A program made the translations under genes and the position numbers. The notes under the pieces are model-generated. The model searched no databases and was not told the origin of the DNA. It worked only from the letters and a program-made list of their open reading frames with translations. Below, piece after piece: positions 1-40,540 of a stretch of 40,540 bases of DNA; positions within the stretch are counted from its first letter, which is position 1; every line of letters starts with the position of its first letter. Origin of the DNA: a virus; the IMG/VR virus record IMGVR_UViG_3300028802_000039, positions 1 through 40,540 of that record. The stretch is one strand, 5' to 3'.

Positions 1-47
1 CTCATGCGTGGATTTTTTGGACTGTGAAGGCGTCATAACGTGACTTT

Positions 48-368
48 ATGAGCACATCGAAGAAGCCACTCAAAAAAACGTCGGTTATCCAGACGGCACG
101 GGCGCAAGCACGGGCGGCGGCGGCCTATGAGGCGGCGGCGGCGCGGATTGAAAAATCCGATGGTGAGATCACGCCGCTCGACTACATGCTCGCGGTTATT
201 CGTGACCCGACTGCCGCGCAAACCCGTCGAGACCGCATGGCTATTGCGGCAGCTCCCTATTGTCACCCGCGGGTGTCCGACACGGTCGTGGGCAAGAAGG
301 AACAGGCACAACTAGCTGCGGTCACCAGTGCCAAGGGCACCGAGTGGGGCGACCTGGTGCTGCAATAA
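48..368 (+). CDS. terS: Probable terminase small subunit
   Basis: This 106-residue protein is the first gene of the late operon and lies one base-overlap upstream of the large terminase subunit (TAATG). An Ala/Arg-rich basic N-terminus is followed by a segment, DYMLAVIRDPTAAQTRRDRM (about residues 45-64), and then the AIAAAPYCHPRV stretch. That pattern is typical of small terminase subunits in alphaproteobacterial phages, which recognise the packaging site and hand DNA to the large subunit. The identification rests on this motif and on position; no helix-turn-helix is obvious by eye. The start at 48 is the only early ATG, and a shadow frame overlaps it. Confidence 0.75.
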   Translation: MSTSKKPLKKTSVIQTARAQARAAAAYEAAAARIEKSDGEITPLDYMLAVIRDPTAAQTRRDRMAIAAAPYCHPRVSDTVVGKKEQAQLAAVTSAKGTEWGDLVLQ

Positions 369-2053
369 TGCTCGACCTTTCGTGCCCGGACTGGGAAGAG
401 CGTATTCGCAATCGGCGCTCGCTCATTCCTGCGGGTGCGCACGGCATCAACCCGGCCGAGACCAGGCGGGCGATCAGAATATTCGACAAGCTGCGGCTGC
501 CGGACGTTCCTGGCACGCCGGCGCTGGCCGAGGCGGCCGGCGAATGGTTTCGCGAGATCGTCGGGGTGCTGCTCGGCGCTGTCAATCCGCTGAGCGGCGA
601 GCGCGTGATCCGCGAGCTGTTCCTGTTGGCGGCCAAGAAGAGCAGCAAGACCTCGTATGGCGCGGCGCTGATGGTGACGGCGCTGCTGCTCAACAAAAGG
701 CCTCGCGCGGAATTCTTGCTTGTTGCGCCGACGCAAGCGGTGGCCGATTTGGCGTTCCAGCAGGCGGCCGGGATGACCCAGCTCGACGACGATGGGTTCC
801 TGCAGAAGAGAATGTTGATTCAGGAACACCTGAAAATAATCACCGACCGGCGCACCAAGGCGCAGCTCAAGATCAAGAGTTTCGACACCTCGGTCCTCAC
901 GGGCGTCAAGCCGGCGGGCGTGCTCATCGATGAGCTCCATGAGATCGCGAAGACATCGAAGGCGGGCCGCATTATCGGACAGATCAGAGGTGGGTTGCTG
1001 CCGATCCCGGAGGCTTTCCTGGCAATCATTACCACGCAAAGCGACGAGCCGCCGGTGGGCGCCTTTCGCGCCGAACTGAGCATGGCGCGGGCGATCCGCG
1101 ACGGCCGGGCGAGCGGCGCGATGCTGCCTGTGCTGTACGAATTCCCGGCGGCGATCGCGAATGACCGCGGCCATCCGCCGGCCTGGCAGGACGTGGCGAA
1201 CTGGCCGATGGTGACACCCAACCTCGGCAGGTCGATCACCGTCGAGCGGTTGGCGGCGGATTTCGAAACGGCGACCTATAAGGGCAGCGAAGAAATCTGC
1301 CGGTGGGCTTCGCAGCATCTCAACATGGAGGTGGGGCTGGCGCTCAAGAGCGACGGCTGGCCGGGTGCCGAGTTCTGGGCCGACGCCGAGGACGCGTCGA
1401 TCACGATCGAGTCCATGCTGGAGCGGTGTGAGGTCATTGTGGCTTGCGCCGATGGTGGCGGCCTCGACGACCTATTCGGCTTTGGCCTGATCGGCCGCGA
1501 TGCGACGACCAAGGATTGGCTGACCTGGTCGCATGCGTGGTGCCATCGCGGCGTGTTGGATCGCAGGAAAAGCATTGCGTCGCGGCTGCAGGATTTCGCG
1601 AAGGCGGGAGAACTCACCATTGTCGACGACAAGCTCGACGATGTTGCCGAGATGGTCGCGATCATTAATCGGGTCAACGAGGCGGGTTTGCTGTCGTGCG
1701 TCGCGCTCGATCCCGAGGGGCCGTATGGCGAGCTGGTCGATGCGCTGGCCGAGATCGGCGTCACCGAGAAGGACGAGCAAATCGTCGGCGTGCCGCAGGG
1801 CTACAAGCTGATGAATGCGATCAAGAGCAGCGAGCGAAAATTGGCCAATGGCACGTTGTGGCATGCGAAGTCGGCGTTGATGGACTGGTGCGTTGGCAAC
1901 GTGCGGATCGAACCGACCGCGACCGCGATCCGCGCCACCAAGCAGAATGCAGGCGACGCCAAGATCGATGCGTGGGCCGCTTTGATGGACGGGGTCACGG
2001 TGATGATGCGCAACCCGAATGCAGAACCCGACGTAGCAGCGATGGTGGCCTGA
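368..2053 (+). CDS. terL: Terminase large subunit (HK97-like packaging ATPase/nuclease)
   Basis: This 561-residue protein packages DNA into the prohead. The N-terminal ATPase shows a Walker A-like stretch, AAKKSSKTS (residues 88-96), a Walker B motif VLIDE (185-189) with the catalytic Glu, and a coupling-like ITTQS (221-225). The C-terminal RNase H-like nuclease begins near residue 358 at ACADGGGLDD, where Asp362 is the expected first metal ligand. Acidic residues recur in LDPEGPYG and in DAKIDAWAALMDG near the end. The ATG at 368 overlaps the small-subunit stop codon, which favours it over the upstream in-frame ATG at 260. Length matches the Terminase_1 family. It is followed directly by the protease-capsid gene. 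Confidence 0.93.
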   Translation: MLDLSCPDWEERIRNRRSLIPAGAHGINPAETRRAIRIFDKLRLPDVPGTPALAEAAGEWFREIVGVLLGAVNPLSGERVIRELFLLAAKKSSKTSYGAALMVTALLLNKRPRAEFLLVAPTQAVADLAFQQAAGMTQLDDDGFLQKRMLIQEHLKIITDRRTKAQLKIKSFDTSVLTGVKPAGVLIDELHEIAKTSKAGRIIGQIRGGLLPIPEAFLAIITTQSDEPPVGAFRAELSMARAIRDGRASGAMLPVLYEFPAAIANDRGHPPAWQDVANWPMVTPNLGRSITVERLAADFETATYKGSEEICRWASQHLNMEVGLALKSDGWPGAEFWADAEDASITIESMLERCEVIVACADGGGLDDLFGFGLIGRDATTKDWLTWSHAWCHRGVLDRRKSIASRLQDFAKAGELTIVDDKLDDVAEMVAIINRVNEAGLLSCVALDPEGPYGELVDALAEIGVTEKDEQIVGVPQGYKLMNAIKSSERKLANGTLWHAKSALMDWCVGNVRIEPTATAIRATKQNAGDAKIDAWAALMDGVTVMMRNPNAEPDVAAMVA

Positions 2054-2054
2054 C

Positions 2055-4061
2055 ATGCAATACAGCACGCGTACTGCGCCGCCGCCGAGCGGCGACACGA
2101 TGGAATTCGTCCTGTCCGACAATAGTGTCGACCGTATGGGCGACGTGATTGAGCAGAATTGGGTTTTGACGGCGTTCAAGAAAAACCCCATCGCGCTGTT
2201 CAACCACGACCGCGATCAGGTGATCGGCGGATGGGAAGGCGTTCACGTCGACGGTGATCGGTTGCTCGGTAAGCTCAAACTGGCGGCCGAGGGGACATCC
2301 GAGCTCGTTGACACCGTGCGCAAGCTGATCGCGCAAAAAATTCTGCGCGCAACGTCGGTCGGCTTCATGCCGCTCAAAAAAGAGAAACTCGCGGACGACG
2401 CCTCCGAATACTGGGGGCCGTTCCGGTTCCTAAAATCCGAGCTGCTCGAGGTGTCTCTGGTCTCGGTGCCCGCCAATTCGAACGCGGTCGCGTTAGCGCG
2501 ATCACTCAATCTCAAACCTGACCTAGTCGGTGCGATCTTCTGCAAGCCCGCAAACGAAGCTCGTGCCGTCAACCCGGCAAGCCCGCCGAAATCCGCCCGC
2601 AACATGAAGGGCATTTCAATGCAACTCAATCAAACGCTGGCATCGAGGATCGATGTCGCACAGAAGAACGTCATGGCCTTGCGGACTCGTCTCGACGAAA
2701 TCACCAGCAAGGAAGAGCAAACCGAAGAGGAGCGGCATCGCGCCGATGAACTCCCCGATGAAGTCGAGACCGCCGAGGACACGCTGCAAAAGCTCTTGCG
2801 GCAGGAGCGCGCCATCAGCGGCGGGCGGCGCGACGGCAATGTCGTCATGCAAGGCGTCGGCTCGACCTCGATCGAGACCGTCAAGCAGGCAGCCGAAATC
2901 GTCCGCCCCGGCGAACTCAGTTCTGCCGAGCGCGAGCGCGGCGAGCGGAGGCCGTTTGGCAATGGCGAAAAGAAACTGACCGATGGCGACTATGTCTTTC
3001 GCTCGCTGGCAACATGGCTTTCGGCGCATGCGAGCCGGGAAACGATCGAACACGTTCTGCGCTCGCGCTATGGCGACCGCGACGAGCGGATGAACATGGT
3101 GCTGCGCGCTGCGGTCAATCCGGCAACCACAACCGTTGCCGGCTGGGCCGCCGAGCTCGTGCAAACGCAAAATGCCGGCTTCCTCGATCGTATCCTACCG
3201 AAGTCTATCTACATGCCGCTCGCCAGTCGCGGCAACCGCTACACGTTCGGGCCTGGTGTCAGCCAGTTGAAGATTCCCGTGCGCACGACGACCGCTTTGT
3301 TGTCTGGCGCGTGGGTTGGCGAAGGCGCAGCAAAACCAGTCAAGAAGGCATCGTTCTCTTCGGTGCCGTTGATCCCGTACAAATTGGCAATCATCTCGAC
3401 CTTCACCGAAGAGATGGCGCTCTACAGCAATCCGGCGATCGAAGCCATCATTCGCCAGGCATTGCAAGACGACACGTCAGTCAGTCTCGACACCTACCTG
3501 ATAGATGCCGTTGCCTCGAGCTCGAGTCGGCCGGCAGGATTGCTGAACACCGTTACACCGCTAACAGCAACCGCGTCTGGAACCACTACCGAGAAGATGG
3601 TTGCCGACATCAAGCAAATGCTTGCCGCCATCGTTGCGGCTGGTGGTGGAGCCGATGTTGTCTTCCTGATCAATCCGGCGCAGGCGATCACGCTGGGATT
3701 CGCGCAGACGACGACCGGCGATTTCCTGTTCTCGACCGTTCAAGAGGCGGGGCAGAAGTTCAACGTCAGCTTCATCGTCTCGCAGACCGTCACCGCCGGC
3801 CGCGTCATCGCGATCGACGCCAGCGAGTTTGCGACCGCGACCGGCGATTCGCCGCGGTTTGCGATCTCGAATGAGGCTACGTTGCACGAAGAAGACACCA
3901 CGCCGCTGGCACTCGGTACGACCGGCTCACCAAACGTTGTCGCCGCTCCGATGCGGTCGCTGTTCCAAACCGACAGCGTCGCCATAAGATTGACTTTGTA
4001 TGTCACTTGGGTAATGAGGCGGACGGGAATGGTCCAAACTATAGTGAGCGTTGGCTGGTAG
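2055..4061 (+). CDS. Prohead protease fused to HK97-type major capsid protein
   Basis: This 668-residue polypeptide combines two normally separate proteins. Residues 1 to about 150 are an HK97-type prohead protease, with the expected catalytic His51 (in NHDRD), Ser101 (in ATSVGF) and acidic Glu132 (in ELLEVSLVSVPAN). Residues about 189-260 are a charged coiled coil that resembles the scaffolding delta domain. From about residue 360 (VNPATTTVAGW) the HK97 capsid fold follows, including KIPVRT, the AWVGEGAAKPV loop and a C-terminal VTWVMRRTGMV. An internal ATG at 2619 has its own Shine-Dalgarno sequence. The last 25 codons use unusual codons (see the findings). Protease and capsid roles are secure; processing of the fusion is inferred. 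Confidence 0.92.
   Translation: MQYSTRTAPPPSGDTMEFVLSDNSVDRMGDVIEQNWVLTAFKKNPIALFNHDRDQVIGGWEGVHVDGDRLLGKLKLAAEGTSELVDTVRKLIAQKILRATSVGFMPLKKEKLADDASEYWGPFRFLKSELLEVSLVSVPANSNAVALARSLNLKPDLVGAIFCKPANEARAVNPASPPKSARNMKGISMQLNQTLASRIDVAQKNVMALRTRLDEITSKEEQTEEERHRADELPDEVETAEDTLQKLLRQERAISGGRRDGNVVMQGVGSTSIETVKQAAEIVRPGELSSAERERGERRPFGNGEKKLTDGDYVFRSLATWLSAHASRETIEHVLRSRYGDRDERMNMVLRAAVNPATTTVAGWAAELVQTQNAGFLDRILPKSIYMPLASRGNRYTFGPGVSQLKIPVRTTTALLSGAWVGEGAAKPVKKASFSSVPLIPYKLAIISTFTEEMALYSNPAIEAIIRQALQDDTSVSLDTYLIDAVASSSSRPAGLLNTVTPLTATASGTTTEKMVADIKQMLAAIVAAGGGADVVFLINPAQAITLGFAQTTTGDFLFSTVQEAGQKFNVSFIVSQTVTAGRVIAIDASEFATATGDSPRFAISNEATLHEEDTTPLALGTTGSPNVVAAPMRSLFQTDSVAIRLTLYVTWVMRRTGMVQTIVSVGW
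2607..2621 (+). promoter_or_regulatory. Internal ribosome binding site for capsid-only product
   Basis: AAGGG at 2607-2611 lies 7 bases before an in-frame ATG at 2619, exactly between the protease and the scaffold-like region. Initiation here would give a capsid precursor of about 480 residues without the protease. The site is seen in the sequence; its use is inferred. Confidence 0.5.
3984..4061 (+). other. Capsid gene tail with atypical codon use
   Basis: Upstream capsid codons are mainly GC-ending (GTC, GCC, CTG, ACC). From 3984 the reading frame switches to ATA AGA TTG ACT TTG TAT, followed by GTA, AGG, GGA, ACT and ATA, while still encoding the conserved capsid C-terminus. The switch lies immediately upstream of the HNH-AP2 gene. 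It fits replacement of the gene end together with arrival of the endonuclease gene. That origin is inferred. Confidence 0.55.
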
Positions 4062-4098
4062 TTAGAACGCTCTTACGTATTCTGGAGTGTAATGGTAT

Positions 4099-4128
4099 GC
4101 TTCCCCTTGTTGCAAAGCAAGGGGAAGC
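4099..4128 (+). promoter_or_regulatory. Hairpin covering the ribosome binding site of the HNH-AP2 gene
   Basis: GCTTCCCCTTG at 4099-4109 and CAAGGGGAAGC at 4118-4128 form a perfect 11-bp inverted repeat with an 8-base loop. The right arm contains the purine-rich AAGGGGAA that serves the ATG at 4134. Folding would block ribosome access on long late transcripts. There is no T-run after it, so a terminator is less likely. Confidence 0.7.
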
Positions 4129-4133
4129 CCACC

Positions 4134-4814
4134 ATGCGCAGGCTGGAAATCAAGGAAGGCCAACGCTTCGGACGACTTGTCATTGTTGAGGAAGCAGAAC
4201 CAGCCGGACGTTATCGCACCATGCTGGTCGAGTGCGATTGCGGGGCAGTCAAGAAGGTCAGGCTTTCGCATCTCACTGGCGGTCAGGTCGTGTCATGCGG
4301 CTGCCACTTGCGCGATCTCAGGTTCAAACACGGAATGCATGGCAAAAAAATCTATGCCGTCTGGGGAACCATGATTCAACGCTGCACAAATTCCCACGAT
4401 AATGGCTGGAAGAATTATGGCGGTCGCGGCATCGAGGTTTGCGAGCGTTGGCGCGATTTTCGGGCATTCTTTGAAGACATGGGAAATCCGCCAGCCGCTG
4501 GCATGGAAATTGACCGGATCGACAACGACGGGAATTACGAGCCAGGCAATTGCCGCTGGACAACGCCGACGATTCAAAAACGCAACCGCCGCAAGCGGGC
4601 CGCTGTTTCGTCGAAGTACCGCGGTGTTTGCTGGCGCAAAATTTCCAGCAAATGGCAGGCGGAAATCAAGGTTGCTGGCCGCCGCCGATTCCTTGGCATG
4701 TTTGCCAACGAGGAAGACGCCGCACGCGCCTATGATGCGGTGGCACGCATGTATGCTGGCTTCATGTTGAACTTTCCCGACGAACTGCTGGAGCTTTCCT
4801 CATGCCCATCCTGA
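4134..4814 (+). CDS. Free-standing HNH homing-type endonuclease with AP2 domain
   Basis: This 226-residue protein has a Cys-rich N-terminal region (CDCG about 34-37, CGC about 55-57) and a segment YGGRGIEVCERW (95-106). It is followed by the core EIDRIDNDGNYEPGNCRW (125-142), which is the HNH metal-finger signature of phage homing endonucleases. Residues 161-215 are an AP2 DNA-binding domain (KYRGVCWRK, then FLGMFANEEDAARAYD). Such genes cut target DNA to spread into related phages. It splits the capsid gene from the following structural genes. The start at 4134 has a good Shine-Dalgarno sequence; the upstream ATG at 4092 lies before the hairpin. Base composition is lower in GC than its neighbours, which suggests recent arrival. 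Confidence 0.9.
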   Translation: MRRLEIKEGQRFGRLVIVEEAEPAGRYRTMLVECDCGAVKKVRLSHLTGGQVVSCGCHLRDLRFKHGMHGKKIYAVWGTMIQRCTNSHDNGWKNYGGRGIEVCERWRDFRAFFEDMGNPPAAGMEIDRIDNDGNYEPGNCRWTTPTIQKRNRRKRAAVSSKYRGVCWRKISSKWQAEIKVAGRRRFLGMFANEEDAARAYDAVARMYAGFMLNFPDELLELSSCPS

Positions 4815-5380
4815 TGCACGTCATCTACGGGCCGTACCGCGACCAGCACATCCAAATGCCGGAAGCGGACGCCGCCCAGGCAATCGCGGATGGATGGGCC
4901 ATCGACCCATATGCGCCGCCGCACGACCCTCCTTTCGATGTCACAGTGCAAGCGAATGCCGATCACGTCTATGAGGCCGCGCACGCCGGGGCGGCCAAAT
5001 TGCGAAGCGGCGAGGCCGAATCGCCAGCGAGTGAAATTGTCATCAGCAGCCTAGTTCCGGCGCAAGCGGCCATCGGCGATCCAGACTTCACGCTGTTCAT
5101 AACCGGCCAGGGTTTTACGGAAAGCTCCGTGATCCACTTTGCTGGCCACGATGAGCCGACAACGTTCAACGAAGACGGCACGCTGTCGACCGGCGTGAAG
5201 CCATCACTGTGGGGTGCGCCGGTCGTGGTGCAATGCTCGGTGCGCAACGGCGCGGTGTCGTCGAATGAGCTCGACTTTACATTCGTCGATCCGGTGAGAA
5301 CTCGTGCGCCCGAGGCTCCAAGCCGGCAACCAAACCGCCATGAGGGCCTGCGGACCCACACCAGAGGAGGCAAAACATGA
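4802..5380 (+). CDS. Structural protein with IPT/TIG-like Ig domain
   Basis: This 192-residue protein overlaps the HNH gene end by 13 bases; GGAG at 4790 lies 8 bases before its ATG. The N-terminal 40 residues (GPYRDQHIQMPEADAAQAIADGWAIDP) are repeated in the next gene. Residues about 79-163 look like an IPT/TIG immunoglobulin-like fold: VISSLVPAQAAIGDPDFTLFI, then GQGFTESSVIHFAG, and a final SNELDFTFVD strand. Its position between capsid and portal suggests a head decoration protein or head fibre, but that is inference. No enzyme motif is visible. The C-terminus (APSRQPNRHEG) is basic and looks disordered. Confidence 0.7.
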   Translation: MPILMHVIYGPYRDQHIQMPEADAAQAIADGWAIDPYAPPHDPPFDVTVQANADHVYEAAHAGAAKLRSGEAESPASEIVISSLVPAQAAIGDPDFTLFITGQGFTESSVIHFAGHDEPTTFNEDGTLSTGVKPSLWGAPVVVQCSVRNGAVSSNELDFTFVDPVRTRAPEAPSRQPNRHEGLRTHTRGGKT

Positions 5381-5706
5381 CCGACGAGCCAGTGGTGATC
5401 CAGGTAACTGCCGGGCCTTATGCCGGGCAGCGGCTGACAATGCCGAAGGCTGATGCCGACGCGGCGGTCGCCGATAAATGGGCAACCGATCCCAATGCGC
5501 CGGTGCCGACGAAGGAAGAGGCGAAGGAGGCCAAACCCATGACCGAGGAAGAGCGCGCCGAGGTCATGGCCAAGGCCGAGAAAGCGGCACGCAAACTGCG
5601 CGGCGAACCGGAGCCCGAGGACAAGGCGCAAACCCAGGTCACACGCGATCTTGGCGCCGACAAGCCGCCCCAGGGGTACCAGACCAGGGACGTCACCAGG
5701 AAATGA
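5377..5706 (+). CDS. Small paralogue of the preceding protein, charged tail
   Basis: This 109-residue protein starts in an ATGA overlap with the previous gene and ends in an ATGA overlap with the portal gene. Its first 40 residues (TAGPYAGQRLTMPKADADAA, then WATDPNAP) align with the N-terminus of the 4802-5380 product. The Ig-like domain is absent, replaced by a Lys/Glu-rich probable helix (TKEEAKEAKPMTEEERAEVM). It may be a minor head or scaffold-associated protein. The function is unknown. Confidence 0.65.
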   Translation: MTDEPVVIQVTAGPYAGQRLTMPKADADAAVADKWATDPNAPVPTKEEAKEAKPMTEEERAEVMAKAEKAARKLRGEPEPEDKAQTQVTRDLGADKPPQGYQTRDVTRK

Positions 5707-7154
5707 CCCTGCTCGGCGGCTTGCGCAGCCTGCTCGGCCTCGGCCTGAAGGCGGCGCCGGAAGGCGCTTATCACGATGGCCCCTATCGCATCCTGACGAC
5801 GAACTCGCCAGGATGGCTGCCGCACGAATGGGGAGCCTGGAACCATTGGCAAATGAACCAGGATCCGCGTTCCGGCGCGGGCATCAACGCCATGGTCGAG
5901 GCTTGCGTCTCGGCCTATGCGCAGACGGTCGCGATGTGCCCGATGGCGCATTGGGCGCAGTTGGACAACGGCGGTCGCGAGCGGGTGACGACCTCGGCGC
6001 TCTCGCGCATCGCGATTGTGCCGAACGACTATCAGACGCGCAGCGATTTCTTACTTAACCTCGTGCGCGCGCTCTACCTCGATGGCAACGCTTACGCGCT
6101 GGCGCTGCGCAACAATCGCTTTGAGATCTCAAGCCTGCACGGCATGGACCCGCGATTATGCCGCGCCGAGGTCGTCGACGGTGAAATCTTCTACGAGCTC
6201 GGCGGCAATCCCGTCATCGACGGACGCGTGGATGCGCTCGGCATGGGACCCGGTGCCTTGCGCTTTGTTCCCGCCCGCGACGTGTTGCACGTGAAACTCA
6301 ATTCGGTGACCGATGTGCTGCACGGCGAAACGCCGCTGTGCGCCGCTGCCTTGGCGGTTGCCGCAAACAACGCAATCCTGCGCCAGTCGATCAGTTTCGC
6401 TGCCAATCAATCGCGGCCGAGCGGCATTCTCTCGACCGATCTAACGCTCTCCAAGCCGAAGGTCGATGAACTGCGGCAGCTCTGGAACGAAGTTTCCAAG
6501 GGCCTCAATGTCGGCGGCGTTCCGATTCTGACGGCCGGGCTCAAGTTCCAGCCAATGGCAATTTCGGCCAAGGACAGCCAGGCGGCCGAGACATTAAAAC
6601 TCAACGACGCAATGGTCGCGCAAGTCTTTCGGGTGCCGTTGGCCATCGTCGGTTCCGAGCAGCAACCGATGGGCTCGACCGAGGCGCTGATGAACTTCTG
6701 GATCGCCGGCGGCCTGGGCTTTGCACTCGACCGCGTCGAGCTCGCTTTCGACAAGCTGTTCGGCTTGCCGGCGAGCGAATATTCCGAGCTGGATTCATCG
6801 GTGCTGTTGCGCAGCAATCTCAAGGACAAGGTCGAGGCCTTCGCGCGCGGGACGATTGCCGGCATTCATGCGCCCAACGAGGCCCGCGCCGAGTTCGAGC
6901 TACCGGCAGTCGAGTTCGGTGACGAGCCGCGGGTGCAACAGCAGGTCGTGCCGCTGAGCTTTGCGGCCGAGCCGCCGGTGCCGCCGGCCGCGCCAATGTC
7001 CTCCCCGCCGCCGGCGGCGCCGGGCGTGCTCGCAGCCGATCCGCAAGCGCCTGCGGCCGATGATCCTCAATCGGCGGATTTTGCCGCGCTGGTGAGGCAA
7101 AACGTCCACATCGGGCGCATCGATGCGATGTTGGGGCCGAACCCGCATGCCTGA
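5703..7154 (+). CDS. Portal protein (HK97 family)
   Basis: This 483-residue portal forms the dodecameric ring through which DNA enters and leaves the head. Family features include the N-terminal WLPHEWGAWNHWQ region, the NAMVEACVSAYAQTVAMCP helix, LYLDGNAYALALRN, the VLHVKLNSVTDVLHGETPL segment and NDAMVAQVFRVPLAIVGSEQ near residue 305. After about residue 405 the tail is Pro/Ala-rich (PPVPPAAPMSSPPPAAPG) and probably disordered. The ATG at 5703 overlaps the preceding stop and replaces the long in-frame extension back to 5478. Portal normally precedes the protease and capsid genes in HK97-type maps; here it follows them. Confidence 0.92.
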   Translation: MTLLGGLRSLLGLGLKAAPEGAYHDGPYRILTTNSPGWLPHEWGAWNHWQMNQDPRSGAGINAMVEACVSAYAQTVAMCPMAHWAQLDNGGRERVTTSALSRIAIVPNDYQTRSDFLLNLVRALYLDGNAYALALRNNRFEISSLHGMDPRLCRAEVVDGEIFYELGGNPVIDGRVDALGMGPGALRFVPARDVLHVKLNSVTDVLHGETPLCAAALAVAANNAILRQSISFAANQSRPSGILSTDLTLSKPKVDELRQLWNEVSKGLNVGGVPILTAGLKFQPMAISAKDSQAAETLKLNDAMVAQVFRVPLAIVGSEQQPMGSTEALMNFWIAGGLGFALDRVELAFDKLFGLPASEYSELDSSVLLRSNLKDKVEAFARGTIAGIHAPNEARAEFELPAVEFGDEPRVQQQVVPLSFAAEPPVPPAAPMSSPPPAAPGVLAADPQAPAADDPQSADFAALVRQNVHIGRIDAMLGPNPHA

Positions 7155-7680
7155 CCGAATTGGCATTGTCGACCGCGTCCTCGAAACCCTGGAACGCCTC
7201 GCCGGCCGGGTTGTCGCGCTTGAGACCCGCCCGGCCGCGCGCGACGGCCGCGATGGCGCCCCAGGACGCGACGGCTCACCGGGGGTCATCGGGGTAGCAG
7301 GCTCCCCCGGCGAATGCGGCCAGCGAGGTCCCCAGGGCGAAAGCGGGCCTATCGGGCCGCCAGGGCCGTCTGGCGATTACGGCATCCTCCCGCCCGAGCT
7401 TGCCGGCGAGGTCGCTATCGCCGCCAGAATGCTGCACGAGCTGCCGCCGATCACGATGGGGGCCGCCGACAGCGGCGTCGAGGTGCTACAAAGCTCGGAG
7501 GGAGCAGAGGGGCCACAAGGCCCGCCAGGACCGGCCGGGCCGTCTGGGGATCGAGGCGAAAAGGGGGAACCGGGCCGTGACGGGCGCGATGCCGCCGATG
7601 TTGCCCTGATCCGATATTTCATCGCCGAACAGGTTAGCGCGCAGATCGCCGATAGATTAGAAAAGCTCGGCACGAAATAG
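7147..7680 (+). CDS. Collagen-like protein 1
   Basis: This protein of about 177 residues has a short helical N-terminus ([20 protein letters not shown]) that could trimerise. Two Gly-X-Y blocks follow, about residues 37-75 ([20 protein letters not shown]) and 119-150 ([20 protein letters not shown]), separated by a non-collagenous linker. The C-terminus is a second helix. Such proteins form trimeric rods in phage fibres or capsid appendages. The ATG at 7147 overlaps the portal stop by 8 bases and is preferred over 7123. It sits between portal and the fibre gene, so it is probably a virion component. Confidence 0.75.
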
Positions 7681-7681
7681 A

Positions 7682-8980
7682 ATGCACGGCACAGAACGAC
7701 GGGCATGGCTTAAACGGCTTGCAACGCCACCGGCGGTCTATGCCGAGATCAGCGGCACACCGTCCGAGGGTCAGATTGCGCAATTTATTGACGACCACAC
7801 GCTGAAAGGAATTGATGCAATTGGCAGCAGCGGCGGCTCGCAGGGCGACGGCTCGGGCGAGGGAGGCCCGCCAGGTCCGCAGGGCGAACCTGGGCCTGCG
7901 GGGCCGCCAGGGCCGCAAGGAAGTCCTGGTCCGCAGGGCGACACCGGTATAACCGGATCGCAGGGGCCGGCGGGCATTCCAGGAGCCACAGGGCCGCAAG
8001 GTCCGGCTGGTGCCGATGGCGCGGGCTCACCAGCGACGGCGCCACCGCTAATGGACGCCACGCCTGCGGTGGTCGGCACGTCGATGCTCTTCGCGCGTCA
8101 GGATCACGTCCACCCGACCGACACATCGCGAGTGGCGAAGGCCGGCGATACCATGACGGGCAACCTGATTATACAGAAAGACACACCGGCTCTCGTTCTT
8201 AGGCGCACGACAGATATCGATGCTCAGGTGCAAGGAGTTAATAGCAACAACAAGGTGCGCTGGAACGTGGTGCTCGGCGGCGGTGCGGAGACAGGCGCGA
8301 GCGCCGGATCGGACTTCGCATTGATTGCCGTCTTGGACGACGATAGTTACTACAGCACTCTTGGCATCCAGCGGTCGACTGGCGACGCGACTTTCCACCA
8401 CCACATCACGGTGCCTGGCGGCGCTGGGTTTGCCGGCTCTCCGCCCAATGTCGCTCCCGGATATGTCAACACCGATGTCGGCATCTCTATTACGGACAAC
8501 GGTGGCTTTGCAGTGAGCCGTGCCGCCGGTAATTCTGGTTTGTTCAATTCAAACCAGGACGGCACGCTGATGTTGTGGAACAGGAGCGGCAACACGGTCG
8601 GCACCATCGGCGTTACGGCGACCAACACGACCTACAACACATCATCCAGCGGCGAGCTGAAAGAGGATTTGCAATCGTTTGATGCTGGCAAAATCATCGA
8701 CGACACCCGCGTGTTTGATTTCAAGTGGAAGGCCACGGGGGAGCGATCGTTTGGGGTAATCGCGCAGCAAGCAATTACGGTTTACCCAAACGCAGTTACG
8801 TTTGATGAGGCGAATGATTGGTGGGGCATCGACTACAGCAAGTATGTGCCGGTGTTGCTGCAGGAGCTGCAGGCGCTGCGCGCGCGGGTCGCTGCACTGG
8901 AAGGCAAGACTGACCTCAAGCCCACGCGGGGGCAACTCGCCGAGGAGCTCGCGGCCAGCATCGGTGGGAAGTCGACATGA
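7682..8980 (+). CDS. Collagen-like fibre with C-terminal S74 chaperone domain
   Basis: This 432-residue fibre has a short N-terminal attachment region, a Gly-X-Y block at about residues 61-113, and a [20 protein letters not shown] motif common at the base of phage fibre shafts. A beta-rich region precedes the C-terminal intramolecular chaperone of the peptidase S74 type. In that domain [14 protein letters not shown] carries the expected Ser/Lys catalytic pair, followed by [29 protein letters not shown] and a terminal coiled coil. S74 domains fold trimeric fibres and then cut themselves off. The gene starts just after the preceding stop with no clear Shine-Dalgarno sequence, so reinitiation is likely. 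Its location between portal and connector genes is unusual for a fibre. Confidence 0.85.
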
Positions 8981-9012
8981 TCGACTATCCCCTTATGCGC
9001 CGGGCCGCATAA
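8977..9012 (+). CDS. Possible 11-codon leader peptide before collagen gene 3
   Basis: ATG at 8977 overlaps the fibre stop codon (ATGA) and reads [11 protein letters not shown] before TAA at 9010-9012. The reading frame runs through the left arm and loop of a perfect hairpin whose right arm holds the next gene's ribosome binding site. Its first nine bases, ATGATCGAC, recur at the start of the next gene (9022). It may be a coupling leader; it is too short for confidence on its own. Confidence 0.35.
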
Positions 9013-9018
9013 GGGGAT
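8987..9018 (+). promoter_or_regulatory. Perfect hairpin covering the ribosome binding site of collagen gene 3
   Basis: ATCCCCTTATGCG (8987-8999) and CGCATAAGGGGAT (9006-9018) form a 13-bp perfect stem with a 6-base loop. AAGGGGAT in the right arm is the Shine-Dalgarno sequence for the ATG at 9022. The hairpin should repress translation unless it is opened, for example by a ribosome reading the small ORF that begins at 8977. Confidence 0.7.
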
Positions 9019-9021
9019 GAT

Positions 9022-9546
9022 ATGATCGACAAACCGGCTATCCCCATCCCGCAATACACGATCTTCGAGGCGATCGGTACATGCCTCGCGGTGGCGCGGC
9101 GGGCATTGGACGAAGTGCGGACCCTGGCGCGCATCCCTGGCCCGCGCGGGATCAAGGGCGACCGCGGCGAGCAAGGCAAAGATGGGCCGGCGGGGTGCGA
9201 CGGATATCCAGGCTACGCCTGCGGCTTGTACGATGAGCAGACGCAGTATCGTGCGCTCGACGTCGTCACGTTCAACGGCAGCGAATGGCGGGCGCGCTGC
9301 GACAATCCGGGGTCATTGCCGGGTGATGACTGGCTGCTTGGCGCCAAGAAGGGCGAACCCGGCAAGCCGGGGCCGCGCGGCCCGCAAGGCGAGCGCGGCG
9401 AGGCCGGACTGCCGGGGCCACCAGGGGTCGGCATCGATGCGATTGATTTTGAGGATTGGTCGCTGGTGTTCACACTCTCGGACGGCATTGTAAAGGTTTG
9501 TGATCTGCGGCCAATCTTCGAGCGTTACGACGCGGAGCGACGCTGA
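9022..9546 (+). CDS. Collagen-like protein 3 with carbohydrate-binding-like module
   Basis: This 174-residue protein has a helical start, a first Gly-X-Y block (GPRGIKGDRGEQGKDGPAG, about residues 40-60) and a compact module of about 35 residues. The module reads YRALDVVTFNGSEWRA, then NPGSLPGDDWLL. A second Gly-X-Y block (about 110-137) and a beta-rich C-terminus follow. The middle module resembles small chitin-binding/CBM5-like folds often placed between collagen repeats in phage fibres. A role in surface attachment is inferred. Translation is probably controlled by the hairpin at 8987-9018. Confidence 0.72.
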   Translation: MIDKPAIPIPQYTIFEAIGTCLAVARRALDEVRTLARIPGPRGIKGDRGEQGKDGPAGCDGYPGYACGLYDEQTQYRALDVVTFNGSEWRARCDNPGSLPGDDWLLGAKKGEPGKPGPRGPQGERGEAGLPGPPGVGIDAIDFEDWSLVFTLSDGIVKVCDLRPIFERYDAERR

Positions 9547-9548
9547 AC

Positions 9549-10214
9549 GTGGATGTTTTGAAGTTGCCGCATTTCACCGTCGTCACGCCGGCGACCGACC
9601 TGACGCTGTTGACGCCAGAGGAAATACGCGTTGCCGCCGGGCTCGACCGAGCCGACACCAGCCAGGACGAGACGCTCGCGGAATACGAGGCGGAGGTCGC
9701 CGCCGAGATCGCGTCCGATTGCGCCATCGCGAGCGACGGCGTCAACCCGCCCACGCTGCGGTCGGAGGAATGCACCGACGTGTTTCGTTACTGTTCCTCC
9801 GGTGCGCTGTGGCTCTCGCGCAAGCATGTGAGCGACGTCTCGCAAATTCTGGAAAACGCGGTCGCGCTGACGCCGGCCGATTGGTTGCTGGAGGCCGAGA
9901 CCGGCAAGCTGATGCGCCTGGCCGGCAATGCGAAGTGCTGCTGGAGCGGGACCATCGTCGAGGTGTCCTACACCGCCGGCTTCGACGTCGTGCCGAACGA
10001 GCTCAAGGCCGAAGCCAAGTCACGCATCAAGTTCAAGGCGTCGGAAGGCTCCCGCGATCCGCTGGCGCGCTCGATCCGTACCGACATCCCGGATGTCGAA
10101 AGCCGGCAGGTCGACTATCAGGTCGGCGGGCTCTCGCGCCTGATGGGCGAGGGCCTTGCGCCCGAGAGCGAGCGGCGGCTGCGGCGCTTCATGACCCAGA
10201 GCATGGTCGGCTGA
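9549..10214 (+). CDS. Head-tail connector protein (gp6-like adaptor)
   Basis: This 221-residue protein begins at GTG 9549, two bases after the previous stop. LTPEEIRVAAGLD near residue 24, the helical middle and the VSYTAGFDVVPNELKAEAKSRIKF segment match the general plan of gp6-like adaptors. These bind the portal and form the upper part of the head-tail connector. The C-terminus (GLAPESERRLRRFMTQSMV) is a basic helix, as in the family. The next gene starts within its stop codon (TGATG), and the gene order portal, connector, closure, terminator supports the call. Confidence 0.78.
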   Translation: MDVLKLPHFTVVTPATDLTLLTPEEIRVAAGLDRADTSQDETLAEYEAEVAAEIASDCAIASDGVNPPTLRSEECTDVFRYCSSGALWLSRKHVSDVSQILENAVALTPADWLLEAETGKLMRLAGNAKCCWSGTIVEVSYTAGFDVVPNELKAEAKSRIKFKASEGSRDPLARSIRTDIPDVESRQVDYQVGGLSRLMGEGLAPESERRLRRFMTQSMVG

Positions 10215-10573
10215 TGGGCGAGTTGACGGCAGCGCAGGCGACCGCCGACTGGGAAGCCGCGCTCGACCGTGTGGGCGAGACGATCGAGATCGGGCGCCAG
10301 TCCGGAACCGACTCCAGCAACGTCGTCCGGGTGCAATGCCGCGCCCGCGTGAAAAGCGACCGGCCGCACGTTCTTGCCGAGGACATCCAACAAGGCGAGG
10401 TCATCATTCGCGCGTTTTATCCCGACCTCGTCGCGGGCTCCTTCCCGCTGCCGGTGCGAAGCACTGACCACGTCGTCATCCGGGGCGAGCGGAAACGGAT
10501 CAACTCGGTCGACAACAACACCGGGCGCATCGGCACGACGCAGATCTTCGTCAAGATCGGAGCGGTGGGTTGA
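10214..10573 (+). CDS. Head closure (head-tail joining) protein
   Basis: This 119-residue protein starts at the ATG overlapping the adaptor stop. It is mostly beta-structured, with a pattern (VQCRARVKS, PVRSTDHVVIRGERKRINSV, TQIFVKIGAV) that fits the small beta-barrel head-tail joining proteins which plug the portal after packaging. The assignment rests on size, fold impression and position between adaptor and tail terminator. The in-frame extension upstream to 9500 is a shadow of the adaptor gene. Confidence 0.68.
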   Translation: MGELTAAQATADWEAALDRVGETIEIGRQSGTDSSNVVRVQCRARVKSDRPHVLAEDIQQGEVIIRAFYPDLVAGSFPLPVRSTDHVVIRGERKRINSVDNNTGRIGTTQIFVKIGAVG

Positions 10574-11022
10574 CGACGGTCACGCAGGCGCGGCTTGCGC
10601 TGCGCGCCGTTATGGAAAATGGCAACATCGTCGATGGGGCAAACAATCCGGTGCCGCTGCGCTGGCAGAACGAGCCCGAGGCCGATCTGCCCGATGAGCC
10701 GGCGCCGTTCGTCTACACCGAATTCCTGGTCGAGAGCGGCGTGTTCGTGGAGCACGGCCGCGGACGTGGTTACAACCGCTACCGCAACTTTGCGCGCGCC
10801 GTCTCGTGGTGCTTCGTCCCGCAGGATACCGGCCTGGACCAGGCCGAGCTGATCGCCAACCAGATCGCCAATCTGCTGCGCAGCTACAAGGACGCGGCAA
10901 TTACCTGCGAGCAGGCCGACGTGTTTCCTGGCGATAGCCTGGCGCCGGCCGGTGGCACCAACCTCGGCAACTACGCGTCGGCCGCGTGCGAAACCACCCT
11001 GTTTTTCGATCTGGTCGGTTAA
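10570..11022 (+). CDS. Tail terminator/completion protein
   Basis: This 150-residue protein uses TTG at 10570, which overlaps the preceding stop (TTGA). Size, beta content and the FVYTEFLVESGVFVEHGRGRG and ACETTLFFDLVG strands resemble the small tail terminator proteins that cap the tail tube (DUF4128-like). It lies immediately before the tail tube gene, the usual place. The function is inferred mainly from position. Confidence 0.65.
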   Translation: MTTVTQARLALRAVMENGNIVDGANNPVPLRWQNEPEADLPDEPAPFVYTEFLVESGVFVEHGRGRGYNRYRNFARAVSWCFVPQDTGLDQAELIANQIANLLRSYKDAAITCEQADVFPGDSLAPAGGTNLGNYASAACETTLFFDLVG

Positions 11023-11041
11023 CCCTAAAGGAGCCAAGGCC

Positions 11042-12301
11042 ATGCCCGTCGTCGCCGAAACCAGAGCCGAACGGCTCTCCTACAAGCTCTACACCGATCC
11101 GCTCATCCAGTCGCAGACCGTGCCGGACCCGCTGACCGATCCGGGCACCGCTCTGGGGCAGGTTCTGCGCTATCTGTCGCACGATCTGCAATTGACCAAA
11201 GACCAATACAGGCCCACCGAAATGAGAGAGGACCGACAGCGCCCGATGGGCAATGACGGGTCGAAGACGATCGCCGGCACGATCAAGGGCTATCTCAGTG
11301 CGGGGACGCAGCAAGACCTGTTTGCCGCCATCATGCGCAATACCTGGTCGCCCTCCGTCAGCACCACCGAGGCCGTGTTAACCTCGGTTGCGTTCTCGAA
11401 ATCCGCCAAGACGATCACCTTCGGCGGCGGCGACCCGGTTGCGGCTGGGTTCGGTGTCGGGGAGACCATCGCCGTTAGCGGCATCACCGGCCTCAATCTC
11501 AATCAGAGGTTCTCCATCCTCGGCTTCGGCGGCACCAGCCACCGCGTCGTGACAGTGTTTCCGGCGCCGGCCGAGGACCTCGCCGCAGTGACGACGTTCG
11601 GCGTTGCCAATGTCGGCAAGACGATCACCAACCCGAATGCAACGCTCAGCTTCGTCAATTACAAATTCGCGCTCGAGCTCTACAGCCCGGAAGTCGATCT
11701 GGCGCGGCTCTACACCGAATGCCGCGTCGGCAGCATGGACCTCGACATTCCGGTCAACGACAACCCGAAGCTTGACTTCGGCGTCATGGGCCGCGGCCGC
11801 CAGCTCTACAAGACGACTGCGGCGCCGTTCTTCACTGCGCCAGCCAACGAGACCTCGTCCGACATCCCGACCGCCATGGACGGGTTGCTGCTCTTCGACG
11901 GACAGCCGTTTGGCGTTGCGACCAGCGTCAAAATCTCGGTCAAGCTCAACCCGCAGCCGGCCAAGGTGATCAACCCGCAAGGCTTGGTCGCGGCGATCTT
12001 CCTCGACGACTTCGTCTGCGACGGCACGTTCGCCGCGTATGTCGACGATACGCTGCTGTTCGATCTGCACGCCGACAATGTCGAGTTCGGCCTGCTGGTC
12101 TATCTGCCGGCGCAGCCGCGCCAAGCCGCGACCCCGGCTAATACGTTTTACCTGCCGCGCATCCGCATTTTGACGTTGCAGGAACAGGACAGCGCCGGCG
12201 GCAAGATGGTCAACGCCACCTTCGAGGCGGCGCGCTATTTCGGCACCACGCCCGGCATCCCCTCGACGACCTTGCAAATCAGCGACACCAACGCGGTGTA
12301 A
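11042..12301 (+). CDS. Major tail tube protein
   Basis: This 419-residue protein is preceded by a strong Shine-Dalgarno sequence (AAAGGAG at 11028), as expected for an abundant virion protein. Its order, between the tail terminator and the G/GT chaperones, is that of the major tail protein. The N-terminus (GTALGQVLRYLSHDLQLTKD) and the beta-strand-rich body with paired strands (SKSAKTITFGG and ANVGKTITNP) fit a tube protein with an inserted Ig-like segment. MGRGRQLYKTTAAPFFTAPA and the LLFDGQPFGVATSVKISVKL core are typical of the alphaproteobacterial version. The in-frame start at 10952 is a shadow. Confidence 0.82.
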   Translation: MPVVAETRAERLSYKLYTDPLIQSQTVPDPLTDPGTALGQVLRYLSHDLQLTKDQYRPTEMREDRQRPMGNDGSKTIAGTIKGYLSAGTQQDLFAAIMRNTWSPSVSTTEAVLTSVAFSKSAKTITFGGGDPVAAGFGVGETIAVSGITGLNLNQRFSILGFGGTSHRVVTVFPAPAEDLAAVTTFGVANVGKTITNPNATLSFVNYKFALELYSPEVDLARLYTECRVGSMDLDIPVNDNPKLDFGVMGRGRQLYKTTAAPFFTAPANETSSDIPTAMDGLLLFDGQPFGVATSVKISVKLNPQPAKVINPQGLVAAIFLDDFVCDGTFAAYVDDTLLFDLHADNVEFGLLVYLPAQPRQAATPANTFYLPRIRILTLQEQDSAGGKMVNATFEAARYFGTTPGIPSTTLQISDTNAV

Positions 12302-12315
12302 ATCCGGAGTTGTCC

Positions 12316-12792
12316 ATGCCTTCAAAATTTGCCGCGCTGGCGGCTGACGTTACGGCGCCCTATCGCGTCGAGTTGCGCGATCCACGAACCGACCTGGTGC
12401 TGCGCGACGGCGACGGCAATGTCGCCTATATCGACGTGCTCTCGTCCGATTGCGAACGCGCGCGAGAATTCGAGAAGGGCAAGCGCAAGGATCTGCGCCA
12501 GCGGATCATGCGATCGAGAACCGGGAGCATCGACGCCTCGGACCAGATCGAGGACAATATCGCGCTGCTCGCGCTGCTGACGGTCGGCTGGCACCTGGTG
12601 GATCTGCGCGGTGAGGTCATCGATCTGCCGTGCACGGCGGAAAATGCCGCCGAGCTCTACAGCGAGCCCGGGCTGGCATATGTTTTCAACGCGGTCTGGT
12701 TTGCGGCTAACAGTGTCGCAAATTTTTTGCCGTCCGGGTCGCCGACCTCCTCCGCTACGGGGAATGGGCGTTTGCAAACCAGCGCCGATTGA
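12316..12792 (+). CDS. Tail assembly chaperone G
   Basis: This 158-residue product lies between tail tube and tape measure and corresponds to lambda gpG. CCGGAG at 12304 lies 7 bases before the ATG at 12316, which is chosen over the TTG at 12310. The last roughly 20 codons after the slippery site (SGSPTSSATGNGRLQTSAD) are low-complexity, as expected for a zero-frame end read only when no frameshift occurs. It binds the tape measure protein during tail assembly. Confidence 0.82.
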   Translation: MPSKFAALAADVTAPYRVELRDPRTDLVLRDGDGNVAYIDVLSSDCERAREFEKGKRKDLRQRIMRSRTGSIDASDQIEDNIALLALLTVGWHLVDLRGEVIDLPCTAENAAELYSEPGLAYVFNAVWFAANSVANFLPSGSPTSSATGNGRLQTSAD

Positions 12793-13166
12793 ACGACGGC
12801 GCCAGCGAGGGCGAGCACCTCGGCGCCGCCGCGCAGACGCTGCGCAAGATCGGCCGCGGCGACAAGGCCAGGGCGATCAACGAGGATGGCGCGCCGCCGT
12901 TTCCTTTCGAACTCGAATATCTCTGGTCGACATTCCACGACGTCTCCATGGGCCTCGTCGTGTCTGGCATGGCGCTGCCGACCATCACCTGGGAAACCCT
13001 GCAGGCTTACGAGCAACTCAACGGCTCGCTCGAGCCGTGGGAGCGGCGAGCACTGATGCGGCTCTCGAGCGCGCGCGCACACATTCTATCGACCCGGCCG
13101 GCGGAACAACCACCAAAGGAGACGCAGCCACATGGGCGTAAGCTTTCGCGTCGATCCGATCGATAG
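12316..13166 (+). CDS. Tail assembly chaperone GT (made by -1 frameshift)
   Basis: The zero frame from 12316 runs to TTT TTG at 12724-12729 and then slips back one base. The -1 frame continues as AVRVADLLRYGEWAFANQRR and then LNDGASEG, open to the stop at 13164-13166. The fusion is about 283 residues. The coding quality of the -1 frame starts exactly at the slip site, before the TTG at 12789 that an ORF caller would choose. By analogy to lambda gpGT, the T domain recruits tail tube protein to the tape measure. Confidence 0.85.
12720..12729 (+). promoter_or_regulatory. -1 ribosomal frameshift slippery site
   Basis: The sequence AAATTTTTTG contains two valid heptamers in the zero frame, A AAT TTT (12720-12726) and T TTT TTG (12723-12729). 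Both allow simultaneous -1 re-pairing. The GC-rich sequence just downstream (CCGTCCGGGTCGCCGACC) could form a stimulatory structure. Confidence 0.82.
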
Positions 13167-13824
13167 GATGACCAGGACGCTGCTGTCGGGACTGGACGAG
13201 CAGCGCCAGGCCATGGCCGCGGAATTCGCGCGCGATGAGATTGCCCGCGCCGAGGCGGTCAACAAGGCGGCGACCGGCGGTGAGGTCAAATACACCGTTT
13301 CGGTCGATGGCCGTGTAGGGGCGCCGCTCGAAAGCGTCAACACCAACGGCGGCTCGATCATCGCCGAATTCAACCTCGGCACCGACGTCCTGCGTTGGAT
13401 TGCGGACACGCTCAAGGCGCGCTCGCCGTCGAGGAGCGGCCGCTATATCGCCGCCCAGGTCATGTTCGCCGATGGGCGCGAGACCTCGCCTTATGGGCGG
13501 GTGCCGCCGGCCGACGAATATGTATTTCTGGACACGGCACCGTATTCGCCGAAGATCGAAATGGGCAAGACCAAAGCGGGGCGCAGCTTTACGCTCTCTG
13601 CCTCGAATGAGCGCGTCTACGACCGCACCGCCAAGGAAGCGCGCAGCAAGTTCAAGGATATTGCAGACATTGCGTACAGCTTTCGTCAGCTCGCTGGGCA
13701 TCATGCCAAGGCTTATCGGCGGGCGAAAGCCTATGCAGACCATGCCGGCCGTGGCCGCGCCGGTCGCGGGGCCGGCTCGGTGGTCGGTGCGCCGGCAATC
13801 GTCGTCAAGATGAAGGGCTTGTAG
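13132..13824 (+). CDS. Conserved tail-region protein, function unknown
   Basis: This 230-residue protein overlaps the GT reading frame by 35 bases and ends just before the tape measure gene. It has a helical, charged N-terminus (MTRTLLSGLDEQRQAMAAEF), a central VKYTVSVDGRVGAPLESVN beta segment and VLRWIADTLKARSPSRSGRY. The C-terminus is basic and Gly/Arg-rich (GRGRAGRGAG). The layout loosely recalls HK97 gp10-type proteins, but those usually sit upstream of the tail tube gene. It is probably a tail assembly or minor tail protein; no firm family is recognised. Confidence 0.6.
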   Translation: MGVSFRVDPIDRMTRTLLSGLDEQRQAMAAEFARDEIARAEAVNKAATGGEVKYTVSVDGRVGAPLESVNTNGGSIIAEFNLGTDVLRWIADTLKARSPSRSGRYIAAQVMFADGRETSPYGRVPPADEYVFLDTAPYSPKIEMGKTKAGRSFTLSASNERVYDRTAKEARSKFKDIADIAYSFRQLAGHHAKAYRRAKAYADHAGRGRAGRGAGSVVGAPAIVVKMKGL

Positions 13825-13827
13825 GTC

Positions 13828-16620
13828 ATGGCGACGACGCAAGAAGCGATCGCGCGCCTGCGCATGATCTTCGAGACGCAAGGCGCCGACGTCGCCGTTG
13901 CCGAGATGAAGAAACTCGAGGCGTCGTCGACCAGCCTGGGGACGAGCTCGCTCAATCTCGACCGCGCGTTTGGAAACCTCGAGCGGCGCTACAGCGAGAC
14001 GGCGCGTGCTACGTTTGAATATGAGCGCGCCATGAAGACGCTCAACGCCGCGGTCGCGCAGAACCCTGCGCTAGGCGAGCGGGCGGCGGCGGTGCAACAG
14101 ACGCTTGCTGCACGCTATCAAGCGACAATGCAGGCGACACACCAGGCAGGACAGGCGCAGACGGCGTTTGGCCAGGTCAGTCAGGCAGTGCAGGCGCAGG
14201 CGCAGGGACTGGCTGCTTCAACAGGCGTGCTGGGTTCGTCGCTCTCGACGCTCGGCAGATTTGGAACGGTCGCGGCTGTGGGCATCGGTGCGGTCGCTCT
14301 GGCTTATAACAAACTCGACGAGGGTGTTACGAAGACCGCGCAGTATGCGCGCGACATCTCCCACTTTGCGGAAGAGACAGGACTGACGACATCGCAAGTT
14401 CAGGGGCTCAACAAAGAGGCCACTCGATTCGGCATTTCGACCGAAGAGCTGCATGCCGGCCTCCAGCGTTTCACCGCCGGCTTCCAAGAAGTGCGCAGCG
14501 GCGGTGGCGCCATGCTCGACATCATCACCAAGATCGACCCTGCACTCGCCCGACAGGCGGTGGCGGCTGGCAGTGAGACAGAAGCGTTGACCGTCGTCGG
14601 CGAAGCTCTGCGCCGCGCGACCAACGAATTCGACCGGGCTCGGCTGGCGCGCGCCGCCTTTGGCCGCGGCGGCTCCGATATTGCGCTGATGGTGAAGGAC
14701 CTCGACCTTGGCGCCGTGACGGATCGCTACAAGGACCGCGGCCTGTCGCAAGAGATCATTGAAGACCTCAAGAAACTACAGTCGGAAATCGACGCGCGCG
14801 GGTCCAATATTTCAAATAAAATCTATGGCTATTTCGGAGTGCCATGGCTTGAAGCCAAAAACAACGTATTGGCTTATCTCGAGGCGGTGCTGAAAATCGG
14901 ATTGACATCGGACGCGACAAAATCAAAGAGCGGCGGCGAGGCTCTTGGCGGCATGCTCGATGTCTTGCGCAGTTCGTCGCCATTGCTCGCATCGAGTATC
15001 CAGGCCGCCCTCGCCCTTGCCAACGCTACTACTAAGGTTGACGAAGAAACAAAGAAGGCCGTGACCGATCAGGAACGGCTCGCCGGCGCATTCAAGCAAA
15101 CGGAGGCAACGACCAAGCCAACGACTGCCGCCCCGGACCCGCGCGGGCAAGTGCAGTTTGAGACGGCACAAGTCGCGCCCGGCACCTATGACAGGCAGCT
15201 CGAGGCGATCAAGGCCATCAAGGCGGAGTATCCCGGCCTGGTGGCGCAGGACGCGATCCGAATGGCGCAGCTCGAGGATCAACTCCGCATCGCGCAGGCC
15301 ATGCCGGGTGTCGCGCGACTGGAAGCCCAGGAGCAGGCTCGCATCAATCAGCTCCGGCTCGAGGGCAAGACCTTGCAGCAGGCGACGGCGATGGCCGGCA
15401 AGGAGCGCGCTGTCGCGGAGGCGCAGATCAGTACAGCAGCGCAGCAACAATTACTCAATCTGCAAAATCAACATGCCGTCGCAGCGGCGGTGACCGGCCA
15501 GGCGAAAATACGCGCGCAAGAGATGGCGACGATCAATACTCTCCTGCAGCAAGGCGTCAGCCTGGAGGAGGCAACCGCCGTTGCCGCGCAAGCGCGGGCG
15601 AATGCGGAGGCGGCGGTCAATGCGCAAATAAAGGAGCAGGTTTATAAATTGGATCAATCGTCGGAATTGATCCGTGCGCAGATGGCCGACCTGGAGGCGC
15701 AAGCCGGCAATGAAAATAAAATTCTAGGCATCAATGAAATGAACGTCCGTGCTCAGCAGGCCTACAACGACGCTATTCGTCAGGGCGCCAGTGAGATGGA
15801 CGCCATGAACCTCCAAGCGGCGACGATGAATAATCTTCTGGCGCAGCGGGCGAAGCAAATTGCGCAGATCCGAATACAGCAGATGCAGCAAGATGCAGCG
15901 GAGATAGATGCGGAGCGGAAGCGACAGGATTCGGAATTCGATGCAGCACAGAAGAAGACATATCGGCAGACTGGAATCGAGGAAATGGTCCAGCAACTGA
16001 TGGAGGCTGCCAAAGCTGGATCGGGGCTTGCGAAGACCTTCTTGTCCGGAAACCTGACCGCAGCGTCTCTGGTGAAGAATAGGGAATTGCCACAGCTCGT
16101 GGCCGCGGCTCAGCAAGAGGTGGCGTTTACACAGGCGCAGAAGCCGGCGCAGGATCAGCTTGTGTCATTGCAGAACCAATACCGCCTCGGCGCCGCCGCC
16201 ACACCGCAGGAGAAGGCGCAAATCCAAGCGCAGATCACCTATGAGGATCTGATGAAGCAAGGCGTGTCCTCCGATCTGGCGCACCAGGTCGCCAATCAGG
16301 AATTGGCGAATGCAATGCAGCAGCTCGCCAGTTCGGTTGACGCCAATACCACTGCGCTGCAAGACCAGCTCGACCCGATCTACACCGAAGGCAGGGCGGC
16401 GCTGCGGATCGGCTATTACGGCGAGGGCGCTGGCGGCACCGCGCGCACCGTTACCGGGACCGGCTACGCCACCGGCGCGCCCGCCAACGAGAATGCACCA
16501 AGCGGCAATCTGATCGTCATCAACAACAACTTCCCGGCCGGCGCGATCATGGGCGACAGACGGACGCAATACCTGGCTGCGAACGCCTATGGGCGGGCGG
16601 TCGCAGCAACTGGCAAATAA
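13828..16620 (+). CDS. Tail tape measure protein
   Basis: At 930 residues this is the longest tail gene, placed directly after the chaperones. It is almost wholly helical, with long Gln/Ala-rich coiled stretches (AAVQQTLAARYQATMQATHQ), a hydrophobic segment near residue 150 (VAAVGIGAVALAY) and repeated blocks near residues 495-620 with the pattern QARINQLRLEGKTLQQATAM / TINTLLQQGVSLEEATAVAA. It sets tail length and is thought to enter the host envelope on DNA ejection. The C-terminus carries NLIVINNNFPAGAIMGD. The middle section (about 14750-16100) is lower in GC than the ends, which may mark a recombinant segment. Confidence 0.9.
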   Translation: MATTQEAIARLRMIFETQGADVAVAEMKKLEASSTSLGTSSLNLDRAFGNLERRYSETARATFEYERAMKTLNAAVAQNPALGERAAAVQQTLAARYQATMQATHQAGQAQTAFGQVSQAVQAQAQGLAASTGVLGSSLSTLGRFGTVAAVGIGAVALAYNKLDEGVTKTAQYARDISHFAEETGLTTSQVQGLNKEATRFGISTEELHAGLQRFTAGFQEVRSGGGAMLDIITKIDPALARQAVAAGSETEALTVVGEALRRATNEFDRARLARAAFGRGGSDIALMVKDLDLGAVTDRYKDRGLSQEIIEDLKKLQSEIDARGSNISNKIYGYFGVPWLEAKNNVLAYLEAVLKIGLTSDATKSKSGGEALGGMLDVLRSSSPLLASSIQAALALANATTKVDEETKKAVTDQERLAGAFKQTEATTKPTTAAPDPRGQVQFETAQVAPGTYDRQLEAIKAIKAEYPGLVAQDAIRMAQLEDQLRIAQAMPGVARLEAQEQARINQLRLEGKTLQQATAMAGKERAVAEAQISTAAQQQLLNLQNQHAVAAAVTGQAKIRAQEMATINTLLQQGVSLEEATAVAAQARANAEAAVNAQIKEQVYKLDQSSELIRAQMADLEAQAGNENKILGINEMNVRAQQAYNDAIRQGASEMDAMNLQAATMNNLLAQRAKQIAQIRIQQMQQDAAEIDAERKRQDSEFDAAQKKTYRQTGIEEMVQQLMEAAKAGSGLAKTFLSGNLTAASLVKNRELPQLVAAAQQEVAFTQAQKPAQDQLVSLQNQYRLGAAATPQEKAQIQAQITYEDLMKQGVSSDLAHQVANQELANAMQQLASSVDANTTALQDQLDPIYTEGRAALRIGYYGEGAGGTARTVTGTGYATGAPANENAPSGNLIVINNNFPAGAIMGDRRTQYLAANAYGRAVAATGK

Positions 16621-16626
16621 ACAAAA

Positions 16627-17268
16627 ATGGCCGCCGAGAATGTTTTCCTCGATCAGACGGGATGCCTGAAGTCGCTGGTGCGTCGGCTGACCGACGATGC
16701 GATCATCCAGACCGGCGACACGTTGCTGGAACGCAGGATCAAACGCGCCCCGCTCGCGCGGCGGGTCTGGTCGGCAAGCTGGGTTACCGCGCAGGTTCCA
16801 TTCGTCGAACAGCTGTTTGAGATTTTCGGTACGCATACGAGCTTCTTGCTGCGGCCCAATCGCGCCGATGACTACACCGAGACGGACCAACCGCTGCGCA
16901 ATACCGTCACCGGCGCGCCGATCGGCGATGGCGCCACAGTGACGTTCCAGCTTGAGATTACCCGCGCTCTCGGCAGCAAGACCGCCTCCAAGAAGGTCAT
17001 GCATCCGCGCTCGCCGCTGCTCGAGCTGCGGCTCAATGCGACGCCGAAGGTCGAAGGCGCGGATTACACGGTCGATTACGGGACCGGAGTCATCACCTTT
17101 GCCATCGCACCGAGCGCATCGGAAGTCCCGAACGCGGACTTTCAGTATGACACGCCGGTGCGGTGGCTATCCGATCACATCGAGACGAATATTACACAGG
17201 CGTTTTCGGAGTATGAAGTTCAGCAGGAAATCAACAGGGCCGACCTGATCGAGGTTTTCGACGAGTGA
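16627..17268 (+). CDS. Distal tail protein (DUF2460, GTA-like)
   Basis: This 213-residue protein has the arrangement of DUF2460: a start with RRVWSASWVTAQVPFVEQLF, FFxxx-type contacts (THTSFLLRPNRADDYTETD), a middle insertion, then YTVDYGTGVITFAIAPS and a final FQYDTPVRWLSDHIE. In the Rhodobacter gene transfer agent the homologue is the distal tail ring that joins tube and hub. The neighbours (hub and tip genes) agree. The stop codon overlaps the GTG of the next gene. Confidence 0.82.
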   Translation: MAAENVFLDQTGCLKSLVRRLTDDAIIQTGDTLLERRIKRAPLARRVWSASWVTAQVPFVEQLFEIFGTHTSFLLRPNRADDYTETDQPLRNTVTGAPIGDGATVTFQLEITRALGSKTASKKVMHPRSPLLELRLNATPKVEGADYTVDYGTGVITFAIAPSASEVPNADFQYDTPVRWLSDHIETNITQAFSEYEVQQEINRADLIEVFDE

Positions 17269-18296
17269 GGACGTTTGCGCTCGATCCGGCCACGGCGACC
17301 ATTGCGCGGTTGATCACGATCACGCGCCGCGACGACACGGTCATCCGTTTGACGACTTGGCCGAGCACTATTCATATCGGTAGCGAGACCTGGCGGCCGG
17401 CGCCTGGACTCAAGACGTTCGACATCGGCGAGCGCAGCAACGGCGAGCCGGCATCGACGCAACTTCAGATGTCGGCCGGCGGCGGCATCATTACCGAGGT
17501 CGACATCGAGAACGAATTGTATGTCGGCGCCGACGTCGAGATGTTCCTGACCAATGCGGACAACCCGACTGCGAAAGATTTCGAATTCTTTGGCCGCATC
17601 GGCTCGTGGTCGCTCCCGGCGCATGATGTCGTTACGTTCAAGCTCAAGAATCCGTTTGCCTTCCCGCGTCACAATCTCGTTCCGGTCTTCTCGGTCATGT
17701 GCCGGTTCGCACTCGGCGATCAGTTCTGTGGGGTGCCGATCATGCGGCCGCAGGTCGAGCGCGGCACCGCCTATGCACTCGGGACCAGCGTGCGCAACCT
17801 GACCGGCGTTGCGCCGGCGGGATATGGCAACGTCTATTTTGAGACGACGACCGCGGGGACAACGGCGCCATCGGTGCCGAGCTACAACTATTCGGTGGGT
17901 GCGACGACGACGGACGGCACCGCCGTCTTCACCGCGCGCAATGCCTATGAGCGGGCCTGTACGATCGCCGATGTGCCCGACCCGCACAATATGACGCTGA
18001 CTGCTTCCCCCGACCCGCGCGCGGTCGACGACTGGTATGCGCCGGGGAAAATTCAATTTGTCACCGGCGTGCTCAAGGGGCGCACCTATAAGATCGGCGG
18101 CTGGCAGGCGAGCCTTCTGCAATTGACGACGTTCTTGCCAGCCGGAAATTGTGTGAACCCCGGCGACACCGCGCTGATCTGGAAAGACTGCAACAAGACG
18201 ATCGCGCAGTGCGAAGCACCATTCGATAACGTGCGCCGGTTCGGCGGCTTCCCCTACTACGAAGGGGCCAAAGCCGTTGCCTTGGAACAGAACTAA
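17265..18296 (+). CDS. Baseplate hub protein (DUF2163/BR0599 type), Cys-rich
   Basis: This 343-residue protein starts at GTG 17265 inside the previous stop region. The N-terminal part (ITRRDDTVIRLTTW, then GSETWRPAPGLK) is the hub fold. Four conserved-looking cysteines in MCRFALGDQFC and DCNKTIAQC, with NCVNPGDTALIWK between, match the GTA hub, where an iron-sulfur cluster is reported. The end FGGFPYYEG is a family signature. A small inserted module (about residues 165-225, TTTAGTTAPSVP then TTDGTAVF) resembles add-on domains of tail proteins. The cluster is inferred by analogy. Confidence 0.83.
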   Translation: MRTFALDPATATIARLITITRRDDTVIRLTTWPSTIHIGSETWRPAPGLKTFDIGERSNGEPASTQLQMSAGGGIITEVDIENELYVGADVEMFLTNADNPTAKDFEFFGRIGSWSLPAHDVVTFKLKNPFAFPRHNLVPVFSVMCRFALGDQFCGVPIMRPQVERGTAYALGTSVRNLTGVAPAGYGNVYFETTTAGTTAPSVPSYNYSVGATTTDGTAVFTARNAYERACTIADVPDPHNMTLTASPDPRAVDDWYAPGKIQFVTGVLKGRTYKIGGWQASLLQLTTFLPAGNCVNPGDTALIWKDCNKTIAQCEAPFDNVRRFGGFPYYEGAKAVALEQN

Positions 18297-20602
18297 TGGC
18301 GTGGGACAACAGTGGCGCCGGTTTCACGTGGCAAGGTGGGACCTTCGGAACCAGATGGTCAGAGGCCCCGGCGCCGTTTTATCCGGCACCGGCAGCAACG
18401 CCGCCGCCCGTGGTTCCGGCAGCAACGCCGCCAGTGCCGGCGGCGGTGGCGCCACTCGATCCGCAACAGCTCGCCGCGGTTCTATACGACAAGGCCATCC
18501 CGCTCGGGTTTTCGACGCGGGCACAATGGGGCGGGCGCATCATCGAGGGGCCGGTCTTTAGCACGATCGGCGGCGAGCGCGTCGTCAGCTTCATCGCCGG
18601 CTACTACATCCCGGTTAATTTCTTGGATGATACAAGAACGATTAGCAGTCTTTCTTTTCGCGGCCAACTGGCGTGGACGCTCACCGATGGGGCGTATCTG
18701 AGCGGCCTGAATGTCGGGGTGGCCACTGTGGGCGGCGCGCAAACGGTACGCTTTGCGACCGGGACGCTGGCGCAGACGCCAGATGCCTGGAGCGTGGCAC
18801 GCTATGGCGCGCAGGCGGTCGCCTATGTCCCGATGGTCACTGCCACGTTTGAGAATATTCGCATCGCGCAATTCGGCAATGCCGTGCCATTCACCAGCGT
18901 TATGGTCGACGATACGGCATACGGTACGCCGGGCGATCTCGTCGCCTGGGCCGATGCGATTGAAGCGCTGGCGCGTTACGACGGGCGCGGACCTGACGAA
19001 TTCGCGACGGTCGATGTCATGGGCGGCATCGGCGCCTTGATTCTCGGTAGCAAGATTAATTTTATCGAGTTTCTGAGCGGGATGCGCAAGCACAAGCCGC
19101 AGTGGAATGTGCGGACGGCAGACAAGCTTTATCTGGTCGAGAAGGGATTTGCGCTCGACCTGACGCTCGACCGGGCAAAACTGCTCAGCCATGGCGCGCA
19201 GCCGATCACGGTGCACAATACGGACGCCTTCGACAAGCCGCGCGAGAGAATCTGCCACTACCTCGATGTTACCCGCGACTACGAGCCTAGCAATGTACGA
19301 GTCGCCGAGGACATCGATCCGGTCATCTCGAGCGACTCATTTGAAACAGATAACTATGACATCCCGGTTGCCTCGTCGGCCGACATCGTTATGAACGAGA
19401 CCTCATTTGCCTATTACACCAATGAAGTCGCGCGACAGCAATCGGAATTCTCCGGCATGGCCTATTACCTCGGCCTGGAGCCGGGCGACTTGTATAAGTG
19501 GACCACGGCCGGCGGCCGCAAGCTCTACCATCGCGTCAACGAGATCGTGCGGGGCGCTGATTTCACCGTCGACGTCAAGGGCGAAGCGTTCCTGAATTGC
19601 GCGATCGAGGCGTTGCCAGCGACGGCAGTCTGGACGGATATTACAACACGCACCAGTGATGGCATTGGGGGGAAAAGCCTGGCGTTTTCCGGTGATGGGT
19701 TGACCATTGTTCGATCTGCGCCATATTCTGTAAACGTCAGTCATGATGGCGGCGCAATATTCACCAATGCTTTCACGACCGAGGAATGCTGGGTCGCCGC
19801 TTCAACTAACGGCAGTGTGGTGGCACTCGGCATAACAAGCACAGTCGCCATTCCTGCGAACGCAGTCCAGATTTCGACAAACGGCGGCACAACCTGGACT
19901 GCGCACGCGATTCCTGGGATCAATTACGCACGCTCCGTATCGGTGTCTGGTGACGGTTCGAAGATCATCGTCGGCGGCATCTACACGCCCATGGGCGACG
20001 GCAAGGTTTATATATCCGCTGATGGTGGGACAACGTGGACCGGGCGAGTGCCTTATGCCTATCTCGCCGGCGCCGATTGGATTGACGGCGTCAAGATTTC
20101 CCGCGACGGATCGACAATTTACGCGAACGCCAGCGGCGGCAATGTCCTAGCGAAATCGATTGATGGTGGAGCGACCTGGATCAATGTTGCTCCAATATAC
20201 CAAACCGATCTGACGGTTAACGCTCCAGATCCCGGCAGCAGTTATAATGTTATGGGATTCACCTGTTCCGCCAACGGTCAGATCCTCATGGCTTATGAGG
20301 ATTATGAAGTGAAAATCTGGGTGTCCACCAATGCCGGCGCGTCGTGGGCGGATCGAACTCCTCCGGATGTGGACTGGGGTTTATCCGGCGGCGGTTTGTG
20401 CATGTCCGATGACGGAATGATCCTCTATACGATTTCAAACGATTATATCTACAGATCGACGGATCGTGGCGCGAGCTGGGTCAAGCAAGACCAGCCGAAT
20501 TTGCCTGGTTCAATCAGCTTGAGGAGTGTTGCCTGCTCGGCCGATGGCAAACATGTGGTTGCGTCCGATTATGACACTCTGTGGGTAGGTGATTTCACCT
20601 GA
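18296..20602 (+). CDS. Tail tip protein with C-terminal Asp-box beta-propeller
   Basis: This 768-residue protein starts in a TAATG overlap. A Pro/Ala linker (residues about 25-55) precedes a baseplate-like part (about 60-440) with GRIIEGPVFSTIGGERVVSF and VRVAEDIDPVISSDSFETDN, as in the long GTA-type tip proteins. From about residue 445 the protein changes to sialidase-like Asp-box repeats: STNGGTTWTA, SADGGTTWTG, SIDGGATWIN, STNAGASWAD and STDRGASWVK, each followed by a SxxG strand. Such propellers bind or cleave glycans. No complete sialidase catalytic set is obvious, so host glycan recognition is the more cautious reading. The fusion puts a receptor-binding head on the tip protein itself. 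Confidence 0.82.
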   Translation: MAWDNSGAGFTWQGGTFGTRWSEAPAPFYPAPAATPPPVVPAATPPVPAAVAPLDPQQLAAVLYDKAIPLGFSTRAQWGGRIIEGPVFSTIGGERVVSFIAGYYIPVNFLDDTRTISSLSFRGQLAWTLTDGAYLSGLNVGVATVGGAQTVRFATGTLAQTPDAWSVARYGAQAVAYVPMVTATFENIRIAQFGNAVPFTSVMVDDTAYGTPGDLVAWADAIEALARYDGRGPDEFATVDVMGGIGALILGSKINFIEFLSGMRKHKPQWNVRTADKLYLVEKGFALDLTLDRAKLLSHGAQPITVHNTDAFDKPRERICHYLDVTRDYEPSNVRVAEDIDPVISSDSFETDNYDIPVASSADIVMNETSFAYYTNEVARQQSEFSGMAYYLGLEPGDLYKWTTAGGRKLYHRVNEIVRGADFTVDVKGEAFLNCAIEALPATAVWTDITTRTSDGIGGKSLAFSGDGLTIVRSAPYSVNVSHDGGAIFTNAFTTEECWVAASTNGSVVALGITSTVAIPANAVQISTNGGTTWTAHAIPGINYARSVSVSGDGSKIIVGGIYTPMGDGKVYISADGGTTWTGRVPYAYLAGADWIDGVKISRDGSTIYANASGGNVLAKSIDGGATWINVAPIYQTDLTVNAPDPGSSYNVMGFTCSANGQILMAYEDYEVKIWVSTNAGASWADRTPPDVDWGLSGGGLCMSDDGMILYTISNDYIYRSTDRGASWVKQDQPNLPGSISLRSVACSADGKHVVASDYDTLWVGDFT

Positions 20603-21000
20603 TGCCTCCGTCGCTCGAGTCCTGCATTGGTTCCATGTTCGAGCCAGGCAATCCCGGCAACGCGACCGACAGCGGCGCGATCACGATACCGCGCTATCCC
20701 ACCACCTGGAATGTGGCGGTGTCGGAATCGGCAACCGCCGCCGCTACTCTCAACGCCGGGCTGGCGTTTGTTGGCACGGTTACTGAGACGGCGAGCGCTG
20801 CCGACACGCCCTCAGTCGCGGCCGGGGCTGTTTTTGCGGCCTCGATAGCGGAGGCGGCGGCGGCCGTGTCTGCGCAAGACGCCGCGGCGGCGGCAGCGTT
20901 CCGAACCGCTATGGCCGGCGGGACAGAGCCGGTGCAGGTCACAACAAGCGCGCCACGCACGAGCCGGTTGAAGTCCGGAACAGTCATAGCAGGAGCTTAG
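20602..21000 (+). CDS. Ala-rich repeat protein of the tail-tip region
   Basis: This 132-residue protein overlaps the tip gene (TGATG). After a short start (NPGNATDSGAITIPRYPTTW) it consists of two to three degenerate repeats of about 20-25 residues, for example VSESATAAATLNAGLAFVG and VTETASAADTPSVAAGAVF. The composition is Ala/Ser/Thr-rich without Cys-based structure. It could be a linker or minor fibre subunit between tip and spike. The function is unknown. Confidence 0.55.
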   Translation: MPPSLESCIGSMFEPGNPGNATDSGAITIPRYPTTWNVAVSESATAAATLNAGLAFVGTVTETASAADTPSVAAGAVFAASIAEAAAAVSAQDAAAAAAFRTAMAGGTEPVQVTTSAPRTSRLKSGTVIAGA

Positions 21001-21003
21001 CCT

Positions 21004-22800
21004 TTGGCACTCGTAGACACCACTTGGTATTGTTCATCGGTTGCCTACGCCGCCGTTACTGCTCGCCCGCAAAATACTGCCGTGGCGGCGGGTGTCGTGC
21101 GCCGGCAGTTCACGGCGCCTGCCGTCAACAGCGAGCGGTGCTTTGTCTGCATTGTCGCCGGCACCACTGCAAATGTTACAGATGCGACGTGGGCGCTCAC
21201 GCGCGGATCGAAGACAACGGACGGAACCTCCACCTGGCAGGAATGCACTGGGCAGCCCGCCGTCAACGGTGACCTGACCAGCACAGCGACCTGGGCGCAG
21301 GCGAAAGCCGTAACGCCTGCCGTGCTGGGGCAGATCATCAAGCGCAGCAATAATGCGAGCTATCAGATTTGCACGACTGCCGGGGCGATGAGCGCGTCCG
21401 AACCTGCGTTCAGCGACACTGCGGGCGTCACCACCACCGACACCACAGCGGTGTGGACCTCTCTAGGTCCCGTCTCCAACTTTCCCGCCTGGGGCGCACC
21501 TCATGCAAGGCTGGCCAACGCCTACGCCACCAACTGGGGCGCGGCGGGGCACAGGTTCTACCTCGCCGATAACCACGCCGAGACGCAGGCGACGGCGATG
21601 GCCTTGACCAGTCCGGCAACGGCGGCGGCAGGGCCGACCTATGCCATCTGCGTGGACCGTACAGCGGCACTCCCGCCGGTCGAGGCCAACTACAACACTG
21701 GGGCGTCGATCTCGACGACCACGACCGGGAGCATCACCTTTGGTAGCGGAGGCGCCATTACGAATCACTATTATCAGGGCATAACCTTTACTGCTGGCGA
21801 CAGTACCAACGCAGCCGCCATAAACTTTTCCTCGTCCGGTAATTACAGCTTCAAGAATTGTGCATTTGTCGTGCGAGGCACCAGCTCCAGCGGCCTTATC
21901 ATTTTGGGGCCAAGCTTGGGTACCAACCCAAATAACGTGTTCTGGGACAATTGCACGGTGCAGTTCGCCGCCGTCGGGCAATCTATTTCGGTCAGGAATA
22001 TTGTTTTTGAATGGCGCAACACACCATCCGCCATTGCGGGCGCGACCTTGCCAACCGTGTTGTTCACTACGCAGTCTTCCGGCGTTCCGCTCATGACCTG
22101 CCGTGGCGTCGATTTCTCGGCGTTCTCGGGGTTGTTGCTGCAAAATAACACGCAAGCCAGCCCGCCTTGGGTGTTCGAGGATTGCAAGTTCCATGCGTCG
22201 ATGACCAAGTACGGGACTTCGACGAGTGGTTACTGGTCGCAGCCAGTGATCACCGTGCGCTGCGACAGCGGCGCAACCAATTACAAGGCCACCCGCGACG
22301 AATACGCAGGCGCGCAGTCCACCGAGACCTCGATCACGCGGGTCGGCGGGGCCACCGATGGCACCACGCCGCAGAGCGAGAAGATCGTCACCAATGCGCA
22401 GGCGACGTTGCTGACGCCGTTCCGCATGCTGCCGCTGGCGATTTGGAACGAGACCACCGGGGCAGATGTCACCGTCACGGTCTACGGCACCATCAACGCT
22501 GCGTCGTTGCCCAACAACGACGAGATCTGGATGGACGTGCAGTATCTCGGCAGCTCGGGCTCGCCGGTGGCGTCGTTCAAGAGCACGGCTAAGTCGCATC
22601 CGTTGGCAACCGGGGCAAATGTTTCGTCCGATGGCTCGGCCTGGAACGGCGGCGGCTCGGGGGCCGGCTGGTCGCCATTCAAGCTGGTGGCCACGCTGAC
22701 CTCACCGCAGCCGCAGATGAAGGGCTTCATCTACATCAACGTGCGCGCAGCCAAGGCGAGCGCGACCTATTACATCGAACCGCTACCGACGCTGTCCTGA
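21004..22800 (+). CDS. Probable tail spike/fibre with beta-helix region
   Basis: This 598-residue protein starts at TTG 21004, with AGGAG 7 bases upstream. Early residues include two short modules ending in TTDTTAVW-type strands, common at fibre bases. The middle (about 225-400) is a run of short strands and turns with regular Asn and hydrophobic positions (YYQGITFTAG, FKNCAFVVRG, FWDNCTVQFA, MTCRGVDFSA), which is typical of a right-handed parallel beta-helix spike. The C-terminus is a beta-rich cap (FIYINVRAAKASATYYIEPL). A role in host surface binding is inferred; no depolymerase residues can be assigned by eye. Confidence 0.68.
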   Translation: MALVDTTWYCSSVAYAAVTARPQNTAVAAGVVRRQFTAPAVNSERCFVCIVAGTTANVTDATWALTRGSKTTDGTSTWQECTGQPAVNGDLTSTATWAQAKAVTPAVLGQIIKRSNNASYQICTTAGAMSASEPAFSDTAGVTTTDTTAVWTSLGPVSNFPAWGAPHARLANAYATNWGAAGHRFYLADNHAETQATAMALTSPATAAAGPTYAICVDRTAALPPVEANYNTGASISTTTTGSITFGSGGAITNHYYQGITFTAGDSTNAAAINFSSSGNYSFKNCAFVVRGTSSSGLIILGPSLGTNPNNVFWDNCTVQFAAVGQSISVRNIVFEWRNTPSAIAGATLPTVLFTTQSSGVPLMTCRGVDFSAFSGLLLQNNTQASPPWVFEDCKFHASMTKYGTSTSGYWSQPVITVRCDSGATNYKATRDEYAGAQSTETSITRVGGATDGTTPQSEKIVTNAQATLLTPFRMLPLAIWNETTGADVTVTVYGTINAASLPNNDEIWMDVQYLGSSGSPVASFKSTAKSHPLATGANVSSDGSAWNGGGSGAGWSPFKLVATLTSPQPQMKGFIYINVRAAKASATYYIEPLPTLS

Positions 22801-22821
22801 CCTTTCCAACGGAGAAATCCC

Positions 22822-23406
22822 ATGACCGACGAACGCGCCAGCGCGCGCGAGCATAACGACGCGTCCGTAATACGGGGCAGCGGCCTTAGCGAACATGCCG
22901 AGGCGCATGGCCGTTACGAGATCGAGTGCATCGGGGCGGACGGCAAGCTCAAGTGGCGCGAGGTGATCGACAACGTGGTCTGCACGGTCGGCAAGAACCT
23001 GATGCTCGACACGGCATTTGCCGGCGCGGCCTATACCGTGGTCGGGCCGTTCATGGGGCTGATCTCGTCGACGTCCTATTCGTCCGTCGCGGCCGGCGAC
23101 ACTATGGCATCCCACTCGGGATGGCTCGAGGCCGGTGGCGCCACTGCGCCGACCTACACCGGCGCCCGCAAGACCGCAGTGTGGTCGGCGGCCACGGCGG
23201 GCGGCAAGGCACTGTCGGCGACGCTGTCGTTTGCCATCACCAGCTCGGGCACAGTCAAGGGCGCGTTCCTGGTCTACGGCACCGGCGCGAGCGCCACCAA
23301 GGACGACACCGGCGGCGTGTTGTGGTCGGCCGGCACGTTCAGTACGGGGGACAAGGCGGTCGTCAGCTCCGACACGCTCAATGTGAACTACTCGACGAGT
23401 TTGTGA
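22822..23406 (+). CDS. Conserved phage structural protein near the tail fibre
   Basis: This 194-residue protein has a good ribosome binding site (GGAGAA at 22811). An N-terminal helical part with HAEAHGRYEIECIGADGKLK is followed by VCTVGKNLMLDTAFAG and GPFMGLISSTSYSSVAAGDT, the pattern of a widespread alphaproteobacterial phage virion protein. The C-terminal half is Gly/Ser/Thr-rich and probably beta-structured. It sits between spike and lysis genes. The precise role is unknown; a minor tail or fibre accessory is the best guess. Confidence 0.6.
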   Translation: MTDERASAREHNDASVIRGSGLSEHAEAHGRYEIECIGADGKLKWREVIDNVVCTVGKNLMLDTAFAGAAYTVVGPFMGLISSTSYSSVAAGDTMASHSGWLEAGGATAPTYTGARKTAVWSAATAGGKALSATLSFAITSSGTVKGAFLVYGTGASATKDDTGGVLWSAGTFSTGDKAVVSSDTLNVNYSTSL

Positions 23407-23412
23407 GACATC

Positions 23413-23700
23413 ATGGTGACCGAGCAGATCGGGCAGGTCGCGGCATCCACCTTGGATGCCATGAAGTCGACGCCGCTCGCGATTGCGCTCCTGGTGGTGA
23501 ATGTGGGCTTCCTCGGCTTTGCCGCCTATGTGCTCGGCGAGGTTGCCGCCAATGCCAGCGAGCGCAACAAGTCGCAGCTCGAGCTGATCAGCAATTTGGT
23601 GCGCGATATTCGTGATTGCAGGCAACCGGCGAAGCCAGCATGGCTCGAGCTGCCGTTGCTGAAATATCCGACCCGCGCGGCAGGAGCTACCAATGAATGA
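23413..23700 (+). CDS. Small membrane protein, probable holin
   Basis: This 95-residue protein has one clear membrane segment (residues about 20-43, TPLAIALLVVNVGFLGFAAY), a charged amphipathic cytoplasmic or periplasmic helix and a Pro-rich tail. It lies directly before the endolysin and overlaps it by 8 bases, which is the usual place for a holin or lysis helper. With one membrane segment it would be a class III-like holin. The lysis role is inferred from context. Confidence 0.6.
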   Translation: MVTEQIGQVAASTLDAMKSTPLAIALLVVNVGFLGFAAYVLGEVAANASERNKSQLELISNLVRDIRDCRQPAKPAWLELPLLKYPTRAAGATNE

Positions 23701-24256
23701 ACAACGACATCTGACGCGCGCGGGGGCAAACCTGATCAAGCACTTTGAGAGTTGCATGCAGAAGGTTGGGGCTGATCAATATAAGGCTTACCGCTGCCCG
23801 GCTGGGGTTTTAACGATCGGGTATGGGACAACCCAACACGACGACTACAAGTTTAATGCGAACACAGTCTGGTCAATGGCCGAATGTAACGAGGCATTCA
23901 CCAAGAGTATGGCTGTCTATGAAGCAGCCGTGCGCCGCCTGGTCGCGGTCGAGTTGGAGCCATGCCAGTTCGATGCGCTGGTGTCGTTCACCTACAATTG
24001 CGGCGAGGGCAATCTGGGCAAATCGACCTTGCTCAAGAAGGTCAACGCCAAGGACTTCGACGGAGCCGCCAAGGAGTTCGCCCGGTGGAACAAGGGCGGC
24101 GGCAAGGTGCTGGCCGGCCTGACGCGGCGGCGCGCGAGCGAGGCGCTGCTATTTCAGGGCATCGCCGACGATAACTACGACGGCAAGCCCGACAAGGTCA
24201 TTGCGCCGCTCGACGAGGAGATGCCGCAGACCGTCGATGAGCCGCCCGCGGAATAG
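23693..24256 (+). CDS. Endolysin, GH24 lysozyme
   Basis: This 187-residue muramidase cleaves the peptidoglycan glycan chain at lysis. Glu19 (in KHFESC) is the catalytic acid. The second triad position is Cys35 (YRCPAG) instead of the more common Asp, followed five residues later by Thr41 (LTIGYGTT). The E-C-T version occurs in some GH24 enzymes. FDALVSFTYNCGEGNLGKST and GLTRRRASEALLF are family signatures. There is no signal peptide or N-terminal membrane anchor, so release should depend on a holin. The acidic C-terminal tail after about residue 160 is an extension. Confidence 0.9.
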   Translation: MNEQRHLTRAGANLIKHFESCMQKVGADQYKAYRCPAGVLTIGYGTTQHDDYKFNANTVWSMAECNEAFTKSMAVYEAAVRRLVAVELEPCQFDALVSFTYNCGEGNLGKSTLLKKVNAKDFDGAAKEFARWNKGGGKVLAGLTRRRASEALLFQGIADDNYDGKPDKVIAPLDEEMPQTVDEPPAE

Positions 24257-24427
24257 TCAGCGCTGGTGCTGCTGCGGGGGCTGCGTGACCTCAGAGCGTT
24301 TGACCGTCTTTTCGGTCCCGTCCTGCTGGGTGATGACGACCTGGTCGGCGCCCTCCTGGAATTCGGGATCGCCCTCGCGCGCGTCACGCTGGTTGCGGAC
24401 GTTCTTGCCCTGATACTGGCCACTCAT
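24257..24427 (-). CDS. Small hydrophilic protein, minus strand
   Basis: This 56-residue protein begins at 24427 with a good Shine-Dalgarno sequence (AGGGAGG 7-8 bases upstream on the minus strand) and ends back-to-back with the endolysin stop. It is charged and Gln-rich, with DQVVITQQDGTEKTVKRSEV, a beta-hairpin-like motif resembling small conserved proteins of Rhizobiales. A perfect GCCCCG-AATG-CGGGGC hairpin lies in its leader (about 24448-24463). It runs against the late operon, so it may be expressed separately, for example in the lysogen. The function is unknown. Confidence 0.5.
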   Translation of the reverse strand: MSGQYQGKNVRNQRDAREGDPEFQEGADQVVITQQDGTEKTVKRSEVTQPPQQHQR

Positions 24428-24501
24428 CTCGGCCTCCCTGCGGTTGGCCCCGCATTCGGGGCGCGCGTCAATATAGCGGGCGGCCAGGCAATTGGTTCCA
24501 C

Positions 24502-24681
24502 ATGACAAAATCGACCGCCGAAATCGAGCTGGAGCTTGAGCGCGTGCGAGCGCTGCTGATGGGCGGCGCCCGCAGCGACATCCTCACCGGCGCTGGCGTG
24601 GCGTTGATTTGGTGCCTCGGCCTCGGCGCCGCACCATCGGAAGTCGACGCTGTCCTCGCGTCGAAAACGCCTCGGCCGTGA
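24502..24681 (+). CDS. Possible small protein downstream of the lysis genes
   Basis: An open frame of 59 codons begins at ATG 24502 (TKSTAEIELELERVRALLMG) with a predicted N-terminal helix and a short hydrophobic stretch (GAGVALIWCLGLGAA). There is no clear Shine-Dalgarno sequence. It ends in a GTGA overlap with the next small ORF. It could be a lysis accessory or chance. Confidence 0.35.
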   Translation: MTKSTAEIELELERVRALLMGGARSDILTGAGVALIWCLGLGAAPSEVDAVLASKTPRP

Positions 24682-24749
24682 CCGAGCTGGTGCTGATAGG
24701 AATGGTGGCGATCGTCGTGCTGCTGGTGGCCGCAAAATACTGGCGCTAG
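24678..24749 (+). CDS. Possible 23-residue membrane peptide
   Basis: A GTG at 24678 overlaps the preceding stop codon. The frame encodes a nearly pure membrane helix (VLIGMVAIVVLLVAAKYW) with a basic end. The size and position after the lysozyme recall tiny lysis or membrane peptides. Support is limited to composition and overlap. Confidence 0.3.
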   Translation: MTELVLIGMVAIVVLLVAAKYWR

Positions 24750-24785
24750 CCGTGCCTCACCATGGCCCCGATGCGTTGGCAAGGT

Positions 24786-24860
24786 CCCCGCGCTCGAGCG
24801 GCGAAGCAGAGCGCGGGGGGTTGAGAGACGGAGCCGTGGCGTCACGCTACTGGCTCCGTC
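24786..24860. terminator. Pair of strong hairpins ending the late operon
   Basis: CCCCGCGCTC (24786-24795) pairs perfectly with GAGCGCGGGG (24809-24818). GACGGAGCC (24827-24835) pairs perfectly with GGCTCCGTC (24852-24860), and the latter loop can extend pairing (GTGGCG with CGCTAC). They lie between the plus-strand late genes and the minus-strand PEP-CTERM gene. A bidirectional terminator is likely, although neither has a long T-run. Confidence 0.55.
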
Positions 24861-24932
24861 CCACTACTCCGGCCGGTGCGAGGGGGTCGTCCGGCCGAAA
24901 TCGACGTAACTATTACCAAACATATAGGTCCG

Positions 24933-25694
24933 TTATGCGACAGTCGCCACGCGACGACGGCGCCAACCCCAGATGCCGAACGCGCCGGCCATGATCAGGC
25001 CAGGGAGGCCGGCTGCGGCGACCGGGCCGGGAGCGCCCACCGCGTTCTGGATCGGGACGATGTAGAACGACTCGCCGCCGTCGGTGGCGTGATCCCAACT
25101 GGCCTGGAACAACAGTCGGTCGCCCGGTTGGATGGCCGACAGGTCGAAGCCAGAGATGAGATAATCGGCGAAGCCGTTACCGTTGTTGAGATCCGGCAAC
25201 GGGATGCTGCCGCTGATATCGAAGATCACCGCCGAACCGAGCGGGCCTTGCCCGATCAGGTCGAGGTCGATCAGGCGGAATTCGGTCAAGGTTTCCTTGC
25301 CGCCACTGGCGCCGCCGGCCGTATTGATGTCGATGGCGATGCCGAAGGTCAGATTTAGGTCGCCACGGGAAATCAAGAAGTTGCGCAGGAAGCTTGACTG
25401 ATAGGGCGTGACGTTAACGTCGTCCCCGTTGGCGAATTGGCCGGTAACGGCGGACGAGAACAGATTGAACGAGCTGTCGTTGCCGGTCGAGTTGAAGTTG
25501 TTGTAGCCGAACCCGGTCGGGTTCTGGGCGGTGGTGGCGCAAATTACGCAGGGGTTACTCTGGCTCTGCGAAACGGCGCCGGCACCGAGAGCGTCGATGG
25601 TCAGGTTGTTGACCATATCGGCGGCCCTGGTCGGCACGGTGCAGGCTAATAGCGCCGCTGCGGATAGCAGGGCGGCGAGATGCTTCGTCGTCAT
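24933..25694 (-). CDS. Exported protein with PEP-CTERM-like sorting tail
   Basis: This 253-residue protein has a signal peptide (HLAALLSAAALLACTVPTRA, cleavage after about residue 24). Its body is Asn/Gly/Asp-rich and beta-structured, with SNPCVICATTAQNP and repeated FxxG/NGNG turns. The last about 30 residues have the tripartite sorting pattern GPVAAAGLPGLIMAGAFGIW followed by GWRRRR: a short motif, a membrane helix and an Arg cluster. This is the Pro-Gly variant seen in Rhizobiales PEP-CTERM proteins, which the host exosortase processes at the cell surface. AGAGGA lies before the start. It looks like a host-derived cargo gene. The function is unknown. Confidence 0.75.
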   Translation of the reverse strand: MTTKHLAALLSAAALLACTVPTRAADMVNNLTIDALGAGAVSQSQSNPCVICATTAQNPTGFGYNNFNSTGNDSSFNLFSSAVTGQFANGDDVNVTPYQSSFLRNFLISRGDLNLTFGIAIDINTAGGASGGKETLTEFRLIDLDLIGQGPLGSAVIFDISGSIPLPDLNNGNGFADYLISGFDLSAIQPGDRLLFQASWDHATDGGESFYIVPIQNAVGAPGPVAAAGLPGLIMAGAFGIWGWRRRRVATVA

Positions 25695-25889
25695 GGTGTG
25701 GTCCTCTGGTGGGGTGGGGTGAATTGCGGGATTATGACGCTCTTGGCTGCGTTGTATTTTTTCCTACGGTTTGAAAATGCAGCCATTTCAACCGCTTAGG
25801 AGCGAGCCAAGGTTTTATGGTGAACGCTTGGGTCATAATGTTTTCAATGGGTTAATGGGGTATGGTCTAAATCTTTTGCTTATTTTCGT
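25695..25889. other. AT-richer intergenic region after the integrase operon
   Basis: This 195-base gap holds the PEP-CTERM gene leader (25695-25740). It also holds an imperfect hairpin, CGGTTTGAAAATG with CATTTCAACCG (about 25768-25796), that might end the minus-strand early operon. No gene is supported. Its place beside the integrase module makes it the best region to search for attP, but no core can be named from one sequence. Confidence 0.35.
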
Positions 25890-26318
25890 TTACGGATCGT
25901 TCTTCAGGGATTGGATGAAGTCGACCAGCTCAGGTTCGGCGCGGAACCATTCGCCCTTAACCCGCAGGTGCTTGAACTTCCGATGCATGTCTACCTCCAG
26001 ATCGAAACTTCCAGGCATCTCATGCAGAAGCGTGATATCGTATGGAACAGAGGAGTTTATACCTTCAAAGCGCCTCGTCATATTCCGAGTGAATCCTATT
26101 TTGATGAAATCGTTTGTCTGAATAAAGTAGACCCGGTGACTAGCTTCGGGGTCGTCTGACAATGCGCGGTCGACCTGATCCCATCTCCATAGAATTTTAC
26201 CGTTTCTCTTTTCAGGTCCGGGCAGGACTCCAGCCTCGACCATTTCAATTACTTCTTCTGGCGAACATGAAGTGTGGAAAGCAACTTCGGTTAATTCCAT
26301 AAACTTAGGAATGCTCAT
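25890..26318 (-). CDS. HTH plus GIY-YIG (T5orf172/MUG113-type) nuclease
   Basis: This 142-residue protein begins inside the 3' end of the integrase gene (14-base overlap). The N-terminal half (MELTEVAFHTSCSPEEVIEM, then ILWRWDQVDRAL) resembles a MerR/excisionase-like helix-turn-helix with a wing Trp pair. Residues about 60-138 are a GIY-YIG-type domain of the T5orf172 group: VYFIQTNDFIKIGFTRNMTRRF, LLHEMPGSFDLEVDMHRKF, then GEWFR. The Tyr, Arg, Glu and Lys positions are visible. The gene is AT-rich relative to its surroundings, which suggests transfer. It could be a homing-type nuclease or a regulator of integration. Confidence 0.75.
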   Translation of the reverse strand: MSIPKFMELTEVAFHTSCSPEEVIEMVEAGVLPGPEKRNGKILWRWDQVDRALSDDPEASHRVYFIQTNDFIKIGFTRNMTRRFEGINSSVPYDITLLHEMPGSFDLEVDMHRKFKHLRVKGEWFRAEPELVDFIQSLKNDP

Positions 26319-27282
26319 TGCCGCCGCCTTTCTTCTCTTTCGATGGCAGCCGATCCCGTCGTGTTCCGTCGATGTGATGCACGGCGGCCATCGCCATTTC
26401 GCGCTGATCGGCCAGCCGTGAATAGCGCGCCACCATCGGCTCGCTCATTCCGAACATGGAGCTGATCTGGAGCACCGTGGCGCCACGCTGGCGGGCGCGC
26501 ACCACCGCCGTTGCCCGCAGGCCGTGGATCACCAGCCCGGCGGCTTCCAGCGGGGCCAGGGCTTTGTTCTGGGCGCGTTCGTTGTTCCAGGCCCATGAGA
26601 GGGCGCTGCGATCAAACGGCGTGCCATCGGCCCGTAGTACCAGGAAGAACGGCGGCCGGCGGGTAGGGCGCCAGATCTCGATGGCGGCGATCATCGTCTG
26701 CGTAAACGGTATCCATAACCGCACGCCGGTCTTTTTCTGGATGACGTGGATGCCGGGGCGCTGCTCGCCGCTGATCGGGTCGACCTGATCCTCGATGTCG
26801 GACCAGCGCATCTTGATGATGTCGGAACCGCGCTGCCCGAGCTCGACGCCCAGCATCACGACGCGCGCCAGATCAGGCCGGGCATTGTCGATCGCCAGCC
26901 GCACCATCGCGTCCGACCACGGCTCGTGGCCGCCGTCGAGCTTGATGGTCTCGGTGCCGGTCATGATCGGGTAGGGCAGGAGGTCGCGCACCAGCGCAAA
27001 CTTCTCCACCGCCTTGAGCGCCGTGCGGGCGTTCTTCTGCCGCCCCGGCGTGGCGGCCAGCCCATCGAGAAACGCCTGCACCAGCGAGGGGCGCACCTCC
27101 AGGGTCGAGAGCGCGCCGAGGGTTTCGGGATGCTCAGCCATTGCCAGAAACGTCCGATAGTTTCGCTGCGTTTCCGGCGCCAGCGCTGTGAACTTGGGGC
27201 TTGCCAGATATGCCCGGATGACGGCCGCGAAGCAGCCCTCGACGATTCTGGGTGGCCGCTTGCGCGAGTCTCTTTGTGGCAT
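26305..27282 (-). CDS. int: Tyrosine-recombinase integrase
   Basis: This 325-residue integrase joins phage attP with host attB. A SAM-like N-terminal domain (residues about 16-100, FAAVIRAYLASPKF) precedes the catalytic domain with Arg151 (ELGQRGSDIIKMRW), a Lys in IQKKTG (183-184), His253 and Arg256 (VIHGLRATAV) and Tyr287 (MVARYSRL). The ATG at 27282 is preferred; longer in-frame extensions are shadows of the gene upstream, which it overlaps by 149 bases. It is the second-last gene of the left early operon, as in lambda. The position in the middle of the window indicates virion gene order. Confidence 0.9.
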   Translation of the reverse strand: MPQRDSRKRPPRIVEGCFAAVIRAYLASPKFTALAPETQRNYRTFLAMAEHPETLGALSTLEVRPSLVQAFLDGLAATPGRQKNARTALKAVEKFALVRDLLPYPIMTGTETIKLDGGHEPWSDAMVRLAIDNARPDLARVVMLGVELGQRGSDIIKMRWSDIEDQVDPISGEQRPGIHVIQKKTGVRLWIPFTQTMIAAIEIWRPTRRPPFFLVLRADGTPFDRSALSWAWNNERAQNKALAPLEAAGLVIHGLRATAVVRARQRGATVLQISSMFGMSEPMVARYSRLADQREMAMAAVHHIDGTRRDRLPSKEKKGGGNEHS

Positions 27283-27511
27283 TGCGCACCTCGTCAGCCT
27301 TGGCGTCGGCGGACGTTGGCATGTCGGGGCCGCCCTCATCAAGGTAGCGCTCCACCTCTCGCCACTTCCACAGCCGCTTGTGGCCGCGCTGGATCGGGGC
27401 CGGGATGATGCCCTGCCGCACCCAGGCGTCGATCGTGCGCTCGCCGATGGACAGCTCCTCGCACAGCCGCGGGGCGTCGACATAGGTCGGCATGGTGCGC
27501 GGCTCGGTCAT
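27134..27511 (-). CDS. AlpA/MerR-like HTH protein, probable excisionase
   Basis: This 125-residue protein starts in an ATGA overlap with the gene upstream. YVDAPRLCEELSIGERTIDAW and GHKRLWKWREVERYLDEG (about residues 9-55) form a winged helix-turn-helix of the excisionase/AlpA group. The C-terminal 49 residues overlap the integrase gene and look like low-information sequence. Either the overlap is real or the functional protein ends near residue 75 and the frame has drifted. Its position directly before the integrase supports a role in directing excision or controlling integrase. Confidence 0.7.
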   Translation of the reverse strand: MTEPRTMPTYVDAPRLCEELSIGERTIDAWVRQGIIPAPIQRGHKRLWKWREVERYLDEGGPDMPTSADAKADEVRNATKRLAQAATQNRRGLLRGRHPGISGKPQVHSAGAGNAAKLSDVSGNG

Positions 27512-27741
27512 GTCGGCTCCTCCAGCGCCTCCCGACAAATCTTGCCAATGCCCTTGAGAGCGTGACGCATAATGTCAGCCGAAACCGCATCCAACGTCAT
27601 CCCACCAGCGGCCAACAGCTCACGGGCCAGCTTCAAATCCGGCGCAGGAAAGATGTCGGTGGGATATGCCTCGGCCCAGCTCTCAATGCGCTGCAGAGCG
27701 GTCACCAGCACGTCGATGCGGTCGTCATCGGTCATCGTCAT
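27508..27741 (-). CDS. Small protein of the left early operon, unknown
   Basis: This 77-residue acidic, helical protein begins in an ATGA overlap with the HNH-AP2 gene end and finishes in an ATGA overlap with the excisionase-like gene. IDVLVTALQRIESWAEAYPT and DIMRHALKGIGKICREALEE are amphipathic helices. No family is recognised. The ATGA link to an apparent RecT-tail remnant (27738-27775) suggests it once followed the recombinase gene directly. Confidence 0.6.
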   Translation of the reverse strand: MTMTDDDRIDVLVTALQRIESWAEAYPTDIFPAPDLKLARELLAAGGMTLDAVSADIMRHALKGIGKICREALEEPT

Positions 27742-27778
27742 GTCGGCATCAGCCCGCGCAGCTCGTCGCCCATCTTGT
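27738..27778 (-). repeat. Remnant copy of the RecT-like gene 3' end
   Basis: The bases coding LNKMGDELRGLM match the region at 28251-28289 of the RecT-like gene at 30 of 39 aligned positions, and several differences are silent. This copy keeps GC-ending codons and the ATGA overlap with the next gene, so it is probably the original end. The origin is inferred. Confidence 0.7.
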
Positions 27779-28229
27779 TGAGCCTGGCAAATGCACCAAA
27801 CATTTCAATCGCAGCGGAATCGTAAGCGGCGGCAGCCAATTCTGGTGTTTCGAACAGTCCTAGATATTTTTCTCCACAGGACGCCATCCATTTTTGTGAC
27901 CGGAGATGAAAGCAGACACCCTTGAACCTTCGTTTCTTTCGGGTGCGTTGATTTGCCAAATTTTGGGCGTGGGTTGCGATGCGCAGATTGGCAATTCTAT
28001 TGTCCGCCCTATCCCCGTTGATGTGGTCAATTTCGTCGGATGGCATTTCGTTGAAATGATAAGCCCAGACAAGGCGATGTGCTAATCGTAATCTTCCGTC
28101 ATACCAGATCACGCGATAGCCGCATGTGTTGATACAGCCCGCTATCTTTCCTCGCCTGTCACCCACTATCCAAGTTAGATTTCCGGTGTCTGGATCATAT
28201 GAAAATGTTGATCTCATTGCGTCACTCAT
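27738..28229 (-). CDS. HNH endonuclease with AP2 domain carrying a RecT-like tail remnant
   Basis: This 163-residue protein starts 8 bases inside the end of the RecT-like gene. HRLVWAYHFNEMPSDEIDHI then NGDRADNRIANLRIATHAQN (residues 51-90) is a full HNH signature. Residues 101-148 are an AP2 DNA-binding domain (FKGVCFHLRSQKW, YLGLFETPELAAAAYDSAAI). The normal AP2 end FARLN is followed by KMGDELRGLMPT, which matches the C-terminus of the upstream RecT-like protein. These last codons are GC-ending, unlike the rest of the gene. It appears to have inserted in the recombinase gene near its 3' end. Confidence 0.88.
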   Translation of the reverse strand: MSDAMRSTFSYDPDTGNLTWIVGDRRGKIAGCINTCGYRVIWYDGRLRLAHRLVWAYHFNEMPSDEIDHINGDRADNRIANLRIATHAQNLANQRTRKKRRFKGVCFHLRSQKWMASCGEKYLGLFETPELAAAAYDSAAIEMFGAFARLNKMGDELRGLMPT

Positions 28230-28998
28230 TGATCTGTTCCTTTGTCTTACCCATCAAAGAGCGCAATTCGTCTCCCATTTTGTTGAGCTTGATTTTTTCT
28301 CCATGCGCACGGTTTTTGTAGAAAGTGGCGAACACGTCCTCGCCGCGCATGGCTGCCTCGCGCGCCATGTCCTCGAGCGAGATTTGCTCCTCACCCGTGC
28401 CGGCCCCGTCGTCGCGCTCCCGAACCGGGTCGTCGTCAGCGACTTCTCCGGTCTCCTGGTCGTGCGCTGGGACCGGCTTTGGTGTTGCGATCTTCAACGG
28501 CGCCGGCACAGGGGCGGCGCGGGCTGCCGCCGGTATGTCTGAGACCTCCTCTTCGCTAAGCCAGCCAAGCCCACAAATAGACAACGTGACTCGCCTTTTA
28601 CTTTTAGTGACAGCCTTTAATTCAGCGTTAGCCCTAGCCTCACCCCGGAGGGTCTCGGGAAAATAAACAGATCCGAAATCCTCATCGGTGCGGCCGTCCG
28701 GCAGCTTGGCGCGAGCATGCACGGTGAGGATGTCGCTCACAATCTCGCGCGATATAATCTCCAGCGAGACACTATTGATCCTACGCAATTGGTCGGTGCA
28801 ATCGCGCTTGGCATACAAGGTCAGTCTTCCGTTGAGTGTGATATAGGCGAACGGTTGTGTTAGTGGGTTGAGGTTCAGGCTTTTGCAGGTTTCAATGTAA
28901 TAGCGCGTCCGTTCGTCGGGAGATAATTTAGCCAAATCTCCTTTGACTAAGACACTCTCAATGATTTCGCTGCTATCAACCCTTACTGGAGCAGTCAT
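28222..28998 (-). CDS. RecT/Red-beta-like single-strand annealing protein (probable)
   Basis: This 258-residue protein starts at ATG 28998, in an ATGA overlap with the HNH gene upstream and with AGAGGAT before it. LSPDERTRYYIETCKSLNLN, PLTQPFAYITLNGRLTLYAK and ANAELKAVTKSKRRVTLSIC are the conserved blocks of a phage protein family found beside YqaJ or lambda-exo nucleases. That pairing implies annealing of single strands in recombination. After about residue 150 it is an acidic, Pro-rich linker (PAPLKIATPKPVPAHDQETG) and a C-terminal helix. The last about 35 codons (28222-28326) use atypical codons. The family assignment is by motif memory and context. Confidence 0.65.
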   Translation of the reverse strand: MTAPVRVDSSEIIESVLVKGDLAKLSPDERTRYYIETCKSLNLNPLTQPFAYITLNGRLTLYAKRDCTDQLRRINSVSLEIISREIVSDILTVHARAKLPDGRTDEDFGSVYFPETLRGEARANAELKAVTKSKRRVTLSICGLGWLSEEEVSDIPAAARAAPVPAPLKIATPKPVPAHDQETGEVADDDPVRERDDGAGTGEEQISLEDMAREAAMRGEDVFATFYKNRAHGEKIKLNKMGDELRSLMGKTKEQINE

Positions 28999-29435
28999 TG
29001 GCCTATCCTCTTTCGTCGTTCTGCCGTTCTCAATCTGGAGCACTCACGACATCGGCGTTTCCCGGCCGTCCATCGTAAATTTTCCCCGTCTAATTCATGC
29101 CCACGAACACAGTGCGTCTTTGCGGACTGCCATGGTTCCCACCGATCGCGCTGTATGGCATCTCGTATGTTGTCTTGATGGTTGCCAAGATACAAATGAT
29201 CTGGATTGACGCAGCGTTTTACATCGCAGGTATGGCAAACCAGCATTCCATTCGGGATTTCACCGCGATGCATTGTCCACGAAAGGCGATGCGTTCTAAC
29301 CATATGTCGCGAGCCATCCAGGCGCGACCCTGTTACAAGTGCGCCGTACCCTTTCTGCGTGGCGCCGCTCCAAAGCCAGCAACCGTTGTTTGATTCTTGG
29401 TCGACGTATTGCCAGAAACGTTCCTCAAGGGTCAT
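28995..29435 (-). CDS. HNH endonuclease between exonuclease and annealing genes
   Basis: This 146-residue protein is joined by ATGA overlaps at both ends (29432-29435 and 28995-28998). ERFWQYVDQESNNGCWLWSG, VRTHRLSWTMHRGEIPNGML, VCHTCDVKRCVNPDHLYLGN and HQDNIRD are the signature of the HNH_3-type phage nucleases. C-terminal cysteines in CVRGH and CRECSR could bind a second zinc. There is no AP2 domain. It separates two proteins that normally act as a pair, so it is best read as a homing-type insertion that kept translation coupling. GC content is lower than in neighbouring genes. Confidence 0.88.
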   Translation of the reverse strand: MTLEERFWQYVDQESNNGCWLWSGATQKGYGALVTGSRLDGSRHMVRTHRLSWTMHRGEIPNGMLVCHTCDVKRCVNPDHLYLGNHQDNIRDAIQRDRWEPWQSAKTHCVRGHELDGENLRWTAGKRRCRECSRLRTAERRKRIGQ

Positions 29436-30217
29436 GTCAGCTCCCTAAGGCTCAGCCTTCCCGCGCGATCCCGCGTTATGCGCACGCCGGCCCCGAAACA
29501 TTTCTTCGCATCCGCCGGCACCAGATATTTCAGTTCCTTCTCGGCGGCCTCGGCGGCCTTCTTGGCGCCGATGTTTGCGAGCCACACGAATGCCTCCGAC
29601 ACCCAGGCGTTGGAAGATTCCATGTCGTAGGTCTTGCCCGGCACTGGCGCCGGCACCGGCTCCGCGATCTCGACCGGCGGCGTCTTCGTCCACACGCATT
29701 GCATGAACGCCTCGGCGCGGCGCACCAACTCGGCGCCATAGGCGTCGTCAAAGTCAATGAAATCGACGGTCGGCTCGCGCGCGCCCAGGATGATCGACAG
29801 CGCGCATTGCTTCACGCCGGTGACTATCATCTGCCAGTGGAGCTGCGGCATGTAGCGCTCGACCAGCGTCTCGAATGGCTCGTGGCCGCCGCAGTGCTTG
29901 GCCTCGATCGGGCAGCCATGGAGCACTGACCAGCCATCCAGTGTCGCCGCCGCCCAGCCGTTGGAATGCACGAGGACCTCGCCTCGCATCGTCACCGGGC
30001 TGTGCTTGAGTTCAAACCAGTCTACCTGGAGCTGCTCGGTGGCCTCGCCGAGCCGCACCGGCCAGACCTCGGAGAGGTCCACGGGCGCGAATGCCGGGTC
30101 TTCCGTCATTTCGTAATAGAGCTGCATGATCCTGGCGGTGTCGGCGACCATCAGGCACGCCACGCGAGATGCCGTGAGCTTGCCCTTGCGCGCGTCGATT
30201 TGGGCAGGTGTCAGCAT
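29432..30217 (-). CDS. YqaJ-type (lambda-exo-like) recombination exonuclease
   Basis: This 261-residue protein starts at ATG 30217 (TGATG overlap); an in-frame ATG at 30232 is also possible. LTASRVACLM near residue 14, GEATE (Glu59), ATLDGW (Asp94) and CPIEAKHCG (Glu105, Lys107) give the PD-(D/E)xK active site of YqaJ/lambda exonucleases. YMPQLHWQMIVTG is another family motif. It digests one strand of linear DNA and hands the other to an annealing protein, here the gene after the HNH insertion. Its last 15 codons (from about 29477) include ATA, GGA, AGG and CTT, which are unusual for this gene. Confidence 0.88.
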   Translation of the reverse strand: MLTPAQIDARKGKLTASRVACLMVADTARIMQLYYEMTEDPAFAPVDLSEVWPVRLGEATEQLQVDWFELKHSPVTMRGEVLVHSNGWAAATLDGWSVLHGCPIEAKHCGGHEPFETLVERYMPQLHWQMIVTGVKQCALSIILGAREPTVDFIDFDDAYGAELVRRAEAFMQCVWTKTPPVEIAEPVPAPVPGKTYDMESSNAWVSEAFVWLANIGAKKAAEAAEKELKYLVPADAKKCFGAGVRITRDRAGRLSLRELT

Positions 30218-30534
30218 CAGGCGCCCATCCACTCTCTTGCGGCTTCGGTCGCGCTCGCCGCTGCGTGCAGCGATGCATAGAGATGGTCATTTGCAACATC
30301 GACAAACGCTGCCACGAACTGCCCGCAGTCGATCCTCTCGCCGGCAACGAGGTGCTCGTTGAGGTCCTCGATGATCGCCTTCACGTACCGGAGATAGTTG
30401 CCCGTCACCGCGCGGATGTGCAGCTCGCGAAGCCCGATGTCGGTCTCGTCGGCGCCGCGCTCGGTGGTGATGCGGGTCGGCTTGGCAGCCGCCAGCTTGG
30501 CGATGAGGTCGGCGTGCGCCTGGTGGATGGTCAT
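30217..30534 (-). CDS. Small helical protein of the left early operon
   Basis: This 105-residue protein is mainly helical and acidic (GNYLRYVKAIIEDLNEHLVA, then CGQFVAAFVDVANDHLYASL). Its stop overlaps the exonuclease start. Similar short genes often precede phage recombination genes, but no domain is recognised. It could be a nuclease inhibitor of the Gam type by position only; the sequence gives no support for that. Confidence 0.6.
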   Translation of the reverse strand: MTIHQAHADLIAKLAAAKPTRITTERGADETDIGLRELHIRAVTGNYLRYVKAIIEDLNEHLVAGERIDCGQFVAAFVDVANDHLYASLHAAASATEAAREWMGA

Positions 30535-30538
30535 GTGA

Positions 30539-30808
30539 TTACCAAGCGTTCAGGCTGCGCTCGAGGACGCGCCCGCGAGCGGCCTGACGAGCGCTGACGC
30601 GCTGGCTGTCGGCAATCGCCTTGAGGGCAGCCGCGCGGCCTTTGTTGGCCTTGAGCGCGAACCCGAGGAAGCCTGCCGCGATCTCGCGCACGTCGGAGGT
30701 GCGGATGGCGCGGTCGCTGCGGATGGCCTCGACCAGCGCGTCGAACTGCGCGTTGTTGTCCTGCGCGGCCTTGAGGGCTTCGATCTGGGTCTTGAGGGTC
30801 TGCGACAT
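30539..30808 (-). CDS. First gene of the left early operon, unknown
   Basis: This 89-residue helical protein follows the operator-controlled promoter (ATG 26 bases after the -10 box), with AGGGAGA upstream. MSQTLKTQIEALKAAQDNNA and RQAARGRVLERSLNAW are amphipathic or basic. It may bind nucleic acid or a host factor. No family is recognised. Its place recalls lambda N only by position. Confidence 0.6.
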   Translation of the reverse strand: MSQTLKTQIEALKAAQDNNAQFDALVEAIRSDRAIRTSDVREIAAGFLGFALKANKGRAAALKAIADSQRVSARQAARGRVLERSLNAW

Positions 30809-30833
30809 GGGGTGTCTCCCTGGTGTGCGGAGT

Positions 30834-30861
30834 AGTGTAGCGATATGTGCTACGATGTCAA
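30834..30861 (-). promoter_or_regulatory. Left early promoter (PL-like)
   Basis: On the minus strand a perfect -35 TTGACA (30861-30856) and -10 TACACT (30839-30834) are separated by 16 bases. A 17-bp repressor operator covers the spacer and part of the -10 box. Transcription would start just before the 30539-30808 gene and run through recombination and integrase genes. Confidence 0.75.
30837..30853. promoter_or_regulatory. Repressor operator O1
   Basis: GTAGCGATATGTGCTAC: half-sites GTAGC and GCTAC separated by seven bases. It occupies the spacer of the left early promoter, so bound repressor would block RNA polymerase. The same spacing recurs at 30868 and 32819. Confidence 0.78.
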
Positions 30862-30867
30862 CTTGGC

Positions 30868-30884
30868 GTAGCGAAAAAAGCTAC
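30868..30884. promoter_or_regulatory. Repressor operator O2
   Basis: GTAGCGAAAAAAGCTAC: the same half-sites and spacing as O1, centred 31 bp (about three helical turns) away and just upstream of the -35 box. This fits cooperative binding of repressor dimers. Confidence 0.75.
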
Positions 30885-31068
30885 ACAAACTGAAATTAAA
30901 TTTTTGCCGAGCCCCACCGGCGAGGCTGCAAATCACCAGCCCCCGGCGGAGTAGCCCCCGGGCGTCCGGCGGACTGGACGGGTTGATTGTGGATGTGCGA
31001 ACAGATTGGTCATCCGGTTGACGCGATTTGGCGCGATTTGGCGCGCTGTGATCAGCGGGAAAAGACAA
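30885..31068. other. Intergenic region between PL and the membrane-protein gene
   Basis: The region is GC-rich, with a repeated CCCCCGG, and ends in two direct copies of GCGATTTGGC (31023-31042) before the ATG at 31069. A promoter for that gene is likely here, for example near TTGATT at 30982, but no convincing box pair is visible. Confidence 0.35.
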
Positions 31069-31584
31069 ATGGAACCTCAAAAGCAGCCTTATGATTTCAC
31101 CGACCTACCGGAAGGCGCTGTCGATGATGTGTTGAGGCTTGGTGAAGCAACTCTTGCCGGAACTGTGCAGATCGCTGTTGCCGCCGATCAGAGGGCCACT
31201 GCCATGGCAGGCATCTTCGGTGCGGGATTTGTTGCCCTGCTAGCGGTCGCGGCGGCGATCGCCACGAACCAGCGCTACATGCCGTCGCTGTTCTTTGCCG
31301 CGCTCACTACAGCGGCTGGATTATTTGCGGCGGCGGTCTGCTGCGCATGGGCCGCACGGCCGAGCGATTTCTTTCTCGGCGGCTATGAACCGCGCCATTT
31401 TAGAAAATCGGCCGGCAATGTCGTATGGATGAAACGCTACGCCTGTGAGGATGTGCAGAAGCGTATTGATGCCAATGCCCGCTCGCTTGAAAAGGGAGCA
31501 AAGTTCGTGCTTGCCGGTGCGGCCACCGCCTTCATGTCGCCTGTCGCGGGGGCCATAGCGTTCTGGCTTACCCGCCTTTCTTGA
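31069..31584 (+). CDS. Integral membrane protein in the immunity region
   Basis: This 171-residue protein has an acidic N-terminus (DLPEGAVDDVLRLGEATLAG), two adjacent membrane helices (about residues 45-65, AGIFGAGFVALLAVAAAIAT, and 72-95, SLFFAALTTAAGLFAAAVCC) and a third at the C-terminus (FVLAGAATAFMSPVAGAIAF). It lies between the early promoter and repressor genes and opposes the lysogeny operon. Such morons often alter the lysogen surface or exclude other phages. That role is a guess from place and topology. The start at 31069 has GGGAAAAG before it; the in-frame ATG at 31006 is less likely. Confidence 0.6.
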   Translation: MEPQKQPYDFTDLPEGAVDDVLRLGEATLAGTVQIAVAADQRATAMAGIFGAGFVALLAVAAAIATNQRYMPSLFFAALTTAAGLFAAAVCCAWAARPSDFFLGGYEPRHFRKSAGNVVWMKRYACEDVQKRIDANARSLEKGAKFVLAGAATAFMSPVAGAIAFWLTRLS

Positions 31585-31657
31585 ATGGAGTGCTTGGGTC
31601 GGGCCGTGGCAGCGGTTCTGCCGGCGGAGGAGAAGGCGGCTTGGAGGCGGCGGTCAT
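31568..31657 (-). CDS. Possible 29-residue Pro-rich peptide
   Basis: A minus-strand frame from ATG 31657 (with GAGGTG upstream) encodes TAASKPPSPPPAEPLPRPDP and then STPFKKGG. It follows the 31670-32137 gene in the same direction and overlaps the end of the membrane-protein gene by 17 bases. It is too short to confirm. Confidence 0.35.
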   Translation of the reverse strand: MTAASKPPSPPPAEPLPRPDPSTPFKKGG

Positions 31658-31669
31658 CGCGGCACCTCG

Positions 31670-32137
31670 CTATTCAAACTTTGGCGCGCCCTCTACAGAC
31701 GTAGTACTGTCGCAGCCAGCGCATTTGTAAACGGTTTTGCGTTGAATGAGGGGGCCGAGGGCTTGCAGAAACGACTTCTTTCCCTTCGCGTAGCAATTTG
31801 GACAAAGCCAATGCGGTGGACTGGTGCCGCGTGCCTCTGGCTTCAGCATGTAAGCCACGGATCCATGCCCGATAGTCTTAAGCTCATAGCTCTCCTTCTC
31901 AGCTCCCCATGCTTTGTGATCAGCCACTTCTGTTTCAAGCGCGCGTATGCGATCAATTTGCACCGATTGAGCCTCACGGGCCTCAATGATCTTGCCGAGC
32001 GCCTCGGCGATGACACCCTGAAGTTCGAGAGTTCTCGATCGAAACGCCTCGGCATCGCGCAAGTCTACCATCGCCTTCGTGATATCGAAGGCAGCCTTAA
32101 GGCTTGTGATTCCCATCGCGATTTCAGCAACAGGCAT
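31670..32137 (-). CDS. Coiled-coil protein with C-terminal zinc ribbon
   Basis: This 155-residue protein lies downstream of the repressor in the same direction. The N-terminal half is helical (ITSLKAAFDITKAMVDLRDA, then ELQGVIAEALGKIIEAREAQ). GHGSVAYMLKPEARGTSPPH leads into CPNCYAKGKKSFLQ and KCAGC, two Cys pairs that should bind one zinc. Proteins with the same plan (helical stalk, YxLKP, PHWLC..C) are common in prophages and integrative elements. The function is unknown; expression with the repressor suggests a lysogen or defence role. Confidence 0.68.
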   Translation of the reverse strand: MPVAEIAMGITSLKAAFDITKAMVDLRDAEAFRSRTLELQGVIAEALGKIIEAREAQSVQIDRIRALETEVADHKAWGAEKESYELKTIGHGSVAYMLKPEARGTSPPHWLCPNCYAKGKKSFLQALGPLIQRKTVYKCAGCDSTTSVEGAPKFE

Positions 32138-32194
32138 GGGTGATCTTCTCCCTCAAGATAGCGGCTGGGCTCATCGGTCATTTTGGCCTCGCCA

Positions 32195-32809
32195 TCAAAG
32201 ATCCAGTACCGTGCGCCGCACACGGCCGACGACCTCAAAATCCCGCTTCCCCTTGATGTATTTTGGCTTGTGAGTCTCGTTGGTAGACCATGGCTCAAGC
32301 CTTGCTGGCTCTGGTTGCCAGCGCTTGTAGGTTGTTTCGCCGCGCTCCATGAAGACGTAATAGCGATCGGCAACCAGATCCCGGTCCAGCCGGTTGACGA
32401 CAATCACGGATCCCGGCGGCGACACTCGGTTCATCGAATCTCCGTCGACTTGAAGGGCAAAAAAATCCCCTTTGCCGAGGTCAGTTAAATACAGATATTT
32501 GTCTGCTTCCTGCGCGCCGGTCTGTGATTGCGGGTCGGAAAGGGGGCCCGCACTCACCCACGAGATCAGCGGTACAGTCGTGAGCTTAGTGATCATTTCG
32601 ACCGGCGCTGGAAATCCGGTTATTTCCTCGATTGCCAGCATTTCCTGGGCTGAAACGTCACGCTTCCCCTTGGTCATTTTACTGACCGCGGCCCGGTCTA
32701 TTGTGTGCCGCAGCCGCTTCGTAAGGGCTCGCGCCAAATCCGCCTGGCTCATGTTGTTGGCGTGAGCCAGCGCACCCACAACCCACTGCATAATGCTTGT
32801 TGATGCCAT
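32195..32809 (-). CDS. LexA/CI-type lysogeny repressor (peptidase S24)
   Basis: This 204-residue repressor maintains lysogeny and is cleaved when the host SOS response acts. The N-terminal HTH covers about residues 18-60 (MSQADLARALTKRL, then RAAVSKMTKGKRDVSAQEML). A linker contains the expected Ala87-Gly88 cleavage pair (VSAGPL). The S24 domain has Ser125 (GDSMNRV) and Lys162 (TTYKRW) as the catalytic dyad. The gene is divergent from the Cro-like gene, with operator O3 ten bases before its start and no Shine-Dalgarno sequence, so the mRNA may be leaderless as for lambda cI. Confidence 0.9.
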   Translation of the reverse strand: MASTSIMQWVVGALAHANNMSQADLARALTKRLRHTIDRAAVSKMTKGKRDVSAQEMLAIEEITGFPAPVEMITKLTTVPLISWVSAGPLSDPQSQTGAQEADKYLYLTDLGKGDFFALQVDGDSMNRVSPPGSVIVVNRLDRDLVADRYYVFMERGETTYKRWQPEPARLEPWSTNETHKPKYIKGKRDFEVVGRVRRTVLDL

Positions 32810-32818
32810 GCCAGAACT

Positions 32819-32835
32819 GTAGCGGTTACCGCTAC
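32819..32835. promoter_or_regulatory. Repressor operator O3
   Basis: GTAGCGGTTACCGCTAC: a near-perfect palindrome with the same half-sites and spacing as O1 and O2. It sits immediately upstream of the repressor start, which suggests autoregulation. Confidence 0.78.
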
Positions 32836-32844
32836 GCTTCGTCT

Positions 32845-32894
32845 GTGATGAAAATCGCTACAGGGCGGGTTGCCTTAGTAGCGAATATCGTACA
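32845..32894. promoter_or_regulatory. Two degenerate operators, O4 and O5
   Basis: O4 (32845-32861, minus-strand reading GTAGCGATTTTCATCAC) and O5 (32878-32894, GTAGCGAATATCGTACA) each keep one intact GTAGCGA half-site and a degraded partner. O5 covers the spacer and part of the -10 box of the rightward promoter. Together with O3 they form a three-site control region between the repressor and Cro-like genes. Confidence 0.6.
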
Positions 32895-32896
32895 AT
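32870..32896 (+). promoter_or_regulatory. Right early promoter (PR-like)
   Basis: TTGCCT (32870-32875) and TACAAT (32891-32896) are separated by 15 bases; GTTGCC at 32869 gives a spacing of 16. Transcription should start near 32903, only a few bases before the ATG at 32907. The promoter overlaps O5. Confidence 0.6.
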
Positions 32897-32906
32897 GCTG
32901 TCCATC

Positions 32907-33167
32907 ATGGAGCCAGCACAGACGATCATTCGGAAGCTCGGCGGGCCTACGGCCGTTGCGGATATTATCGGCGTTCACCGCACTCGCGTGTCTAGTTGGC
33001 AGCGGCCCCGCAAAGCAGGGGGCACCGGCGGGCGCATCCCTCAAAATCACATTCCAGCCCTACTTGCTCGAGCGCGGGAGGCTGGCCTTGAACTTACGGC
33101 AGACGACTTTCTCGGGACGACAGCTGTCCCCGACGCAGACGTCACTTCCCAACCCACCGACACATGA
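32907..33167 (+). CDS. Cro-like HTH regulator
   Basis: This 86-residue protein is divergent from the repressor. IIRKLGGPTAVADIIGVHRT then RVSSWQRPRK (about residues 6-36) is a YdaS/Cro-type helix-turn-helix, and GGRIPQNHIPALLARAREAG follows. It should repress the lysogeny promoter when the lytic path starts. An in-frame ATG at 32895 overlaps the -10 box of the only convincing promoter, so 32907 is preferred, giving an almost leaderless transcript. It ends in an ATGA overlap with the next small ORF. Confidence 0.78.
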   Translation: MEPAQTIIRKLGGPTAVADIIGVHRTRVSSWQRPRKAGGTGGRIPQNHIPALLARAREAGLELTADDFLGTTAVPDADVTSQPTDT

Positions 33168-33271
33168 CCCCCGCTGAGGCGGCGACATTCTGTGAGTTTC
33201 TTCATGCGCGGACCCTCCAACACCGCCGCCGTTTCAGCAAATTCCGTGACCGTCCAACTGGTCTGCAATGA
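33164..33271 (+). CDS. Small basic protein after Cro
   Basis: A 35-codon frame begins in an ATGA overlap with the Cro-like gene: TPAEAATFCEFLHARTLQHR followed by RRFSKFRDRP. The overlap and the strongly basic helix argue for translation. The alternative frame across this stretch (GTG 33192) gives a less natural sequence. The function is unknown. Confidence 0.45.
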   Translation: MTPAEAATFCEFLHARTLQHRRRFSKFRDRPTGLQ

Positions 33272-33302
33272 CCGGCCAAAGTGTCGGTCGATTTCACCAG
33301 TC

Positions 33303-33728
33303 ATGCTGGTTGCGCGCAGCTTGTGGCCGCGCAAGACGGCCGCCGAATTAGCTGAACTTACAGGGGCTTCGGTCCGCACAGCGGAGCGATGGCTTGCGGG
33401 CGACCGTGCGTTATCGGCCGACGCGCTCGCGGCACTAATTCGCTCCGAGCACGGGCTCGATTTTCTCGCCGCAATCATGGTCGGCGCCGAGCCGCCATGG
33501 TGGCTCCGGGCCAAGGCTTATTTTGCCGCGATCGATGCACACCGATTGCAGCGCGCGGCACGCCGCAAGCTCAGGGAGGCGATCGATGCTGACACCGCCC
33601 TCTCGACCGCCATCGGGCGTGCGGATGCCCTGCTTGTTCAGGATGAGGACTTCGGCCGCCCGCATGCTGATGCGCTGCGCTCAATGGCTCGCGCGCCTCA
33701 TCGCGCCGTGGCTAAGCCCAAACGATAG
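33303..33728 (+). CDS. HTH-domain protein of the right early operon
   Basis: This protein of about 141 residues begins MLVARSLWPRKTAAELAELT and continues GASVRTAERWLAGDRALSAD, a clear helix-turn-helix (about residues 10-35). The rest is helical and basic (AIDAHRLQRAARRKLREAID). The start is uncertain: GTG 33192 and ATG 33204 are in frame, but the residues they add look like a shadow of the small gene at 33164. It may regulate the early operon. Its neighbours are Cro and GcrA-like genes. Confidence 0.6.
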   Translation: MLVARSLWPRKTAAELAELTGASVRTAERWLAGDRALSADALAALIRSEHGLDFLAAIMVGAEPPWWLRAKAYFAAIDAHRLQRAARRKLREAIDADTALSTAIGRADALLVQDEDFGRPHADALRSMARAPHRAVAKPKR

Positions 33729-33736
33729 GGCCTGAG

Positions 33737-34144
33737 ATGCGATGGCTGCAAGTCAACTGGACCCCGGAGCGCAAGACCGCCGTGCGCGAGCTCTGGGGCA
33801 AGGGTTACTCGGCCGGCCAGATCGCCGGGATGCTCGACATCATCACGACCCGCAACGCCGTGATCGGGCTGGTGCATCGCCAGGGTTACACGCGGCCGCT
33901 GCGCCCGAAACCACCGAAGCCGGAGCCGAAGCCGATGACCATGAAGCCGCCGCCACCGCCCGCACCGCCAGCGCCGCCGATCCCGGCCGGGTTTCTCAAT
34001 TTGCCGCTGGAGGATTTGCACCCTTGGAACTGTCGCTGGCCGGCCGGCGGCGACCGCGACACCCCCTACACGTTCTGCGGCCAGGTGGCCCGCGAGGGCT
34101 CGCCGTACTGCCACGACCACCACCGCAAGGCGTATTCCCGATGA
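33737..34144 (+). CDS. gcrA: GcrA-like cell-cycle regulator
   Basis: This 135-residue protein has the GcrA N-terminus (WTPERKTAVRELWGKGYSAG, QIAGMLDIITTRNAVIGLVH, RQGYTRP). A Pro-rich linker (PPPPPAPPAPPIPAG) follows, then a C-terminal domain WNCRWPAGGDRDTPYTFCGQ ending SPYCHDHHRKAY. Host GcrA binds sigma70 and DNA methylated at GANTC to switch on cell-division genes. A phage copy could redirect host transcription during early infection. The Cys and His residues of the C-terminal domain are retained. It is the clearest sign of an alphaproteobacterial host. Confidence 0.88.
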   Translation: MRWLQVNWTPERKTAVRELWGKGYSAGQIAGMLDIITTRNAVIGLVHRQGYTRPLRPKPPKPEPKPMTMKPPPPPAPPAPPIPAGFLNLPLEDLHPWNCRWPAGGDRDTPYTFCGQVAREGSPYCHDHHRKAYSR

Positions 34145-34392
34145 GCAAAGGCGCATCACGCGGCCGCGGCCGCCGGGAATACAAGCCCCTCGAGGGCGAC
34201 GCCTTCGAGCTCGGCAACATCGACCGCCTGGAGGACAAGGCGCGGCTCGAGGCCAGCGCCAAGATGCTGGCGGCGCTGATGCGGGAGCACCCGGATCGCG
34301 CCAGCATGGGCAGCCCCAACGGCACCGACGCGCCGATGCGGGTGCCGATGCCGGCGAGCGAGACGCTCCGGTCGATCGACTTCGAGGGGTGA
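34141..34392 (+). CDS. Small charged protein after GcrA
   Basis: This 83-residue protein starts in an ATGA overlap with the GcrA-like gene. A basic N-terminus (SKGASRGRGRREYKPLEGDA) precedes an acidic helix (DRLEDKARLEASAKMLAALM) and a terminal segment ASETLRSIDFEG. No family is recognised. Coupled translation implies a function linked to its neighbour. Confidence 0.55.
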   Translation: MSKGASRGRGRREYKPLEGDAFELGNIDRLEDKARLEASAKMLAALMREHPDRASMGSPNGTDAPMRVPMPASETLRSIDFEG

Positions 34393-34437
34393 CCAGTTCC
34401 AGCAATCATCAACAACCAGCAAAGGAGGAAAACTAAA

Positions 34438-34674
34438 ATCGAGTCGAAGTTTGAAATACGGAGAGGTCGACTGAAACGACGATTTAACCAGCGTCACCGG
34501 GTGGCGCTCTTGTGGGCATCGGGCGGCCGATGTGGGCGATGTGGCAAGCCCCTCGAAAAAGGGTGGCATGCCGATCATCGAGTTGCGTTCGCGCGCGGTG
34601 GAAAAACCGTTTGTGAAAATGGCCAAGCCCTTTGCCCTGAATGTAACAGGACGAAAGGAACGAAAGATGAGTAG
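34438..34674 (+). CDS. Small HNH nuclease with a possible ATC start
   Basis: An open frame of 78 codons contains RCGRCGKPLEKGWHADHRVA and FARGGKTVCENGQALCPECN followed by RTKG. This is a compact HNH domain with two Cys pairs (CGRC and CPEC), the DH pair and the final Asn. No ATG, GTG or TTG lies at the expected place. A perfect AAAGGAGG (34421-34428) is followed nine bases later by ATC GAG TCG AAG. Either ATC is used or a former ATG has mutated. It overlaps the helicase start by 8 bases. HNH plus helicase pairs are common in phages. Confidence 0.65.
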   Translation: MESKFEIRRGRLKRRFNQRHRVALLWASGGRCGRCGKPLEKGWHADHRVAFARGGKTVCENGQALCPECNRTKGTKDE

Positions 34675-36394
34675 CCCTTATAGGCAGTGGCAGTCGAAGG
34701 CAATTGAGTTGGCCACAAAACTCCTGAATATCAGAAATGAGAACGACATGTCGGTTGCTGCCGGCGTTGGTTCCGGCAAGACCTATTTTTCATGCGGTGT
34801 TGCAGAGATTGCGATGGAGCTTGGACGGGCCGAGCAAATTATCGTCGTAACCATCAATCGTCGTTGCCAGCGGCAATGGTCGAAACAGATGAAGCAACTC
34901 GGCATCACACTAAAGCTGCTCAGCGGTAACAGCAGTTTGAAAGACGGTCTACCGCCGGATTGTGCGGGTTACATCACGACCTATGCCAGTGTCGGCGCAT
35001 TCTGTGATCTACATGCGGCGTTCTGTGGCACCAAGAAAACGTTTGTTATCTTCGACGAGGTTCATCACCTTAATGACGCTGAAGAAGCAAAATGGGGCAG
35101 GGCGGCGAGGGTTGCGTTCGATAGCGCGTCGTTCCGACTATGCCTGTCTGGCACATTCTTCTCATCAAATGGGGCGCCTATACCGTTTGCTAGGATGCAG
35201 CCATCTAATGGGTCTAATGACGTTTTCGAGTATGATCCTCACGTTAACTACAGCTATGGGGAATCGGTAGCCGAGGGCATTTGCCGTCGCGTCATCTTTA
35301 AGCCGTTTGATGGTTCAATTGAATACAAGCGCGAGAACGATACACAGTTTCGCGTTTCGACGTTTGCCGACAACATCGATCCGAAGGACAAAGGACTTCG
35401 GCTGTGGGCTTCTTGTCAGTCAAAAGGTGCGAGTGGCCAGCCCAACATGATGCTGGAGGAGATGCTGTTTCACGCAAACCGGCAGTTGATGGATTTGCGT
35501 ACTGCTGGACACGAGCGCGCTGCCGGTCTGATTGTTTGTAGTGAAAAAGCCCAAGCGCGGCAGGTGCGTGAATTGATCCAGCGTATCAGTGGTCATCGGG
35601 CTGTTCTGGTCTTGGACGACGAGCCTGGGTCAGATCAGGCAATTGATTCATTTGCCCATGGTTTTGCACCGTGGCTCGTTGCCATCCGAATGGTTACCGA
35701 GGGTGTCGACATTCCTCGACTTCGCGTCGGCGTCTATCTGTCAAACGTCGTTCAGAAGCTAACCTTTATTCAGTTTCTCGGCCGCGTAGTGCGCCATTTC
35801 AAGGGCGATCAATCCAGAAAGGGAGACCCTTCGGGCGAGGGTTACATATTCTTTCCCGGCGACGAGCGTTTGATGGAGGTGAGCATTTCCATCGAGAAGG
35901 AGATTAAAGAGGCAATCGATCTGCGCGAGAAAAATCGCCGCGACGAAGGTGGAGGAGGTGGAGCCGGACCCGGTGCATATCAGTCCGGGCAGGTGGATGG
36001 TGAAGAGCGCGACAACGTCGTTGCTGGCGAGATGTTCAGTGTGGATGAAATCAAGATTGCCGAACGTCTTCGTCTGCAATGGCCCAATCTGGCTGAAGAG
36101 CAGATCATCAATATGGTGAAGTTTGTGAGGACGGCACAATCAGCACCACAACACCCTCGTCAGTCGGAGTTTGATCTGAATGCGGATGATGACGAGGACC
36201 ACGACGATATTCGCAAGCAGTGCCAGAAACTGGCACAAAAAATGGCGAAGACCCGCGAGCTAGAGTTTAACGATGTTCACCTTGCGGCTAATCGCGCGGT
36301 CGGCATCACCAATATCAACATCGCCACTGTCGAACAGTTGAAGGCAAAACGCGCGTGGCTACGCGAGCAACTCGAGGCCCGTGATGCAGCCTGA
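34667..36394 (+). CDS. Superfamily 2 DEAD/DEAH-type helicase
   Basis: This 575-residue helicase starts at ATG 34667, with AAAGGAA six bases upstream. Motif I is GVGSGKT (33-39), motif II is DEVHH (130-134) and motif III is SGTFF (from 161). The C-terminal half has MVTEGVDIPRLRVGVYLS and the arginine-finger motif VI, QFLGRVVRH. After about residue 440 there is a Gly-rich linker (RRDEGGGGGAGPGAY) and a helical acidic tail. The fold resembles phage branch-migration or replication helicases acting on DNA ends. It is lower in GC than its neighbours, which suggests recent acquisition together with the HNH gene. Confidence 0.87.
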   Translation: MSSPYRQWQSKAIELATKLLNIRNENDMSVAAGVGSGKTYFSCGVAEIAMELGRAEQIIVVTINRRCQRQWSKQMKQLGITLKLLSGNSSLKDGLPPDCAGYITTYASVGAFCDLHAAFCGTKKTFVIFDEVHHLNDAEEAKWGRAARVAFDSASFRLCLSGTFFSSNGAPIPFARMQPSNGSNDVFEYDPHVNYSYGESVAEGICRRVIFKPFDGSIEYKRENDTQFRVSTFADNIDPKDKGLRLWASCQSKGASGQPNMMLEEMLFHANRQLMDLRTAGHERAAGLIVCSEKAQARQVRELIQRISGHRAVLVLDDEPGSDQAIDSFAHGFAPWLVAIRMVTEGVDIPRLRVGVYLSNVVQKLTFIQFLGRVVRHFKGDQSRKGDPSGEGYIFFPGDERLMEVSISIEKEIKEAIDLREKNRRDEGGGGGAGPGAYQSGQVDGEERDNVVAGEMFSVDEIKIAERLRLQWPNLAEEQIINMVKFVRTAQSAPQHPRQSEFDLNADDDEDHDDIRKQCQKLAQKMAKTRELEFNDVHLAANRAVGITNINIATVEQLKAKRAWLREQLEARDAA

Positions 36395-37025
36395 TATTCT
36401 TGATGGGGAAGTCCTGGCGGAGAAAATCCGCCGGGGTGAAACGATCAGCGCCGAGGAAACCAGGGCGGTGTTCAAGACCGCCGATGGCGCCGGCATGCTG
36501 TACTACAAGATGCTGACCATGGTTCGCGAGCAGCGGTCGCTGTCGGATTTGCCGGACACGCTCAAGGAAATCATCAAGACCAAAGCTTGGCAGCGCTGGC
36601 GCTGGGTTGGATCGACCTTCGGTCAGAATTCGCTCGGCTCCTATCTGACGTCACCACCACCCAATGGCGTCGGTATTCAGCTCGACACCGTCGAGAAGCT
36701 CGTCGCCGACGATGCCGAGGCGTTGGCGCTGTATCGGCAGGAGATGAAGGAACAAGGGGCACGAAACGACTTACGTAGTAATCCTACGGAAGTTATCCGC
36801 AATGATCGTGGAAAGGCTTACATGCTCGACCGTTTGCAACGCGAGCGGCCGGATCTGTTCGAGCGCGTGAAGGCTGGAGAATTGTCGGCTAATGCCGCCG
36901 CCATCGCGGCTGGCTTCCGCAAGAAGCCCACGCCAATGCAGATCATGCTGAAGCTGCTGCCGAAGCTGACGGCGGCCGAGCGCGCTCAATTGATGAACCT
37001 ATTGAGCGAGCGAAAAGCCGCATGA
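36384..37025 (+). CDS. Replication-region protein, unknown
   Basis: This protein of about 213 residues overlaps the helicase end. ISAEETRAVFKTADGAGMLY and the segment KEIIKTKAWQRWRWVGSTFG precede a C-terminal AYMLDRLQRERPDLFERVKA then GELSANAAAIAAGFRKKPTP. The latter resembles the ParB/replication-associated helical motif of many phage genes. It probably binds DNA. An in-frame GTG at 36381 is also possible. The last four bases overlap the next gene (ATGA). Confidence 0.6.
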   Translation: MQPDILDGEVLAEKIRRGETISAEETRAVFKTADGAGMLYYKMLTMVREQRSLSDLPDTLKEIIKTKAWQRWRWVGSTFGQNSLGSYLTSPPPNGVGIQLDTVEKLVADDAEALALYRQEMKEQGARNDLRSNPTEVIRNDRGKAYMLDRLQRERPDLFERVKAGELSANAAAIAAGFRKKPTPMQIMLKLLPKLTAAERAQLMNLLSERKAA

Positions 37026-37735
37026 GCGCGACCAGCAAAACCATGTGGTTTTGGTCTGACTGGCTCGGTGACGAGGCGGTTCGCCGCCTCACGCCGGCCG
37101 AACGAGGAGTATGGATCGATCTACTAGCACTCGCGGCAGCAGGCACACCTAGAGGCTTTGTGTGCAATGACAAAGGGGAGCCACTGACCCTCGACGAGAT
37201 TGCCCGCGTCACCAACGCCGGATCTCCAGATGAGGTGGCTAAACACATTGCAGGCATCCTGACCAAGGGCGCTGCCAGCCGTGACCGCACCGGGCGGTTG
37301 TTCAACCGGCGTATGGTGCGGGATACAGAACTTTCCGCGAAACGGTCGCGAGCCGGACGGAAAGGCGCCGCCCATACGAACTTGATAAATAAAAACTTTC
37401 GCGCCTTGTCGCAGCAAATGCCGCGGCAAGTGATGCAGCAAAATAAAACCGGGCCGCCCCACCCTTATCCTAAAGAAAGAAAGAAAACTTCTTCTTTTAC
37501 TTCTTCTTCCTTCTGTGCCGCGCGCGAGGGCGGCGATGCTGTGCTCAATGCTGCCGACAGCAAAGAAGTTGGTGATCCCGTCCCGGCGCGTGCGCTCGCT
37601 ACGGCGCTCCCTGCGGGCGCGCTCGCTCCCGCGCCTGACGCCGAGGATGCCGCAGAGAAGCGGAAGCCGAACGAAATGTCTCGCTCCGAGCTGGAGCAAC
37701 TGTTCGCGGCCAGACGATCGGCGGCATCGTCATGA
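37022..37735 (+). CDS. Replication initiator-like protein (DUF1376-like)
   Basis: This 237-residue protein begins WFWSDWLGDEAVRRLTPAER then GVWIDLLALAAAGTPRGFVC, the winged-helix start found in phage replication proteins of the DUF1376/RepO group. The middle includes IARVTNAGSPDEVAKHIAGI and basic NRRMVRDTELSAKRSRAG. The C-terminus is low-complexity (ALATALPAGALAPAPDAEDA). It likely recognises the phage origin or recruits the host helicase. The ATG overlaps the previous stop. An origin inside the gene is possible, but no iterons are visible. Confidence 0.7.
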   Translation: MSATSKTMWFWSDWLGDEAVRRLTPAERGVWIDLLALAAAGTPRGFVCNDKGEPLTLDEIARVTNAGSPDEVAKHIAGILTKGAASRDRTGRLFNRRMVRDTELSAKRSRAGRKGAAHTNLINKNFRALSQQMPRQVMQQNKTGPPHPYPKERKKTSSFTSSSFCAAREGGDAVLNAADSKEVGDPVPARALATALPAGALAPAPDAEDAAEKRKPNEMSRSELEQLFAARRSAASS

Positions 37736-37932
37736 GCCAGCCGCCGACCCCGCCCGCGACCTTCCTCGTGCGGCTCCGACCCGCCCCCGGCCCGGACGGC
37801 ATCCGCGCACTGCGTGCGGCGCTGAAGGCGCTGTGGCGGCGTCACGGCATCCGCTGCATCAGCGCGGTGCAGGAGCCCGCGGCGAACGCCAGAAAGGCGG
37901 CAGACCATGAGCAACCGCGCTGTTTCACGTGA
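37732..37932 (+). CDS. Small conserved phage protein
   Basis: This 66-residue protein begins in an ATGA overlap. TFLVRLRPAPGPDGIRALRA then ALKALWRRHGIRCIS is a short alpha-beta motif that I recognise from many alphaproteobacterial phages, with no known role. It may bind nucleic acid, judging from its basic surface. It overlaps the next gene by 26 bases. Confidence 0.6.
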   Translation: MSQPPTPPATFLVRLRPAPGPDGIRALRAALKALWRRHGIRCISAVQEPAANARKAADHEQPRCFT

Positions 37933-38194
37933 AGCTGCTGTCACGAGCGGCCGCGCCTATGCCGCCATCGTGGTGGCGTTCCCGCCGGCCGTCGAGGTGA
38001 CCCGCCGCACCGACCACCTCGGCGAGCTGGTGGAATTCCGCATTGCCGCCGAGGCGCGGATCACCGTCGCCAGCGAGGTCGACCGCATCGGCCGGCTGAT
38101 CGGCGATCGCGCCTGGGTGCGGTTCCTGGGACCTTACCATTTCGGCGACGAATGGATCTGCCACGGCATCATCCGGGAGCGGCTCGATGCGTGA
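37907..38194 (+). CDS. Small protein, unknown
   Basis: This 95-residue protein has an alternating strand pattern (RAYAAIVVAFPPAVEVTRRT, ELVEFRIAAEARITVASEVD, then ERLDA at the end). No family is recognised. It is overlapped on both sides in the early operon, so translation is likely. The segment WICHGIIRERLDA is conserved-looking. Confidence 0.5.
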   Translation: MSNRAVSREAAVTSGRAYAAIVVAFPPAVEVTRRTDHLGELVEFRIAAEARITVASEVDRIGRLIGDRAWVRFLGPYHFGDEWICHGIIRERLDA

Positions 38195-38606
38195 CCGCAC
38201 CGTCGCCACCATCGGCCTCGTGGCCATGCTGCTGGCCGCCGTCACCGGGCAGGCGCAAAATTCACCGAATATTGCGCCCGCTCGTCCTGCGGTGGCCAAG
38301 CAGCTCGTGAGCACCCACCCACGGCCGGTGAAGACCGACCGGCTGCCAGCGCCAGACTATGCGCCGTTCGAATGGGAGCCGGTGCGTTTGGCGGAAGCCG
38401 CAGCTACCACCGTAGCGGCCACGCCCGCGGAAGCCATCCCACTGCCACCGGAACGTCCCACAGACCACATCGCCGAGCCGACCGTGCCCAGGCGTGCACC
38501 CGCCACCAAACGATCACGCGCCGAGGGCGTGTGCACACGACATGGGATGCGCACGGTCTGGACGGATCGATACCGATGGCGGTGCGCACGAGGGAGACCA
38601 GCATGA
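38187..38606 (+). CDS. Exported protein with Pro-rich body and CTRHG motif
   Basis: This 139-residue protein has a signal peptide (TVATIGLVAMLLAAVTGQAQ), a long Pro/Ala-rich segment and a C-terminal motif GVCTRHGMRTVWTDRYRWRC. Two cysteines in that motif could form a disulfide. It is exported and probably periplasmic. Its role is unknown; superinfection or envelope modification is possible. The stop overlaps the next start (ATGA). Confidence 0.55.
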   Translation: MRDRTVATIGLVAMLLAAVTGQAQNSPNIAPARPAVAKQLVSTHPRPVKTDRLPAPDYAPFEWEPVRLAEAAATTVAATPAEAIPLPPERPTDHIAEPTVPRRAPATKRSRAEGVCTRHGMRTVWTDRYRWRCARGRPA

Positions 38607-38839
38607 CCGACATCGTCGAGCGGCTGCGCAAGGCGGGACTGCGAGATGGCTTTGCCGTGATCCTGTATCAGCATGTGCAACAGGCCGCCGACGAGATCGA
38701 GCGGCTGCGGGAGATGTTGCGCGTGGCAGTGCCTAGAGAGTTTCACCGTGGCGAGATCGAGCGGTTGCGTGCCGACCTCGACAAACTGCAAAAGCGCGCC
38801 AACGACACCGCGTATTCCACCCTGATCGAGAACAGATGA
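38603..38839 (+). CDS. Short coiled-coil protein
   Basis: This 78-residue protein starts in an ATGA overlap and is almost all heptad-like helix (QQAADEIERLREMLRVAVPR, then EIERLRADLDKLQKRAND). Similar small coiled-coil genes occur in early operons of many phages. The function is unknown. The in-frame extension back to 38372 is a shadow of the previous gene. Confidence 0.6.
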   Translation: MTDIVERLRKAGLRDGFAVILYQHVQQAADEIERLREMLRVAVPREFHRGEIERLRADLDKLQKRANDTAYSTLIENR

Positions 38840-39327
38840 TGCAGCGCCTGAGCACCATCGCGATCGACGCCGACATCGCTACTGCTCCGGCCGAATGGTC
38901 CGGCGAATGGGTGCAGGAGCGGCTGGTCCGCGCCTACAGCGTCGAGCGCAGGCTTCCACATCTGCGCCGACGCCCGGTCACCAACACATGGCCAGTCATG
39001 GCCGTCGAATTCAGCGACATTGTCGGGCGAGCTGACGATGATCGAAAAGAACGGTTCCAGTCCTGGGAATACGCCGGCTCAGGCGTAACCGCCATCGACA
39101 TTGGCCTCATGGAAGCCGCGCACGACTGGCTGCGCGTCATCTTGGGACCGTACCCAGAGGAGCGCCTGTGCCTGTCACAGTGGGCCACCGCAGTAGCCTA
39201 TGGCCGTTCCCTGCGCAGGCTATTGGCCAAGCGGCGTTGGCCACGCACGACGTTCTATAGGTATGTCGGTGCTGGTGCACACGTCGTGGCCGTGGAGCTG
39301 CGGCGCCAAGGACAGCCGGTGGTGTGA
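38836..39327 (+). CDS. DUF6362-like HTH protein
   Basis: This 163-residue protein contains WSGEWVQERLVRAYSVERRL, a WPVMAVEFSDIVGRADDD segment and a C-terminal AKRRWPRTTFYRYVGAGAHV then VAVELRRQGQ. The last is a helix-turn-helix recalling DUF6362 and late-regulator-like phage proteins. Its place near the end of the early operon fits a regulator of late genes or a packaging helper. The family name is from memory of the pattern and should be checked. Confidence 0.55.
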   Translation: MMQRLSTIAIDADIATAPAEWSGEWVQERLVRAYSVERRLPHLRRRPVTNTWPVMAVEFSDIVGRADDDRKERFQSWEYAGSGVTAIDIGLMEAAHDWLRVILGPYPEERLCLSQWATAVAYGRSLRRLLAKRRWPRTTFYRYVGAGAHVVAVELRRQGQPVV

Positions 39328-39571
39328 ACAACGCAGGCGTGACGGTCAGCGCGCGAGAGGGTTGCCAACATCCACCCTCAACAAGGCTAGGCTCGGTCTC
39401 ATCTGCCGTGAAGCCCGGCAAGACCGTCTCAACATCAACATCTTGTGCATCAATGGAACTCATGGTACCAGCAGAACCATCAATTCATGGTGGAGTGGGA
39501 TGGTGCGCGTCCTCCACCAAGTTGCCGCATTTCAGCACACATCGCCGAGCGAGGATCGAGGGCCATTCGTC
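39328..39571 (+). other. Intergenic stretch without a supported gene
   Basis: Open frames cross this 244-base stretch in several directions, but none has both a ribosome binding site and protein-like composition. It includes the likely leader of the small membrane-protein gene. A promoter for late transcription could be here or near the right end; no boxes are convincing. Confidence 0.3.
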
Positions 39572-39787
39572 ATGGTTATCAATCTGCTGTGGCTGCTCGT
39601 GTCCATCATCGTCCTTTGCCTTGTCGTCTATATCATCTTTTGGGTCGTCAAATCTTTCGTCGGGATAGCCATCCCGGATAAGATCGAGAAGGCGATCTGG
39701 CTGATTGTGGTGTTGATCATTCTGATCTGGGTGATAAGCGCGTTGATGGGTGTGGGACCTATCCGCATTGTGTCCTTGGCACGCTGA
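39572..39787 (+). CDS. Small two-helix membrane protein, possible holin
   Basis: This 71-residue protein has two strong membrane helices (residues about 3-27, LLWLLVSIIVLCLVVYIIFW, and 41-60, IWLIVVLIILIWVISALMG) joined by a short loop with IPDKIEK. The layout is that of a class II holin or a small host-like membrane protein. The gene lies away from the endolysin but just before the packaging HNH gene. If the genome circularises it would precede the late operon. Role inferred. Confidence 0.6.
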   Translation: MVINLLWLLVSIIVLCLVVYIIFWVVKSFVGIAIPDKIEKAIWLIVVLIILIWVISALMGVGPIRIVSLAR

Positions 39788-39789
39788 TA

Positions 39790-40116
39790 GTGCGTAAGCT
39801 CAAGCCACTCATCGGCAAGGTCGTGGATGCACGGGCTGTCAGGCCCGAGGCCAAGATCGCCGACCCGATCTATCAACTGCCAGAGTACCGACAATGGCGA
39901 GAGGTGGTCATCCGTCGTGCTGGTCGTCGATGCCAAGCTACCGACAATGGCTACCGCTGCCCTAAGGCCGAACCCTATCATCGCATGTTCGCCGACCACG
40001 TGGTGGAGCTCAGAGATGGCGGTGCGATGTATGATCCGGCCAATGGCATGTGCCTGTGCGGTAGCCACCACACCAGCAAGACCTATCGCGCCCGCGCCGA
40101 GCGAATGCGGCGCTAA
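39790..40116 (+). CDS. HNH endonuclease near the packaging end
   Basis: This 108-residue protein begins at GTG 39790, two bases after the preceding stop. YRQWREVVIRRAGRRCQATD, FADHVVELRDGGAMYDPANG and MCLCGSHHTSKT give the complete HNH signature, with the Cys positions of the zinc-bound form. In many cos phages an HNH protein is encoded beside the terminase and is needed for cos cleavage. Here it would sit next to the small terminase gene if the window ends join. A packaging role is thus more likely than homing. Confidence 0.82.
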   Translation: MRKLKPLIGKVVDARAVRPEAKIADPIYQLPEYRQWREVVIRRAGRRCQATDNGYRCPKAEPYHRMFADHVVELRDGGAMYDPANGMCLCGSHHTSKTYRARAERMRR

Positions 40117-40382
40117 TACCTGGCGCCGTAAGCGGTGACTTGCTGCGATGGTGTAAGCGAGGACTTCACCTCGCCACCGTACCTCTTGCCATAGGCAGCA
40201 ACTCGCTGCGATGGCGTGAGTGAGGACGGTACTGTGTAGGGCGGCGGTACTGTGCTTGTGGTGCAGGCACTCTGCGTAGTTCCATTGGCCGTGGCACTCG
40301 AGCACTGTGTGTACGTAGTCTGTGCGGTTGCTGGCGCAATGACGGCGGCCACCAGGACGGCAGCTAAGACAAGGGGTTTCAT
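40113..40382 (-). CDS. Small secreted protein with a tandem repeat
   Basis: This 89-residue protein starts at ATG 40382 (MKPLVLAAVLVAAVIAPATA signal peptide, cleavage after about residue 21). A Thr/Ser/Gln-rich section has two cysteines, and two tandem copies of SSLTPSQRVAAYGKRYGGEV / SSLTPSQQVTAYGARY follow. It is convergent with the HNH gene, and the two stop codons interlock (TAG and TAA over 40113-40116). Opposite orientation suggests expression in the lysogen. The function is unknown. Confidence 0.55.
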   Translation of the reverse strand: MKPLVLAAVLVAAVIAPATAQTTYTQCSSATANGTTQSACTTSTVPPPYTVPSSLTPSQRVAAYGKRYGGEVKSSLTPSQQVTAYGARY

Positions 40383-40540
40383 ATGGGTACCGTTTCGTAT
40401 TGTTGGGGAATGAACACTAGCCGCCCTTGTCATGGGTTCGTCTTGGCGGATCGTGCCAAGAGTTGCGCAAGTGAGCCAAAGACGCAGACGATGCGGAAAA
40501 AACTGACCGGGGGGGGTGGGGAGAAAAATATTCCCATGGG
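40383..40540. other. Right-end region, possible cos/packaging site
   Basis: This 158-base non-coding end contains the minus-strand promoter region of the secreted protein, a run of G (GGGGGGGG near 40511), an AT-rich patch (AAAAATATTCCC) and the palindrome CCCATGGG at the very end. With positions 1-47 upstream of the small terminase gene it may hold the cos site. This cannot be shown from the window alone. Confidence 0.35.

Follow-up and report, generated by a model that had tools for sequence, protein, structure and literature searches.

Organization of the SSAP and HNH-AP2 genes

The window analyzed here is the whole 40,540-nucleotide stretch of the virus record IMGVR_UViG_3300028802_000039. 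On its minus strand lie, in this order, a YqaJ exonuclease gene, an HNH gene (HNH gene 1), a single-strand annealing protein (SSAP) gene, an HNH-AP2 endonuclease gene, a gene of 77 amino acids and then an integrase-like gene. From YqaJ through the 77-aa gene, each gene shares a few bases with the next. The HNH-AP2 gene starts inside the last codons of the SSAP gene (ATGAGTGA), an overlap of 8 bases, and its stop codon overlaps the 77-aa gene by ATGA. GC3 denotes the share of codons ending in G or C.

30232-29432, minus strand: YqaJ exonuclease gene (open reading frame)
29435-28995, minus strand: HNH gene 1, directly before the SSAP gene
28222-28998, minus strand: SSAP gene, the target, with a Rad52-superfamily annealase core, a disordered linker and a C-terminal helical tail module, as modelled (open reading frame, AlphaFold2, Foldseek, homologs)
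28222-28317, minus strand: putative foreign replacement for the SSAP 3' end, whose nine extra codons, GKTKEQINE, extend into the HNH-AP2 start (similarity break relative to L001 and L002; GC3 17/31)
28252-28287, minus strand: SSAP-attached tail copy, LNKMGDELRSLM (for 14 of 15 HNH-free tails, the more distant of the two copies)
27738-28229, minus strand: HNH-AP2 endonuclease gene (PHROG 99), a predicted in-frame fusion to the native SSAP tail (Pfam and PHROG matches)
27747-27782, minus strand: predicted native SSAP tail, now the HNH C-terminus, LNKMGDELRGLM (closer to 14 of 15 HNH-free tails, with one tie)
27738-27741, minus strand: ATGA, the predicted native SSAP stop overlapping the next gene's start (such overlaps are common in HNH-free relatives)
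27508-27741, minus strand: 77-aa gene, the downstream native neighbour (open reading frame; GC3 0.72)

A search of viral_contigs returned no close relatives of the 77-aa neighbour.

The target is a predicted Rad52-superfamily protein

The initial annotation had described the target as RecT-like. No Pfam family matched the SSAP at E<=0.01, RecT (PF03837) included, nor did any PHROG family, and a profile search of genome_contigs gave no match. The AlphaFold2 model, built from a five-sequence alignment with a mean pLDDT of 67 and a core above that average, has an alpha/beta core, a disordered linker and a helical C-terminal module (residues 208-248), and the insertion point falls within this module. 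Foldseek matched the core to human RAD52, yeast Mgm101 and lambda Red-beta. Because of these core matches, the target as modelled is a Rad52-superfamily single-strand annealing protein and not a Pfam RecT protein, and the earlier label is dropped. Its HNH-free homologs L001 and L002 are 61-63% identical to it, and the HNH-free relatives about 65% identical in protein.

A helical tail of about 43 residues (SLEDMAREAAMRGE..FYK.RN..E...LN.MGDELRGLM; positions 28222-28400 in the window) was common to three kinds of SSAP core among L001-L060. These are the Rad52-fold cores, Pfam RecT cores (L027, L032, L051) and AAA_24/Sak4-like cores (L040, L042, L045). The shared tail looks like a portable docking module.

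The nuclease ends in an SSAP-like tail

The HNH-AP2 protein has an HNH_3 nuclease domain (E=3.2e-15) followed by an AP2 DNA-binding domain (E=6.8e-6, which is below Pfam's curated cut-off), the domain order expected of phage HNH-AP2 homing endonucleases, and the gene matched phrog_99 (E=2.8e-58). The viral_contigs collection held no close relatives of the protein. Other phage HNH-AP2 proteins end approximately in FANLN or FSRFC (F(A/S)xLN) without an SSAP-like extension, whereas in the window protein FARLN runs directly into the SSAP tail. From this difference we infer that the nuclease has lost its own end and that the native SSAP tail and stop codon serve instead. The SSAPs of relatives have (R)LN at the junction, and GGCTCAAC is common to the HNH end and several relatives.

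The tail on the nuclease could instead be a functional docking peptide, acquired by convergence or capture, and not a remnant. That the tail is a conserved module of three SSAP core kinds, with its last part intact in the HNH protein, fits this idea. However, the HNH protein has residues for only about the last two helices, and in a sister locus described below (L137) the remnant is out of frame with the HNH gene. We regard a docking peptide as very unlikely.

HNH genes of phages often lie within group I introns, and an HNH gene in a self-splicing intron or intein could leave an SSAP made by splicing to a downstream tail. Splicing onto the LNKMGDELRGLM exon would indeed bring back the native tail, but the SSAP already has a complete tail and stop ahead of the HNH gene. 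Searches for group I or II introns, or any other Rfam family, gave no match in 27300-29600 at E<=1 and none in the six sister loci at the gathering threshold, so there is no known intron around the HNH gene. An intron was rejected for the HNH-AP2 locus on this basis, and of all the alternatives weighed here, splicing is the one to which we assign the smallest chance.

The two tail copies differ mostly by synonymous changes

The SSAP C-terminus consists of LNKMGDELRSLM, then the nine residues GKTKEQINE, then the stop codon, so that the full attached end reads ...LRSLMGKTKEQINE. The HNH-AP2 gene ends in FARLNKMGDELRGLMPT and its protein in FARLN-KMGDELRGLMPT. Between LNKMGDELRSLM and LNKMGDELRGLM, 11 of 12 residues and 28 of 36 bases match (30 of 39 with one more codon), and six codons are identical, five synonymous and one nonsynonymous. 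Aligned without gaps, the two C-termini share at best 11 residues in a stretch of 12; none of 2000 shuffles gave more than 7. Both the shared tail and the base match with its silent changes, given as 30 of 39 in the initial annotation, are therefore confirmed.

Codon use changes at both junctions. GC3 in the HNH gene was 13/14 after the junction versus 70/149 in the body, and in the SSAP gene it was 17/31 in the replacement tail versus 64/82 in the preceding stretch. The earlier observation of AT-ending codons in the SSAP-attached copy thus stands, except that low GC3 is not confined to the tail: compared with 14 relatives, it was also low in SSAP codons 1-30 (0.40) and 111-145 (0.46). Since these patches lie elsewhere in the gene, the history of the SSAP is a mosaic beyond one event. 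The first 30 codons (28998-28909), for which relatives have a GC3 of 0.63-0.90, directly follow HNH gene 1 (28995-29435), and the SSAP 5' end beside this gene is possibly a replaced 5' end without a remnant.

HNH-free relatives match the copy behind the nuclease gene

Similarity to the SSAP, the tail motif and a tail profile served to gather HNH-free relatives. In the two nearest, L001 and L002, MGDELRGLMT is followed by the stop codon. HNH-free relatives end in LNxMGDELRGLM plus a few residues, many with a GTGA or ATGA overlap into the next gene. Among 15 distinct HNH-free tails, which come from contigs that are not independent samples, 14 were nearer in bases to the HNH-attached copy and one was tied; at third codon positions all 15 were nearer to it. 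The shared tail spans 12 codons, too short for informative trees. Similarity of the SSAP gene to L001 and L002 breaks after TTC TAC, near 28317. Because of the tail distances and the common stop/start overlaps, we identify the copy behind the HNH gene as the probable native SSAP end, and the attached copy as its foreign, diverged replacement.

The initial annotation had likewise taken the copy after the HNH gene, with its GC-ending codons, as the original 3' end. It had predicted that HNH-free relatives would end like that copy with a link to the next gene, and their ends do resemble it, the next gene's start usually overlapping the stop. None of the 15 tails was nearer to the attached copy. 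Scans of viral_contigs found N-x-MGDELR-x-LM in no unrelated HNH protein, and the tail query was empty in phage records. The phage collection contained no near match to this phage, that is, no close HNH-free allele, and a search for a donor phage with the replacement SSAP tail found none. The tail motif was absent from genome_contigs, and from phage records by tblastn.

Two copies encoding near-identical peptides would also result from a tandem duplication of the SSAP tail within the same phage, with the HNH gene landing between the copies and the attached copy drifting later. In that scenario it is the functional, attached copy that diverged, whereas the unselected copy still matches HNH-free relatives. 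The differences are mostly synonymous, and GC3 of the attached tail is low like that of the HNH body and unlike that of the native gene. The same polarity was seen in L137, and also in L116 on codon use and a single relative. As conservation lies with the unselected copy, a tandem duplication is improbable.

The same layout recurs in other phage genes

In a screen of HNH loci, taken from several phage genomes and two scans of viral_contigs, the sequence following each HNH gene was checked for resemblance to the end of the gene that precedes the nuclease. The first null model was inflated by low-complexity frames, and a low-complexity filter was then applied. With the filter, 5 of 141 distinct HNH loci scored at least 50, compared with 0.28 expected from mismatched pairs. 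Altogether, six further loci with the same layout or its mirror image were found among the 141 HNH loci plus L116, which came from an earlier screen. L093 was missed in the filtered run; it scored 156 unfiltered, above all 1680 null pairs.

L137: exonuclease gene of an N4-like roseophage; the cleanest case, with HNH-free isolates matching the remnant
L093: large terminase gene; 34-residue remnant, 29/34 identical, 17 synonymous codons
L116: unknown gene; 24-residue remnant, 13 synonymous codons
L227: short gene; a weaker case, 14/28 residues identical between copies
L074, 1771-2300: small terminase gene; mirror-image 5' case, HNH gene fused to the native terminase start (VLKNPRH)
L141: second mirror-image 5' case

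In L137, the attached tail SICSQRKEYFHDDAKPV continues into the HNH start. The remnant SVCEQRKEYFPDV overlaps the start of the primase gene, an arrangement also present in the isolates. This remnant shares 26-27 of 30 bases with the five HNH-free isolates (L150-L154); for the attached tail the figure is 20-21 of 30. Since the L137 remnant is out of frame with its HNH gene, fusion to the nuclease is not needed for this element class. The attached copy in L116 has AT-ending codons and the remnant GC-ending codons, and this locus has a single HNH-free relative, L155. For the mirror-image case L074, the terminase start is synonymously different, matching the HNH-attached start at 15 of 21 bases, and the relative Pam5 starts with MPALANPRH, resembling the HNH-attached MPVLKNPRH. 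A search for HNH-free relatives of L141 found none, and inspection by eye of the DNA-polymerase split in Klebsiella phage BUCT_49532 revealed no duplicated end. Because six other loci in unrelated genes match the layout, phages appear to carry a type of self-spreading element formerly described only in fungi and yeast.

Signs of gene-end exchange in the recombination operon

Two comparisons between alleles bear on exchange within this operon. Between L003 and L005-L007, about 600 bp of the 3' part of YqaJ are only about 62% identical, with flanks at about 94%. The diverged tract directly abuts an HNH-AP2 gene that lies between YqaJ and the SSAP gene in L005-L007 only (L003 and L004 are without it), and the first roughly 40 SSAP bases after this gene also differ between L003 and L005. 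Over 5647 bp, L021 and L022 show only 30 differences, all of them within 139 bp of the SSAP tail. In both comparisons the apparent replacement tracts are confined to the same recombination operon, and we take them as independent signs of gene-end exchange. In both pairs, the tracts may instead reflect assembly chimerism.

Several other nuclease genes were noted. In L010 (3338-3793), another HNH gene lies between YqaJ and an SSAP gene; the YqaJ/SSAP junction is a repeated landing site for HNH genes. The window also has an HNH/AP2-like gene directly after a capsid-like gene (4092-4814) and a T5orf172 (GIY-YIG type) nuclease fused to an excisionase-like HTH domain (25890-26318); in L022 (5523-5984), a T5orf172-HTH homolog begins at the SSAP stop. 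A search for displaced gene ends beside HNH gene 1 (28995-29435), the HNH-AP2-like gene (4092-4814) and the T5orf172 gene (25890-26318) gave no credible duplicate, the best scores being low-complexity only.

Under ordinary mosaic recombination, a foreign SSAP tail would have come in through exchange between phages, cleavage would have played no part, and the HNH gene would just happen to mark the boundary. SSAP tails are common to unrelated cores, a tail swap occurred with no HNH gain nearby (L021 versus L022), and homing endonuclease genes are located at genetic-exchange boundaries (PMC10448857). By itself, however, mosaic recombination leaves unexplained why the native end lies exactly across the nuclease in several unrelated genes, and is mirrored for 5' ends. 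Simple mosaic exchange is possible for single cases; as an account of the window locus we consider it unlikely, though less so than the other alternatives.

A proposed mechanism of insertion and spread

We consider it highly probable that a free-standing HNH-AP2 homing endonuclease gene and a foreign SSAP 3' end were inserted as a unit at the 3' end of the SSAP gene, displacing the native end. The layout, its recurrence in other phage genes and the identity of the native copy are read from the sequences. The insertion would have swapped the last ~31 SSAP codons for a diverged version and moved the native last 14 codons beyond the nuclease gene, where they would have become the nuclease C-terminus while keeping the stop/start overlap with the next gene. 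During mixed infection, the enzyme would nick or cut the native 3' end of an HNH-free allele, and repair would copy the element from the donor; left homology would come from the SSAP body, right homology from the displaced tail together with the next gene. The diverged replacement tail would leave the SSAP whole and no longer fit the recognition site, and the displaced tail would retain only half of that site. The initial annotation had suggested that the HNH gene arrived with a recoded copy of the target's tail. Relatives and recurrence support such an arrival, with "recoded" meaning diverged in a donor and not designed.

Relationship to known elements

In fungal mitochondria, mobile ORFs occur in atp6 of Allomyces macrogynus and in atp6, atp9, cox2 and nad3 of Glomus sp.; there the gene is joined to a foreign C-terminus, and its native one lies on the other side of the ORF (PMC3630166). 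As in these mobile ORFs, the phage endonuclease ORF lies near the 3' end of a gene, a foreign C-terminus (here the diverged, low-GC3 tail) is fused to the target upstream of it, and the native one is displaced downstream and is closest to ORF-free relatives (14 of 15 tails; also in L137). The fungal enzymes are LAGLIDADG or GIY-YIG proteins in mitochondria, whereas the phage enzyme is an HNH-AP2 protein in operons, and the phage case differs further in keeping translational overlaps and in having its remnant fused to the nuclease. Because the enzyme is HNH and the record viral, we describe the phage element as analogous to the fungal mobile ORFs and not as a member of that group.

For the yeast WHO elements, experiments demonstrated that the replaced FBA1 end is resistant (PMC7282813). 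WHO proteins are HO/intein-related LAGLIDADG-zinc-finger endonucleases homing into FBA1, with cleavage and allele-specific resistance shown, whereas the phage element has an HNH-AP2 enzyme, several targets (the SSAP gene in the window) and a predicted cleavage. The best account, by analogy, is that the phage element works like the fungal mitochondrial mobile ORFs and the yeast WHO elements.

That phage homing endonuclease genes lie near essential genes and at exchange boundaries, with co-conversion, is already known (PMC10448857, PMC2988022). Like the phage element, the free-standing HNH genes among them (T4 mob genes, PMC2988022; endonuclease gene islands, PMC10448857) adjoin essential genes, overlap neighbouring ORFs and co-convert flanks. 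Unlike the phage element, they are described there without a replacement tail and a displaced native tail. The free-standing enzymes of T4 cleave at a distance of hundreds of bases or more from where their genes are inserted (PMC2988022, PMC10448857). The ShiLan insertion in phage methylases (PMC11855218) is similarly an HNH gene within a phage gene where no intron or intein can be recognised; over its first 11 in-frame residues it resembles the residues that follow the insertion site. It differs in reading through in frame, and the resemblance was interpreted there as possible intron-like similarity and not as a replaced gene end; it may be a related case. The literature searched, with most subscription papers outside it, contained no report of a replaced end together with a displaced native end in phages.

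Implications for phage evolution

One gap in current models is how a conserved coding end can receive a free-standing homing endonuclease and the gene still survive. Here an answer can be read from the sequence: the element appears to bring a diverged copy of the piece that it displaces. Synthetic rescue gene drives follow the same logic, which until now had been reported from fungal mitochondria and yeast. For the L137 case, the predicted sensitive site is present in HNH-free roseophage isolates such as RD-1410W1-01 and DSS3phi2, which opens it to direct test. The presence of the layout in several phage genes that are unrelated to one another points to a general way for selfish nucleases to exchange the ends of essential phage proteins. 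We see about an even chance that a widespread class of homing element has gone unrecognised in phages, its HNH-AP2 nucleases coming with a replacement 3' or 5' end of the gene that they cut and leaving the old end behind, and that repeated swaps of this kind would drive the modular evolution of essential proteins such as SSAPs, exonucleases and terminases.
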